A stretch of 64,000 nucleotides of DNA, taken from assembly GCF_014698235.1 (NCBI RefSeq), contig NZ_JACJSP010000006.1:1-64000 (forward strand). The letters run 5' to 3'. Source of the stretch: Limnothrix sp. FACHB-406 (GTDB lineage: Bacteria; Cyanobacteriota; Cyanobacteriia; CACIAM-69d). Below are positions 1 to 64,000 of this stretch, one piece after another. Under the pieces are notes generated by a model. It was not told where the DNA came from and ran no database searches. It worked only from the letters and a program-made list of their open reading frames with translations. Position 1 is the first letter of the stretch; every line of letters begins with the position of its first letter. A program made the translations under genes and the position numbers.

Positions 1-78
1 TCGGAGACGAGCGAAGGGATGATCTACGGCTGCTTAATGCATTTGATGGTGAAACGATTAGCGGGGATGGCTGATTAA
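1..78 (+). CDS. C-terminal 25 residues of a truncated protein, possibly a transposase
   Basis: Frame 1 is open from the window edge to a TAA at 76-78. The final residues read IYGCLMHLMVKRLAGMAD. A basic, hydrophobic tail of the HLMVKRLA type resembles the ends of IS4/IS5-type transposases, but 25 residues are too few to be sure. No clear terminal inverted repeat is visible after the stop. It could equally be the end of an unrelated gene. Confidence 0.3.
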   Translation, partial: SETSEGMIYGCLMHLMVKRLAGMAD

Positions 79-148
79 TATTGTCTTTATAAATCAGCTC
101 TGAGGAACGATCGGAGGGCAAACGGCAACAGGGGCGATCAGGCAAAGG

Positions 149-183
149 GGGGGCAGACAAGGGCGATCGCCCGTCTAGCCCCC
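149..183 (-). terminator. Hairpin downstream of fabI
   Basis: GGGGGC, AGAC and GGGCGA on the left pair with TCGCCC, GTCT and GCCCCC on the right, forming a long GC-rich hairpin whose tip is a HIP1-like GGGCGATCGCCC palindrome. It begins about 70 bases past the fabI stop. The T-run on the transcribed side is short (CCCTTTGCC), so it may act as a weak terminator or transcript-end stabiliser. Confidence 0.45.
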
Positions 184-256
184 ATGGGTTATGGGTTACG
201 AATCCCAGGACGAATCTCAGGCTGTGGAGAATGGGGCCAACAGCTACATTCCACAG

Positions 257-1036
257 CTACATCCCAACGATGTTGTAGCCCGCGTCCACGTAAATCACCT
301 GGCCCGTAATCCCGCTAGACAAATCGCTGCACAAAAAGGCCGCCGTATTGCCCACTTCCACTTGGGTGACCGTGCGGCGCAGGGGGGCCGTTTCTTCCAC
401 GTGGTGAATCATGTCCAAAATGCCGCCCACCGCCGAAGAAGCCAGCGTCCGAATGGGGCCCGCCGAAATGGCGTTCACCCGAATTCCCTTTTCACCCAAT
501 TCCGTGGACAAGTAGCGCACGCTGGCTTCCAAGGCCGCCTTGGCCACGCCCATCACGTTGTAGTTCGGCACAGCCCGCACGCTGCCCAGGTAGCTGAGGG
601 TGATGATGCTGCCGTTGTCGTTCAGCAGGGGCTTGGCTGCTGCTGCCAACTTGGTCAGGGAATAGGCGCTGATGTCTAAAGCGCGGGCAAAGCCTTCGCG
701 GGACGTGTTGCTGAAATCTCCGGTCAGTTCTTCCTTGCCAGCAAAGGCCAGGCAGTGGATCAAGATGTCAAAGTTGCTCCACTTGCTCTGGATGGTGGTG
801 AAGGTTTCGGCCACCTGGGCATCGTCCTGCACATTGCAGGGCACCAGAAAGGTGGGGTTGAGGGGTTCAATCAACTCGGCCACTTTCTTTTCGGCCTTGC
901 CCTTGTCATCGGGGAGATAGGTGGCGGCAATTTCGGCCCCGGCCGCGTGGAGCTGTTGGGCAATGCCCCAGGCGATCGAGCGGTTGTTGGCAATCCCCGT
1001 AACGAGGGCTTTTTTTCCAGAGAGGTTGAGCAGCAT
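257..1036 (-). CDS. fabI: Enoyl-[acyl-carrier-protein] reductase (NADH)
   Basis: Catalyses the last reduction of the fatty-acid elongation cycle (type II FAS) in the cytosol. The 259-residue protein is the usual length. It shows the FabI nucleotide-binding start GIANNRSIAWGI, which differs from the classical SDR TGxxxGxG motif, and the catalytic Tyr-x6-Lys stretch YNVMGVAK. The C-terminus SSGITGQVIYVDAGYNIVGM is typical of the family. I start at the ATG giving MLLNLSGKK; an ATG seven codons upstream is also in frame but would add an atypical extension. The gene stands alone, transcribed away from ntcA. Confidence 0.95.
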   Translation of the reverse strand: MLLNLSGKKALVTGIANNRSIAWGIAQQLHAAGAEIAATYLPDDKGKAEKKVAELIEPLNPTFLVPCNVQDDAQVAETFTTIQSKWSNFDILIHCLAFAGKEELTGDFSNTSREGFARALDISAYSLTKLAAAAKPLLNDNGSIITLSYLGSVRAVPNYNVMGVAKAALEASVRYLSTELGEKGIRVNAISAGPIRTLASSAVGGILDMIHHVEETAPLRRTVTQVEVGNTAAFLCSDLSSGITGQVIYVDAGYNIVGM

Positions 1037-1507
1037 AGGTGTTCTAAATTTCAGCAACAGAATCTCAAATCACAAAATCCCAACACCAACTCAAGATCCC
1101 AACACCAACTCAAAATCCCAATCACCGAGTCCCGAGGGCGTTTCCCTTGGCGATCGGGTCAGCGATCGGGCGCGAGGGGCTTGATGGGGCAGTGGTGGGT
1201 TGCAAAGTTGCCATTCAATGGGGATTGGCAGCCCGTTGTTGACTCAAACCGTATCAGAGGCTACAACGAGCGAATTACAATGTTCGAGATTGTAGTGCTG
1301 CGAAGGTGACCTGAATCAGTTTAGACCGGTCAGGGGCTTCTGAAAGACCTTCGCGGGTTTTGAGTTTTGGGCTTGGCGATCGCGAACCTAATCGATTGAG
1401 ATCGGGTCTTGTATCCACCTCTCAAAAAATCAAATCCGAAAAAAATGCGCGAATCGATCGCGCTTGGTATAACGTTTCTCAGTAGTTCGGCAGTTCGGCG
1501 CAGCGAG
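1037..1507. other. Divergent fabI-ntcA intergenic region
   Basis: 471 bases between the fabI start and the ntcA start. It contains a 19-base tandem repeat near the fabI end and presumably both promoters. I looked for an NtcA box (GTA-N8-TAC) upstream of ntcA and found no convincing copy. No further gene is supported. Confidence 0.6.
1077..1133. repeat. 19-base tandem repeat, about 2.5 copies
   Basis: The word ATCCCAACACCAACTCAA recurs with a 19-base period from 1077 and 1096, with a degenerate third copy from 1115. It lies in the fabI leader region, 40-100 bases upstream of the start. Confidence 0.8.
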
Positions 1508-2179
1508 ATGCCCTTATCAGTAGACAAGCCTTTAGCCGTTGTTTTCCGCCAACTGAGCGGAGATTCTTTCTCACCGCCCACTGAGCGGTTTGATCGGGGC
1601 AAAACGATTTTTTTCCCGGGTGATCCGGCTGAACGGGTTTACTTTTTGGTGAAAGGGGCCGTGAAACTCTCCCGTGTCTATGAGGCCGGCGAGGAAATTA
1701 CTGTGGCCCTGCTGCGCGAAAACACGGTTTTTGGGGTGTTGTCGCTCCTGACGGGCAATCGATCAGATCGCTTCTATCACGCCGTGGCCTTCACGCCCGT
1801 GGAGTTGCTGTCGGTGCCGATCGATCGGGTGGAAAAGGCCCTCAAGGATGATCCCGACTTGGCTATGGTGATGCTCCAGGGATTGTCATCGCGAATTTTG
1901 CAAACGGAGATGATGATCGAAACCCTGGCCCACCGCGACATGGGATCTCGGTTGGTGAGCTTTTTGCTGATTCTGTGCCGGGATTTTGGGGTTCCCAGCT
2001 CCGATGGGATCACGATCGATCTGAAGCTCTCTCACCAAGCCATTGCCGAGGCGATCGGGTCTACTCGGGTCACAGTGACTCGGCTACTCGGGGATTTGCG
2101 CGATCGCAAGGCCATCTCAATCCACAAAAAGAAAATTACGGTACACAACCCCGTGAGCCTGGGGAACCAGTTTACCTAA
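1508..2179 (+). CDS. ntcA: Global nitrogen regulator NtcA (CRP/FNR family)
   Basis: Transcription factor that senses 2-oxoglutarate and activates nitrogen-assimilation genes in cyanobacteria. With the ATG at 1508 the protein is 223 residues, the usual NtcA length; the frame is open upstream but those residues are not NtcA-like. An N-terminal cyclic-nucleotide-binding-like beta barrel (about 20-120) and a long dimerisation helix ([29 protein letters not shown] region) precede the helix-turn-helix [20 protein letters not shown], which is essentially the NtcA consensus. Monocistronic as far as can be seen. Autoregulation is known for the family, but no NtcA box could be identified here. Confidence 0.96.
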
Positions 2180-2265
2180 CCATCCAACGTCCTCGCCCAA
2201 ACTATCATTGCAAAGGCCTAGATTGTTGGGCAAAGGCCGCTTAAGGAGCGATCGCACAGAGGGCG

Positions 2266-3723
2266 ATGACGATCGGGTATGTACTAATTTTGCTAGCCAC
2301 CTTGGTGTTAGGTGGGGCGATTGCCACCATGGGCGATCGGCTCGGCACCCGCGTGGGCAAAGCTCGCCTCAGCCTGTTCAACCTGCGACCGCGCCAAACG
2401 GCCACCCTCGTCACGATCGTGACCGGCAGCCTGATTTCCGCCTCCACCTTGGGCCTGTTGTTCTTGGCGGGCATTTTTGAACTTGAGGAAATTCAAACGC
2501 GCCTAGGGCGGGCCCGGCGGGAACTGGATCAAGCCCGCGTCCAACAGGATCAGGCCCGCGCTGAACTGAGCCAAATCAACCGATCGCTGCAAGCCTCCCT
2601 GGCCAGGCAAGCCCAAACCCAAAATCGCCTCAATGTGGCCCAAAAGCGTCTGCTCCAGGCCGATAAACAATTCCGACTCGCCAAGGCCCAACTCACCCAG
2701 GTTTCCCGCCGGGCACGGCAACTGCTGAGCGACATCAAAACCCTCCAGGGCGAGCGGCTCAGCCTGCAAAGCGACCTGCAACGCCTTGGGGGAGAAAATC
2801 GCCAACTTCAGGGGGATCGATCGCGTCTTTTGGATGAGCGATCGGCCCTCGATCGCCAGAATCAAACCCTAATTGCCCAAAACCGCGATCGCACCGTCCA
2901 AATCCGCGATCGGGAACAGCGGCTCAAGGACGTGGAATCCCGGCTGCAAGATGCCAACCAGCGGTTTCAGTCGGCCCAATCGGAGCTGCAATCCTTAGAA
3001 GTTTCCGTTCGGCGGCTGGAGCGAGAATCCCAGGCCCTGCGGGAAGGAAACGTGGCCCTGCGGCGGGGCGAAGTGTTGGCGGCCGGCATTTTGCGAATTC
3101 CCTCGCCCGAAATGACCCAAGCGGCGATCGAGCGGTTGTTAGTGGCCGCCAACCGCGCCGCCCTCGAACGCACCCAGCCGGGCATCGGAGCCAATCAACA
3201 GGCCATTTCTCTCTCGCGGGGAGAGGTGGAGCAGGTGATCTCTCAAGTGCGCGATGGTCGCGAATATTACGTGAAAGTAATTTCCACCGCCAACTATCTG
3301 ACCGGCGAAGAACCGCCCATCCGCGTCGTTTTGGATGTGGCGCTGAATCAAATTCTCTTTACCCGTCGCGAAACCCTGGCGATGTCTTCCCTGGATCCTG
3401 CCAACCTGTCGCAACCGGAACTGCGCGATCGTCTGGAACTCGCCTTGGGCCAAGCCCTGTTTCGGGCCCAGCGAGCGGGAGTCGCCGCCGATGGCTTCCG
3501 GGTGGAAAATGTGCCGGGCTTGATCCAATTTGTGCGCTGGCTGGAGTCTCAAACCCAACCCGTCGAGGTGCGGGTGATTGCAGCCCGCGACATTTACACC
3601 GCCGGCCCCCTGTCCCTGTCCTTTGTGGCGGTTCGCAATGGCCAGGTGCTCTACGAAATTGAACCACCCCCAAACACCCCGATTGAATCCCGTCGATCGA
3701 CTCGCCCCAGGCGCATCGGGTAA
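2266..3723 (+). CDS. DUF3084 membrane-anchored coiled-coil protein
   Basis: Function unknown; a family conserved in cyanobacteria. Two hydrophobic segments lie near the N-terminus (about residues 4-24 and 46-72, the second ending GLLFLAGIFELEE). They are followed by a long Gln/Arg/Leu-rich heptad region (about 75-275: LDQARVQQDQARAELSQ and similar) predicted to be a coiled coil, then a globular C-terminal domain of about 200 residues that ends in an Arg-rich tail. The likely topology is a membrane anchor with the coiled coil on one side. It lies 86 bases downstream of ntcA on the same strand, but there is no sign of functional linkage. Confidence 0.85.
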   Translation: MTIGYVLILLATLVLGGAIATMGDRLGTRVGKARLSLFNLRPRQTATLVTIVTGSLISASTLGLLFLAGIFELEEIQTRLGRARRELDQARVQQDQARAELSQINRSLQASLARQAQTQNRLNVAQKRLLQADKQFRLAKAQLTQVSRRARQLLSDIKTLQGERLSLQSDLQRLGGENRQLQGDRSRLLDERSALDRQNQTLIAQNRDRTVQIRDREQRLKDVESRLQDANQRFQSAQSELQSLEVSVRRLERESQALREGNVALRRGEVLAAGILRIPSPEMTQAAIERLLVAANRAALERTQPGIGANQQAISLSRGEVEQVISQVRDGREYYVKVISTANYLTGEEPPIRVVLDVALNQILFTRRETLAMSSLDPANLSQPELRDRLELALGQALFRAQRAGVAADGFRVENVPGLIQFVRWLESQTQPVEVRVIAARDIYTAGPLSLSFVAVRNGQVLYEIEPPPNTPIESRRSTRPRRIG

Positions 3724-3825
3724 GGAAATCTTGCGCATTGGCCGGCCCGCGTCAATGGGGCGCGATCGGGTAGGGGCGTAACCGCGTAACAACGACGAGC
3801 GATTTGGCGATCGAGACCATCTAGC

Positions 3826-4071
3826 TTATTCCAGATCGAGATGATCCAATGTTTCGATCGCTAGGCTCACTTGGGCCTGTCGATCGCGCAGGAACCGATC
3901 GCACTGTTGCAGGCGATCGACCGCAGTGGTGAATTGATCAAAAGCTTGATCCAAATCCAAGTCGCCCGTTTCCAGTTGCCGCACGATCGTTTCCACCTCG
4001 GCCATGGCCGTTTCGTAATGCCAATCGGGGGCGGTTTCAGGAGGGCTGGGTTGGGCTTTAGCGCGGGGCAT
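3826..4071 (-). CDS. xseB: Exodeoxyribonuclease VII small subunit
   Basis: Small subunit of ExoVII, which degrades single-stranded DNA to oligonucleotides together with XseA; xseA is not in this window. The 81-residue product has the family pattern: ETAMAEVETIVRQLETGDLDLDQAFDQF followed by a second helix with LQQCDRFLRDRQAQV. The frame is open upstream for 57 more codons, but that part crosses a palindromic repeat and a 12-base tandem repeat, so the ATG giving MPRAKAQPSPPE is preferred. Divergent from moeA. Confidence 0.88.
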   Translation of the reverse strand: MPRAKAQPSPPETAPDWHYETAMAEVETIVRQLETGDLDLDQAFDQFTTAVDRLQQCDRFLRDRQAQVSLAIETLDHLDLE

Positions 4072-4115
4072 GATCAAAAAGCAATAGCGAGCAGGTAACA
4101 GATCACAATCATAGA

Positions 4116-4135
4116 CAAGGGGTTGAAACCCCTTG
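4116..4135. repeat. Palindromic repeat, variant copy (CAAGGGG family)
   Basis: CAAGGGGTTGAAACCCCTTG is a 20-base near-perfect palindrome followed by CCCCCAACGA. Three further copies with CTTAAG centres lie at 10643, 20103 and 59014. This copy is in the xseB-moeA divergent region, about 45 bases upstream of the xseB start. Confidence 0.85.
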
Positions 4136-4200
4136 CCCCCAACGATATCGCATTCTGCTGGGGCGGTCAGGGTGGAGGCGGGCGGGTGGCGATCGCGCCT

Positions 4201-4236
4201 TGCGGGAATTCTTGCGGGAATTCTTGCGGGAATTGT
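4201..4236. repeat. 12-base tandem repeat, 3 copies
   Basis: TGCGGGAATTCT occurs twice and is followed by TGCGGGAATTGT. It lies 40 bases upstream of the moeA start in the divergent intergenic region. Confidence 0.9.
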
Positions 4237-4275
4237 AGTCACGGGCCGGGAGTTTTAAACTGACGATCGCTCCCT

Positions 4276-5511
4276 ATGCCCAACTCACTAATGATTTCCG
4301 CCCAAGAAGCTGAAGCGATCGCCCTACGGATCACGCCGCCAATCACCGACACTGAATCGATCGCCAGCGTGGCGGCCCTGGGTCGGGTGTTAGCGGAACC
4401 GGTGCGATCGCGCTTGGACTTTCCCCACTGGGACAACTCCGCCATGGACGGCTACGCGGTGCGCCAAGCTGACCTGGCCCAGGGGCCAACAGAATTACAG
4501 GTGATTGAAACGATTCCGGCTGGGGTGGCTCCGCAACAAACTTTGGGCCCCGGCCAGGCAGCGCGGATTTTCACCGGGGCGATGATGCCGCCGGGGGCCG
4601 ACGCGATCGCCATTCAAGAGGACACGGAACCGGCCGGGCCCGATCGGGTGAAGGTGTTGAGCCAGCCGGCCGTGGGGGAATTTGTGCGGGCGAAGGGGAT
4701 GTTTTGCCGATCGGGCGATCAGATTTTGCCCGCTGGGTTGGCGATCGGGCCCGCTGAATTGGCGGTGTTGGCGGCGGCCCAGTGCGATCGGGTCACGGTG
4801 GTGCGGCGGCCGCGGGTGGCGGTGTTTTCCACGGGCGATGAACTGGGCACGATCGATCAACCCCTGCAACCGGGGCAAATTGTTGATTCCAATCAATACG
4901 CCCTGATCGCCTTTTTGCAACAAATGGGTGTGGAGCCGATCGCCCTTGGGGTGGCGCGGGATGATCGCGCCGCTTTGAAAGCTGCCGTTGAACAGGCGAT
5001 CGACCAAGCAGATTTGGTGCTGTCCACGGGGGGCGTGTCCGTGGGGGACTATGACTATGTGGATGCGGTCTTGGCGGAGTTGGGCGGCGAAATTCACGTC
5101 AAATCCGTGGCCGTGCGGCCCGGGAAGCCCCTGACCCTGGCCACCTTTGGCCCCAAGGTTTATGTGGGCTTGCCGGGAAACCCCGTTTCGGCCCTGGTGG
5201 GTTGTTGGCGGTTTGTGGCTCCCCTGTTGCGGAAGCTGTCGGGGCGATCGGGCCCCCACGGGGTGCAGTGGCTGACGGCGCGATCGGCGCAGGATCTGCA
5301 AGGGGCCGGGCGGCGAGAAACTTACCTTTGGGGATCATTGCAGATCATCGAAGGGCAACTAGTCTTTAGCCTGGCCAAAGGCAGCCACAGTTCTGGCAAC
5401 TTGATTAACCTAGCGGGAACCACCGCCCTGGCCCAAGTTCCCCAAGGAACCAGCGAAATTGCCGCCCACAGCGAAATTCAAGTGCTGCTGCTGGGTGGAG
5501 CCGTTGGGTGA
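4276..5511 (+). CDS. moeA: Molybdopterin molybdenumtransferase
   Basis: Inserts molybdate into adenylyl-molybdopterin in the last step of molybdenum cofactor synthesis, needed for example by nitrate reductase. The 411-residue protein has the expected order: an N-terminal MoeA domain with FPHWDNSAMDGYAV, the MogA-like core with VFSTGDEL, GQIVDSNQYAL and STGGVSVGDYDYV, the GLPGNPVSALV motif, and a C-terminal beta-barrel domain. The ATG at 4276 gives the usual N-terminus. No other moa/moe genes are adjacent. Confidence 0.95.
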   Translation: MPNSLMISAQEAEAIALRITPPITDTESIASVAALGRVLAEPVRSRLDFPHWDNSAMDGYAVRQADLAQGPTELQVIETIPAGVAPQQTLGPGQAARIFTGAMMPPGADAIAIQEDTEPAGPDRVKVLSQPAVGEFVRAKGMFCRSGDQILPAGLAIGPAELAVLAAAQCDRVTVVRRPRVAVFSTGDELGTIDQPLQPGQIVDSNQYALIAFLQQMGVEPIALGVARDDRAALKAAVEQAIDQADLVLSTGGVSVGDYDYVDAVLAELGGEIHVKSVAVRPGKPLTLATFGPKVYVGLPGNPVSALVGCWRFVAPLLRKLSGRSGPHGVQWLTARSAQDLQGAGRRETYLWGSLQIIEGQLVFSLAKGSHSSGNLINLAGTTALAQVPQGTSEIAAHSEIQVLLLGGAVG

Positions 5512-5566
5512 TCGCTGGACTGAACCCGATCGACCTCCCCCGCCATCCCCTTGGTTGGATCACTCA

Positions 5567-7717
5567 TTAATTGGTGTAATTCCACCGGGCCCGATATCCC
5601 CGATTATCCAAATGGGTAAAGGAGGAGCCATAGCCCAAACCACCGGGCCACCAGGGATCCAAAATCCGTTGGGCCGCACGCGGCGACAACCCCGCCACCA
5701 CAAAGTCCACACCATGGCCCCGAATGTGGGTTGAGTTGCGGGCCCCACCCACGGCCCGGTTCACGGCCGGGGGCCGATACCAGCTCGTGATGGTGATGGT
5801 GCGATTGCCCAGCCGGGCCCGCACCTCTTGCATTCGCCGGGCCATGGCAATGATGTTTTGGGTGATGGTGGAATTTTCGGGAATCCGCGTGCCATCTTTG
5901 GTGGCTTCACCCCAACTAAAGTTACCGCCCGCAATAATCGGGTCACGAGTCCAGACCGTGCCCAGCCCGGGTACTTGAATCCGCCGTCCCCGATCGGGCA
6001 CAGGGGCAGGGGTGGGAACCGGGGTGGGCCTGGGGACAGGTGCGGGCGCGGGGGCAGGTACAGGTACGGGCGCAGGTGCGGGCGCAGGCGCGGGATCCCG
6101 AGGTGAGGGATAGTCATCCACATTCAGCAGGGTGATGTGGCCCTCAAAAATGAACCATTCCAGCCGGTTATTGATAGGTTTCACCAGCCGAATCCGCAGG
6201 TGATCGCCCACGTCCTCATAGCTGCGAATTTGGAATTCTCCGGGGGAAAGAGCCACCTTCTCCGCATTGCCCAAGCTGCTGGACTGCAAGGGGCGGGTTT
6301 TGAGGAAGGTACTGGTTTTCACCAACATGGTGGCCGGTTCCAAAAAGTCCGCATGGCCCCGGTAAACAAACCATTCCCGTCGATCGCGGATTGGCTCCAC
6401 GGTCAGGATGCGATAGTGGGTTCCTTGCTCGATCGAGTCAATCAGCGACAGTTCCCCGGCGGGCATGGCGGCCACTTCGTTTCGCGGCAGGGCGCTAGCC
6501 TGAACCGGTTGACTTTTGAGGACGGTGTTCTGTTTTAGGATCATCACCTGCCATTGCATGGTGCGCAGATCCGTTTCCAGGGAGCCGATCGCGGCCTGCT
6601 GGGTTTCCAAACCGCGCCACAGTTGCACCAACCGCGTCAAAGCACCCTGTTGATTTGGGGTTGCTCGGTAGGCGGCTGGCAACCGCCGCAGAAAAGAAAG
6701 CAATTCCCGATCGAGCTGGGCGGCGGCGGTGCTGGCTTCAGGGGCCGCCGGATTCGCAAACACAATCGGATTCACCCCCAAGCTGGTGAGGGCCGCGTTG
6801 CGATTGTCCAAATCTCGCCACATGCGGACGGTTTCGGTGGCCGCATTGCGCTGAGTGCCGCTGCCCGCATAGAACTCCGGAACCCGCAGCACAAAGGCCA
6901 GCAGGGCCGGATCGTAATTACGGGGCAACAGGCTTAAGTTGCTGTCGCTGAGTGAGGCGATCGCCGATTGGCGCGAATCCAGTTGCCGCCAAATTTGCAC
7001 CAACCGCAACAGGGCCTCTCGCTGGTGCGGAAAGCCGGAATAGTTGGGCGACAAACGCCGGATGAAGGTGACCAAGGCCGTGTCCAGGGCCGCATCGGTG
7101 TAGTTCAAGGCGGGCAACCCCAAGGAAACCAAGGTGTCCTCCCGGGTGGCCAGGCCACGCCAAATGCGGGTCGCTTCAATCAGGGCTTCCCGTTGATGCA
7201 CGTAGCCTTGATAGAACTGGGGCAGACGCTCGATCGTGTCGAGCAGGGCCCGATCGATGGTGAAGGTGCTGCCGGTGAGGGCGGTGTTGGCGGGAGCAAT
7301 CTGGGTCGATCGCTCCAAGGTGCAAAATTGGCGATAGGCGGCCGTCAGCCGATCGAGCGAGCAACCAGCCAGAATTGGCCCGCCAATGGTTTTGTCTTCA
7401 AACCCCCGAGCCAACACAGCCAACACTTCAGGGCTATATTGTCCAGCGTTCACCTGCCAGATTCGATCGGCCTTCCAACCGGATTGGATCAAAGAATCCG
7501 TTAACCGTCGCACCAACAGGGCCGCTTCCATCACCTGATCCGGCAGGCTGTCCACCTGTTCTTGATCCGCACTGGTTAAGCCCAACCCCCTTTCCCCTTC
7601 TGGGGTTGGCTGATCATGGGCTTCCTGGAGCGCGGGCAAAATGGGCATATGAATTCCCGCTCGCTGGGCAGCCAGGTGAAACAGATGCGCGTCCCGATCA
7701 AGTGCGGTGGTAGCCAT
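5567..7717 (-). CDS. Repeat-containing M15-type peptidase (D,D-carboxypeptidase-like)
   Basis: Likely acts on peptidoglycan or cross-bridge peptides. The 716-residue protein has four parts. The N-terminal half (about 155-375) carries four helical repeats of about 60-70 residues, each with a pattern like LL..I.RLP.FY.G...QREAL....RIWR.L. Next come two tandem SH3-like units (about 395-460 and 465-535), each ending EWFVYRGH or EWFIFEGH. A Pro/Ala/Val linker (about 540-576) follows. The C-terminal domain holds the M15 zinc motif STHIRGHGVDF (His664, Asp671) and a later THLD (His702). I chose the ATG at 7717 over an upstream TTG. No signal peptide is evident. Confidence 0.75.
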   Translation of the reverse strand: MATTALDRDAHLFHLAAQRAGIHMPILPALQEAHDQPTPEGERGLGLTSADQEQVDSLPDQVMEAALLVRRLTDSLIQSGWKADRIWQVNAGQYSPEVLAVLARGFEDKTIGGPILAGCSLDRLTAAYRQFCTLERSTQIAPANTALTGSTFTIDRALLDTIERLPQFYQGYVHQREALIEATRIWRGLATREDTLVSLGLPALNYTDAALDTALVTFIRRLSPNYSGFPHQREALLRLVQIWRQLDSRQSAIASLSDSNLSLLPRNYDPALLAFVLRVPEFYAGSGTQRNAATETVRMWRDLDNRNAALTSLGVNPIVFANPAAPEASTAAAQLDRELLSFLRRLPAAYRATPNQQGALTRLVQLWRGLETQQAAIGSLETDLRTMQWQVMILKQNTVLKSQPVQASALPRNEVAAMPAGELSLIDSIEQGTHYRILTVEPIRDRREWFVYRGHADFLEPATMLVKTSTFLKTRPLQSSSLGNAEKVALSPGEFQIRSYEDVGDHLRIRLVKPINNRLEWFIFEGHITLLNVDDYPSPRDPAPAPAPAPVPVPAPAPAPVPRPTPVPTPAPVPDRGRRIQVPGLGTVWTRDPIIAGGNFSWGEATKDGTRIPENSTITQNIIAMARRMQEVRARLGNRTITITSWYRPPAVNRAVGGARNSTHIRGHGVDFVVAGLSPRAAQRILDPWWPGGLGYGSSFTHLDNRGYRARWNYTN

Positions 7718-7897
7718 GGGTCCAGCCAATCCGTTAAATACGTTTAAATACGTTTGCAGGGTTTAGACGGCCTTGAAGGAGCGTTGAAGGCCGAATCAGA
7801 ATTTGTTCAGACAATTCAGACCATGGGGCAATCGCGCCACTTGCGGCCAAAACATTCCCCACTGTACATTGCGATATTTGCAAACGGGTCGATCGCT

Positions 7898-8722
7898 ATG
7901 CCCCTGTCTCCTCAGTCCTCGCTGGCGGCGATGGCCGCTGCCCTTGCTCCCGGCCTTCGGGCGATCGCTACCGATATGGACGGCACCTTGACCCGATCGG
8001 GTCGATTTTCCAGTCACCTGTTTTTGGCCTTAGAGCGCTTGCAACAGGCCGGAATTCCCGTCCTGATCGTCACCGGGCGATCAGCCGGTTGGGTTAGCGC
8101 CTTGGTGGAATACCTACCGATCGCAGGGGCGATCGCGGAAAACGGCGGTCTGCTCTATCGGCGCGATCGACCCGAGGGACAATGGCTAGTGGACGTAACC
8201 GACCCGATCGCCCATCGCGATGCCTTGGCCGATGTCTTTGGCATCCTCCAAACGGAATTTCATCACCATTTTCCCCACCTGCACCCGGCCCCCGATAACC
8301 GCTTCCGAATCACCGATTGGACTTTTGATCTGGCAGATTTGCCGGGCATCGATCGCCAAACCCTATCGGCCATGGGGGAATCGTTGGCGGTCTTGGGCTG
8401 GGGATTTACCTACAGTGCCGTGCAAGCCCACATCAAGCTCCCAGAACAAAACAAGGCTGCGGGACTCCAACGGGCGATCGAACTGTTGTGGCCCGGTTGT
8501 CCCCTCGATCAAATCCTGACGATCGGGGACAGCCCCAATGATGAAAGCCTGTTTGACCCGACCCTTTTTCCCCGCTCCGTCGGCGTGGCCAACGTGCGTC
8601 CCTACCTCAGCGAGCTGCTCCATCAACCGGCGCACATCACTCCCAGCGCTGAGGGAGAAGGTTTCTGCGAACTAGTGGCCGCCATTCTCGCAGAGGAAAA
8701 GGTTGTGATTTCAGGAGCCTGA
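7898..8722 (+). CDS. HAD-superfamily (Cof/MPGP-like) sugar phosphatase
   Basis: Probable phosphatase of HAD subfamily IIB, which includes mannosyl-3-phosphoglycerate and sucrose phosphatases; the substrate is not determinable here. The 274 residues contain motif I DMDGTLT (about 26-32), motif II VTGRS, the motif III lysine in HIKLPEQNKAAGL and motif IV GDSPNDESLFD. The C2-type cap sits between motifs II and III. The ATG at 7898 (MPLSPQSS) is preferred over one 48 codons upstream, whose extra residues look non-coding. It ends just before a tRNA on the other strand. Confidence 0.82.
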   Translation: MPLSPQSSLAAMAAALAPGLRAIATDMDGTLTRSGRFSSHLFLALERLQQAGIPVLIVTGRSAGWVSALVEYLPIAGAIAENGGLLYRRDRPEGQWLVDVTDPIAHRDALADVFGILQTEFHHHFPHLHPAPDNRFRITDWTFDLADLPGIDRQTLSAMGESLAVLGWGFTYSAVQAHIKLPEQNKAAGLQRAIELLWPGCPLDQILTIGDSPNDESLFDPTLFPRSVGVANVRPYLSELLHQPAHITPSAEGEGFCELVAAILAEEKVVISGA

Positions 8723-8750
8723 TGGCGACACCTGAGTATGGTGAATTGCA

Positions 8751-8822
8751 AGCGGGTGATGGGACTCGAACCCACGACATTCAGCTTGGGAAGCTGACGT
8801 TCTACCACTGAACTACACCCGC
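8751..8822 (-). tRNA. tRNA-Gly (anticodon CCC)
   Basis: The complement folds as a full cloverleaf: acceptor GCGGGTG/CACCCGC, D arm GTTCAGTGGTAGAAC, anticodon stem TCAGC/GCTGA with loop TTCCCAA (anticodon CCC, reading GGG), T arm GTGGG-TTCGAGT-CCCAT, discriminator T. The 3' CCA is not encoded. Confidence 0.95.
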
Positions 8823-8996
8823 GCGGTTGTTACTTTACCCCAATTGCTTGCCTTTGAGCCACTGAATCAACCTCTAGCCAGCCCTCAAGCAAGGGGGATT
8901 GGTAGGTTGATTCTCAGCTTGGGGGCCCGGAATTTTGAGCGCGGATAGTATTCTAGCACTGGACTTTCTCGCGCGATCGCCCCTGGAGCTTCGGTT

Positions 8997-10061
8997 ATGA
9001 CTGCCGCCGCCACGACCTTTGATGGGCCCACCCTGTTGAAGCAACTGCTCGATCGAGCCTCCCTGTCCCAAGCTCAGGCCGCCCAACTGATGCAAGCTTG
9101 GTTGGATGATGGGCTGGCTCCGGCCCTGTCGGGCGCAATTTTGGCTGCTCTCCAGGCCAAGGGGGTAACGGCCGATGAGCTGGCTGGGATGGCCCAGGTT
9201 TTGCTGAGCCAATCGGTGAGCGTGACGGGCGATCCGCTGCCCAGCCCCTCGATCGACACTTGCGGCACGGGTGGCGACGGGGCTTCCACCTTCAACATTT
9301 CCACGGCCGTTGCCTTTGTGGCTGCGGCCGCTGGGGTCACGGTGGTGAAGCATGGGAACCGGGCTGCTTCCAGCAAATCGGGATCCGCCGATGTGCTTGA
9401 GGCGCTGGGAATTCGCCTCGGTGCAGATCCTGCCCAAATCCAAGCGGCGGCGCATCAGGTGGGGATCACGTTTCTGTTTGCGCCCGGTTGGCATCCGGCC
9501 ATGAAAGCCGTCGCGCCCATTCGCCAAGCCCTGAAGGTGCGCACCGTGTTTAACCTGTTGGGGCCCCTGGTGAATCCCCTGCGGCCCACGGGCCAGGTGA
9601 TCGGTACTTTCAAAAGCGATTTGATTGAGGTGATGGCCGGGGCCCTGAATCGGCTGGGCACTCAGCGGGCGATCGTCCTCCATGGGCGCGAAGGTTTGGA
9701 TGAAGGGGGGTTGGCGGATGTGACCGATCTGGCTGTGTTGGCCGATGGGGCGATCGCCCGCTTTGAGCTGGATCCGGTGGCGGCCGGTTGTGCGGCCGCG
9801 CCCACGGCTGCCTTGGTGGGTGGTGATCCCAGCGAAAATGCCGAAATTTTGCGCCAAGTGCTTCAGGGCCAAGGCTCGATCGCCCAGCGGGATGCCGTGG
9901 CCCTGAATGCATCCCTGGCCCTCCAAGTTGCCGGGGCGATCGCTGAGCCGATCGGGTCGCCGGAAGCCTGTACCGTTGGTGTGGCTCGGGCCAAGGAAAT
10001 CCTGGCGAGCGGGGCCGCCTGGGAAAAACTGGTAGCCCTACGAGAATTCCTAAAAGCCTAA
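8997..10061 (+). CDS. trpD: Anthranilate phosphoribosyltransferase
   Basis: Transfers phosphoribose from PRPP to anthranilate, the second step of tryptophan synthesis. The 354-residue protein shows the family signatures: [17 protein letters not shown] for [25 protein letters not shown], and [10 protein letters not shown]. The ATG at 8997 is preceded by GGAG at a suitable distance. No other trp genes flank it, consistent with the scattered trp genes of cyanobacteria. A long open frame on the opposite strand is a codon-bias shadow. Confidence 0.96.
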
Positions 10062-10642
10062 AGCTGCCGAGGATCAGGGGGCGATCGGGCAGGATTAGGG
10101 CTGGTTTTTGGCGGTTCTTTTTCCTTCCCGATCGCAACCCGTTGGCATAATTGCGAGATTTCCAGCAAGTTTGTGCCAAAAAACAATGCCAATCTGGAAA
10201 CCTAATTTGTGAAGATTCGGTTAACGACTGCTTTCAAAAAAAGATTAATCTAAAGACTATCTCCCTTCAGGGCCCAGACGCTTTTTCCATTAGTATGATA
10301 GAAAGGCTAGGCTAATTCAGATGGCATCGCGCTCAACCCAACTTAAAATTCAAAAGAATTCAAAATTTGGGAATTGACAAGCACCACAGCCTCAACCCAT
10401 TTGACCAATTGAGAGTAACCATTCATGGGTTCAACCATGATCAGCCTTACAATCAATTCAATTACTGTTTTTTGTTGTTTAATTTGATACACACTGAAAA
10501 CATAATAAATCATTCTTTTTCAGCATTTTCTTTTCCAGCATTATTTAATTATTGACCGATCTCAAATCATTCTAGTAGCGTGGCTGCCTTAATTTGCTGG
10601 GTTAAATTACATAGCTATTATCGCCACCAAATCGTTAGGCAG

Positions 10643-10662
10643 CAAGGGGCTTAAGCCCCTTG
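10643..10662. repeat. Palindromic repeat CAAGGGGCTTAAGCCCCTTG
   Basis: A perfect 20-base palindrome, identical to those at 20103-20122 and 59014-59033. It lies in a long intergenic region with no gene end within 200 bases, so here it is not placed as a terminator. Confidence 0.95.
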
Positions 10663-10757
10663 TTACCACAACTGACTCCGCAACTTTGACCCAATGTATT
10701 AAGCCTGTCGCGATACTAGTCACCTTCTCAAATAGTTGATTTGATTTTCTTGCAACT

Positions 10758-10809
10758 ATGGCTTGAAATCATGACTTGAAACTATGACTTGAAATTATGA
10801 TCTGAGATA
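10758..10809. repeat. 13-base tandem repeat, 3-4 copies
   Basis: ATGGCTTGAAATC, ATGACTTGAAACT, ATGACTTGAAATT and a degenerate fourth unit follow one another. The array ends about 80 bases upstream of the GH9 start. Confidence 0.9.
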
Positions 10810-10892
10810 ACTGCCTAGAGTTCTGATTTCAGTTGTCCTGCCTAGTAATGAAATTTGGCTAATAGCACCTGTCCCAAGGAGAAAGGTTTGTG

Positions 10893-12815
10893 ATGCAACG
10901 TTGGAAGTGGGTTTGGCTGAGTGGAGCGTTGCTAGCGGGGCTAGGGATCATGGATTTTGGGTCTCAATCCTTGGCGAATCAATCGCTGTTCCAATACACC
11001 ATGCAGGCTTGGGCATCACTGCTATTCAACGGGGGAACGGGGGGTGGTAATGAACCCATTCCTCGAATTTTGGTGGATCAGTTTGGCTATCGACCTCAGG
11101 ATCCCAAAGTGGCGGTGATTGCTTCTCCGCAGCGGGGTGAAAATGCCAACCGAGCCTTCACGCCGGGATCGGTCTATGAAGTTCGAAATGCCTCGACTAA
11201 TGCGGTGGTTTTTTCGGGTGCTCTTACCCCTTGGAATGGGGGCCAAATCCACGGTCAATCGGGCGATCGGGCCTGGCATTTTGATTTTTCGACCGTGAAA
11301 CAATCGGGAACCTATGTGGTGGTCGATCGGGAACGGGGCGAGCAATCATTTCCCTTTCAAATTCAGGCCAATGTTTACCAAAAAAACCTGGTAACCGCCA
11401 CACGTGTGTTTTATTACCAGCGGGCCGGTTTCAACAAAACGGGTTCTGTGGCTGGCAAATGGCAAGATGGGGCGGCTTTTTTGGGCCCCAATCAGGATTC
11501 CCAGGCTCGATCGGTCAGTGCCAAGGATGATCCCGCCACGGCCCGCGATTTGCGAGGGGGATGGTTTGATGCAGGTGATACGAACAAATACAGCACCTTT
11601 GCGGGCCCCGTGGTGAATCAACTGCTGACGGCCTACGAAGAAAACCCTCGAGCCTTCACCGATCGGTTCAACATTCCCGAATCGGGCAACGGCATCCCCG
11701 ACCTCATCGATGAGATTAAGTGGGAGGTGGATTGGCTGAAGCGAATGCAGGAAGACGATGGCGGCGTGTTGATCAAGGTGGGCGTGCTGGATCACAATGC
11801 GGCTGATCGCCCCAGCCAAGATCGTCGCCCCCGATATTACGGGCCCAAATGCTCTTCCTCCACAATCGCCACGGCGGCCGCCTTTGCCCATGCGGCCCGA
11901 GTCTATCGGCAGTTTCCCGCCCTGCAAGGGGAGTCCCGAGATTTGGAACAGCGGGCCATTCGGGCTTGGAACTGGTTCCAGCAAAATCCCCTCAAGACCG
12001 ATTGCGACACCCAGGAAATTAAAGCCGGGGATGCCGATCGCCCCGTGACCGAGCAACAAGGCAATGCTGCCGCCGCCGCTGTTCACCTGTTTGCCCTCAC
12101 CGGTAACCCCGACTACAGCACCCAACTTGCAAAATATCTCACCGCTTCCCAGCCTTGGAACGACAACGTTTGGGGTCGGTATCGGGCCCACGAAGGCGAT
12201 GCGCTGCTGCTCTATACCCGCTTGACCAACGCAGATGCCGCCTTGGTTAAGCAAATCCGCGATCGATTCGTGGACATGGTGCGCACCCAAACCCAGGCCT
12301 ACGGCTTGCGTGTGGATCTGGATCCCTATCGGGTGTCACTGCCCGATGAGCAATATCACTGGGGCAGCAACCAAGTTCAGGCCAACTATGGCAACAGCAA
12401 CCGGGACGCAATTCGCTATGGCGCAGTGCCCGATCGCAACACCAGCCTACAAGCCCGGGCTATGGCCCATTTGCACTACCTCCATGGCGTGAATCCCTTG
12501 GGGTTTGTTTACCTAACCAACATGGGCAGTCTGGGAGCCGAGCGATCGGTCACCAGCATGTATCACGAATGGTTGGGGCGTGGTGAGTATGAGCGCGTTG
12601 CCCCCGGAAAACCGGGCCCGGCTCCCGGATATTTGGTGGGCGGGCCCAACCGCGACTACACCGGCAACCAAGAATCCGTCAAACAACAGCCCATCCAAAA
12701 GCGCTATCTCGACTCACCCACCGGCTGGCCGGTGAATAGTTGGGAACTCACGGAGCCAGCCATTTACTATCAAGCGGCCTACGTTCGTTTGCTGGCCAGT
12801 ATTACCAGTCCGTAA
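10893..12815 (+). CDS. Secreted glycoside hydrolase family 9 protein (cellulase-like)
   Basis: Probable endo-beta-1,4-glucanase or related glycosidase. Order of parts: signal peptide or N-terminal anchor (KWVWLSGALLAGLGIMDFG), an Ig-like CelD-N domain (about 55-150: PRILVDQFGYRPQDPKVAVI), then the GH9 (alpha/alpha)6 barrel with catalytic-base motif GGWFDAGDTNKY, later HYLHGVNPLGFVY, and a C-terminal ELTEPAIYYQAAYV where the general-acid Glu is expected. Length 640 is normal for Ig-GH9. AAGGAG at 10876 serves either the GTG at 10890 or the ATG at 10893; I use the ATG. It is followed by a flippase gene on the same strand 83 bases on, suggesting a role in making or trimming an exported glucan. 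Confidence 0.85.
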   Translation: MQRWKWVWLSGALLAGLGIMDFGSQSLANQSLFQYTMQAWASLLFNGGTGGGNEPIPRILVDQFGYRPQDPKVAVIASPQRGENANRAFTPGSVYEVRNASTNAVVFSGALTPWNGGQIHGQSGDRAWHFDFSTVKQSGTYVVVDRERGEQSFPFQIQANVYQKNLVTATRVFYYQRAGFNKTGSVAGKWQDGAAFLGPNQDSQARSVSAKDDPATARDLRGGWFDAGDTNKYSTFAGPVVNQLLTAYEENPRAFTDRFNIPESGNGIPDLIDEIKWEVDWLKRMQEDDGGVLIKVGVLDHNAADRPSQDRRPRYYGPKCSSSTIATAAAFAHAARVYRQFPALQGESRDLEQRAIRAWNWFQQNPLKTDCDTQEIKAGDADRPVTEQQGNAAAAAVHLFALTGNPDYSTQLAKYLTASQPWNDNVWGRYRAHEGDALLLYTRLTNADAALVKQIRDRFVDMVRTQTQAYGLRVDLDPYRVSLPDEQYHWGSNQVQANYGNSNRDAIRYGAVPDRNTSLQARAMAHLHYLHGVNPLGFVYLTNMGSLGAERSVTSMYHEWLGRGEYERVAPGKPGPAPGYLVGGPNRDYTGNQESVKQQPIQKRYLDSPTGWPVNSWELTEPAIYYQAAYVRLLASITSP

Positions 12816-12898
12816 TCTTTTCCAGAGGTTTTGTGTAGCGACGGTGTTAGTTTGGGTGCAATTTTCCACTCCTTTTCACTCTTCACTCACTAGCTCCT

Positions 12899-14191
12899 AT
12901 GCCCAACCTTCAAGGAGTCCTGCAACGTCTGCGCACCACTCTGGGGAAATCCTCGGTGCAAGACAATCTCTGGATGATTGCCGCCAGGGTGATTAGCGTG
13001 GCGATCCAGGCGCTGTACTTCATTTTTGTGGCGCGGTTTTTAGGATCCAAAGAGTATGGCGAACTGATCGGGGTGTTGTCCTTGGTGGCCATGCTTTCGC
13101 CTTTCATTGGGGTTGGTTATGCCCACTTGTTGATGCGGACGGTTTCGCGCGATCGCAGCAGTTTCCGCACCGAGTGGGGGAAGTCCCTATTCGTTTGGGG
13201 CTGGTCTTCCCTGCTGGGCATTGGGTTGGTGATGTTGCTGGCGAGTCGAATTTGGGGCAGCCAAGTTTCCCCCTGGTTGGTGCTGTGGATGGCCCTGGGG
13301 GACTATTGGGGCGTTTGTCTGCTGGAATTTAGCAGTTCGGCGTTTTTATCGGTGGGGGTGGCGGCTCGCCCAGCCCAACTCAAGGTGCTTTTCAGTGCCG
13401 TGAAGCTTTTGGCGGTGGGGGCCCTGTGGTTGGTTCCCGACTGGCGATCGGCAGAAACCTGGTCGATTTTTTACTGCATTGCGTCAGTGTTGCCGGCCTT
13501 TGTGGCCTTTGTGTTGGCCAGTCGGCAGGCGGGCTGGCCCCTGTGGCCCAAGCCCAATTGCGAGTGGGAACTGGGTCAAGGGTTTTACTTTTCGATTGCC
13601 GGTTCCGCTGAAACGATTAATGCCAATGCGGATAAAACCCTGCTCTCTAGCTTGGTGAATGAAGAGGCTGCCGGGATCTATGGGGCGGGCTATCGGTTTG
13701 TGGATGTGGGCTACCAGCCGATCTTGGCCATTGGCGCGGCGAATTATGCTCGCTTTTTCCAAGCGGGCACTAATGGCATTGACGGCAGTATTCAATTTGC
13801 CAAGCGCCTGTTTCCGCTGATCGCGGGCTACGGGGTGCTGGGGGGATTGGGGATGTTTTTCTTTGCCCCGGTGGTGGAGTGGATTTTGGGGTCGGAATAT
13901 CGCGAGGCGATCGGGGTGTTGCGTTGGTTCGCCCCCGTGCATTTGATCTTGGGAATGCAGTATTTGGCGGCCGATTGCCTCACCTCTTCGGGCCACCAGG
14001 GGCAACGGAGCTTAATTCAAGTCACCGCTGCCATTTTGAATGTGGTGCTGAACCTAATCTTGATTCCGTCCTATTCCTGGGCGGGGGCCATTTGGGCGAC
14101 GCTGGCTTCGGAAACGTTCAAGATGGTGGGGCTGTGGGGAGCGGCGGCCTTTTTCTGGCGGCGCGAGTTGGCCATGAAGACCAAGGGTTAA
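12899..14191 (+). CDS. Wzx-like polysaccharide flippase / O-antigen transporter family
   Basis: Integral membrane protein of the MOP superfamily that probably moves lipid-linked oligosaccharides across the membrane. The 430 residues contain about 12 hydrophobic segments. The N-terminus DNLWMIAARVISVAIQALYFIFVARFLG and the paired GAGYRF and FAPVHLILGMQYLAADCLTSSG regions fit the family. It lies downstream of the GH9 gene, probably co-transcribed. Wzy, Wzz and glycosyltransferases are absent, so it is not part of a complete local polysaccharide cluster. Confidence 0.82.
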   Translation: MPNLQGVLQRLRTTLGKSSVQDNLWMIAARVISVAIQALYFIFVARFLGSKEYGELIGVLSLVAMLSPFIGVGYAHLLMRTVSRDRSSFRTEWGKSLFVWGWSSLLGIGLVMLLASRIWGSQVSPWLVLWMALGDYWGVCLLEFSSSAFLSVGVAARPAQLKVLFSAVKLLAVGALWLVPDWRSAETWSIFYCIASVLPAFVAFVLASRQAGWPLWPKPNCEWELGQGFYFSIAGSAETINANADKTLLSSLVNEEAAGIYGAGYRFVDVGYQPILAIGAANYARFFQAGTNGIDGSIQFAKRLFPLIAGYGVLGGLGMFFFAPVVEWILGSEYREAIGVLRWFAPVHLILGMQYLAADCLTSSGHQGQRSLIQVTAAILNVVLNLILIPSYSWAGAIWATLASETFKMVGLWGAAAFFWRRELAMKTKG

Positions 14192-14317
14192 TCGACGGGT
14201 TAATCAACAGTTAGGAGTTGGTTGCTATGCAAGCCGATTGATTTTCGGACTTGCCAAGCATTCATCACGATGAGCGCAAGGAACTGAAACCCATTGTCTT
14301 GGTCGATCGATCCCACT

Positions 14318-15604
14318 CTAGGACGGAACCAAGGTAACCATGGCATAGCGATCGGGGGAAAGATATTTTTGCGCCACCCGTTGCACGTCTTCGGGGCCCA
14401 CGGCCTGGATCCGATCGGGATAAACCGTTGCTTCGGGCAGTTGATCCAACAGGCCGTAGTAGCCATAGAGGCTGGCGAGTTGGTTGGGGGTTTCCGTGGC
14501 GAAAATATAGTCGCTGCACAGAAGACGCTGGGCCCGCTTCAGCTCGATCGGGTTAATGGGGTGATCGCGCAGCAGGGCCAGATGATCACAAATGCAGGCT
14601 TCCACCACGCCCACATCCCGCACATCTAGCCAAGCGCCGATCGTGAGTAAGCTGGCATCCCGTTGGGCACTGGCTTCGCAGTCGATCGCCAAAACCCATT
14701 GCCGGTCTTCGCGCAAATCGCTGACCAAGCGCGAGGTGCGCCCAATGCCGAGAACGGTGGCCAGCACTTCCAAAGCATAGGTATCGCCAATGTCTTGCAA
14801 GCTGGGCCCCGTCCAGGCCATCATCACCCGAGCTTGTTCAAGATAGGGCCGGTGTAGCTCTTGGCGATGGACGGCGGCAATCGGCGGAGTTTGCCCGATC
14901 GGCTGGGGAGGACAGGCTTGGGGCTGACCAAAGGCCGCAAAGGCCGATTCCATCAAGTGACGGGCGTGATCGGGCGGCAACCCTCCCACCAAGGCCACCA
15001 CCAGATTTTCCGGTTGGTAGTGACAGGCATGGAACCGCCGCATCTCAGCGGGCGATCGCTTCATCAAGGATTCTTCACTGCCCAAAACCGATCGCCCATA
15101 GGCATGGTCGGGATAGACCCGCGACAGCAGCATCTGAAATCCCACCCAATCGGGGCTGTCATAGGCCTGGCGGATTTCTTCGAGCACCACCGATCGCTCC
15201 AGCTCAAATTCCTGGTCGGGAATCGTCGCATTCAGCAACAACTCCGCCAAGTGGGGCAGGGTGGCTTCCGCATGTTCCACCGCCGTGGTCACAAAATAAT
15301 GGGCATAATCGTGACTGGTGGCGGCGTTGGTGGCTCCGCCGCGACTCTCGATCGCCCGGTCAAATTCCCCGGGGCCCAACCGGTCAGTGCCCTTAAAAAT
15401 CATGTGTTCTAGGAAGTGCGCCATCCCATCCCAGGCGATCGGTTCAGCCACAGCCCCCGCCTTCACCCACACATCCATGGTCACCACCGGGCTAACGGGC
15501 ACATAGTGATAAACCACCCGCAAACCATTGGCCAATTGCCACAGTTCCGGCTGTTGACGGTTGGGGCGAGGAACTTGCTCAGTTCTCCAAGGACTCTGTA
15601 CCAT
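14318..15604 (-). CDS. M16-family zinc peptidase (processing-peptidase-like)
   Basis: Probable zinc peptidase of the pitrilysin/MPP family. The inverted zinc motif HFLEH is at residues 63-67 and the distal glutamate ligand lies in LEEIRQAY at about 143, the 76-residue spacing typical of the family. The second half repeats the fold without the motif, as expected for the single-chain 420-440 residue type. I use the ATG giving MVQSPWRTE; another in-frame start lies eight codons upstream. It converges on the flippase gene. Confidence 0.9.
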   Translation of the reverse strand: MVQSPWRTEQVPRPNRQQPELWQLANGLRVVYHYVPVSPVVTMDVWVKAGAVAEPIAWDGMAHFLEHMIFKGTDRLGPGEFDRAIESRGGATNAATSHDYAHYFVTTAVEHAEATLPHLAELLLNATIPDQEFELERSVVLEEIRQAYDSPDWVGFQMLLSRVYPDHAYGRSVLGSEESLMKRSPAEMRRFHACHYQPENLVVALVGGLPPDHARHLMESAFAAFGQPQACPPQPIGQTPPIAAVHRQELHRPYLEQARVMMAWTGPSLQDIGDTYALEVLATVLGIGRTSRLVSDLREDRQWVLAIDCEASAQRDASLLTIGAWLDVRDVGVVEACICDHLALLRDHPINPIELKRAQRLLCSDYIFATETPNQLASLYGYYGLLDQLPEATVYPDRIQAVGPEDVQRVAQKYLSPDRYAMVTLVPS

Positions 15605-16028
15605 CCGATCGCCACTCCTAAAACACAACTGGGATCCGCCATCGTAGCCAGCACCTTTTATCAGGAACCGATCGATTCGCTACAAAATCCCAGTTCTCTA
15701 GTTTGGCAGGCGATCGCTGTCCCAGACCAGGGCTGAATGCTCACCTGTCATCACCCGTAACCAATGCCATTGAATGAGAGGAGCGGTGTAGGAATTGCAG
15801 ACAATCTTCAGGCGCTAGACCTGTTCTAACCGATTACGGCCGCGATTTTGAGAGATTGAATCCTTGGTTTAAAGTTATGCTTTGGATTGTTGAGATTTGA
15901 GTGAATTCATTAAATTTCAAGCGCAAGTTCTCAGTCAAACTTTAAGGAAATTCAAATTTCACTCGATCCTCGTCCAAGACCTGTTCAAGACCCGTTTCAG
16001 ACAGCAACCACCGCTAACTATTGCTGAT
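15605..16028. other. 424-base divergent intergenic region
   Basis: Lies between the M16 peptidase and GTPase starts. A TTG-initiated in-frame extension of the GTPase reaches back to 15897, but its composition looks non-coding. The AT-rich part near 15840-15900 (TTTAAAGTTATGCT) may hold the GTPase promoter. Confidence 0.4.
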
Positions 16029-17711
16029 ATGCCGGATTTTGATTCCCCCGCTCCTGAACCAACAGAAATCAAAGCCTCAGGGGCCGATCGCCCGGCTGAT
16101 GGGCCCTCGTCGGGGGCGATCGAGCCGCCGGAAGTGATGCCGCCGGACATGATTCCAGAAGGCGCAACGGGCCAGGATGCGGAGCCGTCTTCAGCGTCGA
16201 TCGGGGAGTCGCCCCGCGAGCCACAGCGCCCGGGATTGTGGACCAATGCTTGGCAATCGGCGAAGGATCGGCTGACGGGCTTGAATTTGCCGAATTTACC
16301 CAGTTTGCCCAACCTGCCCAACTTGCCGACGGAATTACCCAATTTGCCTCGTAATTGGTCGGTTAATCTGCCGAATTTACCTAATCTGCCGAACTTGCCA
16401 AATTTGCCAAAAAATTTGCCGAATCTACCAAAGAATTTGTCGGATCTATCTGCCGCCCTAGGTCATCTCAAGCCCGGCGAAACCCTGGCCCAGGGGGTGC
16501 AATCCCTGACCCAATGGTTTAGCGTCAGTGACGATCGGGTGGCGGCGGTGTTGGCGGAAGTGCGGGCCCAACTGCCCACCACAGAAGTGACCCTGTTGGG
16601 AAAACCCCAGGCGGGCAAAAGCTCGATCGTCCGAGGGCTAACGGGAGTTTCGGCGGAAATTGTGGGCCAAGGCTTTCGGCCCCACACGCAACACACGGCA
16701 CGCTATGCCTATCCCTCCGACGAGTTGCCGCTGCTGATTTTTACGGACACGGTGGGTTTGGGGGATGCGGAACGGGACAGCCAGGCGATCGCTCAAGCCC
16801 TGCTGACGGATTTTGACGAAGATCCCGATCGGGCCAGAATTTTGATCCTCACAGTGAAGATCAACGACTTTGCCACCGAAACCCTGCGGCAAGTGGTCGC
16901 CACCCTGCGCCAACGCTATCCCGCCGTGCCTTGCTTGCTGGCGGTCACCTGTTTGCATGAGGTTTATCCGGCAACGGTTGAAGATCACCCGGCGGATCCT
17001 CTGAGCTTGGAGGCGGTGGCCCGGCCCTTTGCAGCATTGCAGGAAGCCTTTGCGGGCCTGTTCGATCGCGCTGTGCTGTTGGATTTCACCCGCGAGGAGG
17101 ATGACTATCACCCCACTTTTTATGGTCTGGAAGCCTTGCGCGATGCCCTGGCGGATTTGCTGCCGGAAGCCGAAGCCCGCACCATCCATCAATTGTTGGA
17201 TTCGGTTTTGGACGGGGAGCCGGGCCGCCAAATCAGCAACCTCTATCGGGACGTGGGGCGACGCTATGTGTTGGCCTTTGCGGCGGCCGCGGCGGCAGTT
17301 GAGGCCGTACCCTTGCCCTTTGCATCCATGCCGGTGCTGACGGCGCTGCAAGTTTCCATGGTTGGCCTGTTGGGACAGCTCTATGGCCAAAAACTCACTC
17401 GATCGCAAGTGGGCGGCATCATCAGCACGATCGCGGGCGGATTTTTGGCCCAGGCGATCGGGCGGGAGTTGGTGAAATTTGTCCCCGGTTTTGGCAGTGC
17501 GATCGCCGCTTCCTGGGCGGCGGCCTATACCCTGGCCTTGGGAGAGGGAGCCTGTGTCTATTTCGGAGACTTAATGGGCGGCCGCAAACCGGATCCCGAT
17601 CGCATCCAGGCCGCCATGAAAGCCACGTTCGATCGGGCCTTCGATCGTTCCCGCCTTGACCCGCCCGATCCGGAACCAGCCGACGCACCCAACCCACCAC
17701 CAGCCCCCTAG
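16029..17711 (+). CDS. Dynamin/Era-like GTPase with LPN-repeat linker and DUF697 domain
   Basis: Membrane-associated GTPase of the YcjF/DUF697 type; role unknown. Order: acidic, Pro-rich N-terminus (1-75); a low-complexity stretch (about 85-140) with more than ten NLP/SLP/NLPK units; GTPase core with P-loop GKPQAGKSS (about 191-199) and G3 DTVGLG (about 240); then a C-terminal hydrophobic DUF697 domain with Ala/Gly-rich helices (FAAAAAAVEAVPLPFASMP, GGIISTIAGGFLAQAIG). At the G4 position the sequence reads AVTCLHEV instead of NKxD, so guanine specificity may be altered. The start is the ATG at 16029. Confidence 0.8.
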   Translation: MPDFDSPAPEPTEIKASGADRPADGPSSGAIEPPEVMPPDMIPEGATGQDAEPSSASIGESPREPQRPGLWTNAWQSAKDRLTGLNLPNLPSLPNLPNLPTELPNLPRNWSVNLPNLPNLPNLPNLPKNLPNLPKNLSDLSAALGHLKPGETLAQGVQSLTQWFSVSDDRVAAVLAEVRAQLPTTEVTLLGKPQAGKSSIVRGLTGVSAEIVGQGFRPHTQHTARYAYPSDELPLLIFTDTVGLGDAERDSQAIAQALLTDFDEDPDRARILILTVKINDFATETLRQVVATLRQRYPAVPCLLAVTCLHEVYPATVEDHPADPLSLEAVARPFAALQEAFAGLFDRAVLLDFTREEDDYHPTFYGLEALRDALADLLPEAEARTIHQLLDSVLDGEPGRQISNLYRDVGRRYVLAFAAAAAAVEAVPLPFASMPVLTALQVSMVGLLGQLYGQKLTRSQVGGIISTIAGGFLAQAIGRELVKFVPGFGSAIAASWAAAYTLALGEGACVYFGDLMGGRKPDPDRIQAAMKATFDRAFDRSRLDPPDPEPADAPNPPPAP

Positions 17712-17824
17712 GGTCGATCGTCCTTTGCTGGTTAATTGCGAGTTTATGATTCTTGCGGATTATCTGGGCCGGCAAGCCACCTAGCCCAACGATTCCATCA
17801 CGATCGCTTCGTCCCCCTTTCTCC

Positions 17825-18634
17825 ATGACTGCCACCCTTTCCCCCACCATCCCGCCCACGGCCGTTGTGGCCAGCGAGGCTTGGAGCTATCAACCCCCTG
17901 CCGAGGCGATCGGGGCACAGCGAATTTTGGTGAAACCCAACTTGGGCTATCCCGTGGGGCCACCGGTCACCGTGGGCGATCGAGTCTTGGCCACTGTTTT
18001 GCAAACCTTGCGATCGGTTGCTCCCCAAGCGGAAATCCTGATTGTGGAAGGTGTGTGCTCGCCGGTTTCCCTCGCAGAAATTGCCCAGCGGCGTGGTCTG
18101 CATCGGTTATTGGATCAGGGCATGACCCTGGTTGATGCAGACAGCCTGCCCTTGGCGGAATACGAGAATCAATCGCCCTTACCCGTGCGCTTTCGTTCCA
18201 TGTGGGCCCCGGCCCTGTTGCGGGAGGTGGACTGTCGAATCTCGATCGGGGCCCTCAAACGCACCCATTTGAAAGAGGCTCCCCTCATTTCCGCCTCCCT
18301 TAAAAATCTCTACGGTCTCTTTCCGCGCGATCGCTACAAAGCACGCAGCCCCCACTCCCGTGGCCAGCTCCATCGCCCCTCTGTGCCGCAGGTTTTACAG
18401 GATGTTTATTTCTGCATTGGCCATCTGTTTAACGGGGCGGTGGTGGATGGCACGGTCAAATATTTCAGCCCCGACTATCGACCCGATCAAGGGCAAACCC
18501 TACCGCTCGATCGGGTCTTTTTTGGCAGTGATTTAATTGCAGTCGATCGGCTCGCTTGCCAAACCGGCCAAGAACCGCTGCCCGATTATTTAGCCGCCAT
18601 CGATCGGCTTAGAACCCAAAGGGATATCCCCTAG
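17825..18634 (+). CDS. DUF362 domain protein
   Basis: Function unknown. The 269-residue protein has the DUF362 features RILVKPNLGY, ILIVEG, DCRISIGALKRTHLKEAPLISASLKNLYGL and DRVFFGSDLIAVDRLACQ. It lacks the Cys-rich ferredoxin domain found in longer members. The start is the ATG giving MTATLSPT; the frame continues upstream but crosses the intergenic region. Its stop shares the palindrome CTAG with the stop of the convergent gene, a four-base tail-to-tail overlap. Confidence 0.82.
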   Translation: MTATLSPTIPPTAVVASEAWSYQPPAEAIGAQRILVKPNLGYPVGPPVTVGDRVLATVLQTLRSVAPQAEILIVEGVCSPVSLAEIAQRRGLHRLLDQGMTLVDADSLPLAEYENQSPLPVRFRSMWAPALLREVDCRISIGALKRTHLKEAPLISASLKNLYGLFPRDRYKARSPHSRGQLHRPSVPQVLQDVYFCIGHLFNGAVVDGTVKYFSPDYRPDQGQTLPLDRVFFGSDLIAVDRLACQTGQEPLPDYLAAIDRLRTQRDIP

Positions 18635-19077
18635 ATTTTTCGCCAGCGTTCTCGACTCAAGAACATGCCCCGACCATTCCGAGCACGGCAGGTTAAACCG
18701 GTGGTTTTGGCTTCGCAACGAAATCCATTTCGCTCCCAAACCTGGTTGTAATTCAATCGAGGATATGGGCCCGCGATCGTGTCTCCCACACAAAGCACCT
18801 CGGTCTGGCCGTTGGCATTCAGCAAGATTTCATGACCCCAATCCAAATTACAATCGGCGGGCTGCGGGGGCAGTGGCCGCAACCCCGACTGCACATGACA
18901 GCGCAAATAGCCCTGGCCGCCATCCATCCAAGAGCCACAGATAATGTTACCGCTGGGTAACACAAACCCTTGAATCCCGGAATCAGCCTGCATAGGATGA
19001 ACCTGAACCGTGCCCCAACTGAGGCCAGCCACCGCCGCCGGAATTAACCATCGAGAAAGTCGCGCAAGAGAATCCAT
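18631..19077 (-). CDS. Small secreted protein, DUF6636-like
   Basis: 148 residues with an N-terminal signal sequence (WLIPAAVAGLSWGTVQVHPMQA) followed by a compact Cys-containing domain: FVLPSGNIICGS, YLRCHVQSG, NCNLDWG-like ADCNLDWG, FRCEAKTTGLTC and a C-terminal GRGMFLSRERW. The paired cysteines fit an exported disulfide-bonded domain. The pattern matches DUF6636 as I remember it; no function is known. It converges on the DUF362 gene with shared stop bases. Confidence 0.65.
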   Translation of the reverse strand: MDSLARLSRWLIPAAVAGLSWGTVQVHPMQADSGIQGFVLPSGNIICGSWMDGGQGYLRCHVQSGLRPLPPQPADCNLDWGHEILLNANGQTEVLCVGDTIAGPYPRLNYNQVWERNGFRCEAKTTGLTCRARNGRGMFLSRERWRKI

Positions 19078-19194
19078 CAGTTTCTACAGTTCCTAATGCC
19101 TTTTGCCCTGTTCTCATCGCGAGCCAAGTAACAGCCGTTGGGCCGTTTCGCCGCAACACAACCCGATGCTAGCCGATGGGGAACAATGAGGAAA

Positions 19195-19223
19195 TGTATA
19201 TTACGCTACAAACCGGGTATAAT
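19195..19223 (+). promoter_or_regulatory. Candidate sigma-70 promoter
   Basis: A perfect -10 TATAAT at 19218-19223 lies 30 bases upstream of the ATG at 19253. With a 17-base spacer the -35 would be TGTATA (19195-19200), only a partial match to TTGACA. Confidence 0.4.
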
Positions 19224-19252
19224 ACCGAGCACCATGAGTGACCCCAAGCCCT

Positions 19253-19639
19253 ATGTTTACTGATCTGCTGCCATTGTCTCTGCATGTGGATGCAGCCCTT
19301 TTGGCAAGTTCAGGCCTGTGGTCACTCGCTCTCTATTTGGCGTTGCCGGCCGTGAGCGATCGGCTGATGGATCTCTTGATTCGCTGGTTTGATTTTGCCG
19401 AGCGATCGCTCTATTTTTCCACGGAAGAATTTGAAAAAACTCGGACTGTTCGCGAATCCCAAAACGCTTTTTATGCCTCCATTTTCAGTGTCATTCCCTT
19501 TCTCGGGTTTGGCTTTTTGGTGCATTTGTTCTTGTCCCAGGCGATCGGAACAGTGGCCACACTGGGTCTCTCAGGCTTAGCCAGCGCCACGGCCGGCGTT
19601 TGGGAAACGATGAAGCCGAAAAACAGCAACCAGAAGTAA
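19253..19639 (+). CDS. Small conserved membrane protein, function unknown
   Basis: 128 residues. Hydrophobic segments at about 15-35 (SLALYLALPAVSD) and 80-115 (FYASIFSVIPFLGFGFLVHLFLSQAIG) flank an amphipathic central part with WFDFAERSLYFSTEEFEKTRTVRESQ split over about 25 residues. I chose the ATG at 19253, just downstream of a good -10 box; a GTG five codons upstream is an alternative. I do not recognise a named family. It is followed by a small DUF3288-like gene on the same strand. Confidence 0.65.
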   Translation: MFTDLLPLSLHVDAALLASSGLWSLALYLALPAVSDRLMDLLIRWFDFAERSLYFSTEEFEKTRTVRESQNAFYASIFSVIPFLGFGFLVHLFLSQAIGTVATLGLSGLASATAGVWETMKPKNSNQK

Positions 19640-19722
19640 GGTCAAAATAAGAGAGAAAACAGAGAGAAAGACAAGTTAAAAGTAAATAAAAATAAAAACG
19701 TAAAAATAAAAAATAATTGAAC

Positions 19723-20010
19723 ATGAAACAGCAAGATCAACAACACCCACAAGAAATGGTCGATCGCAACTTGGTGCAAGCCATTTTGACCAGCGATCCC
19801 ACCGATTTTTATGTTTGTGAATTAGCCAGGTTACGAATTCGCTATCGCAACTTTCCGGGAGCCAGACAAATTCAAGCCGACCTGGACAAAGCCCTCAGCC
19901 GCTGGGGGTTTGATGAGGAATCGCTCTATCAAAAAACTCGCGAATTGCACGCCCAAGGCAATATTTATCAGGTCAATAGCCGTCGTCGCGATGAAGAAGA
20001 TTGGAGTTAA
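19723..20010 (+). CDS. DUF3288-like small protein
   Basis: A 95-residue soluble protein of unknown function with the conserved order DQQHPQEMVDRNLVQ, PTDFYVCELARLRIRYRNFPGA, IQADLDKAL and WGFDEESLYQKTRELHAQG. This matches the cyanobacterial DUF3288 family as I know it. The ATG at 19723 is preferred to an in-frame TTG two codons earlier. The leader is very A-rich (19650-19715). Confidence 0.75.
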   Translation: MKQQDQQHPQEMVDRNLVQAILTSDPTDFYVCELARLRIRYRNFPGARQIQADLDKALSRWGFDEESLYQKTRELHAQGNIYQVNSRRRDEEDWS

Positions 20011-20102
20011 AACCTCATCAATTGGGCTGTCAATACCTGTCAATACAAGGGTGTCTGAAAAGCCTAAATTGCTACCTTACGGGTCTGACCAAACAACAAA
20101 GA

Positions 20103-20122
20103 CAAGGGGCTTAAGCCCCTTG
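20103..20122. repeat. Palindromic repeat CAAGGGGCTTAAGCCCCTTG
   Basis: A perfect copy of the 20-base palindrome, flanked by AAAGA on the left and CCCCAACGACGG on the right. The right flank CCCCAACGA is shared with the 4116 copy, so the repeat unit is longer than the palindrome. Confidence 0.95.
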
Positions 20123-20215
20123 CCCCAACGACGGTTCGTGCTTGATCCGCGTTAAAAAATACCTTGTAGACATCCTCTAATTCAGTCTTGATCAGCAATT
20201 GCAATCTGAAAATCT

Positions 20216-20256
20216 AAAAAACTGCCTCGGGAGAGCACGGAAAACTCCCGAAGCAG
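20216..20256 (-). terminator. Intrinsic terminator of cpcL
   Basis: CTGC-C-TCGGGAG pairs with CTCCCGA-A-GCAG around an 11-base loop. On the minus strand it is followed directly by TTTTTT (complement of 20216-20221). It lies about 100 bases after the cpcL stop, in the correct orientation. Confidence 0.85.
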
Positions 20257-20358
20257 CATCTGGGTCGTCTGGCTTTGCTCACAGAATCCTAGGCTGCATT
20301 GAGCCGAGTTGATCTGTAAGGGAAGGATTGATCTACATCCACAAAAAAGGGAACCGGC

Positions 20359-21063
20359 TTAGGCCGCGCTGCTTCCGATCGTCACAGAGAACAGCAACAA
20401 CGCCGCAATCAAGAGCGACATGCCCGCCAACAAACCGATCGCCGTGGGCCAATCGGCCTGGCGCATAAAGGTTTCCCAATTGAACAAACCAAACTGCACA
20501 TCCATGGGTTTTGGCAAGCGATCGCGATAATCTTCGCCATAGCGAGCCGTGTGCGCAAAGGTTACTGCACCGCTCGATCGCTGAGGCAAAATCCGCCGCC
20601 GTTGATAGGGAACCGTGTCCCGTCCAAAGTGGGTTTGATATTCCTCGCTGTTGAGCAACGAGTCAATGAAGCCATTCAAACCTTCGGTGGCCAAAACGAT
20701 CGACCAAGACAGTTTTTCCCGATCGTTATAAACCTCGCGACCCAAAATTCGCTGCACACACATCTGCACAAAGCGATAATTATTATTGGTGTCGTAATTG
20801 CGCGTGCGAAACACTTCGGAAGTGGCCAGGCCGCGAATGAAGTCTTGCACCGAAATTTGACCGCAACGCAGTTGAGATTCCAGCGCCAAAAGACGGCTGC
20901 TGGCCGTTAGCTGTTGCTCATTAAAAATTTGCCGATAGGCCGCGCGAGTCACCTCATCAATCTCATTGGTGATGAGACGCAAACCACCTTGATTGGCAAC
21001 TTCAAAACCATCCACTCGCTGGTTTTGAGAAGTCAGGGGGTAATCCAGAAGGGGAAGTGCCAT
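20359..21063 (-). CDS. cpcL: Phycobilisome rod linker with membrane tail (CpcL / CpcG2 type)
   Basis: Linker that attaches phycocyanin rods. The N-terminal 180 residues form a PBS linker domain (MALPLLDYPLTSQNQRVDGFE start, then YRQIFNEQQL, FIRGLATSEVFR, RFVQMCVQRILGREVY, LNSEEYQTHFG). The C-terminus carries a hydrophobic helix (about 207-232: IGLLAGMSLLIAALLLFSV), the feature that separates CpcL/CpcG2 from core-binding CpcG1. CpcL rods are known to dock at the thylakoid membrane without an allophycocyanin core and to serve photosystem I or NDH-1 supercomplexes. Length 234 fits. Monocistronic with its own terminator and a long leader containing inverted repeats. Confidence 0.92.
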   Translation of the reverse strand: MALPLLDYPLTSQNQRVDGFEVANQGGLRLITNEIDEVTRAAYRQIFNEQQLTASSRLLALESQLRCGQISVQDFIRGLATSEVFRTRNYDTNNNYRFVQMCVQRILGREVYNDREKLSWSIVLATEGLNGFIDSLLNSEEYQTHFGRDTVPYQRRRILPQRSSGAVTFAHTARYGEDYRDRLPKPMDVQFGLFNWETFMRQADWPTAIGLLAGMSLLIAALLLFSVTIGSSAA

Positions 21064-21740
21064 AAACCAATCACTCTTTCAGTTTCAATTCCGGATTTAT
21101 AGAAGCTCGGTGGCTCCTGGTTGGAAGCCAAAGCCGAAGCCAAAGCTGAAGCCAAATTTTTGGAATCTGCTCAGTTTTGCTGAAGAACTGCTCTGGAAAT
21201 TGGAATCAAAAGATTGTTCAGTCCAGAGCAGATTGGCACTAGCAGGGAAGGAGATTTTAAAGAAGGCAACTGAATAGATTAATCCATCAAATTGCCAACA
21301 ATGTTGAACAACATTCTTCTGAGGTTTAAACCACAACCTGCTTCAGCATAGGTTAGGGCATGAGTAATTAAGCTTAGTCATTTGAGAAAAGTAGGATTCC
21401 GCAATTCTTCTCAACTCCAAAGGCGGTTTTTTGCAAGTATTTGTAAGGTTTTCTCAGAGATTGAAGATTCAATAAATTTGATCTTCTTTGGAAATTGCAA
21501 AATCTCAATCGGTTTACGCTTAATTTGTGCTTGATCGCCAATGATTCTGTTCTCGATCGCCTGTTAATCCAAAATCCCTGAAAATGAGAGTATGTAAAAA
21601 AATGTAATCTCCATGAGGAGCGATCGAACCCATCCAGGGCCGGTTTTGCAGTCCCCGATCGATTGCTGGAGCTTTTGATTTGGCTGTTGATTTTGGTTCC
21701 GAGCTTTGAGCCGGTTTTTGAGGCCCTGGTTTTTGAGGCC
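21064..21740. other. 677-base region upstream of cpcL
   Basis: No gene seen. It holds a GAAGCCAAAGCC-type 12-base repeat (about 21120-21155), a 10-base inverted repeat at 21188-21231 and a 7-base inverted repeat at 21300-21315, all upstream of cpcL, then AT-rich sequence. Confidence 0.55.
21188..21231. promoter_or_regulatory. Inverted repeat in the cpcL leader
   Basis: CTGCTCTGGA (21188-21197) pairs with TCCAGAGCAG (21222-21231), a perfect 10-base stem with a 24-base loop, 125-168 bases upstream of the cpcL start. There is no T-run. It could be a leader RNA hairpin or an operator. Confidence 0.4.
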
Positions 21741-22601
21741 CTAAGGATTGCAGAAGGGGCAGTAGGTGGGATCCGCAGTGGTTTCGCCTTGGGGAAAGGG
21801 ATCGTCCTGTTGGTGGCCACAGCGATCGCAAATGGAGCGATGCAGGCGAATGAGCGACGTGGGCAGCCCACATTCACCACAGGGCAACCCCGGCAGCCGC
21901 TGCGTGACCCAAAACCCCGGCCAGTGACAAACGGGACAGGTCGATCGCGCCTTGGCCACCAGGTTTTCCGTGGCTTGGGCAATCACCTGCATTCGCGTGG
22001 GGTTATGCATGGCTCGCATATCCGTTTCCACCCACAGGGAGCCATCGGGCGATCGGGTCAGGGCCTCGGTGACGGCCGCCGCCAGAGCCGAGCGATCGCG
22101 CAGGCCCTTCGTCACCCCCTGCAGGTTTTGGGGTTCGCCCCAACCCACCACCAGACCGTGATCGGGAAAACCAATGGTTTCAGCAAATTTTTCCACTTCC
22201 GCCCAACTGCGAACCCGTCCTTGGCGATAGTTGGTTTTTAGGGAAATGGCCTCACCGACCAACTCCAGCCCCAGGGATTGATCAATCAGCAGCACCAATT
22301 CCCGGTTAGCCGCCGCGAAGGGAACGCTGGGATGGGGGCCAAAGGAACCTTCACTGGCTAGGGCGATCGACCCACCGGTTAGCGCCAAGGCCGCCAGGGC
22401 CTTAGCCCGAGCCGTGGCAAGCTGATCGCCGGGTCGATCAACTTCTCGGGTAAAAGTGCCAAACCGATCCGTATCCAGTTCCGACGGCACGATCGAGCGC
22501 AGGCCCCAGGCTTGCTCCAAAATCGGCGCAATCACCTGTTCCTTGCCATGCATCGTGGCGATCGTGATGGTTTCCCCTTCCCAAGCGTCCGTCAGGTTCA
22601 T
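21741..22601 (-). CDS. DUF6671-like protein with C-terminal zinc-ribbon cysteines
   Basis: 286 residues, function unknown. The N-terminal part starts ITIATMHGKEQVIAPIL and continues with VPSELDTDRFGTFT, LALTGGSIALASEGSFGPHP and VLLIDQSLGLELVGE. The last 80 residues contain four Cys pairs (CPVCHWPG, LPCGECGLP, CDRCGH, YCPFCNP), suggesting two zinc ribbons. The pattern fits DUF6671. It lies 30 bases downstream of a Ca2+/H+ antiporter gene on the same strand, so the two may be co-transcribed. Confidence 0.7.
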   Translation of the reverse strand: MNLTDAWEGETITIATMHGKEQVIAPILEQAWGLRSIVPSELDTDRFGTFTREVDRPGDQLATARAKALAALALTGGSIALASEGSFGPHPSVPFAAANRELVLLIDQSLGLELVGEAISLKTNYRQGRVRSWAEVEKFAETIGFPDHGLVVGWGEPQNLQGVTKGLRDRSALAAAVTEALTRSPDGSLWVETDMRAMHNPTRMQVIAQATENLVAKARSTCPVCHWPGFWVTQRLPGLPCGECGLPTSLIRLHRSICDRCGHQQDDPFPQGETTADPTYCPFCNP

Positions 22602-22631
22602 TGTTCCCCAAAAACCGATGCCCTCAAGTTC

Positions 22632-23747
22632 CTAACTGGCAATTGTGGGGTGGAAGAAGAAGGCCAAACCCAGCACCAAATAGGCCGCCAACAACAGCAA
22701 CCCCTCCAGCCAATTGGATTCCCCGTCGGAGCTGATGGAGTTGGCGATCAACACCGAAACGGCCACGGCCACCAGCTCAAAGGGTTGGAAGTTCAAATCC
22801 ATGGGTTGCCCAAAAAACCAACCGGCAATCACCAACACCGGAGCCACAAACAGGGCAATTTGCAAGCTGGAACCCATGGCCACCGAAACGGACAAGTCCA
22901 TTTTGTTTTTCATGGCCACGGTGACGGCGGTGGCGTGCTCTGCTGCGTTGCCAATAATCGGCAACAAAATCACCCCGGTGAACAGTTCCGTCAGTCCCAA
23001 CTGTTCGGTGGCCGTTTCCAGGGAATGCACCAACAATTCCGACTCGATCGCCACAAAAATCGTGGCCGCCAACAACACCCCCACCCAGAGGGGCAGGTTT
23101 GGCCGGTGCGCTTCCCCTTCGCCGGCCGATTCGTCGCTGGCTTCCGGATCGGGCACGTCCCCTTCTGCCACGGCCACATCGTAGAGATAGCTGTGGGTTT
23201 TCATGGAAAACAGCAGGGTCATCACATAGACCAAAATCAAGACCACCGCCACCGCTGTCGAAAGCTTTTGCAAGACGCTCTCGGCAATGCCCACGGAGGT
23301 GAAGTTCACCGCTGTGGGTAGCAGCATGGCAATCACGGCCAGGTTCATGGACGAGGCATTCATGCGGGCAATGACGGGCTGGAAGGTTTGCTCCTTAAAG
23401 CGCAAGCCACCCAACAACATCGACAGCCCCATGACCAACAACAGGTTGCCGATGATGGAACCGGTCAAGCTGGCTTTCACAACGCCAACGTAGCCCTCTT
23501 TGAGCGCAACCAAGGCCACAATCAATTCGGTGGCGTTTCCAAAGGTGGCGTTCAGCAATCCCCCCAGGGAGGGGCCGACCAGCCCGGCGAGTTCTTCGGT
23601 GGCATGGCCCATCCAGGCGGCGAGGGGCACGATCGCCAAGCAAGCGGTGATGAACACCACCAGCGGACTCCAGTGCAACCATTCCGCCGCGATCGAGACG
23701 GGAATAAACCCCAAAAGGATGAGGAAGACGAGATCTTTTTTGCTCAT
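22632..23747 (-). CDS. cax: Ca2+/H+ antiporter (CaCA superfamily, CAX family)
   Basis: Exchanges Ca2+ for protons across the cytoplasmic or thylakoid membrane. The 371-residue protein has about 11 hydrophobic segments and the two inverted CAX signature repeats, GGLLNATFGNATELIVALVAL (split here over 21 residues, key GNATE) and GNAAEHATAVTVA. A central acidic loop (GDVPDPEASDESAGEGE, about 185-205) separates the halves, as in known CAX proteins. A probable two-gene unit with the DUF6671-like gene. Confidence 0.9.
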   Translation of the reverse strand: MSKKDLVFLILLGFIPVSIAAEWLHWSPLVVFITACLAIVPLAAWMGHATEELAGLVGPSLGGLLNATFGNATELIVALVALKEGYVGVVKASLTGSIIGNLLLVMGLSMLLGGLRFKEQTFQPVIARMNASSMNLAVIAMLLPTAVNFTSVGIAESVLQKLSTAVAVVLILVYVMTLLFSMKTHSYLYDVAVAEGDVPDPEASDESAGEGEAHRPNLPLWVGVLLAATIFVAIESELLVHSLETATEQLGLTELFTGVILLPIIGNAAEHATAVTVAMKNKMDLSVSVAMGSSLQIALFVAPVLVIAGWFFGQPMDLNFQPFELVAVAVSVLIANSISSDGESNWLEGLLLLAAYLVLGLAFFFHPTIAS

Positions 23748-23807
23748 TCTTTTTTGTGTTTGTTTGCTTTTTGCGTTTTCTGCTGGGGGTTAATCAACGG
23801 ACTTCGG

Positions 23808-25463
23808 TTAGGGGAGCCAGCGAGGACGGGCCCCAGGCAGTGGTAACGCCTGCGGGGTCAATTTGGCAAAGGTTCCATCGGGATTTTGGGCCACGGGCAA
23901 CAACCAAAGTTGGCTGTGCTCGATTTTATTGCCATCACTGGCTTCGGGTCGGCGGGAAACTTCGGGGTCGGTGGTCGATCGATCCGCACGGTTGCCCCGT
24001 CCTGATTCCCGATCGTCCTGGGTGGTTTCTTCTTCGCTTGCTTCGGACTGATCGGACTGATTGGACTGATCAGCGCGATCGTCCTTGGCCTTTGCCTTGG
24101 TGTCGATTTGGTCAAACAACAGGGCTGCACCATCCGGCGATAGATCAAGGGCAATATCGAGCTGCTCCGGCAACAGCAACAGGGGCGACAGGGCCTTGGT
24201 TTTTAGGTCAAAGGCTCCGATATAGGGCTGTTCGCGGTAGTTTTCATCCTCAACCCGTTGGGTAACCAAGGCGTAGAGCACACGGTTATCGGGGGTGAAT
24301 TCAGCGCGCAAAATTGATCCTTGAATTCGGGCCAGTTCCGTTTCGCCGCTGGGGGTGACCACAAAGAGCGATCGGGTAAAGTCACCGTTGAATTTCACCA
24401 GGGCCGCCGCTGAACCGTCGCTGGCAAATCCCAACACGGTTCCAAACTTGGGCAAAAAGTCCAGGGGTTGAATTTCCCGCCGGTAGCGATCGTTGTTGCC
24501 CGTGTCAGCTTTGGGCAGGGGCAAAATGGCCACCCCCTGCCCCTGGGTAATGGCGATCGATTGGCTGTCGGGCGTAATCACAAACTCGCCGCCGCCCTGG
24601 CTCTCCAGCTTTTGGGGCGTTTGCCGATCGCGCAGCAGCCACAGACTGACATTGCTGGCATTTTTGCGCTCCGCCCGTTGCACCAGGGCCGCCGAACCGT
24701 CGGGGGCCAAGTCAAATTTCAAGTTTTGATAATCCCGGTTATCCAAGACTGGCATCACCTCGCCAGCCGGTTCGGGCGCTTGGTTGGTGACGCTCAAGCC
24801 TGTGGTGACCGTATAAAACTGCTGTTCGAGCAGGCTGGGGCTGTCGGTTTTTTCCAGGGTGCTGGTTTCGGTGGCAGAAAACAGGATCCGATCACGGTTG
24901 GGATAGGGCTTGAAGTCGTTCACCAACAGGTTCGGCGGGGTGAGGATGGTTTTCCGCTGCTGGGTCAGTTCATACAGGATCAGGCGGCCGGCTTCCTCGC
25001 CTTCGGTGCCAATGTAAGCAAAAACCCGATCGCGCGATCGAAATGCCGCCGAGAAGGACTCCGCCGGTTTGCTGTCTTCGCGGGTGTCGCGGGCCCCGGC
25101 TCCCAACTGGAGCTGAAAGCTAGTGCCATAGGGCGCTGGGCGATCGAGCGTGAAGGCCATGCGAGTTCCGGCCCAGCTAACTTTCCCTTCCAGAGGAGGA
25201 TCCAGTTTTAAATTAGCCTCCACACTGTCTCGATTCATCGGCCGATTGAAGGCCAACACAAAGGCGCGATCGTCCGCTCCAATGGTGCGATCGGCCCATG
25301 AGAAATCGCGCACCCGCGCCGCCGATCGATCGCCCAGCACCAACAAAGCCGCGATCGCCACCACCAAAGCCGCGATCACCAGCCAGGCGGCTCGGTCAAT
25401 GGGTTGCCATTGGGGATTGCCCTTGGGGCTGTTTTGCCATCGATGTTGCACGGATCGCCACAT
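23808..25463 (-). CDS. Membrane-anchored Ig-like/beta-propeller protein
   Basis: 551 residues, exported. A single N-terminal membrane anchor (about 24-44: AWLVIAALVVAIAALLVLG) is followed by a SbsA-like Ig domain (about 65-150: FVLAFNRPMNRDSVEANLKLDPPLEG), then TolB/WD40-type propeller repeats with motifs such as FDLAPDGSAALV, FVITPDSQSIAI, GFASDGSAAALV and ALDLSPDGAALLF. An acidic, Asp/Ser/Gln-rich insert (about 450-500) interrupts the last blade. The role is unknown; probably extracytoplasmic binding. The ATG at 25463 is preferred over the TTG two codons upstream. Confidence 0.72.
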   Translation of the reverse strand: MWRSVQHRWQNSPKGNPQWQPIDRAAWLVIAALVVAIAALLVLGDRSAARVRDFSWADRTIGADDRAFVLAFNRPMNRDSVEANLKLDPPLEGKVSWAGTRMAFTLDRPAPYGTSFQLQLGAGARDTREDSKPAESFSAAFRSRDRVFAYIGTEGEEAGRLILYELTQQRKTILTPPNLLVNDFKPYPNRDRILFSATETSTLEKTDSPSLLEQQFYTVTTGLSVTNQAPEPAGEVMPVLDNRDYQNLKFDLAPDGSAALVQRAERKNASNVSLWLLRDRQTPQKLESQGGGEFVITPDSQSIAITQGQGVAILPLPKADTGNNDRYRREIQPLDFLPKFGTVLGFASDGSAAALVKFNGDFTRSLFVVTPSGETELARIQGSILRAEFTPDNRVLYALVTQRVEDENYREQPYIGAFDLKTKALSPLLLLPEQLDIALDLSPDGAALLFDQIDTKAKAKDDRADQSNQSDQSEASEEETTQDDRESGRGNRADRSTTDPEVSRRPEASDGNKIEHSQLWLLPVAQNPDGTFAKLTPQALPLPGARPRWLP

Positions 25464-25544
25464 ACCCAATCAGAAATTCCTCAGTTGATTGCACCGGATT
25501 GCGCCGGATTGCGCCTTTGCTTCCGCCCGATCGCCCCTAAAAAT

Positions 25545-25609
25545 TACGCCCAAGAGTCATGCCCAAAAGTCACGCCCAAGGGTCACGCCCAAGGGTCATG
25601 CCCAAAACT
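25545..25609. repeat. 13-base tandem repeat, 5 copies
   Basis: Units TACGCCCAAGAGT, CATGCCCAAAAGT, CACGCCCAAGGGT (twice) and CATGCCCAAAACT run without gaps, ending four bases before the stop of the next minus-strand gene. Confidence 0.95.
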
Positions 25610-25612
25610 CAT

Positions 25613-26443
25613 CTAGAACTCATAGGGATTTTTGGGAACCGGAATCGGGCGCATCGTTTGTGGCGCAATGCTCAACACTCGCTCGCCCTTGATTTCATCC
25701 ACCGCCATTCGCCCCTGAATTTCTAGCCAAGTATCAGGGGGATAGTCCGGCATATTGGCCGGCCGGCGCACGGGCAGCCCGATCGGGTAAGCATCCGCCG
25801 CACAGCAGGTGATCGTAAACCGCGAAATCCAAAACACATCTGCCGGATAGCCCTCCACCTTGGTGACAAAACCGCTGATGTTCACCGGTTGGTTTCGGTA
25901 GGCTTCCGGTTCGGGATAAACCTCCAAAGTCCGCACCCACTCAATCAGCGATCGCTGTTCCGGGCGCTTGTTGCTGCGAAAGGCCTTGGGCGCACGGGCG
26001 ATCGCGGTGGTGGGGTCGCCAATGCCCCGTTGCAAAGCTTTGTGGCTGGTGAGGGGCTGCGGCGCAATCCAAAACCCCCCGATCGCCGCCAACAGCAATA
26101 ACAGCGTTGCCCACCCCTTGGGCAGCAAACTGATGTGTTGTTCTGAGTCAGGATCCGCCGCCAACGACAATCGCCGCCGCAACAACCGCCCAGATTGCAC
26201 CAAATTAATCGCCAGACTGGCCGCCGCCATCAGCAACAAAAACCCCGTGACCACCACCAAGCCGTGATAGGCGGGATGGATCAGCAGGGCCAAGCGGCCA
26301 CCGTGCCAGTAGTGCAACATCAGCGCTCCCCACGCTGCGATCGCTGCCACATCGACCCAAGGCAGCCAGTTCGATCGACTTGGTTGTGACAACACGGCCG
26401 AAGCAGCTCCCATTGGAGCCGTCGCGTTAAGGAATGGCTTCAT
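25613..26443 (-). CDS. TIGR03943-like membrane/DUF1980-type protein (YcgQ family)
   Basis: 276 residues. Three or four hydrophobic segments occupy the N-terminal half (LPWVDVAAIAAWGALMLHYW, YHGLVVVTGFLLLMAAASLAI, ATLLLLLAAIGGFWIA). The C-terminal soluble part resembles YcgQ: VNISGFVTKVEGYPADVFWISRFTITCCAADAYPIGLPV, with its Cys-Cys pair (about 215-216). Members usually sit beside a DUF318 permease (YcgR); none is present here. The start is the ATG giving MKPFLNATAP; the frame extends 127 codons upstream but those residues look non-coding. Confidence 0.78.
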   Translation of the reverse strand: MKPFLNATAPMGAASAVLSQPSRSNWLPWVDVAAIAAWGALMLHYWHGGRLALLIHPAYHGLVVVTGFLLLMAAASLAINLVQSGRLLRRRLSLAADPDSEQHISLLPKGWATLLLLLAAIGGFWIAPQPLTSHKALQRGIGDPTTAIARAPKAFRSNKRPEQRSLIEWVRTLEVYPEPEAYRNQPVNISGFVTKVEGYPADVFWISRFTITCCAADAYPIGLPVRRPANMPDYPPDTWLEIQGRMAVDEIKGERVLSIAPQTMRPIPVPKNPYEF

Positions 26444-27006
26444 TGTACGGGGTGGTTTTGACCCCAACCTAGCGTTCCCGTGGTCATGCTGCCCCTCAAA
26501 TGCCCAGTGAATCAGCTTTTCAGCCCCCTGCGGCCTCCATTCTGAGCCAACGACCACCGGAAGATTCAGAAGGGGCGCGAGACGGCCCCACGGCCCAAAA
26601 AGTTCCGAGGGCAAGACAATGCAACAAGCGGCTAAAACCCACCCAAATTCGGCTGCTGTCCCCTTTACCGTTAAACACAGGCTTGATCGTTTATGGCTGG
26701 TTTTGTTGATAGTTACATGAGTCGTTTTGCTAATGCTTTTTCGGGTGACTGCTTGGAGAGCTTCATGAATAGTTTGGAAAATTTCATGAATCATTCCATG
26801 CTGTTTCACTGATGTTAATGCCACCAGAAAAAATCCAAAAAAATCCCTGCAATTCCTGAATTCCGTCCCCAGAGCCGAGAGACTCAGCCTGGAGGTTTGT
26901 GGCTAATTTAGAGGGATGCCAAACAATCAAAAAACAGTTCATCCATCGTGACATCTCCCCAGGAGACACAATGGAGGCTCAACCATTCAATCAGGAGATG
27001 ATTCCT
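26444..27006. other. 563-base divergent intergenic region
   Basis: Promoter region for the TIGR03943-like gene and the DUF4214-like gene. Short open frames here have no ribosome site or family features. The middle part is AT-rich with repeated TTCATGAAT words (26763, 26785). Confidence 0.5.
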
Positions 27007-27579
27007 ATGAACCGTTCTGTGAACCGCACCTGTACTGCATTGGCAGCATTTTTGTTAGGGTTAGGAGTGGCCCATGGGGGCGCGATCGAGCCAGCCATGG
27101 CCCAAAGTTCCTGCCGCTGGGAAGGGGGCCAGTTGCGCTGTGATGATGGCAGCCGATCGGACAGCGATCGCAACCGGAATCGAGACCGCGATCGGGATGA
27201 TTATCGCTACTACGATCGCAACGAAGAACGGTATCGCGACGACTACGACAACGATCGCAACAACTATCGAGGCGATCGACAGGACTTGGAAGATCGGATC
27301 GATCGGCTCTATCGCGAAGTGTTGGGCCGGCCCGCCGATCGCAACGGACTGCGTACCTATGTGGATCGGGTGCGCGATCGCAACTGGTCACTGCAACGGG
27401 TGCGGGACGAATTAGCCAACAGCCGCGAGGCCGAATCCGCCATCGATCGCGCCTATCAAGAAATTTTGGGTCGCCGGGCCGACAGCCGAGGAATGCGCAC
27501 CTACCTCGAACGGCTGCGGGGAGGCTGGTCAATCCAGCGCGTTCGGGAAGCCCTCATGAACAGCCGCGAGCGGCGATAA
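27007..27579 (+). CDS. Secreted Asp/Arg-rich protein with two DUF4214-like repeats
   Basis: 190 residues. The signal peptide has a hydrophobic core (ALAAFLLGLGVAHGGA) and ends AMA-QSSC. A very polar spacer (about 45-95) consists of alternating Asp, Arg, Asn and Tyr. Two repeats follow, YREVLGRPADRNGLRTYVDRV and YQEILGRRADSRGMRTYLER, each continuing to a WSxQRVR helix and NSRE; this is the DUF4214 (RTX-associated) pattern. AGGAG at 26993 fits the ATG at 27007. The next gene is an RTX-type protein on the same strand, so the two may act together at the surface. Confidence 0.75.
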   Translation: MNRSVNRTCTALAAFLLGLGVAHGGAIEPAMAQSSCRWEGGQLRCDDGSRSDSDRNRNRDRDRDDYRYYDRNEERYRDDYDNDRNNYRGDRQDLEDRIDRLYREVLGRPADRNGLRTYVDRVRDRNWSLQRVRDELANSREAESAIDRAYQEILGRRADSRGMRTYLERLRGGWSIQRVREALMNSRERR

Positions 27580-27684
27580 CACCCAGCTCAGCTCCACTTG
27601 CCCGGGTCATCTCGGCATTGCTGGACGGTTCCTAACCCATTCCTAAAGACCACCCATTCCTGAACAGAGGACAGATTCTTCACC

Positions 27685-28377
27685 ATGGCTCGGACGGATA
27701 TTGACTATCTCGATCTCACCAACAACAGCGAAACCATCTCCCTCGCAGCCGGCCAGCAGGGCCGCCTGGGTGTGCGGGCCCTCGCAGGCAACGACTACAT
27801 CAACGGTTCCAGCGACAACGACACCCTCTATGGCAACAGCGACAACGACACCCTGATCGGCAACGAAGGCAGCGATGTGCTCTTTGGGGGCCAGGGCTTT
27901 GATTTTGTGATTGGTCGCGATGGGGATGACCTGCTCACGGGCAACCTGGGCAACGACCAACTAGAAGGCGGCGCAGGACGCGATACCCTCCGTGGCGGTC
28001 GCGACAACGATATTCTCTACGGCCAAGAGGGTGATGATCTGCTGGCCGGCGACTTGGGCATCGACACCCTAATCGGCGGCACTGGGCGCGATACCTTCGT
28101 TCTGGCGGTTGATGATGCCACCACAACCATTGCGAACGCCGATGTGATTGTGGATTTCGACTTCAACGGTGGAGATTTCATCGCGATCAGTCGTCAGGTA
28201 GACCTATTTTTTGATAATTCCCTCGACTATTCGCGGATTGTGGGTTTTGGCAGTCCCGATGTGAAGGATGTGTTGATTCGTGTGGGCGGAGCCGTGGGGC
28301 CAATCATTGGAGTTGTGGTGGATGCGACTGATCGCCAAGTGGCCCAAGCCTTTGCCGAAGGGCCACGGGTTCTGTAG
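27685..28377 (+). CDS. RTX-type calcium-binding repeat protein
   Basis: 230 residues built mainly of hemolysin-type nonapeptide repeats ([45 protein letters not shown]) between residues 30 and 130. These form calcium-binding parallel beta-rolls. The C-terminal domain ([26 protein letters not shown]) is typical of the type I-secreted family. There is no N-terminal signal peptide, as expected for type I export. No ABC exporter is nearby. Located 105 bases after the DUF4214-like gene. Confidence 0.88.
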
Positions 28378-28467
28378 CCCGCTGCCAATTGGGGGCTGAT
28401 CAAAGGGTTGATCAATTCGTTGCTACGGCGATCGCACCAAAATCTGGCGATCGCACTAAACTAAAAG

Positions 28468-28495
28468 CGCCCCGCTACGAATCTGTGGCGGGGCG
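28468..28495. terminator. Probable bidirectional terminator hairpin
   Basis: CGCCCCGC (28468-28475) pairs with GCGGGGCG (28488-28495), extended by TAC/GTG. It is followed by GTCTTT on the plus strand and, on the minus strand, by CTTTTAG. It lies between the RTX gene (+) and tRNA-fMet (-), so it can serve both. Confidence 0.65.
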
Positions 28496-28571
28496 GTCTT
28501 TAGGGTTTCAGATTTCGAGACTTTTGAGGGGTCTCTTCTTCAGTTCGCTCTGACTTGATGTTCAGATGATT

Positions 28572-28648
<77 letters not shown>

Positions 28649-28860
28649 GCGCGAATTCAAATATAACCGGAAGCCCTAGAAAAAGCAACTACTTTCTGAA
28701 AATTTTCTCCCGCGCCACCCACAAGGGCGCAAAGGGGGGCTGAAAAAGCTGAAAAAACGTTGAGCGAACGGTTTGAGCAAACGGTTCAACCAGACCCAGC
28801 CTTAGCCGCGATCGGCTCCATCCGCCCACCGGTCAACTGAGCGATCGCCCCAACCGCCGG

Positions 28861-31071
28861 TCAAAACATGTCGAGATCGTCTACCTGCACAATTTCGCCA
28901 TTGAACAATTGCGCCAAGCTGCGGGCACTGCGGGCCACCAAGTCATCGGGCTCCGGTGGCGGGGGTGGCCCCGCTGGCGAAGGGGGCGAAACGGATTGGG
29001 GAGATGCGGCGGGGGGCAGTTGGGGCGATCGCACAGGGCGATCGGGGGCGAGGGGCCGGGCCGGGGCCGGCAGGGGATTCGCAGCGGGAGCTGTGGGCAA
29101 CAGGGCTGGGGATGCGGTGGGCGGGGGAGCCACCCTAGTCGCGATCCCACCAAACCCGCCCGCCGTTGGGTTCGCGGCCGTAGTCGGCATCGGATTCGGG
29201 TTCCGGGCTGGGCTCGGGGGCGGGGGGGGCGTTCCCCTGGGTGGATTTTTTGGGAAGGACGCGGGCGCGCTGGTCTGGGGGGGCATCACCACATTGGCCC
29301 GAATCGCAACCGTGACGCTCCGTTGCAGGTGCTGCTGAAAGGCCGTTTCGATCGCCTTGGTGCGGGACTCAAACTTGGCAACCCAACTGGGCGGAATCCC
29401 CACGACGGCGTTTTGACCATCAAAGGACAGCAGTTGCCCCATCTGCGACAACATCATCTTGGTGGCCGGGGGTTGCACATGTGCCAAGGTCGCTTGCCAC
29501 AGTTGATCCAGCTCCGCAGAAGCGGGAACCGGCGCGATCGGGCTGGGTTCCGGTGCAAAGGTTTCATCGGGCCCAGCGCTGACCGGGGCCGGCTCGGGAA
29601 CGGGAGTGGGCACGGGGGCCGGTTGGGAAACAGCGGCCACCGGAGCGATCGCCGCCGGAACCGTTGTTACGCTTGGGGGAGTTGCGGTGGGGGTGCTTGT
29701 TGCGATCGGGGCTGGAGCCACACCTCCCATGGACTGCAACAAACCAATCAACTGCATCAGCGCGGCTGGATTCGTTTGGGCCCATTGGGTCACGCCCTGG
29801 GCAAATTGGGCGATCGCCCCCGAATCTAGCCCCAACTGGGCCAACAGAGTCGAGAGCGGATCGCTCGACGCAGGAACCGCAACGGGCGCGATCGGGGCCG
29901 GCACAGGAGCCGGAAGCGCGATCGGGGCGATCGGGCGAGGCGGCATCGGAGCCACCGACCCAACAGCCCCTACCGAAGCCACCGCCCCCGGCAACAGCCC
30001 CATCAAAGTCACCTCCAACCACAACCGAGGCTGGGTGGAGTTTTTCAGTAGCGATTCGCCGGTTTTGAGGTACTGCTGCCCATGCAAGATCCAGCTCAGT
30101 TCCTGACTGCGGGCAAATTCACAGAGTTGCTGCCAAGTTGGCTCCGTCAGGGCCACCAAATCACCCCGATCGGGCGCAGTCTTCGCAATCAGCAGATCTC
30201 GATAGAAACTCGCCAAATTTTGCAGCACGATCGTCGGTTCCCGCCCCCGATCCATCAGCCGCCGCAAACAATCCACCGCCCCTTCCGCATCACCCGCCGC
30301 CAAACTGGACACCAAAGCCAGCAAATCTCGCTCCGGCACAGCCCCCACCAGATCCCAAACGGCCTCCACCGTCACCCCCGTGGGAACCAGGCTTAGTTGA
30401 TCCAGCAGGCTTTCCGCATCGCGCAAGCCCCCCTGTGCAATTTGGGCCACCAGGGTCAACGCTTCCGGCACAATCTCGATCGACTCCTGTTGGGCGATCG
30501 TCCCCAAGTGGCTCACCATGTCCACCAGGGGAATCCGCCGAAAGTCAAATCGCTGACAACGAGAAATAATCGTCGGCAAAACCCGCTGCGGATCCGTCGT
30601 GGCCAACACAAACACCACGTGGGCCGGCGGTTCCTCCAGGGTTTTCAGCAGCGCATTGAACGCCGCGCCCGACAGCATATGCACCTCGTCCAGCACATAA
30701 ACCTTGTAGCGGCATTGCACCGGGGCAAATTGGGCCCGCTCAATCAGCTCCCGGATGTTGTCAACCCCCGTATTGCTGGCTGCGTCAATTTCCACCACAT
30801 CCAGCGCCCGCCCCTGCGTAATTTCCACGCAAGTTTGGCAATGGCCGCAGGGTTCCGCCGTGGGCCCCTCACTGCTCAGGCAGTTGAGCGATTTCGCCAA
30901 AATCCGAGCGCTGGAGGTTTTGCCCGTTCCCCGAGGCCCCGCAAACAGGTAAGCCGGCGCAATTCGATTCTGCTGAAGCGCGTTGGTCAGCGTTTGGGCG
31001 ATCGCCTGTTGGCCCACCAAGTCGGCAAACCGTTGTGGGCGATATTTGTGGTGCAGCGGTTCGTAGGGCAT
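28861..31071 (-). CDS. dnaX: DNA polymerase III subunits gamma/tau
   Basis: Clamp-loader ATPase of the replication fork. The 736 residues contain Walker A GPRGTGKTSSARIL (45 onward), the zinc module Cys set (LNCLSSEGP, EPCGHCQTC), Walker B VYVLDEVHML, the sensor-1 region FVLATTDPQRV and SRCQRFDFRRI. The collar domain follows. A long Pro/Ala/Val linker (about 370-530) precedes a C-terminal helical domain (ELDQLWQATLAHVQPP) and another Pro-rich stretch; the tail ends IVQVDDLDMF. No intein interrupts it. I see no strong slippery site for a gamma form (one A6 run only). Confidence 0.95.
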   Translation of the reverse strand: MPYEPLHHKYRPQRFADLVGQQAIAQTLTNALQQNRIAPAYLFAGPRGTGKTSSARILAKSLNCLSSEGPTAEPCGHCQTCVEITQGRALDVVEIDAASNTGVDNIRELIERAQFAPVQCRYKVYVLDEVHMLSGAAFNALLKTLEEPPAHVVFVLATTDPQRVLPTIISRCQRFDFRRIPLVDMVSHLGTIAQQESIEIVPEALTLVAQIAQGGLRDAESLLDQLSLVPTGVTVEAVWDLVGAVPERDLLALVSSLAAGDAEGAVDCLRRLMDRGREPTIVLQNLASFYRDLLIAKTAPDRGDLVALTEPTWQQLCEFARSQELSWILHGQQYLKTGESLLKNSTQPRLWLEVTLMGLLPGAVASVGAVGSVAPMPPRPIAPIALPAPVPAPIAPVAVPASSDPLSTLLAQLGLDSGAIAQFAQGVTQWAQTNPAALMQLIGLLQSMGGVAPAPIATSTPTATPPSVTTVPAAIAPVAAVSQPAPVPTPVPEPAPVSAGPDETFAPEPSPIAPVPASAELDQLWQATLAHVQPPATKMMLSQMGQLLSFDGQNAVVGIPPSWVAKFESRTKAIETAFQQHLQRSVTVAIRANVVMPPQTSAPASFPKNPPRGTPPPPPSPARNPNPMPTTAANPTAGGFGGIATRVAPPPTASPALLPTAPAANPLPAPARPLAPDRPVRSPQLPPAASPQSVSPPSPAGPPPPPEPDDLVARSARSLAQLFNGEIVQVDDLDMF

Positions 31072-31542
31072 GGCTAGGAGCGGGTCAATGAAGCGACCAG
31101 ACAGCCATCTTATAAAACAACCGCTGTGAAAATCGCCTCCTGCCAGATTCCGTCCCCTGTGGCAATGGTGGGAGAAGCGACGTTCAACCGCTGACGGTCT
31201 CAGGGTTTGGCTTGGGCGCTCTCCTCATCGCTTGACACGAATCGACCCTCGGAGATCTTGCGGATCGAAGGGCGCATGGCGATGTGGCCCCACAAGAATC
31301 GATTTTCCCACGCCAGGTAGGGGCGTACCGTTGTACGCCCTCCAACCGGGTCGATCGCTTGACACGAATCGACCCTCGGAGATCTTGCGTATCGGAGGGC
31401 GCATGGCGATGTGGCCCCACAAGAATCGATTTTCCCGCGCCGGTAGGGGCGTACCGCTGTACGCCCTCCGCCAGGATTGATCGCCTGAACCGAATTGGTT
31501 TGCGGAGATCTTGCGTATCGGAGGGCGCATGGCGATGCGCCC
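31072..31542. other. 471-base region between dnaX and the TPR gene
   Basis: About two thirds is filled by the 127-base tandem array at 31231-31548. The rest is presumably the dnaX promoter. Short open frames in the array follow the repeat period and are not genes. Confidence 0.6.
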
Positions 31543-31548
31543 CTACGG
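31231..31548. repeat. Tandem array of a 126-127-base unit, 2.5 copies
   Basis: Units start at 31231, 31358 and 31484 (truncated). Each contains two palindrome-type blocks: GGAGGGCGCATGGCGATG and GTAGGGGCGTAC-CG(C/T)T-GTACGCCCTCC. The first two copies differ at only a few positions; the third is more diverged at its left end and stops at CGCCCCTAC. The array touches the 3' end of the TPR gene. Confidence 0.92.
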
Positions 31549-33456
31549 ATTGGGTAGGGTGGTGAGTTGTTGTAGGAGGGATTGGGTGAGGGGGTGGTCG
31601 GAGAGTTCGGCGGTGCGATCGGCTTTGATGACTTGTTTCAAGAAGGCTCGAAATTGTTCTTGAGCCTTTTGAGTGTCAGGATGCCCATCACCCAAACTTC
31701 GACTGAATACGTCTAAGCAGCAAAGGTATCCAGGCTCTGCAAGCTCAAATTTTTGTTGTGCACGGTGTAAGTCTGCTAAACCCCAAACCGTTATAGCGGT
31801 GTCGGGATGGTCGGCTCCCAGCAATCGCTCATAGATTTCCAGCGATCGCCGGTAGAGGGGTTCCGCCGCCTCGTACCGTCTCTGGGAATAGTAGAGTAAT
31901 GCCAAGTTGTTGAGGCTTTGGGCAGTGTCGGGATGGTCGGCTCCCAGCACTCGCTCACGGATTTCCAGCGATCGCCGGAAGAGGGGTTCCGCTGCCTCGT
32001 ACTGTCCCTGGGATTCATAGAGTCCTGCCAAGTTGTTGAGGCTGGTGGCGGTGAAGGGATGGTCGGCTCCCAGCAATCGCTCACGGATTTCCAGCGATCG
32101 CCGGTAGAGGGGTTCCGCTGCCTCGTACCGTCCCTGAGATTCGTAGAGTGCTGCCAAGTTGTTGAGGCTTTGGGCAGTGTTGGGATGGTCGGCTCTCAGT
32201 ACTCGCTCACGGATTTCCAGTGATCGCTGGTAGAGGAGTTCTGCTGCCTCGTATCGTCCCTGGTAATGGTAAAGTTCTGCCAAGTTGTTGAGGCTGGTGG
32301 CGGTGAAGGGATGGTCGGCTCCCAGCACTCGCTCATAGATTTCCAGCGATCGCCGGTAGAGGGGTTCCGCGGCCTCGTAACGTCCCTGGCATGAGTAGAG
32401 TAATGCCAAGTCATTGAGGCTGTCGGCAGTGGCGGGATGGTCGGCTCCCAGCACTCGCTCACGGATTTCCAGCGATCGCCGGAAGAGGGGTTCGGCTTCA
32501 GGATAGCGTCCCTGCGACCAGTAGAGTCCTGCCAAGTTGTTAAGGCTTTCGGCAGTGTGGGCATGGTCGGCTCCCAGGACTTGCTCTCGGATCGCCAGCG
32601 ATCGCCGGTAGAGGGGTTCCGCTGCCTCGTAACGTCCCTGGCATGAGTAGAGTAATGCCAAGTTGTTCAGGCTGAGGGCCAGGTTTTCCGATGGTTCCTG
32701 GGTGTCGTAAATAGCGATCGCCCGTTGGAAATAGTCCTCAGCGGGGATCGCTTCCCCCGTCCCCCGGCCTGCTTTGTAGCGATCGGCATAGCGATCGCCC
32801 AACTGTCGCAGCAGATCCGCCACGGCCAGGCTGGTCGGCCCCAATTCAGCTTCGGCAGCAGCTAAAGAAGCTTCTAGATCGGCGATTGATAGCCCCACCG
32901 GATCGGCACTGTCCGAGGGCAGCGACTCAAGGCGATCGGGACGGATCTCTGATGAAGTAGCCGCTTCCTGAGCCACCACCGCAAACAAAAACACGCCATC
33001 CCGCCAGCTCCAAAAGTCCGGTGCTTTTCTCGGCAACTCTGGCCAGACCTGTGATGGCAACCACAAAACAATCGGGAGCGCCAACTCCCGCAAGGCTTCC
33101 CGCGTCCATTGCAAATAGCCCAGGAACTTCTCGATCGGCTCGGGGCCCGTCAGCCCCAACGACTCCGCCCCCACCACCGTCACCAGGCTGGGCAACGCCG
33201 ACCCCGCCTCCGCCAAGGCCAGGCTGACGGCACGGTGCAAGCTGGGGTCTTGGGCATCCAGCCGGGCCCGCAGGGGTTGCGCCTGGCCCGCCAACTCGGA
33301 TTCGTAGCGCTCAATCCAGGCCAACCGTTGGCGATCGTGGTCGCACCGAGCCAACAAAACCTGCAATTGCCCCAGTCCCATTTCCAAGGAGGCAACGAGG
33401 CGATCGTAGGTGCGATCGTTTTCGGGGGTGATTTCTGGGCGATCGTCAGGGTTCAT
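31543..33456 (-). CDS. Kinesin-light-chain-type TPR protein, partner of the adjacent ATPase
   Basis: 637 residues. The N-terminal domain (about 1-200) is a non-TPR alpha/beta region with SLVTVVGAESLGL, EKFLGYLQWTREALREL, PIVLWLPSQVW and KAPDFWSWRDGVFLF. A partial TPR (about 215-255) is followed by eight 42-residue TPRs of the kinesin-light-chain type (SLNNLA.LY.SQGRYEAAEPLYRRSLEI.E..LGADHP.TA). Seven are nearly identical and the eighth is degenerate. The start ATG overlaps the stop of the upstream AAA ATPase gene (ATGA), so translation is coupled. Probably a sensor or scaffold for the ATPase; no enzymatic domain is recognised. Confidence 0.82.
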   Translation of the reverse strand: MNPDDRPEITPENDRTYDRLVASLEMGLGQLQVLLARCDHDRQRLAWIERYESELAGQAQPLRARLDAQDPSLHRAVSLALAEAGSALPSLVTVVGAESLGLTGPEPIEKFLGYLQWTREALRELALPIVLWLPSQVWPELPRKAPDFWSWRDGVFLFAVVAQEAATSSEIRPDRLESLPSDSADPVGLSIADLEASLAAAEAELGPTSLAVADLLRQLGDRYADRYKAGRGTGEAIPAEDYFQRAIAIYDTQEPSENLALSLNNLALLYSCQGRYEAAEPLYRRSLAIREQVLGADHAHTAESLNNLAGLYWSQGRYPEAEPLFRRSLEIRERVLGADHPATADSLNDLALLYSCQGRYEAAEPLYRRSLEIYERVLGADHPFTATSLNNLAELYHYQGRYEAAELLYQRSLEIRERVLRADHPNTAQSLNNLAALYESQGRYEAAEPLYRRSLEIRERLLGADHPFTATSLNNLAGLYESQGQYEAAEPLFRRSLEIRERVLGADHPDTAQSLNNLALLYYSQRRYEAAEPLYRRSLEIYERLLGADHPDTAITVWGLADLHRAQQKFELAEPGYLCCLDVFSRSLGDGHPDTQKAQEQFRAFLKQVIKADRTAELSDHPLTQSLLQQLTTLPNP

Positions 33457-34775
33457 CCGCCAATCCGCTGCTCAATTCGCAACTGATCAATCAACAAAGG
33501 ATGCACATCGTACCAACTTTCTTTGTTGCGATATTCGATCACATACAAGCTGTGCAAGAGATTCAAAAACTCATCGGCTTTTGGATCATCGGGCTGATAG
33601 TTGAAATAGGTTTGCTCCAGAATTTCGCGATCAGATTTGCCAAGGGTAATCGACATTTCATTGCGGAGCGAATCCAACGCCTCTTGCAAAATGGTCTGAT
33701 CGATTTGAGCTTGGCTAATGTCTGCACCCCGCCGTTGTTGCACACGCAACTCCACCCGCATCAGGCGACAACATTCCTTGGCAATCCGAATCAATTCCCG
33801 ATTGACTCCGCCACTATAAAGCACAATTTTTTCAGCAACTCCCTCGGCAAACAGGTCTGGCACGACCCGGCGATGGAGAATCTGCAATAGCGTTTGGAAC
33901 TTATCGGGCACGGGCTGCCCATCGGGCCGGTGACTATCGTTTTTGGCAAACAACTTCAGCACGGGCATCACATAGATATTGGTGCTGGTTTCGGTTTCCA
34001 GATGGCTTTTGAGGCGCGTGTCCCGAATGGTGGCGATCGGGATTGTGTAGATCACAATGAAGTTTGGCTCTAGGAGCGACTTCAAATTGCGGTAGAAAAT
34101 CTCATCAATTTGCGTCAACTCTAGTTTGTCTAGATCATCAATAATCGCCAGAATGGGTTGACCGCTAGCCAGCCGAATTTCGGTAGCAATGTTATTGATC
34201 GTATCAATTAGATCACGCAGATCCTTGGAAAATTCAGTTTTGATTTCCTCCCGCATTTTGGCATCGGTCTTCAGCTTGGTTTTGAGCAAGCCAAATAGAT
34301 CGAAGCCCACTTCTGCCTCGCCACTCACTGATGCTTCTTCAATGTGGGTGCGGGTTTTAAACCAGTTGCGAAAGGCGTTGATCTTGCTGGGGGAAATCGC
34401 GATTTTCTCGGCTTCTGCCTTGGCCATCAACTGCACGGCCATGGTGAACAAAATATTGATGTGATTGATTGAGTAGCTTTCAATCAAATCAGCAATTGAG
34501 AAAAAGACGGTGAAGTAGCGATCGCGCAGCATCTTGGCAAATTCCGCCAGCACCGTCGATTTGCCGCAGCCGCGATGGCCCGCAAAGATGAATTGATTGT
34601 CTGACTCGGTGCTGTCTTCCACGAGCTGCTCCAGTTCCGCCAAGCAGCGATCGTTGTAGCTCACCCCAAAGTTTTTCCAATCTTGGTCGGCCACCAGGGG
34701 TTGAAGCTGCAAGTTTTGGAAGGCTTTTTGGAAGGCCTCGGAACGGGCAAGGCTGGCCGAAGATGCTTCAGACAT
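33453..34775 (-). CDS. AAA/STAND-like P-loop ATPase
   Basis: 440 residues. Walker A GHRGCGKST (66-74), Walker B ILAIIDDLDK (about 208-217), followed by a sensor-like strand IVIYTIPIATIRDTRLKSHL. The C-terminal part (about 330-440) is helical and winged-helix-like and ends with YVIEYRNKESWYDVHPLLIDQLR. A helical insert with FKTRTHIEEASVSGEAEVGFDLFG lies between the Walker motifs. The ATG giving MSEASSASLARSE is preferred to one 32 codons upstream. Its stop overlaps the TPR gene start. It resembles ATPases of signalling or conflict-type modules; the function is unknown. Confidence 0.75.
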   Translation of the reverse strand: MSEASSASLARSEAFQKAFQNLQLQPLVADQDWKNFGVSYNDRCLAELEQLVEDSTESDNQFIFAGHRGCGKSTVLAEFAKMLRDRYFTVFFSIADLIESYSINHINILFTMAVQLMAKAEAEKIAISPSKINAFRNWFKTRTHIEEASVSGEAEVGFDLFGLLKTKLKTDAKMREEIKTEFSKDLRDLIDTINNIATEIRLASGQPILAIIDDLDKLELTQIDEIFYRNLKSLLEPNFIVIYTIPIATIRDTRLKSHLETETSTNIYVMPVLKLFAKNDSHRPDGQPVPDKFQTLLQILHRRVVPDLFAEGVAEKIVLYSGGVNRELIRIAKECCRLMRVELRVQQRRGADISQAQIDQTILQEALDSLRNEMSITLGKSDREILEQTYFNYQPDDPKADEFLNLLHSLYVIEYRNKESWYDVHPLLIDQLRIEQRIGG

Positions 34776-35104
34776 GGGAAACCACAGACGAAATAACGGG
34801 CGAGAGACCGGGCGATCTGCCCTTGGGTTAATCACCCCAGCCGATGGGGGCGATCGTCGCCATTGTGCCACAGGGGTGCTGGTCAGAATTAGCCTGCTTT
34901 ATCCTCACCATGGGCTTGGGTCAATCATAGCCCGCACCGGTTGCTGAGTTCTTGCGGGCGCTTGGGCAGGGGATCAGCGGCCGCCAACCGATCGCCGAAG
35001 ACGGAACCATGGGACAAATCGATCGAGATTTTGCGGAAGATCGGCGCTTGTGTTAAACCGCTAGAGGGTTAATCAACCGGAAATTGGCGCTTAGGAGCTT
35101 GGGG
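34776..35104. other. 329-base divergent intergenic region
   Basis: Promoter region for the ATPase-TPR unit (-) and the GH57 gene (+). I see no repeat, RNA or further gene. Confidence 0.5.
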
Positions 35105-37789
35105 ATGGCAAAACGATCGAACGAAGGCACCGTCGCAGCCCCCGTTTCGCCAATGCCCGATCGCCCCGCTTCTGGGGTTTATGTGGTAGTGCATGGGCAT
35201 TTTTATCAACCCCCGCGCGAAAATCCCTATTTGGAGGCGATCGTGCGGCAGCCCAGCGCAGCCCCTTGCCACGATTGGAATGAGCGGGTTTATCGGGAAT
35301 GCTATCGACCCAATGCCTTCGCCCGAATTTTTAATGATTCGGGGGCGATCGTGGGGTTGGTGAACAATTTTGAGTGGATGAGCTTTAACGCGGGGCCAAC
35401 GCTGCTGAGCTGGTTGGAGCGGTTTGACCCGGCCACCTATGCCCGAATTTTGGAGGGCGATCGCCTGAGCGCGGCTCGGCTGGGGGGCCATGGCAACGCG
35501 ATCGCCCAGGTCTATAACCACATCATCATGCCCCTGGCCAATCGGCGGGATAAGCAAACCCAGGTGCGATGGGGCGTGGCGGATTTTCGATCGCGCTTTG
35601 GTCGATCGCCCGAAGGCATTTGGTTGGCGGAAACAGCCGTGGATTACGCCACCCTTGATGTGCTCATCGACGAGGGCATTAAATTTGTGATTTTTGCCCC
35701 ATCCCAGGCCCAGCGCTGCCGACCGCTGCCCACGGAAGCCGATCCGGAGCCGGATTGGGTGGATGTGGGATCGGGGCAAATTGACCCCACTCGGTCTTAT
35801 CGGTGTTTTGTGCCTAAGGGAGGGGAACCGGAGCCAATCGACCCGGCAGCGCCTTCGGATCCGGCGGCCACCTTGGCCCGCGATCGCTACATTGATCTGT
35901 TTTTTTACGATGGGCCAATTTCCGGCGACATGGGTTTTGGGGATGTGCTGACCAGTGCCGCTTCCTTTGCCGATCGGTTGGGATCGGCGGTGCGGGCCGA
36001 TCGCCCCAGCCAGGTCATTTCCGTGGCCACCGACGGGGAAACCTTTGGTCACCACAAGCGCGATAAGGAAAAGTGCTTGGCCTATGCCCTCAGCATGGAG
36101 TTTCCGGGGCGAGGCTGGTGTACCACCAATTTTGCCCATTACCTAAGCCTGCACCCGCCGGAGTGGGAGGTGGCCATGAAGCCGGTGACGGCCTGGAGCT
36201 GCTCCCACGGGGTCGATCGCTGGCAGGATGATTGCGGTTGTGGCGGCGGCGGCGGCTGGCATCAGCGCTGGCGGCGACCGTTGCGGGACAGTTTGAACTA
36301 TTTGCGCGATCGACTGGTGGCGGTGTTTGAACGCTATGCCACACCACTGCTGCGGGATCCTTGGCAGGCCCGCGATGAATATATTGAGTTGGTTTTGGAT
36401 CGATCGCCCGATCGGATGACAGCATTTTTGGAACGTCATCGGGCCCGCCCCCTGTCAGCCCAGGAGCGAATCGATGCCCTGCGGTTGCTGGAAATGCAGC
36501 GCCATGCCCTGTTGATGTTCACCAGTTGCGGCTGGTTTTTTGAGGAAATCTCTCGCCCGGAAGGGGTGCAGATTTTGCGCTATGCCAGCCGGGCGATCGA
36601 GCTGGCGGCCGAAGTGGCCGGCGTGAATTTGGAGCCGGACTTTGTGGCCCAACTGGCAGCGGCCCCTAGCAACGTGCCGGAATTTGGCGACGGGGCGGAG
36701 GTTTATCGACAGTTGGTTTTGGATGATCATGTCAGTTTTGAGCAGGTGGTGGCGGCCCACGCGATCGGCTCTTTGATTCCCAACCAACCACGCCAAAGCC
36801 GAGCCTATTGCTACACGATCGAACAGCAGGATTACCAACTGCAACGGCTGGGATCCCTGGCTTTGGCCGTGGGCGAGTTGGTGGTGACTTCGGATATTGC
36901 GGGCGAGTCTGCCCATTTTGTCTTTGGAGCCTTGCACTTGGGCGGTTGGGATTTTCACTGTTGTGTGCAGCCGTTCCAAGGCCGATTAGCCTACAGCAAG
37001 CTGAAGGAGCGGCTGTTTGCGGCGTTGGAGTCTGCCAGTGCGGCCCAGGTGGTCTTGGCCCTGAGTGCCACCATGGGCGGCCAGTCCCGGGGATTTGCCT
37101 TGGCGGATCTCTGTGCGGAGGATCGCGATCGGCTGATGCGGGTGCTGGTACAGGAAACAACGGCAAGGCTGGATACGCTGTACGATCGCGCCTATCGTGA
37201 CAACTGCGGGATCATGACCCGGTTCTATCGAGATGCGCTGCCGGTTCCCCGCGAATTACAGGTGGCGGCGGAGTTGGCCTTGGGTCAGCGGGTGTTGGCC
37301 TTGGTGCAGCGGTTGGCCGGCGAGTTGGAAACTTGGCCCTTGGCAGCGATCGAGGCCGGGCCGGGAACGCTAACGGAGTTGGAAGCGGTGGCCGCCGAAG
37401 CCCAGCGCCTCCACTGTCAATTGGATGGGCTGGAAATTGCCCCTTGGATTACGCGGGCGATCGGGCGGTTGCTGGAACGGGCATTGGGCTTGGTGGAAAC
37501 GGAACTGAGCGGGCATCCTGCCGCTGACCCAGAACAGTCCCTGGGCGGGTTCCGGGTGGCTGTGGATGCGATCGAGCGACTCACCAGCCTCAGCCGATCG
37601 CTTCAACTCACCTTAGATCTAGATTTGGTGCAGGAGCGGCTCTTTTTCTGGTGGCAGGGTTCCATGGCCGCCGCGCCCTTGGATGATCGGTGGTTGGGCT
37701 GTTTGGGGGATTTGGGGCAGGCCCTGGCCGTGCGGCTGCGACCGGGCCCCTACAGTAATTTGCTGATCGATCGTCCCCGATCATCTTGA
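35105..37789 (+). CDS. Glycoside hydrolase family 57 protein with DUF3536
   Basis: 894 residues, probably acting on alpha-glucans (glycogen metabolism). The GH57 catalytic domain (about 20-330) includes [19 protein letters not shown]...[42 protein letters not shown] (likely nucleophile Glu) and [22 protein letters not shown]. The second half is the DUF3536 region, including [13 protein letters not shown] and [14 protein letters not shown] at 35093 fits the ATG at 35105; an upstream TTG is less likely. Its exact activity (amylase, transferase or other) cannot be read from sequence. Confidence 0.85.
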
Positions 37790-37979
37790 GCCAATTGGCA
37801 GCAATCTGAATCGATCAGGGGCAATCCGAGGCGATCGCCCCAAGTCTAATCCCGTCGGGCAGCCGTGCATCCTAACCCGGATCGCAAAAATCTCGGAAAT
37901 ACCGGAGATATCAGAGGTCTATTCTGCTTTTGTGGCGGCGGTTTTCAGTATCATAAAGGGCGGTCAAAATGTCAGCCCT

Positions 37980-38711
37980 ATGACCTACAACCCTCGGATT
38001 CAGGATCTACCCGCCACAGAACGCCCCCGGGAGCGGTTGGCAGCCTTTGGCCCCCGCAGCCTCTCGAATGCGGAACTGTTGGCCATTTTGTTGGGCACGG
38101 GCCAAGGGCCGGGCAAGCTCTCGGCCGTGGGGTTGGGGCAACTGATTTTGCAAACCTTGGGGGGCGATCGCCAGGATCCGCTAGCCGTCCTGCGCGATGC
38201 ATCCTTGGCGGAACTGACCCAAATTCACGGGGTGGGGGATGCCAAGGCGACGGCAATTTTGGCGGCAGTGGAGTTGGGCAAGCGGATTTTGCAAACCCGA
38301 CCGCTCGATCGGGCCGTGATTGACACCCCAGCCGCCGCCGCCGCTGCCCTCAGTCAGGATTTGATGTGGCAACCGCAGGAACGGTTTGCCCTGTTGTTGT
38401 TAGATTCCAAAAATCGACTCCTAGCCACCCAAGTCCTGACGATCGGGACGGAAACCCAAACCCTGGCCCATCCTCGCGATATTTTTCGGGAGCTGATTCG
38501 TCAGGGCGCTGCCGCCTGCATTGTGGCTCACAATCACCCCTCGGGCGACCTAACCCCCAGTCCTGAGGATTTGACCCTCACGGAGCAGCTTTTGGCAGGG
38601 GCCCATTTTCTGGAACTGCCGCTGTTGGATCATTTGGTGGTGGGCTATGGGGAATTTCGCAGCCTGCGCGAGACCACCGATCTTTGGGCCGCCTATCCCG
38701 CCATGGGCTAA
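37980..38711 (+). CDS. radC: RadC family JAB-domain protein
   Basis: 243 residues, the usual length. The N-terminal UPF0758 helix-hairpin-helix part ([48 protein letters not shown]) is followed by the JAB/MPN metalloprotease-like domain with [15 protein letters not shown]. The original role in recombination repair has been questioned, and the biochemical function is unsettled. The ATG giving [10 protein letters not shown] is chosen; a GTG 16 codons upstream is also in frame. It converges on a GNAT gene ten bases away. Confidence 0.92.
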
Positions 38712-38721
38712 GGGGGCTAGC

Positions 38722-39909
38722 TCAAGGTTGGGCGGGTGGCTCCGGCGTTTCGGGATTCTCCGGGGGATCTTCCGGCGGGTCAAAGGTGGGCCCATCCCAA
38801 GCACTCGACCAATAGACCCGACCGCCGCCGGTCATTGGTTTGGCCGGTTGCCAGCCGTTCAGCATCTCTTGCAGAGCATCCAAAGAGATCGATCGAGTCT
38901 CCCGCAGCTTGTGCCAAACCGATCGCGACAGCAGCAAGGAATGCTCAAATCGCTCGGCCCCAATACTTTCCAGATAGGCTTCCCGCTCCGGCTGGTAGTC
39001 CGCAGAAGCCAGCAAGAGGGGCAAATCGGGATTGAGCGATCGGGTAATCCGCGCCATTTGGGCCATCAACTCGGGATAGAGCCAGGTATAGGCCGGATGC
39101 ACGGTTAACTCCGCCCGGTGGGGCAGCGCTGCATATCGGTGCGATCGCACTTGGAAATAGCCGATCGCGGCCTTCCGTTGGGGTTCAAACACATAACCCA
39201 TCGTGGTTTCCAGCCCATCCATCCGCTGCCGGGTGTCCGCCAGGGCCGCCAACCAATCCGCCTTGAAGTCATCCACGCGCAAATCAAAGGTCTGGCGCAC
39301 ATGGGGGGGCATGGCCGCCGTATCCAGTTGATACAGCAAGGGCGCATCGGCATTCCCCACCGGCATCAGGTTGGGCAAGTCCGGTTCCCGCTCCGCCAGG
39401 GCTGTGAGGGCGGCCGGCGGAATAGACCAATAGGTTAACTGGGCGATCGGCTGGAATCCGTTTTGGCGATAGAGCGCCAGGGCATCTTTGCCATGCACAT
39501 TCACCTCCAGCATCCAGGTGCGTGCTTCCCAAATGGTTTCAAAGCAGTAGCGCAACAGCTCGGAGCCGATGCCCTGGCTGCGACATTCCGGCATCACAGC
39601 CACCTGCTTCACACGCCAAGTGCTGCGCGATCGATTCACGGGCATCACTGCGATCGCCCCGCAAACCCGCCGATCGCGCTCGGCCACGCTGGCCCGTAAC
39701 CGTCGCTGGCTGGGGGCCAGCATCTCCATCAGTGCCGATAAGCCATACCAAGTGCGCAGCCGCGGCCAATCCACCCCTGCCGTTTCCAGGGGGCTTCCTA
39801 GCCCGTCAAAGTCCGCTGAGTCCGCCGCAAGCTGGGCGATCGCATCCAAATCGCGATATTGGGCCCCTCGCAGGACAAGATCGGCATTTTGAGGCAAAAA
39901 AGCAGGCAT
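38722..39909 (-). CDS. GNAT acetyltransferase with C-terminal extension
   Basis: 395 residues. The N-terminal GNAT domain (about 10-170) has the acetyl-CoA motif QVAVMPECRSQGIGSELLRY and the later VNVHGKDALALYRQNGF. The C-terminal half (about 175-365) looks like a second, degenerate GNAT fold (YFQVRSHRYAALPHRAELTVHP, ASADYQPEREAYLESIGAE). The tail is rich in Pro, Glu and Asp. The substrate is unknown. Confidence 0.82.
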   Translation of the reverse strand: MPAFLPQNADLVLRGAQYRDLDAIAQLAADSADFDGLGSPLETAGVDWPRLRTWYGLSALMEMLAPSQRRLRASVAERDRRVCGAIAVMPVNRSRSTWRVKQVAVMPECRSQGIGSELLRYCFETIWEARTWMLEVNVHGKDALALYRQNGFQPIAQLTYWSIPPAALTALAEREPDLPNLMPVGNADAPLLYQLDTAAMPPHVRQTFDLRVDDFKADWLAALADTRQRMDGLETTMGYVFEPQRKAAIGYFQVRSHRYAALPHRAELTVHPAYTWLYPELMAQMARITRSLNPDLPLLLASADYQPEREAYLESIGAERFEHSLLLSRSVWHKLRETRSISLDALQEMLNGWQPAKPMTGGGRVYWSSAWDGPTFDPPEDPPENPETPEPPAQP

Positions 39910-40537
39910 CGCGCAGCCGCTCCCACATGGCAGGTTGCTCCTACTGTAGCGGTTTTGATTCCCAGGTGGGGTAACCGTTGGCGAATCCCGATCGTCAATC
40001 CCAAACGCCAGTGCTGCGATCGGGGCTAGGGCCTTAATTTTCGGGTGAGTAATTCAGCCCCTTCCTTAACCGCTATTCAAGCCGTTGGATTGATTATTTT
40101 CGATTTTGCACTTTCGGTTTCTGATTCAAGAATCGCCTGATTCTTTATTCGTCAACATTCCAATTTTCAGTGATTAACATCCAAATTCTTAATTGTCACA
40201 AGCTTTCAAAACCAGGAAATTCAACACCCTGATTCGTTGCTTCAAGTAGTTGCAAACCTGACAGATTGATAACTGGCCCACCCCAGGAAACCAACCGAGA
40301 ACCGCAGTTGTCTGATAAAGCAACTGAGAAGGAAAACCTCGGAATTCAATCGGGTTTGGGAATTTTGAAATACTCGGCTCCGTCAAGATTTGCCAGTTTT
40401 TCAACTGTCCATCCCTCCGATCTCCGGATTTTAAACCCCTTTTCAGAAGTATGCAAAGAAGCGCACAGAATGCTTCTCTCAGAATTTTTCAGGGGATTCT
40501 TGATCGGGTTCCCCCTCGCTCCTCAGGATTTAAAACC
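39910..40537. other. 628-base intergenic region
   Basis: AT-rich; lies between the divergent GNAT and SLH genes. An in-frame upstream extension of the SLH gene to 40451 is possible but looks non-coding. No repeats or RNA genes recognised. Confidence 0.5.
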
Positions 40538-41797
40538 ATGCTGAATCGCAATCGCTGGAAAGCCGCCGCCGCTCTGTTGATGACCTTCGGAATGAACGTC
40601 ACCACCATCACCCCGATGCTGGTTGCCCCTCTGGCTGCCCCTGCTCCGGCCGTGGCCCAAACCATTTCATTCCCTGATGTACCTGCCAATCATTGGGCCA
40701 GTGATTACATCCGCGCGCTGGTTTCTCAAAACATTTTGGCGGGTTTTCCCGATGGCACTTTTCGCCCCGATGCACCGGTCACGCGGGCAGAATTTTCAGC
40801 CATGTTACGCAAGGTTTATCAACGGGGCAGCATCCGCAGCGCGATCAATTTTGTAGATGTGCCCAGCAGCCATTGGGCCTATGATGCCATTCGCCGCGCC
40901 TATGAAATGGGCTTTGTTTCTGGTTATCCCGATGGCATCTTTTTGCCGGAACAAAACATTCCGCGTGAGCAGGTTTTGGTGGCGTTGGCAAATGGTTTGA
41001 ACTATCAAGCAGCGGCTCCCACGGAACAGGTTTTAGGCAACTTTGCGGATAGTGGGGCCATTTCCAATTTTGCCCGCGGCCCGATCGCGGCAGCCACTGA
41101 AAAACGGATGGTGGTGAACTATCCGAACGTCAGCTATTTGAACCCTGGACGCAATGCCACCCGAGCGGAAGTGGCGGCTTTTCTCTACCAAGCCTTGACC
41201 AGTGAAGGGCGAGTGGCGGCTCTGAGTTCGCCTTATATTGCCAATGCTCAAACCGTGGCCACCAACTATCGGATTGCGGCGGGCACATCCCTGCCTGTGA
41301 GCTACATGAAGGAAAAAATCCTGCTGATGCCGGATGAAACCTTGCCGGTGACTTTTAATGTGCGCAACAACATCACCACCACCACGGGCCAGGTGTTGAT
41401 TCCGGCGGGCAGCCAAGTGAAGGGAAATCTGCGGCCGGCCGGCGACAAGGCGACACAGTTTGTGGCGCAGGAAATTGTGATGCCCGATGGTTCAACGCGC
41501 TCCCTGAAGGCCACGTCCAGTGTGATTACAACGACGGAAACGGTGCGCAAGGGGGCTGATTTGGGTCGGTTGCTGAAGAATACGGCGATCGGGACGGCGG
41601 CGGCGGCGGCCATCTCGGCGGTGACGGGCGATCGGGCGATCGCCACGGAAGAGTTGCTGATCGGTGCGGGTGGCGGTGCGCTCTTGAGCCTAATCGAGCG
41701 GTTCTTGGGTCGCAACAGCATCGATGTGCTGGTGGTGCAACCGGAAACGAATCTGAACCTGACCCTCACGGATGATTTTGTGGTGGCGGCTCGCTAG
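40538..41797 (+). CDS. SLH-domain surface protein
   Basis: 419 residues. A signal peptide (AAAALLMTFGMNVTTITPML, cut near AVAQ) is followed by three S-layer homology domains: FPDVPANHWASDYIRAL with GFPDGTFRPDAPVTRAEF, FVDVPSSHWAYDAIRRA with GYPDGIFLPEQNIPREQ, and a weaker third. The C-terminal 170 residues form a separate beta-rich domain (LPVTFNVRNN, GQVLIPAGSQVKGNLRPA, VAQEIVMPDGSTRSL, an Ala/Gly-rich stretch, DVLVVQPETNLNLTL) that loosely recalls TrbI/VirB10-type folds. Likely binds the peptidoglycan-linked polymer and faces the periplasm. Confidence 0.85.
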   Translation: MLNRNRWKAAAALLMTFGMNVTTITPMLVAPLAAPAPAVAQTISFPDVPANHWASDYIRALVSQNILAGFPDGTFRPDAPVTRAEFSAMLRKVYQRGSIRSAINFVDVPSSHWAYDAIRRAYEMGFVSGYPDGIFLPEQNIPREQVLVALANGLNYQAAAPTEQVLGNFADSGAISNFARGPIAAATEKRMVVNYPNVSYLNPGRNATRAEVAAFLYQALTSEGRVAALSSPYIANAQTVATNYRIAAGTSLPVSYMKEKILLMPDETLPVTFNVRNNITTTTGQVLIPAGSQVKGNLRPAGDKATQFVAQEIVMPDGSTRSLKATSSVITTTETVRKGADLGRLLKNTAIGTAAAAAISAVTGDRAIATEELLIGAGGGALLSLIERFLGRNSIDVLVVQPETNLNLTLTDDFVVAAR

Positions 41798-41821
41798 GCG
41801 GGAAGTCCGCAAACCCGGCAG

Positions 41822-41859
41822 CGGGACTGAGACCCTGATTCAGAGCGTTCTCAGTCCCG
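41822..41859. terminator. Convergent-gene hairpin
   Basis: CGGGACTGAGA (41822-41832) pairs with TCTCAGTCCCG (41849-41859), a perfect 11-base stem with a 16-base loop, between the convergent SLH and M1 peptidase genes. No T-run follows on either side. Confidence 0.6.
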
Positions 41860-41899
41860 TTGAGAGCATCCCGTTGAGCGCGATCGAGCGCCATGGCCC

Positions 41900-44560
41900 T
41901 TAGCTTGCGGGTTGCGGTTTCGATTTGGCTTCCAAATCTTCCAGGCGCGATCGCAGGGTTTGGTTGTCTTTTTTCAGTTGATCTAACTCTTGGCGTACCT
42001 GATCCAAGGCGCGATCGGAACCCGCATTGTGCTGCACTCGCTTCACGGCTTCTTCTGCCATCCGACGCACGCGGCCATCGGGCGACTGGCTGGCCAACCC
42101 TTGCAAAATCCCGATCGCCTTGGTGGTTTCCAGTTGTCCCAAGGCCGCCACCACCGCCACTTGGGTTAGGAAAAAGCTCTCGCGGGCGTAGGTTTGCAGC
42201 CCATTCAAAACCCGATCGACCGCTGGGGCTTCTTGACCGTTGGCCACTGCGCCCAGGGCCCGAATGGCCGCCAAGCGCAGGGCCTGGGGAATGCCCGGTT
42301 GGCTGGTTTCCAAAATCAGTTCCAGGGCGGCGGCGGAGGTTTTGAGGGCGCTCAGGCCACTGATGGCCCCTGATCGGACTACTTCATTCCAGCCCGATCG
42401 CTTTTTCAGGGCAGATTTGAGCAGCGTAATCGCCCGATCGGCCAAGGCCGGTTGGGCAGACGCGATCGACCCGATGGCCGCCAAGGCCGCCGACTCGGTG
42501 GAATAGCTGGCATCACCCTTTTTGGCGATCGGCTCCAGCACCGAATAAGCCGCCTCGGTTTTGAGGGAAGCAATGGCCTGAATTACCGATCGACGCACGC
42601 GGGGATCCGAATCCTTCAGCCCTGGCTTCAGGGCCGCCAACACCCCGTCCAAGCCAATGGTGGCCAGGTTATCGGCCACCTCGGCACGCACCCCCCAGAA
42701 GCGATCGCGGGTCAGGGATTGGGCCAAAGCATTCAAGGCCTCCAGCGTGCCTTTTTGGGCGATCGCTTTAGCCGCAAACACCCGGGCGATCGGGTCAGGA
42801 TCAAACTGCAATTGGGCTTTCAATTCCGGCAGCGGATAATCTAGCTCCACCGTTTTGAGCCAATGATTCCCCGGATCAAAACTGACGAAATCTGGTTTTT
42901 GCTCCAAGGGGAAATAGAAGGTTTGTTCCCGATCGTGAATGGCCAGCTTCACGGTTTTGAATGTGACCTTGGGGGCGGGGGCTGACGCTTTTTTTGACTT
43001 TTTCGATTTCGGAGTGGGGCTGGCTGCTTCATAGCTGAGGGTTGCAAAGGCCACCGGAATTTTTAAATTAAACAGCGTCTCCAAATCCCCTTCCTTAGCT
43101 TGGGTTTGAATCACGGTCAATTTTGCAATGTTATTTTCCCCATCCCAGCTATAGGCAACCTTGAAATCAGGATGGCCTCCTCGAAACACATACTGATCAA
43201 ACAGAAACAACAAATTGCGACCCGTTGTCTGTTCAATGGCTCGCAAGAGGTCGATCGTTTCGATGGCACCAAAGGCATGATTTTTGACAAATGTTTGAAT
43301 TGATTTCCAAAACAAATCATCGCCCAATTCCTGATGCAGCATGTGATAAACACAGCCGCCCTTTTCATAGGTATGGCAATCATAAAGTTCGATCGGCTCG
43401 CGATAAACATGGGTCACCATGGGCCGCCGGTAGCGCCGCCGATCTTCCCCTAAATAGGCCCGTTGATCACCCAGGCGATAATAGGCCGCTTCCTCCGATC
43501 CATATTCATGCTCAGTCCAGAGGGTTTCGGAATAGGTAGCCATGCCTTCTTTCAGCCAAGCATGAGACCAATGCTTAATGACCAGCAAATCACCAAACCA
43601 CTGGTGAGCCAGCTCATGAACCACCAAAGCTTCGGAATTGCGATTATCGATCGCCGCTCGTTCATCTAACAAACAGCGATCGGTTAACAGGGTCATGGAG
43701 GTGTTTTCCATACCCCCGAAAATGAAATCCTCCATGCAAGCTTGTCCATACTTGCTATAGGGATAGTCATAGTCAAATTTTTCGCTGAGAAAATCCATCA
43801 TCGCGGGCGTTTTGCCCATGGTGCGCTGGGCTTCCGAAGCCCGATTCTGAGCGGTGTAATAGCTCACAGGTCGGCCGCGCCACTCATCCTTAATCTCTGC
43901 GAAATCTCCCACAGCCAGGGTAAACAGATAAACCGGATGAGGCTGTTTTTGATGCCAATGGTAAGTGGTGGTTTTGCCCTTAGTGGTCTGATTAATCAGC
44001 TCTCCATTTGAGAGCACCAGCAAACCACTGGGCACTTGCACTTGCATTTCGGAGGTGCAGAGTTGCCCTGGAAAATCAAAGCAGGGAAACCAAAACCGAG
44101 AATCTTCGTCCTCGCCTTGAGTCCAAACCTGCACATTTTTATTGGGATAGTCCGCCGTGGGCTGCACAAAATAAATGCCTCGTTGGGGACGATCTAATTG
44201 ATAGTCAATGACTAATTTAAAGAGGTGATTGCGCTGGGTTGGTTCCGCAAGGGTAATAGCTAATTTTTTGCCGTCATACTCAAATTTTTGGGCGGTTTTG
44301 CCCACTCGTACCCCTTGAATTTGCATCGCCACCGCATCTAATTCCAGGCGATCGACTCCATCTTGTACGGGCAACAGGTCGATCGAGCAAGTTCCCGTGA
44401 CCTGGCAATTGGGAATATCCAACACCAAATCAAGGGCCACATGTTGCGTGCGCACCGGGCGATCGGGGAGATAGTGGGGCTTGGCTCCGGGAAGTTGAAA
44501 CGATCGCGCTTCATCTGCACTCAAACCCCAAAATGCTTCCAAAAACCGATTCCGCGACAT
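41900..44560 (-). CDS. M1-family metallo-aminopeptidase with HEAT repeats
   Basis: 886 residues. N-terminal beta domain (1-220), then the catalytic domain with exopeptidase motif GGMEN (282-286) and zinc motif HELAHQWFGD (315 onward), with the third ligand in WLKEGMATYSE. A Lys/Ser/Pro-rich insert (about 545-565) precedes HEAT-like repeats (about 620-840: DPRVRRSVIQAIASLKTEAAY and related) and a short C-terminal coiled coil (LDQVRQELDQLKKDNQTL). The domain plan matches leukotriene A4 hydrolase/TAF2-like M1 proteins of cyanobacteria. No signal peptide is visible, so it is probably cytosolic. Confidence 0.92.
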   Translation of the reverse strand: MSRNRFLEAFWGLSADEARSFQLPGAKPHYLPDRPVRTQHVALDLVLDIPNCQVTGTCSIDLLPVQDGVDRLELDAVAMQIQGVRVGKTAQKFEYDGKKLAITLAEPTQRNHLFKLVIDYQLDRPQRGIYFVQPTADYPNKNVQVWTQGEDEDSRFWFPCFDFPGQLCTSEMQVQVPSGLLVLSNGELINQTTKGKTTTYHWHQKQPHPVYLFTLAVGDFAEIKDEWRGRPVSYYTAQNRASEAQRTMGKTPAMMDFLSEKFDYDYPYSKYGQACMEDFIFGGMENTSMTLLTDRCLLDERAAIDNRNSEALVVHELAHQWFGDLLVIKHWSHAWLKEGMATYSETLWTEHEYGSEEAAYYRLGDQRAYLGEDRRRYRRPMVTHVYREPIELYDCHTYEKGGCVYHMLHQELGDDLFWKSIQTFVKNHAFGAIETIDLLRAIEQTTGRNLLFLFDQYVFRGGHPDFKVAYSWDGENNIAKLTVIQTQAKEGDLETLFNLKIPVAFATLSYEAASPTPKSKKSKKASAPAPKVTFKTVKLAIHDREQTFYFPLEQKPDFVSFDPGNHWLKTVELDYPLPELKAQLQFDPDPIARVFAAKAIAQKGTLEALNALAQSLTRDRFWGVRAEVADNLATIGLDGVLAALKPGLKDSDPRVRRSVIQAIASLKTEAAYSVLEPIAKKGDASYSTESAALAAIGSIASAQPALADRAITLLKSALKKRSGWNEVVRSGAISGLSALKTSAAALELILETSQPGIPQALRLAAIRALGAVANGQEAPAVDRVLNGLQTYARESFFLTQVAVVAALGQLETTKAIGILQGLASQSPDGRVRRMAEEAVKRVQHNAGSDRALDQVRQELDQLKKDNQTLRSRLEDLEAKSKPQPAS

Positions 44561-45046
44561 GGTGGATTGCCCCTAACGATGATGGACTAGCGAAAAATTG
44601 CTGACCAATTGAACAATTCGAGCCAGCCTGATAAATTATTGATGGTCTTGGGCGCGAAATTATTGGTTCATTCCAGACTCGCCGTAGTTATTTTTAACAT
44701 AACCATCGAGAAATGACTGCGTTTAATCCCTAGAAGTCTATGATATTTGCCCAAAACTCAAAACAAGTAGGCTATCATCTCTATAGTCTGGTGTTAAATC
44801 ACAGGGGTAATCAGGTGAGATCAAGTAACTTACTAGGATTATAATTTTGCTTTTTTGATTTAGTAGAAATCAACTAATATTCAATATCGGCTCTTAAAAA
44901 TCGGCTCTTAAAAAGTTATTGACTCTTAAAAAAATGTGGATCAATTTTATTTTTAATTTCAAATTGAATTTCAAATCCGAAATCTATTCAAGCCATTTTA
45001 TTAGCTTACATCATTCGTTGACAATATCCATCAATCATAGACAAAG
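44561..45046. other. AT-rich 486-base region upstream of the deacetylase gene
   Basis: Markedly AT-rich, with a 14-base direct repeat (ATCGGCTCTTAAAA at 44886 and 44900) and poly-A/T tracts. No gene or RNA recognised. It forms the left part of the low-GC island. Confidence 0.55.
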
Positions 45047-46066
45047 ATGAGCTTTGCAACCTATCTTCATCTTCAATCGTTCAACCTTTCCAAGCCACTC
45101 AACGATATTACATTCGGCAGATACTCATTGCCCTATTATCAGCAAGTTTGCCAAGCCCTTGCTCAAAGCTGTTCACAATATCAGTCCTTGCCCCTTAGAA
45201 AAGCTCAGTTAGCAGACTATGCCAGTGTTCATAGTCAAGCCTATCTGAAAAAGCTAATTCTGAAAGCGCTTGATCGCCCATTGGATCAGGCCAGCCTTGC
45301 GCTGCCAGCTATTGGTTCTGACTGTCAGGGACTTGAGTATGCGATTCCAGGCTATCTATATGGCTTGGGCGGTATGCTAGAGGCCCTTGATTGGATGAAA
45401 CAGGGCATTCTTCAGCGAGCTTATTGCTTTAGTATGGTTGGTCATCATGCCCATCGTGAATGGGGTCATGGATATTGTTTACTTAATCCTTTAGCGGCAG
45501 CAGTACGTTATGCCCAACTGAATGGTTTCGCCAAGGTCATTGTCATTGATTGGGACATTCATCATGGTGATGGCACTCAAGAAATTTTCAGCCATGATTC
45601 ATCTGTTTATTGTATTAGTATTCATAGCACTGTAGATATTTACATGGCCAAGGCTTCTGGTCTTCAGTGGGGAACTACAGAACAAGCTGATCGCGTGGGT
45701 CATTGCAATATTCCAATTATTCCCAAGAATTTTCCGCGCACTGCGCTTGCAGAAGACGGTTTAGGTGGTGAATTTTATGAGGGCAAGGAAAGTATTAAGG
45801 TATTTCAAGAACGGTTAAGTCATTTACCATGGAAACCTGATTTGATCACTATTTTCTCAGGATATGACTCTCATCGAAAAGACTGTGGAGAAGATACAAC
45901 CAACTGGACTAATGAAGACTTTGTACAATTGACTGAGATCACCTTACGAGTTGCCCACCATTTTAATTGTCCGGTGCTATCTTGTCATGGTGGAGGATAT
46001 CGATTACCGACTACAGTATCGGCAGCTAGTGATCATATAAGCACTCTAGCCAAGTATTTAATTTAG
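45047..46066 (+). CDS. Histone-deacetylase-family (AcuC/AphA-type) hydrolase
   Basis: 339 residues, probably a zinc-dependent deacetylase of protein lysine, acetylpolyamine or a similar small molecule. Family residues are present: the catalytic His pair in VGHHAHREWGHGYCLLN (His133, His134), the zinc motif VIDWDIHHGDGTQEIF (Asp170, His172), a further Asp in FSGYDSH, and GGGYRLP near the end. All key residues look intact. Codon use is clearly more AT-rich than the neighbours and HIP1 words are scarce, suggesting acquisition by transfer. It probably forms a pair with the cupin gene 40 bases downstream. Confidence 0.88.
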   Translation: MSFATYLHLQSFNLSKPLNDITFGRYSLPYYQQVCQALAQSCSQYQSLPLRKAQLADYASVHSQAYLKKLILKALDRPLDQASLALPAIGSDCQGLEYAIPGYLYGLGGMLEALDWMKQGILQRAYCFSMVGHHAHREWGHGYCLLNPLAAAVRYAQLNGFAKVIVIDWDIHHGDGTQEIFSHDSSVYCISIHSTVDIYMAKASGLQWGTTEQADRVGHCNIPIIPKNFPRTALAEDGLGGEFYEGKESIKVFQERLSHLPWKPDLITIFSGYDSHRKDCGEDTTNWTNEDFVQLTEITLRVAHHFNCPVLSCHGGGYRLPTTVSAASDHISTLAKYLI

Positions 46067-46106
46067 TGGTGAACAACGACTTTAAACAGATTGAAATATA
46101 GCCTTT

Positions 46107-46442
46107 ATGACAGATTCTAAAATTGCTGCTTCTATCAATAATCTCTTTCAAAATCTCCCGATCGAGTTACCCGAAGAGATCTTTGAGACGATTTTGCAAA
46201 CTCCCGAGATCAAAATTGAGCGAATTTTATCGAAGGGACATCGATCGGAACCCGAATTCTGGTACGACCAAGCGCAATCCGAATGGGTTTTGGTGCTTCA
46301 AGGTCGTGCCCATTTGGAACTACCGGAAGGCAAGGTTGAGCTAAAGCCTGGCGACTATTTCAATATTCCTGCCCACCAAAAACATCGGGTTGCTTGGACA
46401 GACCCGGATGTGGAAACCATTTGGCTGGCAATTTTTTATTGA
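46107..46442 (+). CDS. Small cupin protein
   Basis: 111 residues forming a single cupin barrel: SEWVLVLQGRAHLELPEG, then LKPGDYFNIPAHQKHRVAWT, the usual motif 2 with a His-x3-H-like arrangement. It may bind a metal or small ligand; the substrate is unknown. The short spacing after the deacetylase gene suggests co-transcription. Base composition lies between that of the AT-rich island and the rest of the window. Confidence 0.8.
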   Translation: MTDSKIAASINNLFQNLPIELPEEIFETILQTPEIKIERILSKGHRSEPEFWYDQAQSEWVLVLQGRAHLELPEGKVELKPGDYFNIPAHQKHRVAWTDPDVETIWLAIFY

Positions 46443-46567
46443 AATTTGCGCTCTGATGAGAGGGGATGAATTATCGTTTTTGAGGCTTGATTAGCCCTGA
46501 AATTTTGCTTTCAAGATTGCTTTCAAGATCGACTTTTAACCTTAGGTTCTTTTAATTTTGGGTTCTT

Positions 46568-48898
46568 TTAACTTTGGGCCACAACAACTCGATCGCGCCC
46601 GGCCCATTTCGCTTGATAGAGAGCGGCATCGGCCGCTTGCAACAGGGTGGCTACGGTAACCGCATGTTGCGGAAAACTGGCCACCCCAAAGGAGGCAGTA
46701 ATTGCCCCCAGGGTTTGCCCACCGTGACGCAAGGATAAATACTTCAGCTCTTGGCACATCACCTCCGCCCGTTGCACCGTTTCTTCGAGGGTGGCTCCGG
46801 GCAAAATCAGTGTCATTTCCTCGCCACCATAGCGACAGGCGATATCGGAACCTCGGATGCGACTTTGCAGAAATTGCGCCACTTCCTGCAACACCAAGTC
46901 CCCGGCATCGTGGCCAAAGGTGTCGTTGAATTGTTTGAAATGGTCAATGTCCAAAATGATCGCCCCGATCGGGGAGCGATCGCGCCGGGCCCGACAAACC
47001 GCTTGCTCCAGGGCTTCCTCTAAATAGCGTCGGTTATAGAGACCGGTGAGCGGGTCGCGGATGCTTTGTTGTTGCAGGGTTTCCCGCAATCGCAGGTTGG
47101 AAATGGCCAAGGCCACCTGCTCCGCCACGGTGCGGGCGAGCTGTTGTTTTGGAGCTGAAAGGGAATCGTGCTGCGGGGTGCAAAGATACAGCAGTCCGAG
47201 GGTTTCGCTTTGGGCCATCATTGGCAAGCAAAGGGATTCCGCTTGGGATCCCAGGGGGTGGGCATGGCGACAGAGCAACCCCGTGTGTTTGTGCTCGGCC
47301 CAATGGATGCGGCCACGACGCAGGGCCCAGCAATCATCGGGATAGAACAGGGTTTCCCCGATCGGGTCAGGGCCCCAAGTGGCCACCGCCTCCAGGGCCA
47401 CGCGGGTCGATTCCAGGGTAAACAGGGCCCCAGAACAGCCGGGAAACAGGGCTTGCACCAGGTCAGCCACGGCGGTGTAGGCTTCCTCCACGGTCACGCA
47501 AACCTGTAGGAAATCAATCATTTCACTCAGCAGCGCCATTTCGCGGTTGCGAAACTTCAGCTCCTCAATGCGTCGCTCCAGTTGTTGATTGGTTTCCTGA
47601 AGCACCTGTTCGGCCTGCTTGGTTTGGGTCACATCCCGAAAAGTCAGGGTCAGGCCGTCGCCTAATTTCACCGCCGTGAGTTGCAACCAAGCATCGCGGC
47701 CGTCAACTTGGGTGATTCGGAGCGATCGACTGAAGGCTTGGCCAGTTTCCACCACCCGCACATAGGCTTCAAAGAGGCCGTCTTGGCGCACAAGGGGCAC
47801 TTGATCAAGCAGTTGTCGATTCAGCAGTTGATTGCGCGATCGCCCCAGCACCATTTCGGCCGAGGCGTTCACCGCCGTCCACAAAAAGTCCACAATCTGC
47901 CCGGCCCCGTTGCGGATCGTGCGCAGGGCAGCAATTCCATCGATCGAACTGTCGAGAATATCCGCCAGTTCCTGTTGGGTGCGGGCCAATTCGCTAATGT
48001 CCGTCAGGACTCCCCAAAGGATATCTTCCCCGTTGACTGCGCTGTGGCGCACCGCCCGCACCAGGCCATGAACAATGTTTTGATTGCGGTGCTCAAACCG
48101 CTGAATCAGTTGAATGCAGTTGGCCTGGTTCACCTGCACCGCCTGCCGCAGATTGTTCAGGGTCGATCGATCTTCCTCAATGAGCCGCTGTTCCCAAGTG
48201 GCCCACTCATCGGCCAACTCCGAGGGGCCATAGCCCAACAGGGCCTTCCACCGAGGCGACAACACCAGGCGATCGGTCGTTAGGTTCCATTCCCAAACCC
48301 CATCGTTCACCACTTGGGCAACCCCATCGCCCACTTGTCCCAGGAAATGGGTCAAGCCGGCAGACCAGTAGCCATGCACTGGCTGCGAACAAATTAGCGG
48401 GGAATAGTCTGAGTCTGGGGCTGGTTCTGACAACTGACCAGTCAGGCCGCCCCGTTCCACCACCGCTTCCAGCAAAGCCGTACGAGAAATGACCCCCGCA
48501 AAAACTCCCTGCTCCTCTAGCAACACTAACCAGGCGCATTTTTGAGCCTGAAACGTGTCCCAAGCGGTTTGCAAATTGGTCTGAGCGGGCAAGGTCACGG
48601 GTGGTCTAGCCAGGCTCATGAGGGCAGAGGTGGCCAATTCCCGCTGGGTCGCCACGGCCCAGGCCAGCTCGCTCACCGTCAGCACCCCGATCGGCTTCTC
48701 GCCCTGGGCCGTCGGCAACACCAGCACAATCAATTGTGATTCAGCAATCTGCGATGGGTGAATTCCCTGAAGATGCTGCACCATGTCTGCGATAGTTTTG
48801 TCCGCTGAAATCACCAGCGCTTGCGTTGCCGCAAGGTAGCCAGCTTCGCCCAGGGACAGGGAACGGACAGCGGGAATAATTTGGTGAGAATCAAGCAC
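46568..48898 (-). CDS. CBS-PAS-PAS-GAF diguanylate cyclase
   Basis: 776 residues. A pair of CBS-like units (about 20-170), two PAS domains (about 195-310 and 315-430), a coiled linker, a GAF domain (about 455-600) and a GGDEF domain (about 610-770) follow in order. The active site reads RYGGEEM (GGEEF variant), preceded by RGSD, an RxxD inhibitory site five residues upstream, so the enzyme is expected to make c-di-GMP and be feedback-inhibited. It begins with a GTG; the next Met is 38 residues in and would remove part of the first CBS unit. No membrane segment, so cytosolic. Confidence 0.9.
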   Translation of the reverse strand: MLDSHQIIPAVRSLSLGEAGYLAATQALVISADKTIADMVQHLQGIHPSQIAESQLIVLVLPTAQGEKPIGVLTVSELAWAVATQRELATSALMSLARPPVTLPAQTNLQTAWDTFQAQKCAWLVLLEEQGVFAGVISRTALLEAVVERGGLTGQLSEPAPDSDYSPLICSQPVHGYWSAGLTHFLGQVGDGVAQVVNDGVWEWNLTTDRLVLSPRWKALLGYGPSELADEWATWEQRLIEEDRSTLNNLRQAVQVNQANCIQLIQRFEHRNQNIVHGLVRAVRHSAVNGEDILWGVLTDISELARTQQELADILDSSIDGIAALRTIRNGAGQIVDFLWTAVNASAEMVLGRSRNQLLNRQLLDQVPLVRQDGLFEAYVRVVETGQAFSRSLRITQVDGRDAWLQLTAVKLGDGLTLTFRDVTQTKQAEQVLQETNQQLERRIEELKFRNREMALLSEMIDFLQVCVTVEEAYTAVADLVQALFPGCSGALFTLESTRVALEAVATWGPDPIGETLFYPDDCWALRRGRIHWAEHKHTGLLCRHAHPLGSQAESLCLPMMAQSETLGLLYLCTPQHDSLSAPKQQLARTVAEQVALAISNLRLRETLQQQSIRDPLTGLYNRRYLEEALEQAVCRARRDRSPIGAIILDIDHFKQFNDTFGHDAGDLVLQEVAQFLQSRIRGSDIACRYGGEEMTLILPGATLEETVQRAEVMCQELKYLSLRHGGQTLGAITASFGVASFPQHAVTVATLLQAADAALYQAKWAGRDRVVVAQS

Positions 48899-49604
48899 AG
48901 GATAGGAAAAAGCAAACGCCTGAATCAGTGAAATCGTTTGAATCGTTTTTGGCAGCCGTGATGCAGTGTTTGGGCCGATGGGGCCGGCTGACCATGAGCA
49001 ACGTCCCCAGCAATCGCTAAGAGGTAAGCGGGCGGCTTGGGGCTAATTGATCACGACTAATATCCAAATTAATATCCAAAATCAGTACTCAAACAGTGCT
49101 AGGGCTGTTTATCGCCGCACAGAGCCGCGCGATCACCTGATCCTAACCCATTCATCCCAAGACCCTGATGGATTGCCTGATGCATTTCCCGATGTACTAG
49201 ATCTCCAGATCTCCGACTAGATGCACGAACTGAGGTGCTCGTTATTGAATCCCCATGGAATCGCCGAATTGAATCACCGACTGGATTACCAGATGGACTA
49301 CTGGATCAATTGTCGGATGAATCGAGCGGTGGACAGCTTGCAGCAACCACCAAGCCGAGTGGCCAGTCACCACACGGCGGGACTAACCAGCAATCAACAG
49401 CTCCGCATTTATTATGAGTGGGTTGGCCCGGTCTTCACCAAGGGTTGTTGATAGTCAGCCCTGTTGTTGAGGAATTGGGGGCGGCAACCCAAGAAAGTTC
49501 GCCTCAAAATCCGTATGGATTGATACAAATCACCGCAAGCTCTCTACCAATTGCTAGGATTGCCCTAATGATGGCGGTCGGTATGTGATCAGCGAGGCGG
49601 CGTG
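48899..49604. other. 706-base intergenic region
   Basis: Divergent region between the diguanylate cyclase and TPR genes. A 76-codon frame at 49221-49451 lacks ribosome site and family features. I see no RNA gene or strong repeat. Confidence 0.5.
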
Positions 49605-51008
49605 ATGACTGATAATGCGGCCTTTTGGGAGGGCATCGAGCAGGCAAAACAAGGCGACCAAGCAGCGGCGATCGCTTGCTTTGACCAAGCCATTGCGGCG
49701 GATCCCCATTGGTCTGAAGCCTATTACCGGCGGGGTTTGGCCTATTTTGATATGGGCCGGTTGCAACAGGCTGCCTTTGACTATTCACGGGCGATCGAAC
49801 TGGCCAATGATTATCAACCGGCTCTCTATGGCCGAGCCTTGGTTCGTGTGGTTTTGGATCACTTTGATGGAGCGTTGGATGATTTAGCCAGTCTGCTTCA
49901 GCTCAATCCCCAAAATCCAGCAGCCCACCAACTGAAGGCAACGGCCCTGCGCAAGCGAGGAGATCTGGCCGCCGCGATCGTCAGCCTGCGCAAGGCGACG
50001 GAGCTTTATCTCGATCGCCGCGATCCCGTGGGGGCCCGGCAATGTTTGGATTTACTGAAGCAGCTACAACCCAACGCCAGTCCGCCCGTGCTGACGGAAC
50101 CGTTGCCCCCGTTTAATGCGCCGCCCACGTTGGCCAGTTTGCAGGCCACCGCCACGGGTGCGTCCACTGCGGGCACATCCAGCACGGGCACATCCAATAC
50201 AGGTACACCCAATGCGGTCGCACCCGTGGGAGCAATGATGCGCCCAGAAGCCTTCTATGCCCAGGCTTTGAACCGGGCGGAGTCGGGAGATGTGCAGGGG
50301 GCGATCGCGGAGTTAGATTGGGCCCTGAAGTTGGATCCACAGGATCCAAAGGCGCTGGCTTGTCGGGCAGCGGTGCGCATTAAGCAAGGCAACTGGCAAG
50401 GGGCGATCGCGGATTGCAACCGGGCGATTCAAGGGGGTGGGGCTGATGCCACACTTTACCGTTACCGGGCCAGGGCCAGACTGGAAATGGGCGATCGGGC
50501 GGGGGCGTTGACGGATTTAGATCAAGCCTTAGCCCAAGATGACCAAAACCCGCTGCTGTGGTTGGCGCGGGGCGATGCCCAACAGGCACTGGGCAACTAC
50601 AGCGCCGCGATCGGGGACTATAACCAAGCATTGGAGCTGGGGGGCGATCGGCCCGCCATTTTGCTGTTGCGGGCCCAAGCGGCCGTTCGCCAGGAAAACC
50701 TGAAGCAGGCGATCGAGGACTACCAAACCGCCGCCAGCTTGTTTTGCGATCGCAACGACTGGGAACGCTATCGCGCCACCTTGGAACAACTCAAGATGTT
50801 GCAGCAGCCGGTGAACCTGTCTCCGGGGTTGCCCCAAAAATCCCAAAATCCCCTTTGGCAGCGGCTGTTGGGGCGGGTTGGCGGCCAGGAAGCGATCGCA
50901 CAAACCTTGCTCGATCGGGCCCGAGACCATTACCCCAACATGGATGAGGATTGGTATTTGGAAAAGGTGCTCTATGACCTGGAACGGGATGACCTCCCGG
51001 AGGATTAG
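49605..51008 (+). CDS. Tetratricopeptide repeat protein
   Basis: 467 residues, probably a protein-protein scaffold. Two TPR blocks are separated by a Thr/Ser/Gly/Ala-rich linker (about 180-210, built of TSNTG-like units). Block one (5-150) has FDQAIAADPHWSEAYYRRGLAYFDMG; block two (220-400) has FYAQALNRAESGDVQGAIAELDWALKLDPQDPKAL and several more. The C-terminal 70 residues (NPLWQRLLGRVGGQEAI, YPNMDEDWYLEKVLYDLERD) are a separate conserved helix pair. GAGG lies eight bases before the ATG at 49605. Confidence 0.82.
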   Translation: MTDNAAFWEGIEQAKQGDQAAAIACFDQAIAADPHWSEAYYRRGLAYFDMGRLQQAAFDYSRAIELANDYQPALYGRALVRVVLDHFDGALDDLASLLQLNPQNPAAHQLKATALRKRGDLAAAIVSLRKATELYLDRRDPVGARQCLDLLKQLQPNASPPVLTEPLPPFNAPPTLASLQATATGASTAGTSSTGTSNTGTPNAVAPVGAMMRPEAFYAQALNRAESGDVQGAIAELDWALKLDPQDPKALACRAAVRIKQGNWQGAIADCNRAIQGGGADATLYRYRARARLEMGDRAGALTDLDQALAQDDQNPLLWLARGDAQQALGNYSAAIGDYNQALELGGDRPAILLLRAQAAVRQENLKQAIEDYQTAASLFCDRNDWERYRATLEQLKMLQQPVNLSPGLPQKSQNPLWQRLLGRVGGQEAIAQTLLDRARDHYPNMDEDWYLEKVLYDLERDDLPED

Positions 51009-51064
51009 GGCCCGTCGTCAAATCGCCTGAAACCCTGATGACCTCGTTCTTCAAACAATCAGTC

Positions 51065-51170
51065 GTAGGGGCGAGGTCTCCTCGCCCATTCCCGTGATCC
51101 TTGGGTGTTCCCAGGGGTGGATAAGGTTGTGGCGATCGCCCGGGTGAGGGTTGGGAGACCCAACCCCTAC
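51065..51170. repeat. Composite palindromic element with GTAGGGG/CCCCTAC ends
   Basis: Outer GTAGGGG (51065-51071) and CCCCTAC (51164-51170) are inverted. Inside each end lies a small hairpin: GGGCGAGG/CCTCGCCC and GGGTTGGG/CCCAACCC. The 106-base element sits in the convergent space between the TPR gene and gmk. Confidence 0.85.
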
Positions 51171-51267
51171 GATGATTGGGGCAATGAAAACAGGCCCCAA
51201 AGACCCATGATTTCGATTCGCGAAAAGTCTGGGAACTGGCTTTGGGAACTGGCAACGAAAGGGTTGA

Positions 51268-51849
51268 TCAGCTTTCGCCAGCCACAGGGGTTGCGATCGG
51301 GGAGAACATAATCGATTCCAGTTGAATCAGCGCCTTGTCTAGGTCGTCGTTCACCACCTGCTGATCAAATTCATCGGCAGCGGCCACTTCCTCGCGGGCC
51401 CGGGCCAAACGCCGCTCGATCGCTGCTTCGGCATCTTGGCCACGCGATCGCAACCGTCGTTCCAACTCATCCAACGACGGCGGCAACACAAACACCCGAA
51501 ACGCCTCGGGAAACGTGGTTTTGACCTGACGCGCTCCCTCTAACTCAATTTCCAACAACACCTGCTCGCCCCGCGCCAGACGCTCCACAATCGGTTGGCG
51601 CGGGGTTCCATAACAATTACCGGCAAACTCAGCCCACTCCAGCAGATCACCCGCTTCGGCCATGGCCATGAACCGATCGCGCGACACAAAGAAATAATCC
51701 TGCCCGTCCACTTCGCCATCACGGGGCGATCGAGTGGTGGCAGAAACGGATAAATACAAGTCGGGATGGCGTTCGCGTAACAGCTTCACCAATGTGCCCT
51801 TACCCACGCCGCTGGGGCCTGTTAATACCGTTAGCGTTCCGTTCGCCAT
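51268..51849 (-). CDS. gmk: Guanylate kinase
   Basis: Phosphorylates GMP to GDP. The 193-residue protein has the P-loop [19 protein letters not shown]-binding [23 protein letters not shown] (key TRSPR and DY), YGTPR, and the lid region [19 protein letters not shown] use the ATG giving MANGTLTVL; a GTG/ATG-initiated form 16 residues longer is in frame. Confidence 0.93.
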
Positions 51850-52252
51850 TTGAGTTGCGCGCCGATCTTCAAATGCATTAATACTGGTCTCAAGCAAGGG
51901 AAAACAATGCTGATTTAAATCTGCCCTAAAGCTGATCTAAAGCCGACTGAAGCCAACTTAAGCTGATCTAAAAAATCGAAACCTCGTGAATTAAAAACCT
52001 ATCAATCAAGAACTCGTCAACCGAAAGCCTGTCAAGTGATGGAGCCAGGTCGCTCCTAGTCCATCAGCCTAGATCCCAATCATCCTGTCAGTTTTAGCGA
52101 TTTTGAGCGTGGCTTTAGCCCCTTAGGCACTAGGCCCATGGTTGCATTTTCCATAATCGCTCGATCGCATTCTTGGGGCTATCTGGCTTGCCACAAGGTG
52201 TAGTCAGCCAAGTAGTTAGCCAATGTCATTAGCCTAATAAATTAGCCGGTGG
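51850..52252. other. 403-base gmk-petE intergenic region
   Basis: Gene-free. It contains imperfect repeats of the CTGATCTAAAG kind near 51920-51970. A petE terminator was not identified with confidence. Confidence 0.45.
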
Positions 52253-52645
52253 TTACTGAACCACAATCTTGCCGGCCATGCCAGCGCCACGGTGAGGTGC
52301 GCAGTAGTAGCTGTAGGTGCCAGCAGGCAGGTCGCTCGGCAGGGTGAAGCCAGCTTCGCCTTTGCCCAACAGTTGGCCCAGTTTCTTCACTTCAGCCGCG
52401 TCAAACTTCGAGGCATCTTCCAACACCACGTTGTGGGGCAAACCAGCGGGGTTCGACCAAACGATCGTGTCGCCAGCCTTGGCGGTCACGGTTTCAGGGG
52501 AGAACTTCAGCAGGTTGGTCATTTGCACGCTGTGGGTTTCGGCCAGGGCGCTGGGGGCCACGGCGAACAACACACCGGCAAACAGAACGACGGCAGCCAC
52601 CAGCAGGCTAGCGCGACGGGCGATCGATTTCATCCAAGCTTTCAT
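52253..52645 (-). CDS. petE: Plastocyanin
   Basis: Copper protein of the thylakoid lumen that carries electrons from cytochrome b6f to photosystem I. The 130-residue precursor has a signal peptide with a hydrophobic core (LLVAAVVLFAGVLFAVA) and a likely cut after ALA35. The copper ligands are all present: His71 (PHNV), Cys115, His118 and Met123 in YYCAPHRGAGM. The mature length of about 95 residues is slightly short. The start may be either Met1 or Met5. Copper-responsive regulation is known for petE, but no site is evident here. Confidence 0.95.
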   Translation of the reverse strand: MKAWMKSIARRASLLVAAVVLFAGVLFAVAPSALAETHSVQMTNLLKFSPETVTAKAGDTIVWSNPAGLPHNVVLEDASKFDAAEVKKLGQLLGKGEAGFTLPSDLPAGTYSYYCAPHRGAGMAGKIVVQ

Positions 52646-52756
52646 TGGTCAAAAACTCATGAAAGGGGTTTTACAGGTTGAATTCTATCGCTCTCCCGTA
52701 GCAACGGTGCTGGTTTTGACCAATTTCCTTTGGCCGATTCGAGTTAACCGATTAGG

Positions 52757-52805
52757 TCAGATCGATTGGGTTTGATCGATTGGATCAGATCGATTGGGTT
52801 TGATC
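52757..52805. repeat. 28-base tandem duplication
   Basis: TCAGATCGATTGGGTTTGAT occurs at 52757 and again at 52785, between petE and pyrD. Confidence 0.85.
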
Positions 52806-52818
52806 AGCTTGATCGAGC

Positions 52819-53967
52819 CTATCGCTCCAAGGAACCGTGACCACAGCCGATCGCCTGGGTGATGGATGACCAGCCACGCTCCGCCAGCTTGGCCGCCAAG
52901 CCCTCAGCAATGCGGCGGGGCAGTCCCGGCCCCTCGTAGACAAAGCCGGTGTAGACCTGCACGAGACTGGCCCCGGCGGCAATTTTGTCCCAGGCATCCT
53001 CGGCGCTGAAAATACCACCCACACCAATGATGGGCAGTTGGCCAGCGGTTTGGCGATAGATATGATGAATGACTTCCGTGGCCCGATCGCGCAGGGGTTG
53101 GCCACTAATGCCCCCGGCTTCGGCGGTGATTGGGTTACCCGTTTGCTTCAGGGTTTTGGTTTGCAGTTGGTCGCGGCGGATGGTGGTGTTGGTGGCAATC
53201 ACCCCTGCTAGGCCAAAGCGCTGGGCAAGGCCCACTACGTCATCGATCGCGCTCCATTCCAAATCCGGCGCAATTTTCACCAACAGGGGCTTCTGGCCTT
53301 GGTTGTCTTGCTGAAGGCTGTCCAAAATTTCCCCGAGTCGATCGGCATCTTGGAGCGATCGCAGGCCGGGTGTGTTGGGCGAAGACACATTCACCACGAA
53401 ATAATCGCCCCAATTCTTCAGCAGCCGGAAGCTGCCCAAATAGTCGGCGGCGGCTCCTTCCAATTCAGTGATTTTGGACTTGCCCAGGTTGACCCCGATC
53501 GGGATGTTGGGATTTTCCCAGGGGGAAGGGCGAAGGGCGGCCAGCCGTTCAGCCAGCGCCGCAGCCCCTTGGTTGTTGAATCCCATTCGGTTCAGGACGG
53601 CGCGATCGGGCAGCAGGCGAAAGAGCCGAGGTTGCGGGTTGCCCGGCTGGGAATGGAGCGTCACCGTGCCCAACTCCGCAAACCCAAACCCCAGTTGCTC
53701 CCAAGCCCCGGCGGCTACCCCATCTTTGTCAAAACCAGCCGCCAGGCCCACGGGGTTCTCAAACTTTAAGCCCCAGAGGGTTTGACTCAGTTCCGGTGTT
53801 TGGGCAGTGAACCAATGGCGCAGGTTGGCGAGCATTGATCGCCCCGTGGCCGATCGCCGCAACTGAGCCAACCCTTGCAATAACTCCATGGCCTGGTCGT
53901 GGGCCCGTTCGGGGCTAGGAGCCAAGGGCGAAAACACCAACGGACGAAGGACGCGATACCAATCCAT
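52819..53967 (-). CDS. pyrD: Dihydroorotate dehydrogenase (quinone), class 2
   Basis: Oxidises dihydroorotate to orotate in pyrimidine synthesis, passing electrons to quinone. The 382-residue protein has the N-terminal membrane-associating helix of class 2 (MDWYRVLRPLVFS), then GLAAGFDKDG, NRMGFNNQG, the class 2 catalytic-serine motif NVSSPNTPGLR, the substrate-lysine region LLVKIAPDL, TNTT, GGISGQPL and GVGGIFSAEDA. The ATG at 53967 is chosen over an in-frame start 32 codons upstream. Confidence 0.95.
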   Translation of the reverse strand: MDWYRVLRPLVFSPLAPSPERAHDQAMELLQGLAQLRRSATGRSMLANLRHWFTAQTPELSQTLWGLKFENPVGLAAGFDKDGVAAGAWEQLGFGFAELGTVTLHSQPGNPQPRLFRLLPDRAVLNRMGFNNQGAAALAERLAALRPSPWENPNIPIGVNLGKSKITELEGAAADYLGSFRLLKNWGDYFVVNVSSPNTPGLRSLQDADRLGEILDSLQQDNQGQKPLLVKIAPDLEWSAIDDVVGLAQRFGLAGVIATNTTIRRDQLQTKTLKQTGNPITAEAGGISGQPLRDRATEVIHHIYRQTAGQLPIIGVGGIFSAEDAWDKIAAGASLVQVYTGFVYEGPGLPRRIAEGLAAKLAERGWSSITQAIGCGHGSLER

Positions 53968-54125
53968 AAAACGGCAACAGGAAACGGCAACAAGAGGCTG
54001 ATGCGGGCTTGAGTTCGCCAACAGCAGAGCAGACCCACCCCGATCGCGCAGGTCGCCAATCAAGTCGCCAAGGACGCAATCGGCGGTTTTAGGGGGCTTT
54101 GAACCGACGGCGGCTTGAAAACTGC

Positions 54126-54476
54126 TTAGGACGTAAGCGATCGAGACAATTCCACTTGATTCACAGCGCGGTTTAGGTGGCGCAAAAACTCTTCTTTGCC
54201 TTCAAAGCGATCGAGCCGAAAAATTGGTTTTCCATCCTGAAACAAAATCACCGTCGGCAGGGTGGTGAGGCGATAGGAATTGGCTAATCTCAGATTGCTG
54301 TCTGCATTGACATTAACCAACTTGATCGACTCACCCCAGTCCGATCGCAGTTTATTCAGGAGGGGATCAATCAAACGACACAATCCACACCAAGGGGCCC
54401 AAAAGTTCACCAACACCAAACCGGGCGTTTGTAGCACTTCCCGATCGAAGCTGGAGTCATCCATGGTATCTAGCAT
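54126..54476 (-). CDS. Thioredoxin-family protein with CGLC active site
   Basis: 116 residues with a thioredoxin fold: VLVNFWAPWCGLC (Cys30, Cys33), VNADSNLRLANSYRL and the cis-Pro loop TLPTVILFQDG. The active site has Leu in place of the usual Pro (CGLC rather than CGPC), which is expected to change the redox potential. The ATG giving MLDTMDDSSF is chosen. It lies between pyrD and an NnrU-like gene on the same strand. Confidence 0.88.
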   Translation of the reverse strand: MLDTMDDSSFDREVLQTPGLVLVNFWAPWCGLCRLIDPLLNKLRSDWGESIKLVNVNADSNLRLANSYRLTTLPTVILFQDGKPIFRLDRFEGKEEFLRHLNRAVNQVELSRSLTS

Positions 54477-54619
54477 TATGAACCGGCAAAGAAATATTAA
54501 AAAACGCTGGACGAGCAATAAACGAAAATAATCAAAAATCGCCGGGAATTTGGCACATTTCAGGAAGGCTAGTCACGCAAACCAATCTAGAAATGTCCTC
54601 TGTCCCCGGCGATCGATAC

Positions 54620-55417
54620 CTACCAGTTTACGCTAGCCGTTAGCCGAATGAGCGCCGGATGGGCCCACCAAAATCCCAACACAAAGGCCGTGACCCCCAC
54701 ATAGGCCGGACGCAAAAATTCCGCAAGCTGAAGGGTTTGGCGGCCGTCAAAAATTGCCCGAAAAGGAATGATTGATGTGCGTTCCTTGACTTTTAAGAAT
54801 GCATCGCCATAGCGGCCATACAAGCGCCGATCCCCGTGCCAAATTGCAAACAGGTGATGGGCAATCAAACCGGCACAGGTCACCATCATGAAACTGGTTC
54901 CCAACCAAAGGGCATGGCCCACGCACCAAATAATTTGCCCGATCGCCTGGGGATGGCGAGTGATCCGAATAATTCCCGTTTCGTACAGGTGAACTTGGGG
55001 CTTGGCGACGGCGGCCACTTCCAACAGGTTAAAGGTGGCCGGATAGAGGAACAGAAATGAAATGGCCGACAAGATCCAAACCACCGGCTGCACCCAGGCT
55101 TCCCCTTGCAGTTGCCAAAGTTGGATCCCGTCGTAGCGATGGTTGAAAAAGTAGGTAATCAACAATCCTGCGGCCGGCAAACTGACCAAGGCGAACAACA
55201 CCCGGTAAGCCCGCGCGCCGATCAGGGCTTCGCCTTTGATCCGCAGGGCTGCTAGTCCGCTGTGCAAAACCGCAAACCCCACCAACAAACCCAGCATGAT
55301 CCAATGGCTGGCGGGAAACCAGGCGGGAGTGAGCCAAGGGGCCAAACCCAGGAGGGAACTCATTGCCCCGATCGAGCCGATCGATCCAGTAAATCCGAGG
55401 GAGAAAATGGAAATCAT
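54620..55417 (-). CDS. NnrU-family membrane protein
   Basis: 265 residues with about six or seven hydrophobic segments. NnrU-type features: LGLLVGFAVLHSGLAALR, a YRVLFALVSLPAAGLLI helix, and GIIRITRHPQAIGQIIWCVGHALWLG with RHP and a further His pair (LIAHHLFAIWHGDRRL). The family includes 15-cis-zeta-carotene isomerase (Z-ISO) of plants and relatives, so a role in carotenoid isomerisation is possible but not established. The start is the ATG at 55417; MSSLLGLAPW further in is an alternative. Confidence 0.78.
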   Translation of the reverse strand: MISIFSLGFTGSIGSIGAMSSLLGLAPWLTPAWFPASHWIMLGLLVGFAVLHSGLAALRIKGEALIGARAYRVLFALVSLPAAGLLITYFFNHRYDGIQLWQLQGEAWVQPVVWILSAISFLFLYPATFNLLEVAAVAKPQVHLYETGIIRITRHPQAIGQIIWCVGHALWLGTSFMMVTCAGLIAHHLFAIWHGDRRLYGRYGDAFLKVKERTSIIPFRAIFDGRQTLQLAEFLRPAYVGVTAFVLGFWWAHPALIRLTASVNW

Positions 55418-56208
55418 GATGCAATCAATCACGCAATCGGCGGTGAGGGCAGAGGGAGGATCGTTGATCCAGTCGGGCAAAACCCGAAATAATCGAAAAT
55501 GACCAAAGGTGACTGGAAATCGCCACAGGTGACCCGAGAGCGCCAGAAATCGACCCGAAAATTGCTGGAAATCACCAGAGGCAACCCAAGATAGCTGGAA
55601 ACAACCCCAGAGAGAGTTGGAGATCCCCAAAGGTGGCTGGAAGACGGCAGCAACCGGCCTCAGCGCTCCAGGATAGGAATTTACCGGTTTTTGGTCGGTG
55701 CGCCGCAGGGATTGGTGCTGTGTTTGATCCTGGGTCTATCAGGGAACCGAAATTTTCTCATAAATGTTTTTAATCAAATGGTGGGGGTCTGCTTCAGAAT
55801 AATGAAGAACGGGCGATCGTGCGGCTAGGTCGAGATGAGATCCTAGGTTGATGATCATTTGTCACCGTTCGATCGCCTAAGGTTCACTGTCTACGGTTCA
55901 GTCACCCCGTGACCTCTCGATTCACGCCCCCTTTCTCCAGAATGGTGGGCCTGTGAATTTGGCCCGGGCCCTGATGGTTGTCGTTGGGGACTCTTCCCAG
56001 TGCAACCTTCCGCCAAAAGGCTGTTTCGCCCTGTGTTGTTTCGCCTCGTGTTGTTTCGCCTCGTGTTGTTGCGCCCTGTGCTGTTTCGCCCTGTGCCGTT
56101 TCACCCGATCGCGCCACGACATCTTGCAGCAACGGCTTTCTTCGCCAACTCCCGATCGATTTCCATCCCATTCCACTCGATGGCTTTCTCCAGGCTGTAG
56201 TACTGTCT
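55418..56208. other. 791-base divergent region upstream of rbcR
   Basis: Gene-free. It contains degenerate repeats of the AGGTGACTGGAAATC kind (about 55500-55645), an AT-rich patch near 55755-55790 and the 15-base array at 56021-56110. Open frames through the 15-base array follow the repeat and encode pentapeptide periodicities; I do not consider them genes. Confidence 0.55.
56021..56110. repeat. 15-base tandem repeat, 5-6 copies, upstream of rbcR
   Basis: Units CTGTTTCGCCCTGTG, TTGTTTCGCCTCGTG (twice), TTGTTGCGCCCTGTG, CTGTTTCGCCCTGTG and a degenerate sixth run without gaps. The array ends 98 bases before the rbcR start. Confidence 0.95.
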
Positions 56209-57198
56209 ATGTCCGATTTGCCATTCACGCTTGACCAACTCCGCATCCTCAAGGCGATCGCCGCCGAAGGGAGCTTTAAGCGGGCCGCCGATAGCCTCTA
56301 TGTTTCGCAACCTGCGGTGAGCTTGCAGGTACAAAACCTAGAGCGCCAATTGGATGTGCCCCTGTTCGATCGCGGCGGTCGCCGGGCCCAACTAACCGAA
56401 GCAGGCCACATGCTGCTGAGTTACGGCGAAAAGATCCTGACCCTTTGCCAGGAAACCTGCCGAGCGATCAAAGATTTGCAAAACCTCCAAGGCGGAACCT
56501 TGATCGTGGGGGCCAGCCAAACCACCGGGACTTATCTGCTGCCTCGGATGATTGGCATGTTCCACGACAAATATCCCGAGGTGGGGGTGCAGTTGCATGT
56601 GCATTCCACCCGCCGCACCTCCTGGAGCGTGTCGAACGGCCAAATCGACCTGGCCATCATTGGCGGCGAAGTGCCGGCCGAGCTGCAAGAGTCCTTGGAA
56701 GTGTTGGCCTATGCCCGCGATGAGCTGGCGCTGATTTTGCCACCTCAGCACCCATTGGCCCAGCTTGATCCCATCGATCGGGAACATCTCTATGGGTTGT
56801 CTTTCATTGCCCTTGACTCCCAATCCACCATCCGCAAAGTGATTGATACGGTCTTGAGTCAGTCGGGAATTGACACCCGCCGCCTCAAGGTGGATATGGA
56901 ATTGAACTCGATCGAAGCCATTAAAAACGCAGTTCAAGCAGGTCTCGGCGCGGCCTTTGTCTCCGTAGCGGCGATCGAAAAAGAACTGCAATTAGGCCAC
57001 CTCCACCGCAGCCAAATCGAAAACTTCCGGGTTGAGCGAATCCTCAAGGTGATTACCAACCCCAACCGCTATCGCTCCAAGGCCGCAGAAGCCTTCACTC
57101 GCGACATTTTGCCCCATTTTGCTTCGGCCGATTTATATCCACCGCCCCCGAGCGTCCCTAGCTCTCCGGAACCGGAAATGCTGATTAGTTTGGATTAG
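56209..57198 (+). CDS. rbcR: LysR-type regulator RbcR (Ycf30 type)
   Basis: 329 residues. The N-terminus [20 protein letters not shown], the helix-turn-helix [20 protein letters not shown] and [17 protein letters not shown], and the effector domain with [16 protein letters not shown] and [24 protein letters not shown] are characteristic of the cyanobacterial/plastid RbcR (Ycf30) group, which controls Rubisco and carbon-fixation genes. The tail is Pro/Ser-rich. The ATG at 56209 matches the family start; the long upstream open frame crosses a tandem repeat. The gene is bracketed by two 15-base arrays. Confidence 0.92.
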
Positions 57199-57224
57199 TC
57201 AATTTGGCATTAATCCTTCTCAAG

Positions 57225-57299
57225 CTAATTAATCTTGGGTTAATTAATCTTGGATTAATCAATCTCGAACTAATCAATCTCGGACTAATCAATCTTGGG
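57225..57299. repeat. 15-base tandem repeat, 5 copies, downstream of rbcR
   Basis: Units (C/T)TAAT(T/C)AATCT(T/C)G(G/A)(G/A) repeat five times at exact 15-base spacing. The sequence is unrelated to the upstream 15-base array. Further right (57370-57410) TTGATCAGAAA occurs three times. Confidence 0.95.
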
Positions 57300-57492
57300 T
57301 TAACCGATTTTTAGAAAACAAGTGATCAAAAAACAATAGGCAACCAAATCGGAAACCAATTTTAAAATTTTGATCAGAAACCGGTTGATCAGAAAGTTGA
57401 TCAGAAATCTGAACCATTGACCTTCTGGGGAATAATTGCCGGCCGTTGCGGCCCCTGGCTTAGACTGGAGGCAGCGACCGAAGGCAATCCCC

Positions 57493-58980
57493 ATGGAGGT
57501 TTACTGCACGCGGCCGGGGTGCGATCGCCCCCGGAACGAGTTTCCCGATCTGGATCACCCTCAGACCCTGGTGTCTGTGGGGCAAAAGTTTTGTTCGCGC
57601 TGCGGAATGCCGCAAATTTTGGGCGGTCGCTATTTGCCGATTCGTCTGTTGGGGCAGGGCGGCTTCGGAGCGGCTTATTTAGCTATCGATCGCTACACCC
57701 CCGCAACCCGTAAATGCGTGGTGAAACAGTTTTTGCCGCCGGCCGACCTTCAGGGCGATCGCCTAGCCCTGGCCCAATCTTTGTTTGTGAAGGAAGCGGC
57801 GGTGCTGGAATCTTTGGGCCATGAGCATCCCCAAATTCCGGATCTGTTCGCCTTTTTTCCGCTCACGGTTCCCACCCCAACGGGCGATCGCACGCAGGAC
57901 TACTTCTACATTGTTCAGGAATTCATTGACGGGCAAAATCTGGAAGAGGAGCTAGCAGATCAGGGCCCTTTCTCAGAGGCAGAAACGCGGATCGTGTTGC
58001 GAGAAGTGCTGAAGGTGCTGCATTTCATTCACGATCGGGGAGCCATTCATCGAGACATCAAACCCTCAAATCTGATGCGGCGGCGGGATGGGCGGCTGTT
58101 TTTGTTGGATTTTGGTTCCGTGCGATTGGCGGCCCAAGGCTCGAATAACCAGTCCACCAGCATCTATTCCACCGGATTTGCGCCGCCGGAACAGGTAACC
58201 GGCGGGATGGTTTTCCCATCCACAGATCTCTATAGCTTGGGGGTCACTTGCCTGGTGTTGTTAACGGGGCAAGCGCCTGAAACCCTTTATGACTCGTTTC
58301 AGGGCCAATGGCGCTGGCGATCGGGGGTGACGGTCAGCGATGAGTTGGCCGTGGTGCTCGATCGGCTGGTGCAGCTCACGCCCAATCAACGGTTCAGCTC
58401 AGCCCAAGAGGTGCTGGCGCGGCTTGATCAGGTGACCATTTTGCCGTTGGTGAATCCCGGCGCGGGCCAGCCCAGTTTGCAAATTTTGAGCGTGCCACCC
58501 AAACTCAGCACCTCTCAGCCAGTGGCCGCCGGCCCCGCCCCCCTTGCGCCCCATCCTCCAGCGCCAACCCAACCGCAACCCGCCACCTCCCCAAAACCCA
58601 GCAAGGGCAAGGCGCGATCGGGCACACCCTTCAGCACGCGCGAGTGGATCAGCCACAGCCTGTTTACTGGTGTTCAGGGCACATTAATTTGGAACTTTGG
58701 GCAAAGTTTGGGGCAATTGTTCGGCATTGAGGCGGCCGTGCCGGGCCTGTGGTTGCTGATTATTTTGGTGGCGCTGCAACAGTCGCGGACGATCGAGCGG
58801 TGGGATTTGTTGCTGTTGCCGGTGATTACGATCGGGGTAGTCAGCCTGATTCCTCTGTTGCGAAACGGGTTAGCCCTGTTGGAATTGATCGTGCTGGCCG
58901 GGGCGATCGGGCTGGTTTGCGTCATCATCACCTGCATCATTCGCCTCGGATTTCTGCTCACAGGTCGCTCTCGACCCTAA
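57493..58980 (+). CDS. 4-Cys-type Ser/Thr protein kinase with C-terminal membrane segments
   Basis: 495 residues. A short N-terminal zinc-ribbon-like module has Cys5, Cys10, Cys34 and Cys37 (FCSRCG). The Hanks-type kinase domain (about 45-320) has GQGGFG (54-59), the ATP lysine in VVKQF, HRDIKPSNLM, LLDFGSVR and an APE-like APPEQ. A Pro/Ala-rich linker (about 335-390) is followed by two or three hydrophobic helices (LWLLIILVALQQS, LLLLPVITIGVVSLIPLL, LIVLAGAIGLVCVIITCII). All catalytic residues are present. The 4-Cys motif is common in cyanobacterial kinases; the target is unknown. Confidence 0.88.
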   Translation: MEVYCTRPGCDRPRNEFPDLDHPQTLVSVGQKFCSRCGMPQILGGRYLPIRLLGQGGFGAAYLAIDRYTPATRKCVVKQFLPPADLQGDRLALAQSLFVKEAAVLESLGHEHPQIPDLFAFFPLTVPTPTGDRTQDYFYIVQEFIDGQNLEEELADQGPFSEAETRIVLREVLKVLHFIHDRGAIHRDIKPSNLMRRRDGRLFLLDFGSVRLAAQGSNNQSTSIYSTGFAPPEQVTGGMVFPSTDLYSLGVTCLVLLTGQAPETLYDSFQGQWRWRSGVTVSDELAVVLDRLVQLTPNQRFSSAQEVLARLDQVTILPLVNPGAGQPSLQILSVPPKLSTSQPVAAGPAPLAPHPPAPTQPQPATSPKPSKGKARSGTPFSTREWISHSLFTGVQGTLIWNFGQSLGQLFGIEAAVPGLWLLIILVALQQSRTIERWDLLLLPVITIGVVSLIPLLRNGLALLELIVLAGAIGLVCVIITCIIRLGFLLTGRSRP

Positions 58981-59013
58981 TCAGAATCTATGGACATCCT
59001 CAACACAACCAGA

Positions 59014-59033
59014 CAAGGGGCTTAAGCCCCTTG
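59014..59033. repeat. Palindromic repeat CAAGGGGCTTAAGCCCCTTG
   Basis: A perfect 20-base palindrome between the stops of the convergent kinase and CSP41-like genes, flanked by CCAGA and TCCCCCACAA. In this position it could also end transcription in both directions, though no T-run follows. Confidence 0.95.
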
Positions 59034-59066
59034 TCCCCCACAATTTCGCGAGAATTTTCAGCAGAT

Positions 59067-60005
59067 TTAAGCCAAGGCTTTCACGATTTCTTCATCAGTT
59101 GAAAAGTCCACTTCCGCGCGATCGGCTCCCGACGGTAAGTAATCATTTTCAAACGCATCTCGCAACCCAGAAACCAAATCGTAGGCAGGTTGCCATCCCA
59201 AATCCTGTTTTGCTTGTTGATTGCTGGCAAAGAAATGCTGCACGCGCATTGGAAAAGCCTTTCGCTTGCCAAAATCAAATTGCTTGGGATCGTAATGAAT
59301 CAGTTGCAATTGCTCCGGATCTTTACCGGCAGCCAATGCACAGGCCCGCGCCAAGCCATCGAACGTGACGTAGCGATCGCCCGAAATGTTGTAGATTTTG
59401 CCAATGGTCTTGGGGTTACCAGCCGCCGCCACCATTGCACTAGCCAAGTCAGCCACATGGCCCAGTTGGGTGATGTGTAATCCGTTGCCGGGAATGGGAA
59501 TCGGGCGATCGCGCACAATCCGATCAAAAAACCAAGATTCCAGCGGATTGTAATTCAGGGGCCCGTAGATATAGGTTGGTCGAAACGATGTGAAGGGTTC
59601 ATCATGGTGGGCTAAATAACTTTCCGTTTCATGTTTGCCCTTGTGACGACTTTTGGGATCAACGGGGTCTGCTTCGCAGTGGGGCAATTGGTCGGTTTTC
59701 AGGTAAACACCGGCCGAACTCATGTAGAGAAAATGCTCGGTTTTGCCGCGCAACACTTCCACCAGCGGTTGCGTGTCGCTGAGTTCGCGACCGTTATTAT
59801 CAAACACCCATTCAAAGTGGCGATGGGCTAGCTTTGATTTCAATTCATCGCCTTGGGTGCGATCGCACTGAATGACTTCCAAACCTTCAACGGGCGAGGG
59901 CTTGCGACCACGATTCAACAGGGTGACTTCATGACCTTTTTCCACCAGTAATCGGGTCAGATAAACGCCAATAAACCGCGTTCCACCCATCACTAAAACA
60001 CGCAT
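59067..60005 (-). CDS. NAD-dependent epimerase-like protein, CSP41-like
   Basis: 312 residues, atypical short-chain dehydrogenase fold. Nucleotide motif VMGGTRFIGVYL at the N-terminus, VFDNNGRE, MSSAGVYL, RPTYIYGPLNYNP and HVADLASAMVAA. In place of the usual YxxxK there is HKGKHETESYL. This matches the plastid/cyanobacterial CSP41 (chloroplast stem-loop binding) group, which is linked to RNA binding and ribosome or transcript stability; a sugar-epimerase role cannot be excluded. Confidence 0.82.
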   Translation of the reverse strand: MRVLVMGGTRFIGVYLTRLLVEKGHEVTLLNRGRKPSPVEGLEVIQCDRTQGDELKSKLAHRHFEWVFDNNGRELSDTQPLVEVLRGKTEHFLYMSSAGVYLKTDQLPHCEADPVDPKSRHKGKHETESYLAHHDEPFTSFRPTYIYGPLNYNPLESWFFDRIVRDRPIPIPGNGLHITQLGHVADLASAMVAAAGNPKTIGKIYNISGDRYVTFDGLARACALAAGKDPEQLQLIHYDPKQFDFGKRKAFPMRVQHFFASNQQAKQDLGWQPAYDLVSGLRDAFENDYLPSGADRAEVDFSTDEEIVKALA

Positions 60006-60190
60006 AAATCCCTTGCACCTTTCAAAAAATGGAGTATTGATCGCTTGGAAAACGAAATTGGGGAAAGAAATAGCCCGAAAGCTTTGAGACCACAGCGACG
60101 AGGCTATTTTATCGATTTATTCCCCACACAAACGCTCCACCGCCCCTTAAGATTTGATCTGTTACCGCTTGCGATTGATTGTGCCTGCCC

Positions 60191-62200
60191 ATGAGTCGGT
60201 TTGACCCCGCTGAAGATGCTGCCTCGGGCGATCGGGATGCGCGATCGCGCCGCAGCTTTGGATCGGCGGCCGATTGGCAAGGAGCAGGAGACGATTGGCC
60301 CTTGGAAGCGTTCAACGTCAAAGCATTTCGCAAACGGGGCGATCGCTCCGGTGAGCCGGGCCCCAGCGCCCGATCGCGCCCTCGATCGCGCCCTCAATCT
60401 TGGTTGGGGCCAACGCCCGATCGGGATGACTCACGGGCCCAAAAATGGGAGCAAACCTGGCGGCAAATTCGCGCCCAGTTGCCCGACCCACGCCAGGTGA
60501 ACCCGTCCCGCCAACGGGTGACGGTTGTGGGCGGCGTTTTGCTGGCGGCTGTGGCGGGGTTGGTGTTGCGGTTGGTGTGGTTACAGGGCGTTCAGGGCGA
60601 AACCCTCACCAACCGGGCCCGCGCCCAACAGCGAGTAACGGTCAAACCCTTTGCGCCTCGCCGCTCAATTGTCGATCGACGCGGGGTGGCGCTGGCGCTC
60701 GATCGGGTCACCTACACCCTCTACGCCCACCCCAAGCTATTCAACAAGCCCAAATCCGTGGTGGCGGCCCTTGTGGCTTCGATTTTGCAGGAACCGGTGA
60801 CGGAGGTGGCCCAAAAACTGGAGCGGGGCCGCAGCGGCATTCGGCTCCACGAGTCCCTGACGGAAGACCAGGCCCAACGGATTCGGCGCACGGCCTTGGA
60901 TGGGCTGGAGTTGCATGAGCGGCCCGGCCGGGTCTATCCCCAGGATGAGATGGCGGCGGAGATTGTGGGTTATGTGAACCTATTTGACGGCCAAGGTAAG
61001 ACCGGCTTGGAATATTCCATGGGGCGACTGTTGGCGCGATCGGTCAGCCCTGTGACCCTGGAACGGGCCCCCGGTGGCTATGCCCTGCCGCGCTTGGGCA
61101 GTCTGGAAAACGATCGGCTGAACCAGTTGACCTATTTAGACGATTTACAGCTCAAATTAACCCTTGATTTGCGATTGCAACGGGCCGCCCGGGCCGCCGT
61201 GCAAGCTCAAATGACCGCCAGCCGCGCCAAAAAGGGAGCCGCGATCGTCCTGGATGTGCAAACGGGAGCCATTCGGGCCCTGGTTTGTGAACCCAATTAC
61301 AATCCCAATCGCTACTCAGAGGCGGATGTTGCCCGTTTCCGGAATTGGGTGGTTTCGGATTTGTACGAACCGGGGTCAACCTTCAAGCCGCTGGTGATGG
61401 CTATGGGGCTGGATTCGAGGGTGTTGAGTTTGGATGACACCTTTGATGACAATGGTTCGGTGCAAGTGGGCGATCGAATTATTCGCAATTTCAACTTTGC
61501 CAGGCTAGGAAAATTAAATCTGAGCAAAGTCATCCAAACTTCGAGTAATGTTGCCACAGTTCGGATTGGTTTGCGATTAGATCCAGGGGTGTTTTATCAA
61601 TACTTACAACGCCTGGGTTTTAATCAAGCTAGCGGGGTTGATTTGCCCTTTGAAACCCCTGGTCAAATTAAAGATCGTCAGACTTTTTTAGCCTCCAAAA
61701 TTGACCGCGCCACCACCTCTTTTGGTCAAGGGGTTGCCATTACACCGCTACAACTGGTGCGGGCGATCGCGGCCCTGGCCAATGGGGGAAAACTCGTCAC
61801 GCCGCACATTGTGGACAGCCTCAGCACCGTTGAAGGGCAACCCTATTGGCAACCGGCCCACCCGGAACCGATGCCCGTCTTTTCCGCCGCCACCACCCGC
61901 GAGGTGCTGAAAATGATGGAAACCGTGGTGTCTCAGGGCACGGGCAAACGGGCTCAAATTCCGGGTTATCGGATTGCGGGCAAAACCGGCACTTCCCAAA
62001 AACAAGATGAACGGGGCGGCTATCGGCGCGGGGCTGTCATTGCCAGTTTTGTCAGCATTTTTCCCGTTGAAAATCCTCGATATGTGGTGATGACCATTTT
62101 TGATGAACCTCCGGGTGGTTCTGGCGGGGTGGTGGCGGCTCCGGCGGCTAAGCCGATTTTGGAATCGATTATTACGCTCGATGGATTACCACCCCAATAG
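60191..62200 (+). CDS. ftsI: Penicillin-binding protein 2/3 (septal transpeptidase)
   Basis: 669 residues. A polar, Arg/Asp-rich cytoplasmic N-terminus (about 1-100) precedes one membrane helix (VVGGVLLAAVAGLVLRLVW), the PBP dimerisation domain (RRSIVDRRGVALA, GYVNLFDGQGKTGLEYSM) and the transpeptidase domain with STFK (Ser396), SSN (about 452) and KTGTS (about 598). It cross-links septal or lateral peptidoglycan. The cytoplasmic tail is longer than in E. coli FtsI. The ATG at 60191 is used; a TTG four codons earlier is possible. Confidence 0.92.
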   Translation: MSRFDPAEDAASGDRDARSRRSFGSAADWQGAGDDWPLEAFNVKAFRKRGDRSGEPGPSARSRPRSRPQSWLGPTPDRDDSRAQKWEQTWRQIRAQLPDPRQVNPSRQRVTVVGGVLLAAVAGLVLRLVWLQGVQGETLTNRARAQQRVTVKPFAPRRSIVDRRGVALALDRVTYTLYAHPKLFNKPKSVVAALVASILQEPVTEVAQKLERGRSGIRLHESLTEDQAQRIRRTALDGLELHERPGRVYPQDEMAAEIVGYVNLFDGQGKTGLEYSMGRLLARSVSPVTLERAPGGYALPRLGSLENDRLNQLTYLDDLQLKLTLDLRLQRAARAAVQAQMTASRAKKGAAIVLDVQTGAIRALVCEPNYNPNRYSEADVARFRNWVVSDLYEPGSTFKPLVMAMGLDSRVLSLDDTFDDNGSVQVGDRIIRNFNFARLGKLNLSKVIQTSSNVATVRIGLRLDPGVFYQYLQRLGFNQASGVDLPFETPGQIKDRQTFLASKIDRATTSFGQGVAITPLQLVRAIAALANGGKLVTPHIVDSLSTVEGQPYWQPAHPEPMPVFSAATTREVLKMMETVVSQGTGKRAQIPGYRIAGKTGTSQKQDERGGYRRGAVIASFVSIFPVENPRYVVMTIFDEPPGGSGGVVAAPAAKPILESIITLDGLPPQ

Positions 62201-62249
62201 GTTTTCAGAGATCAAGTTCGCTCAATTTTCTGACCACTTGGGAACGGAT

Positions 62250-64000
62250 TTAGCGCGATCGAATCACCGATAGCAAACTGGAGCGATCGTCTGTCCAAAG
62301 TTGGCTAGGGGGTTGGGGTGGAACCGGTTGCCATTGGGTTTGGGGGCGATCGATTAACCAATTCAGATCCTGGGGCGATCGGGCGATTGCCACCCAATGG
62401 GAAGGGGTTTTACCGATTGCTTTTTCCGCTTCCAAAACCCGTAAATCCCAGCGATGAATCGCCGTTAAACGCAAATCTTGGCTAATGGCTCCCAAGACGG
62501 GCAACAGGTCAAGATAGCGATTCGTAATGTTAACCAAAATCAAGCCCCGATCGGTCAGCTTGTTGAGATAGCTGGCAATGGCTTCACGGGTAATTAAGTG
62601 CACAGGAATGGAGTCGGAGCTAAAGGCATCCATAATCACCAAATCTAGGGAGCGATCGCTCGCCGTTTGCATTTTTAAACGGCCATCCCCAATTTCCACC
62701 GCTACCTTGCCCTTCGACAGTTCCAAGAAACTGAAATAGGTGGGATTTTGAGCGATCAACTTCACTGTGGGATCAATTTCATAAAATGTCCATTGCTGAT
62801 CCGGTTGGGCATAGCTGGCCAACGTGCCAATGCCCAGGCCCAAAACCGCCACCTGATCGCGCCGAGATTGATTAAACCCCGCAAAAAATTCCCCGATCGG
62901 ACCCGTTTCTGTGAAGTAGGTGAGCGGTCGATCGCGCCGTTGGGGCAGCAGGCTTTGTTGGCCATGGAGTGTGGAGCCGTGGAGCAAGGACATGACCTGT
63001 CTTGAGCGATCGCGCACCACCCGATTCACTCCAAAAAAGCTGCGATCAATTAACAACACCTCGCCCCGTAAGCCCACGGAAAATTGCATCATTAAAATAA
63101 TGGCCAGTCCCGCAGAAATAATTTTGGTTTTGCGCAATTGCAGCGCCCAACCAATCGAGGCCAGCAAGCCAAAAGCAACGCCATAGGCGGCCCAATAGTC
63201 TGCCAGATGATTGAAATTAATTCCTGCTAGCAGCGCTCCAAACCCCAGCCCGATCGCAATCCAACTCCACTTGGGCAAGCGGTGGGAGTTAATCACCGAC
63301 AGCAGCGTCAAAATCAGAATCAGGGGATATTCTTGGGTTGTGGGAAACAGGTAGGGCGCAGCGATCGCGTTAAACGATCCACCCAAAGCTCCCCCCAAAG
63401 CAATCCAGAAATAAAACTGCGTTAGGTAGGTTACGGATGGCTTAATTAGCGCCAGAGTTTGATGGCAAACAAAGGCCGCGATCGCAAATCCCAGCCAGTG
63501 AAATGGCAACATCACCCACAAATTTTGGGCCCCATCCAAGCGCGACCAAAACACCAACGGAGTCACCAATAATGGCAAGCTGGCGATCGACAGTGGATAG
63601 GCGATCGCGCTCCATCGCCAATTGGAAAAAGCGACAATATAAGTTAGTAGATAAAGGCTGAGGGGAATTGCCCAAAAGAGGGGAATTGCCGCCAAATCCG
63701 TGGTGACATAGGTGGTGACACCCAGCGATAAGCTGGCTGGCAAGAAGGCAAATAGGGCCCATTGGAGTCGATCGCGCCAAGTGGGTTGCAAGGGTTTGTT
63801 TGGCGAGCTATCCGGCTCAGAAGCAAACGTTAAGCGATTGACCACTGCGCCATTTTTTGAACTAGCTGGTGTATTGCCGAGGGTGGTTAATTGCTCTGGT
63901 AATGTTGTTAATTCTTCTAGATTTTCGAGGCTTTCTAGTTTTTTAAAGTCTCCTAAACTTTCAAAATTTTCTAATCCTGGTTGTTGTTTTGATTGCAGAA
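62250..64000 (-). CDS. Membrane spermidine-synthase-like protein, 5' end outside the window
   Basis: The C-terminal half (from about residue 290 of the GTG-initiated 531-residue form) is a SAM-dependent methyltransferase/polyamine-synthase fold: VAVLGLGIGTLASY, FYEIDPTVKLIA, VEIGDGRL, LDLVIMDAFSSDSIPVHLIT. The N-terminal half has about eight membrane helices. The first candidate start is a GTG at 63845, but the same frame stays open to the right edge. Its upstream residues are Leu/Glu-rich (KKLESLENLEEL), so the true start probably lies beyond 64000. Aminopropyl transfer is an inference; many membrane-linked members have unknown substrates. Confidence 0.75.
   Translation of the reverse strand, partial: LQSKQQPGLENFESLGDFKKLESLENLEELTTLPEQLTTLGNTPASSKNGAVVNRLTFASEPDSSPNKPLQPTWRDRLQWALFAFLPASLSLGVTTYVTTDLAAIPLFWAIPLSLYLLTYIVAFSNWRWSAIAYPLSIASLPLLVTPLVFWSRLDGAQNLWVMLPFHWLGFAIAAFVCHQTLALIKPSVTYLTQFYFWIALGGALGGSFNAIAAPYLFPTTQEYPLILILTLLSVINSHRLPKWSWIAIGLGFGALLAGINFNHLADYWAAYGVAFGLLASIGWALQLRKTKIISAGLAIILMMQFSVGLRGEVLLIDRSFFGVNRVVRDRSRQVMSLLHGSTLHGQQSLLPQRRDRPLTYFTETGPIGEFFAGFNQSRRDQVAVLGLGIGTLASYAQPDQQWTFYEIDPTVKLIAQNPTYFSFLELSKGKVAVEIGDGRLKMQTASDRSLDLVIMDAFSSDSIPVHLITREAIASYLNKLTDRGLILVNITNRYLDLLPVLGAISQDLRLTAIHRWDLRVLEAEKAIGKTPSHWVAIARSPQDLNWLIDRPQTQWQPVPPQPPSQLWTDDRSSLLSVIRSR

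Follow-up and report, generated by a model that had tools for sequence, protein, structure and literature searches.

Genes and features at the locus

The window analysed here is a stretch of 64,000 nucleotides from Limnothrix sp. FACHB-406, and on its reverse strand lie two overlapping genes, the upstream one encoding a P-loop ATPase and the downstream one a partner protein in which an N-terminal domain (N-domain) precedes an array of TPR repeats (Table 1). The ATPase starts with an ATG at 34775, and the same open frame extends to a GTG at 34871. The stop codon of the ATPase gene and the start codon of the partner gene share the letters ATGA, as an earlier sequence-only reading of this DNA had described, and to judge from this overlap the ATPase and the TPR protein are presumably co-produced. 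Among named relatives, the nearest has an ATPase 92% identical to that of the window. By reading of the sequence, the pair is flanked by dnaX, GH57-like and radC genes, and these flanks are kept between Limnothrix relatives. The intergenic spacer that divides the TPR gene from its dnaX-like neighbour holds a tandem repeat (31227-31537; period 127, 2.5 copies, 89% matches), which is by eye unrelated in sequence to the 126-bp repeats of the TPR array.

Table 1. Coordinates of the gene pair and of its features in the window
Feature	Position	Strand	Description
P-loop ATPase gene, upstream member of the pair	33453..34775	-	440 aa; AAA_16 / KAP / nSTAND-like
Walker A GHRGCGKS, residues 66-73	34557..34580	-	conserved in orthologues; motif in 82/84 homologues
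Walker B IIDDLDK, residues 211-217	34125..34145	-	D213, D214, D216, K217 invariant
ATPase C-terminal tail (LLHSLYVIEYRNKESWYDVHPLL)	33471..33683	-	conserved; winged-helix-like by sequence pattern
ATGA overlap, ATPase stop / partner start	33453..33456	-	
Partner protein gene	31543..33456	-	637 aa: N-domain, linker, KLC-type TPR array, C-terminal cap
N-domain, residues 11-163	32968..33426	-	alpha/beta, no Walker A; conserved GYLQWTRE and APDFWSWR
TPR array, seven 42-aa (126-bp) repeats	31798..32679	-	variable at positions 2, 9, 12, 13, 41

The ATPase, the N-domain and the TPR array

The Walker A and Walker B motifs of the ATPase are intact, as the sequence-only reading had it, and are conserved across 15 orthologues. 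All Pfam scores of the protein are weak (AAA_16, KAP, ATPase_2, NACHT, DAP3 and nSTAND models), with the match to the KAP NTPase family (PF07693) at 28.8 bits, above the Pfam gathering cut-off of 20. KAP NTPases have a transmembrane insert within the P-loop domain, and on plain reading of its sequence the ATPase lacks an obvious hydrophobic stretch. The ATPase scored below the NCBIfam cut-off for the Sll1717 P-loop ATPase family (NF047389; 28.9 bits against 75), and its AlphaFold model, built on a 3-row alignment, reached a pLDDT of 37. The tail appears winged-helix-like by pattern.

The N-domain comprises about 150 residues. In 18 orthologues its motifs GYLQWTRE and DFxxWRxG never vary, and in none of these 18 does the domain match a Pfam family; the distinctive non-TPR domain noticed earlier is thus real. 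Its identity with a known enzyme was rejected, there being no Pfam match and, apart from TPR, no convincing match in a PDB sequence search. A Walker A motif was found in none of 101 N-domains but is present in 82 of 84 ATPases. AlphaFold modelling of the N-domain from four sequences gave a model of modest quality (pLDDT 58, pTM 0.47) with the order b-a-b-a-b-a-b-a; in structural alignment with VIA, its best 50 rows are nearly all P-loop ATPases (KaiC, P4, TnsC, ORC, RecA) with Z of 5.2-6.4, a range in which, as for any VIA Z below 8, the values can reflect a common arrangement. Foldseek returned nothing significant for the model (best E 0.07), and hhalign of the first two, shallow alignments of ATPase and N-domain gave no match. 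In wider profile alignments, LLLAxCD stands opposite the P-loop (p 0.04) and VxGxE opposite Walker B (p 0.01), both local matches in the same order. Because of the topology, the structural rows, the profile matches and the absent Walker A taken together, it is suggestive that the N-domain is a degenerate P-loop domain that has lost its nucleotide-binding motifs. It had been considered as the effector of the pair, but it looks more like a degenerate P-loop adaptor, and the ATPase is the likelier output side.

The seven repeats of the TPR array have a length of exactly 42 aa and are 85% identical in DNA. Canonical TPR ligand positions are 2, 5, 9, 12 and 13, and among the repeat positions ranked as most variable (2, 9, 12, 41, 13) four of five are such positions, a coincidence with a chance of about 2 in 10,000. 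The Nei-Gojobori dN/dS, an estimate resting on seven non-independent repeats, is 1.9 at positions 2, 9, 12 and 13 versus 0.36 elsewhere in the repeat, and including position 5, where Asn is almost fixed, brings the value at the ligand positions to 0.97. In a set of 23 arrays, variability is highest at positions 31, 9, 12, 2 and 41, and the number of repeats differs between close relatives (7 in L045, 11 in L046). The array therefore varies in sequence and in copy number, and it looks like a recognition surface. Like behaviour of TPR arrays is on record for fungal NLRs (PMC4986451). The partner scored below the cut-off for the FxSxx-COOH TPR protein (NF040586; 205.5 bits against 300), and its best stretch lies in the repeats. 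In addition, the same genome encodes three further proteins (L199, L200 and L201) with this array type, two with an NB-ARC-type domain upstream in frame and the third with a STAND-like tail, by reading; the best DNA identity of their repeats to those of the window is 0.85-0.89 per repeat, compared with 0.89 for the window repeats among themselves, hinting at exchange between loci.

Pairing and sensor classes across cyanobacteria

The ATPase has a match in 66 of 291 cyanobacterial genomes, a patchy presence. We sampled loci from close orthologues as well as from paralogues that are about 25% identical, searched with profiles built from the family, and among these an N-domain protein lies directly downstream of 80 of the 84 ATPase ORFs, at -60 to 1500 bases, in a count that is partly non-independent since about one quarter of its loci were picked via the N-domain. 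About half of the 80 pairs have an overlap or a gap of 0, and of the four unpaired ORFs, those of L069 and L077 lie where their contigs end, that of L091 is a tandem ATPase, and the fourth is a spurious hit of 13 bits. In the plasmid set, which is independent and whose matches are cyanobacterial only, all seven free-standing ATPases have a partner, one of these behind a second, tandem ATPase. Moreover, the distances of ATPase and N-domain correlate across 84 pairs (r = 0.89; none of 2000 permutations as high), as expected of co-inherited genes. The evidence is strong that ATPase and partner form a near-obligate module, and the two-gene module put forward on the letters alone has held, both in adjacency and in that the N-domain matches no housekeeping family. 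We found no prior description of the pair in the open-access papers searched. Interrupted or truncated copies (L044, L066, L076) are consistent with a dispensable gene.

At loci chosen via the N-domain, an adjacent ATPase was missing for 20 of 42 N-domain ORFs, so the N-domain also works without an ATPase nearby; a divergent ATPase was looked for next to the orphan N-domain proteins, and none was seen. Many cyanobacterial proteins of 600-1000 aa among L131-L170 (such as L134, L150, L144, L163 and L167) have the N-domain and weak TPRs with no adjacent ATPase, and they appear to be a conserved branch of the N-domain family in which the gene stands alone. Free-standing N-domains of 158 and 163 aa were also observed directly behind an ATPase (L099 9944-10420 and L082 7632-8123). 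Tandem ATPases of about 435 and 696 aa stand ahead of an N-domain protein at L091 3370-6825 and L173 5917-9372, suggesting mixed ATPase assemblies.

By Pfam, the C-termini of the partners are TPR in 44, nSTAND1 with WD40 in 26, nSTAND1 alone in 6, and other or truncated in 11, and one partner of 2208 aa has a NACHT-like region with TPRs. In the ATPase tree, the sensor classes of the partners fall largely in separate clades, with the window within the TPR clade. Since the sensor classes vary on the same N-domain, what stays constant is the ATPase together with the N-domain, and what varies is the sensor. The N-domain of the nSTAND1-WD40 partners occupies the NLR effector/adaptor position. Of the features that define STAND/NLR proteins, the P-loop NTPase with Walker A and Walker B is present in the upstream gene of the window, and the NTPase and the repeat sensor are divided between its two genes; of the paralogues, only those with nSTAND1 or NACHT-TPR combine them on one chain. 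Two further such features are a winged-helix domain behind the NTPase, which the sequence pattern of the ATPase tail resembles, and oligomerisation triggered by a ligand and dependent on ATP, which the pair would be predicted to share. The kinship with STAND-type systems suspected earlier is supported by this swapping of nSTAND1-WD40 sensors and by the sharing of arrays with NB-ARC-TPR proteins.

Conflict loci, known systems and a proposed split receptor

The sequence-only reading had also raised a role in conflict, and here the outcome is divided: the window's own clade shows no clustering with defence genes, its neighbours being mostly housekeeping genes in varied places, but several relatives on plasmids sit in conflict loci. 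At L171, a locus on a Nostoc plasmid, the ATPase is fused behind SAV_2336_NTERM as the C-terminal portion of the protein, and the operon also encodes a VMAP protein and a MoxR ATPase; this placement corresponds to the effector position of the VMAP/MoxR ternary systems (PMC7159879). The plasmid pair L172 adjoins NB-ARC, CHAT-TIR and TPR genes, and the pair L174 sits between integrases, HicAB and NACHT. Two relatives in the window's clade are near NB-ARC-like genes. PADLOC matches are weak, and the pair holds no known effector domain. A conflict role is more probable than not for the family and unproven for the clade of the window. The operon at L171 (2102-7893) runs from VMAP and MoxR to the SAV_2336_NTERM-ATPase and then to a small protein of 164 aa with hydrophobic stretches and no Pfam match. 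Among phage records there is no match. A phage-borne decoy was considered at L100, an IMG/VR contig, and rejected, as the truncated N-domain there (6013-6492), which has no repeats and ends just past the domain, lies where the contig ends, next to a fabI-like gene, and is probably host flank rather than a gene of a phage.

The nearest described precedent, compared by description only, is the active/inactive pair of nSTAND2 systems, in which adjacent active and inactive STAND-like NTPases occur, the inactive one is fused to variable modules, and a counter-invader role is predicted (Kaur et al. 2021, PMC8195603). The window pair has the same adjacency and the same absence of Walker A in one member, and P-loop descent of its N-domain is suggestive; however, nSTAND2 systems have effectors (GT4, HEPN) as their variable modules and the family of the window has sensors (TPR, nSTAND1-WD40), and Pfam scans of the partners found no GT4 or HEPN domain (for the longest proteins, among the best 25 families listed). 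A further mark of nSTAND2 systems is that both members have an arginine finger. The MoxR-vWA ternary systems (2020, PMC7159879) likewise have an inactive NTPase component, and in one VMAP system a homologue of the ATPase stands in the place of the effector, but no MoxR, vWA or VMAP gene lies beside the window pair, and among the loci examined only L171 has the MoxR-system arrangement. NB-ARC/NACHT-TPR and WD40 STAND receptors have the same type of repeat array, and nSTAND1-WD40 is found on the same N-domain in paralogues, whereas in the window one chain has the intact NTPase and the other the repeats. Fungal NLRs with high internal repeat conservation (PMC4986451) resemble the window in their near-identical TPR repeats, variable copy number and concave-face variation; they are single-chain receptors, however, and the likeness is one of evolutionary behaviour and not of ancestry.

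We propose that the pair is a two-gene NLR-like receptor divided between two chains, in which the ATPase acts as output partner and whose most likely function is invader or non-self recognition; the fit to an NLR-like reading is good, and we regard the proposal as a whole as evenly balanced. We infer physical contact between the chains, oligomerisation, a trigger, an output and a role in defence: the replaceable sensor of the partner, in the window the fast-evolving TPR array, would use its concave face to bind a trigger, either a protein or a peptide; the N-domain, of P-loop type with no nucleotide-binding motifs, would dock the intact ATPase from the gene just upstream; and once a ligand is bound, a mixed assembly that depends on ATP would be released or nucleated. 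Output would fall to the ATPase, either by its own activity or by way of its winged-helix-like tail, as the VMAP fusion and the adaptor position of the N-domain suggest. The purpose would most likely be recognition of invaders (phage, other mobile elements) or of non-self.

Unlikely, but the best of the other explanations, is a housekeeping or regulatory signalling pair uninvolved in conflict, with the TPR protein as sensor of an endogenous ligand and the ATPase as a STAND-type regulator comparable to MalT. The housekeeping neighbours of the window clade, the flanks kept between Limnothrix relatives and the winged-helix pattern of the ATPase tail would suit it, whereas the patchy presence, the broken copies and varied genomic position, the changes in repeat number with diversified contact positions, and the relatives in conflict loci argue against it. 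Less probable still is an ATP-driven chaperone or remodelling pair in which the ATPase acts on clients recruited by the repeats, in the manner of an adaptor plus unfoldase, for quality control or defence; the pairing of an active with a degenerate P-loop protein, the client-binding repeats and the AAA_16 and KAP matches of the ATPase fit such a pair, but a protease partner was not seen, and sensors common to NB-ARC proteins suit receptors better. We consider it quite improbable that the repeat variation arose as a side effect of tandem duplication under relaxed constraint on the surface and is uninformative on sensing: repeat slippage and exchange are common and the sample, at 7 repeats, is small, but the variation clusters at ligand-facing positions on a fixed framework, and many arrays have a like pattern.

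Further, returning to the split receptor, we tentatively suggest, at somewhat less than an even chance, that the pair belongs to a widespread and undescribed cyanobacterial class of split NLRs, in which a live ATPase is joined by a dead P-loop adaptor bearing interchangeable sensors (TPR arrays, nSTAND1-WD40, NACHT-TPR), and in which the repeats come from a pool shared with the genome's single-chain NB-ARC receptors and have a diversified binding face. If this is right, many cyanobacterial pairs of an 'AAA ATPase' with a 'TPR' or 'WD40' protein, annotated by repeat type only, would be one receptor system, whose common adaptor domain has no Pfam entry. The split and the single-chain receptors of one genome would share sensor arrays, and the NTPase and the sensor of an NLR would lie in separate genes, so that sensing and output would be separately testable.
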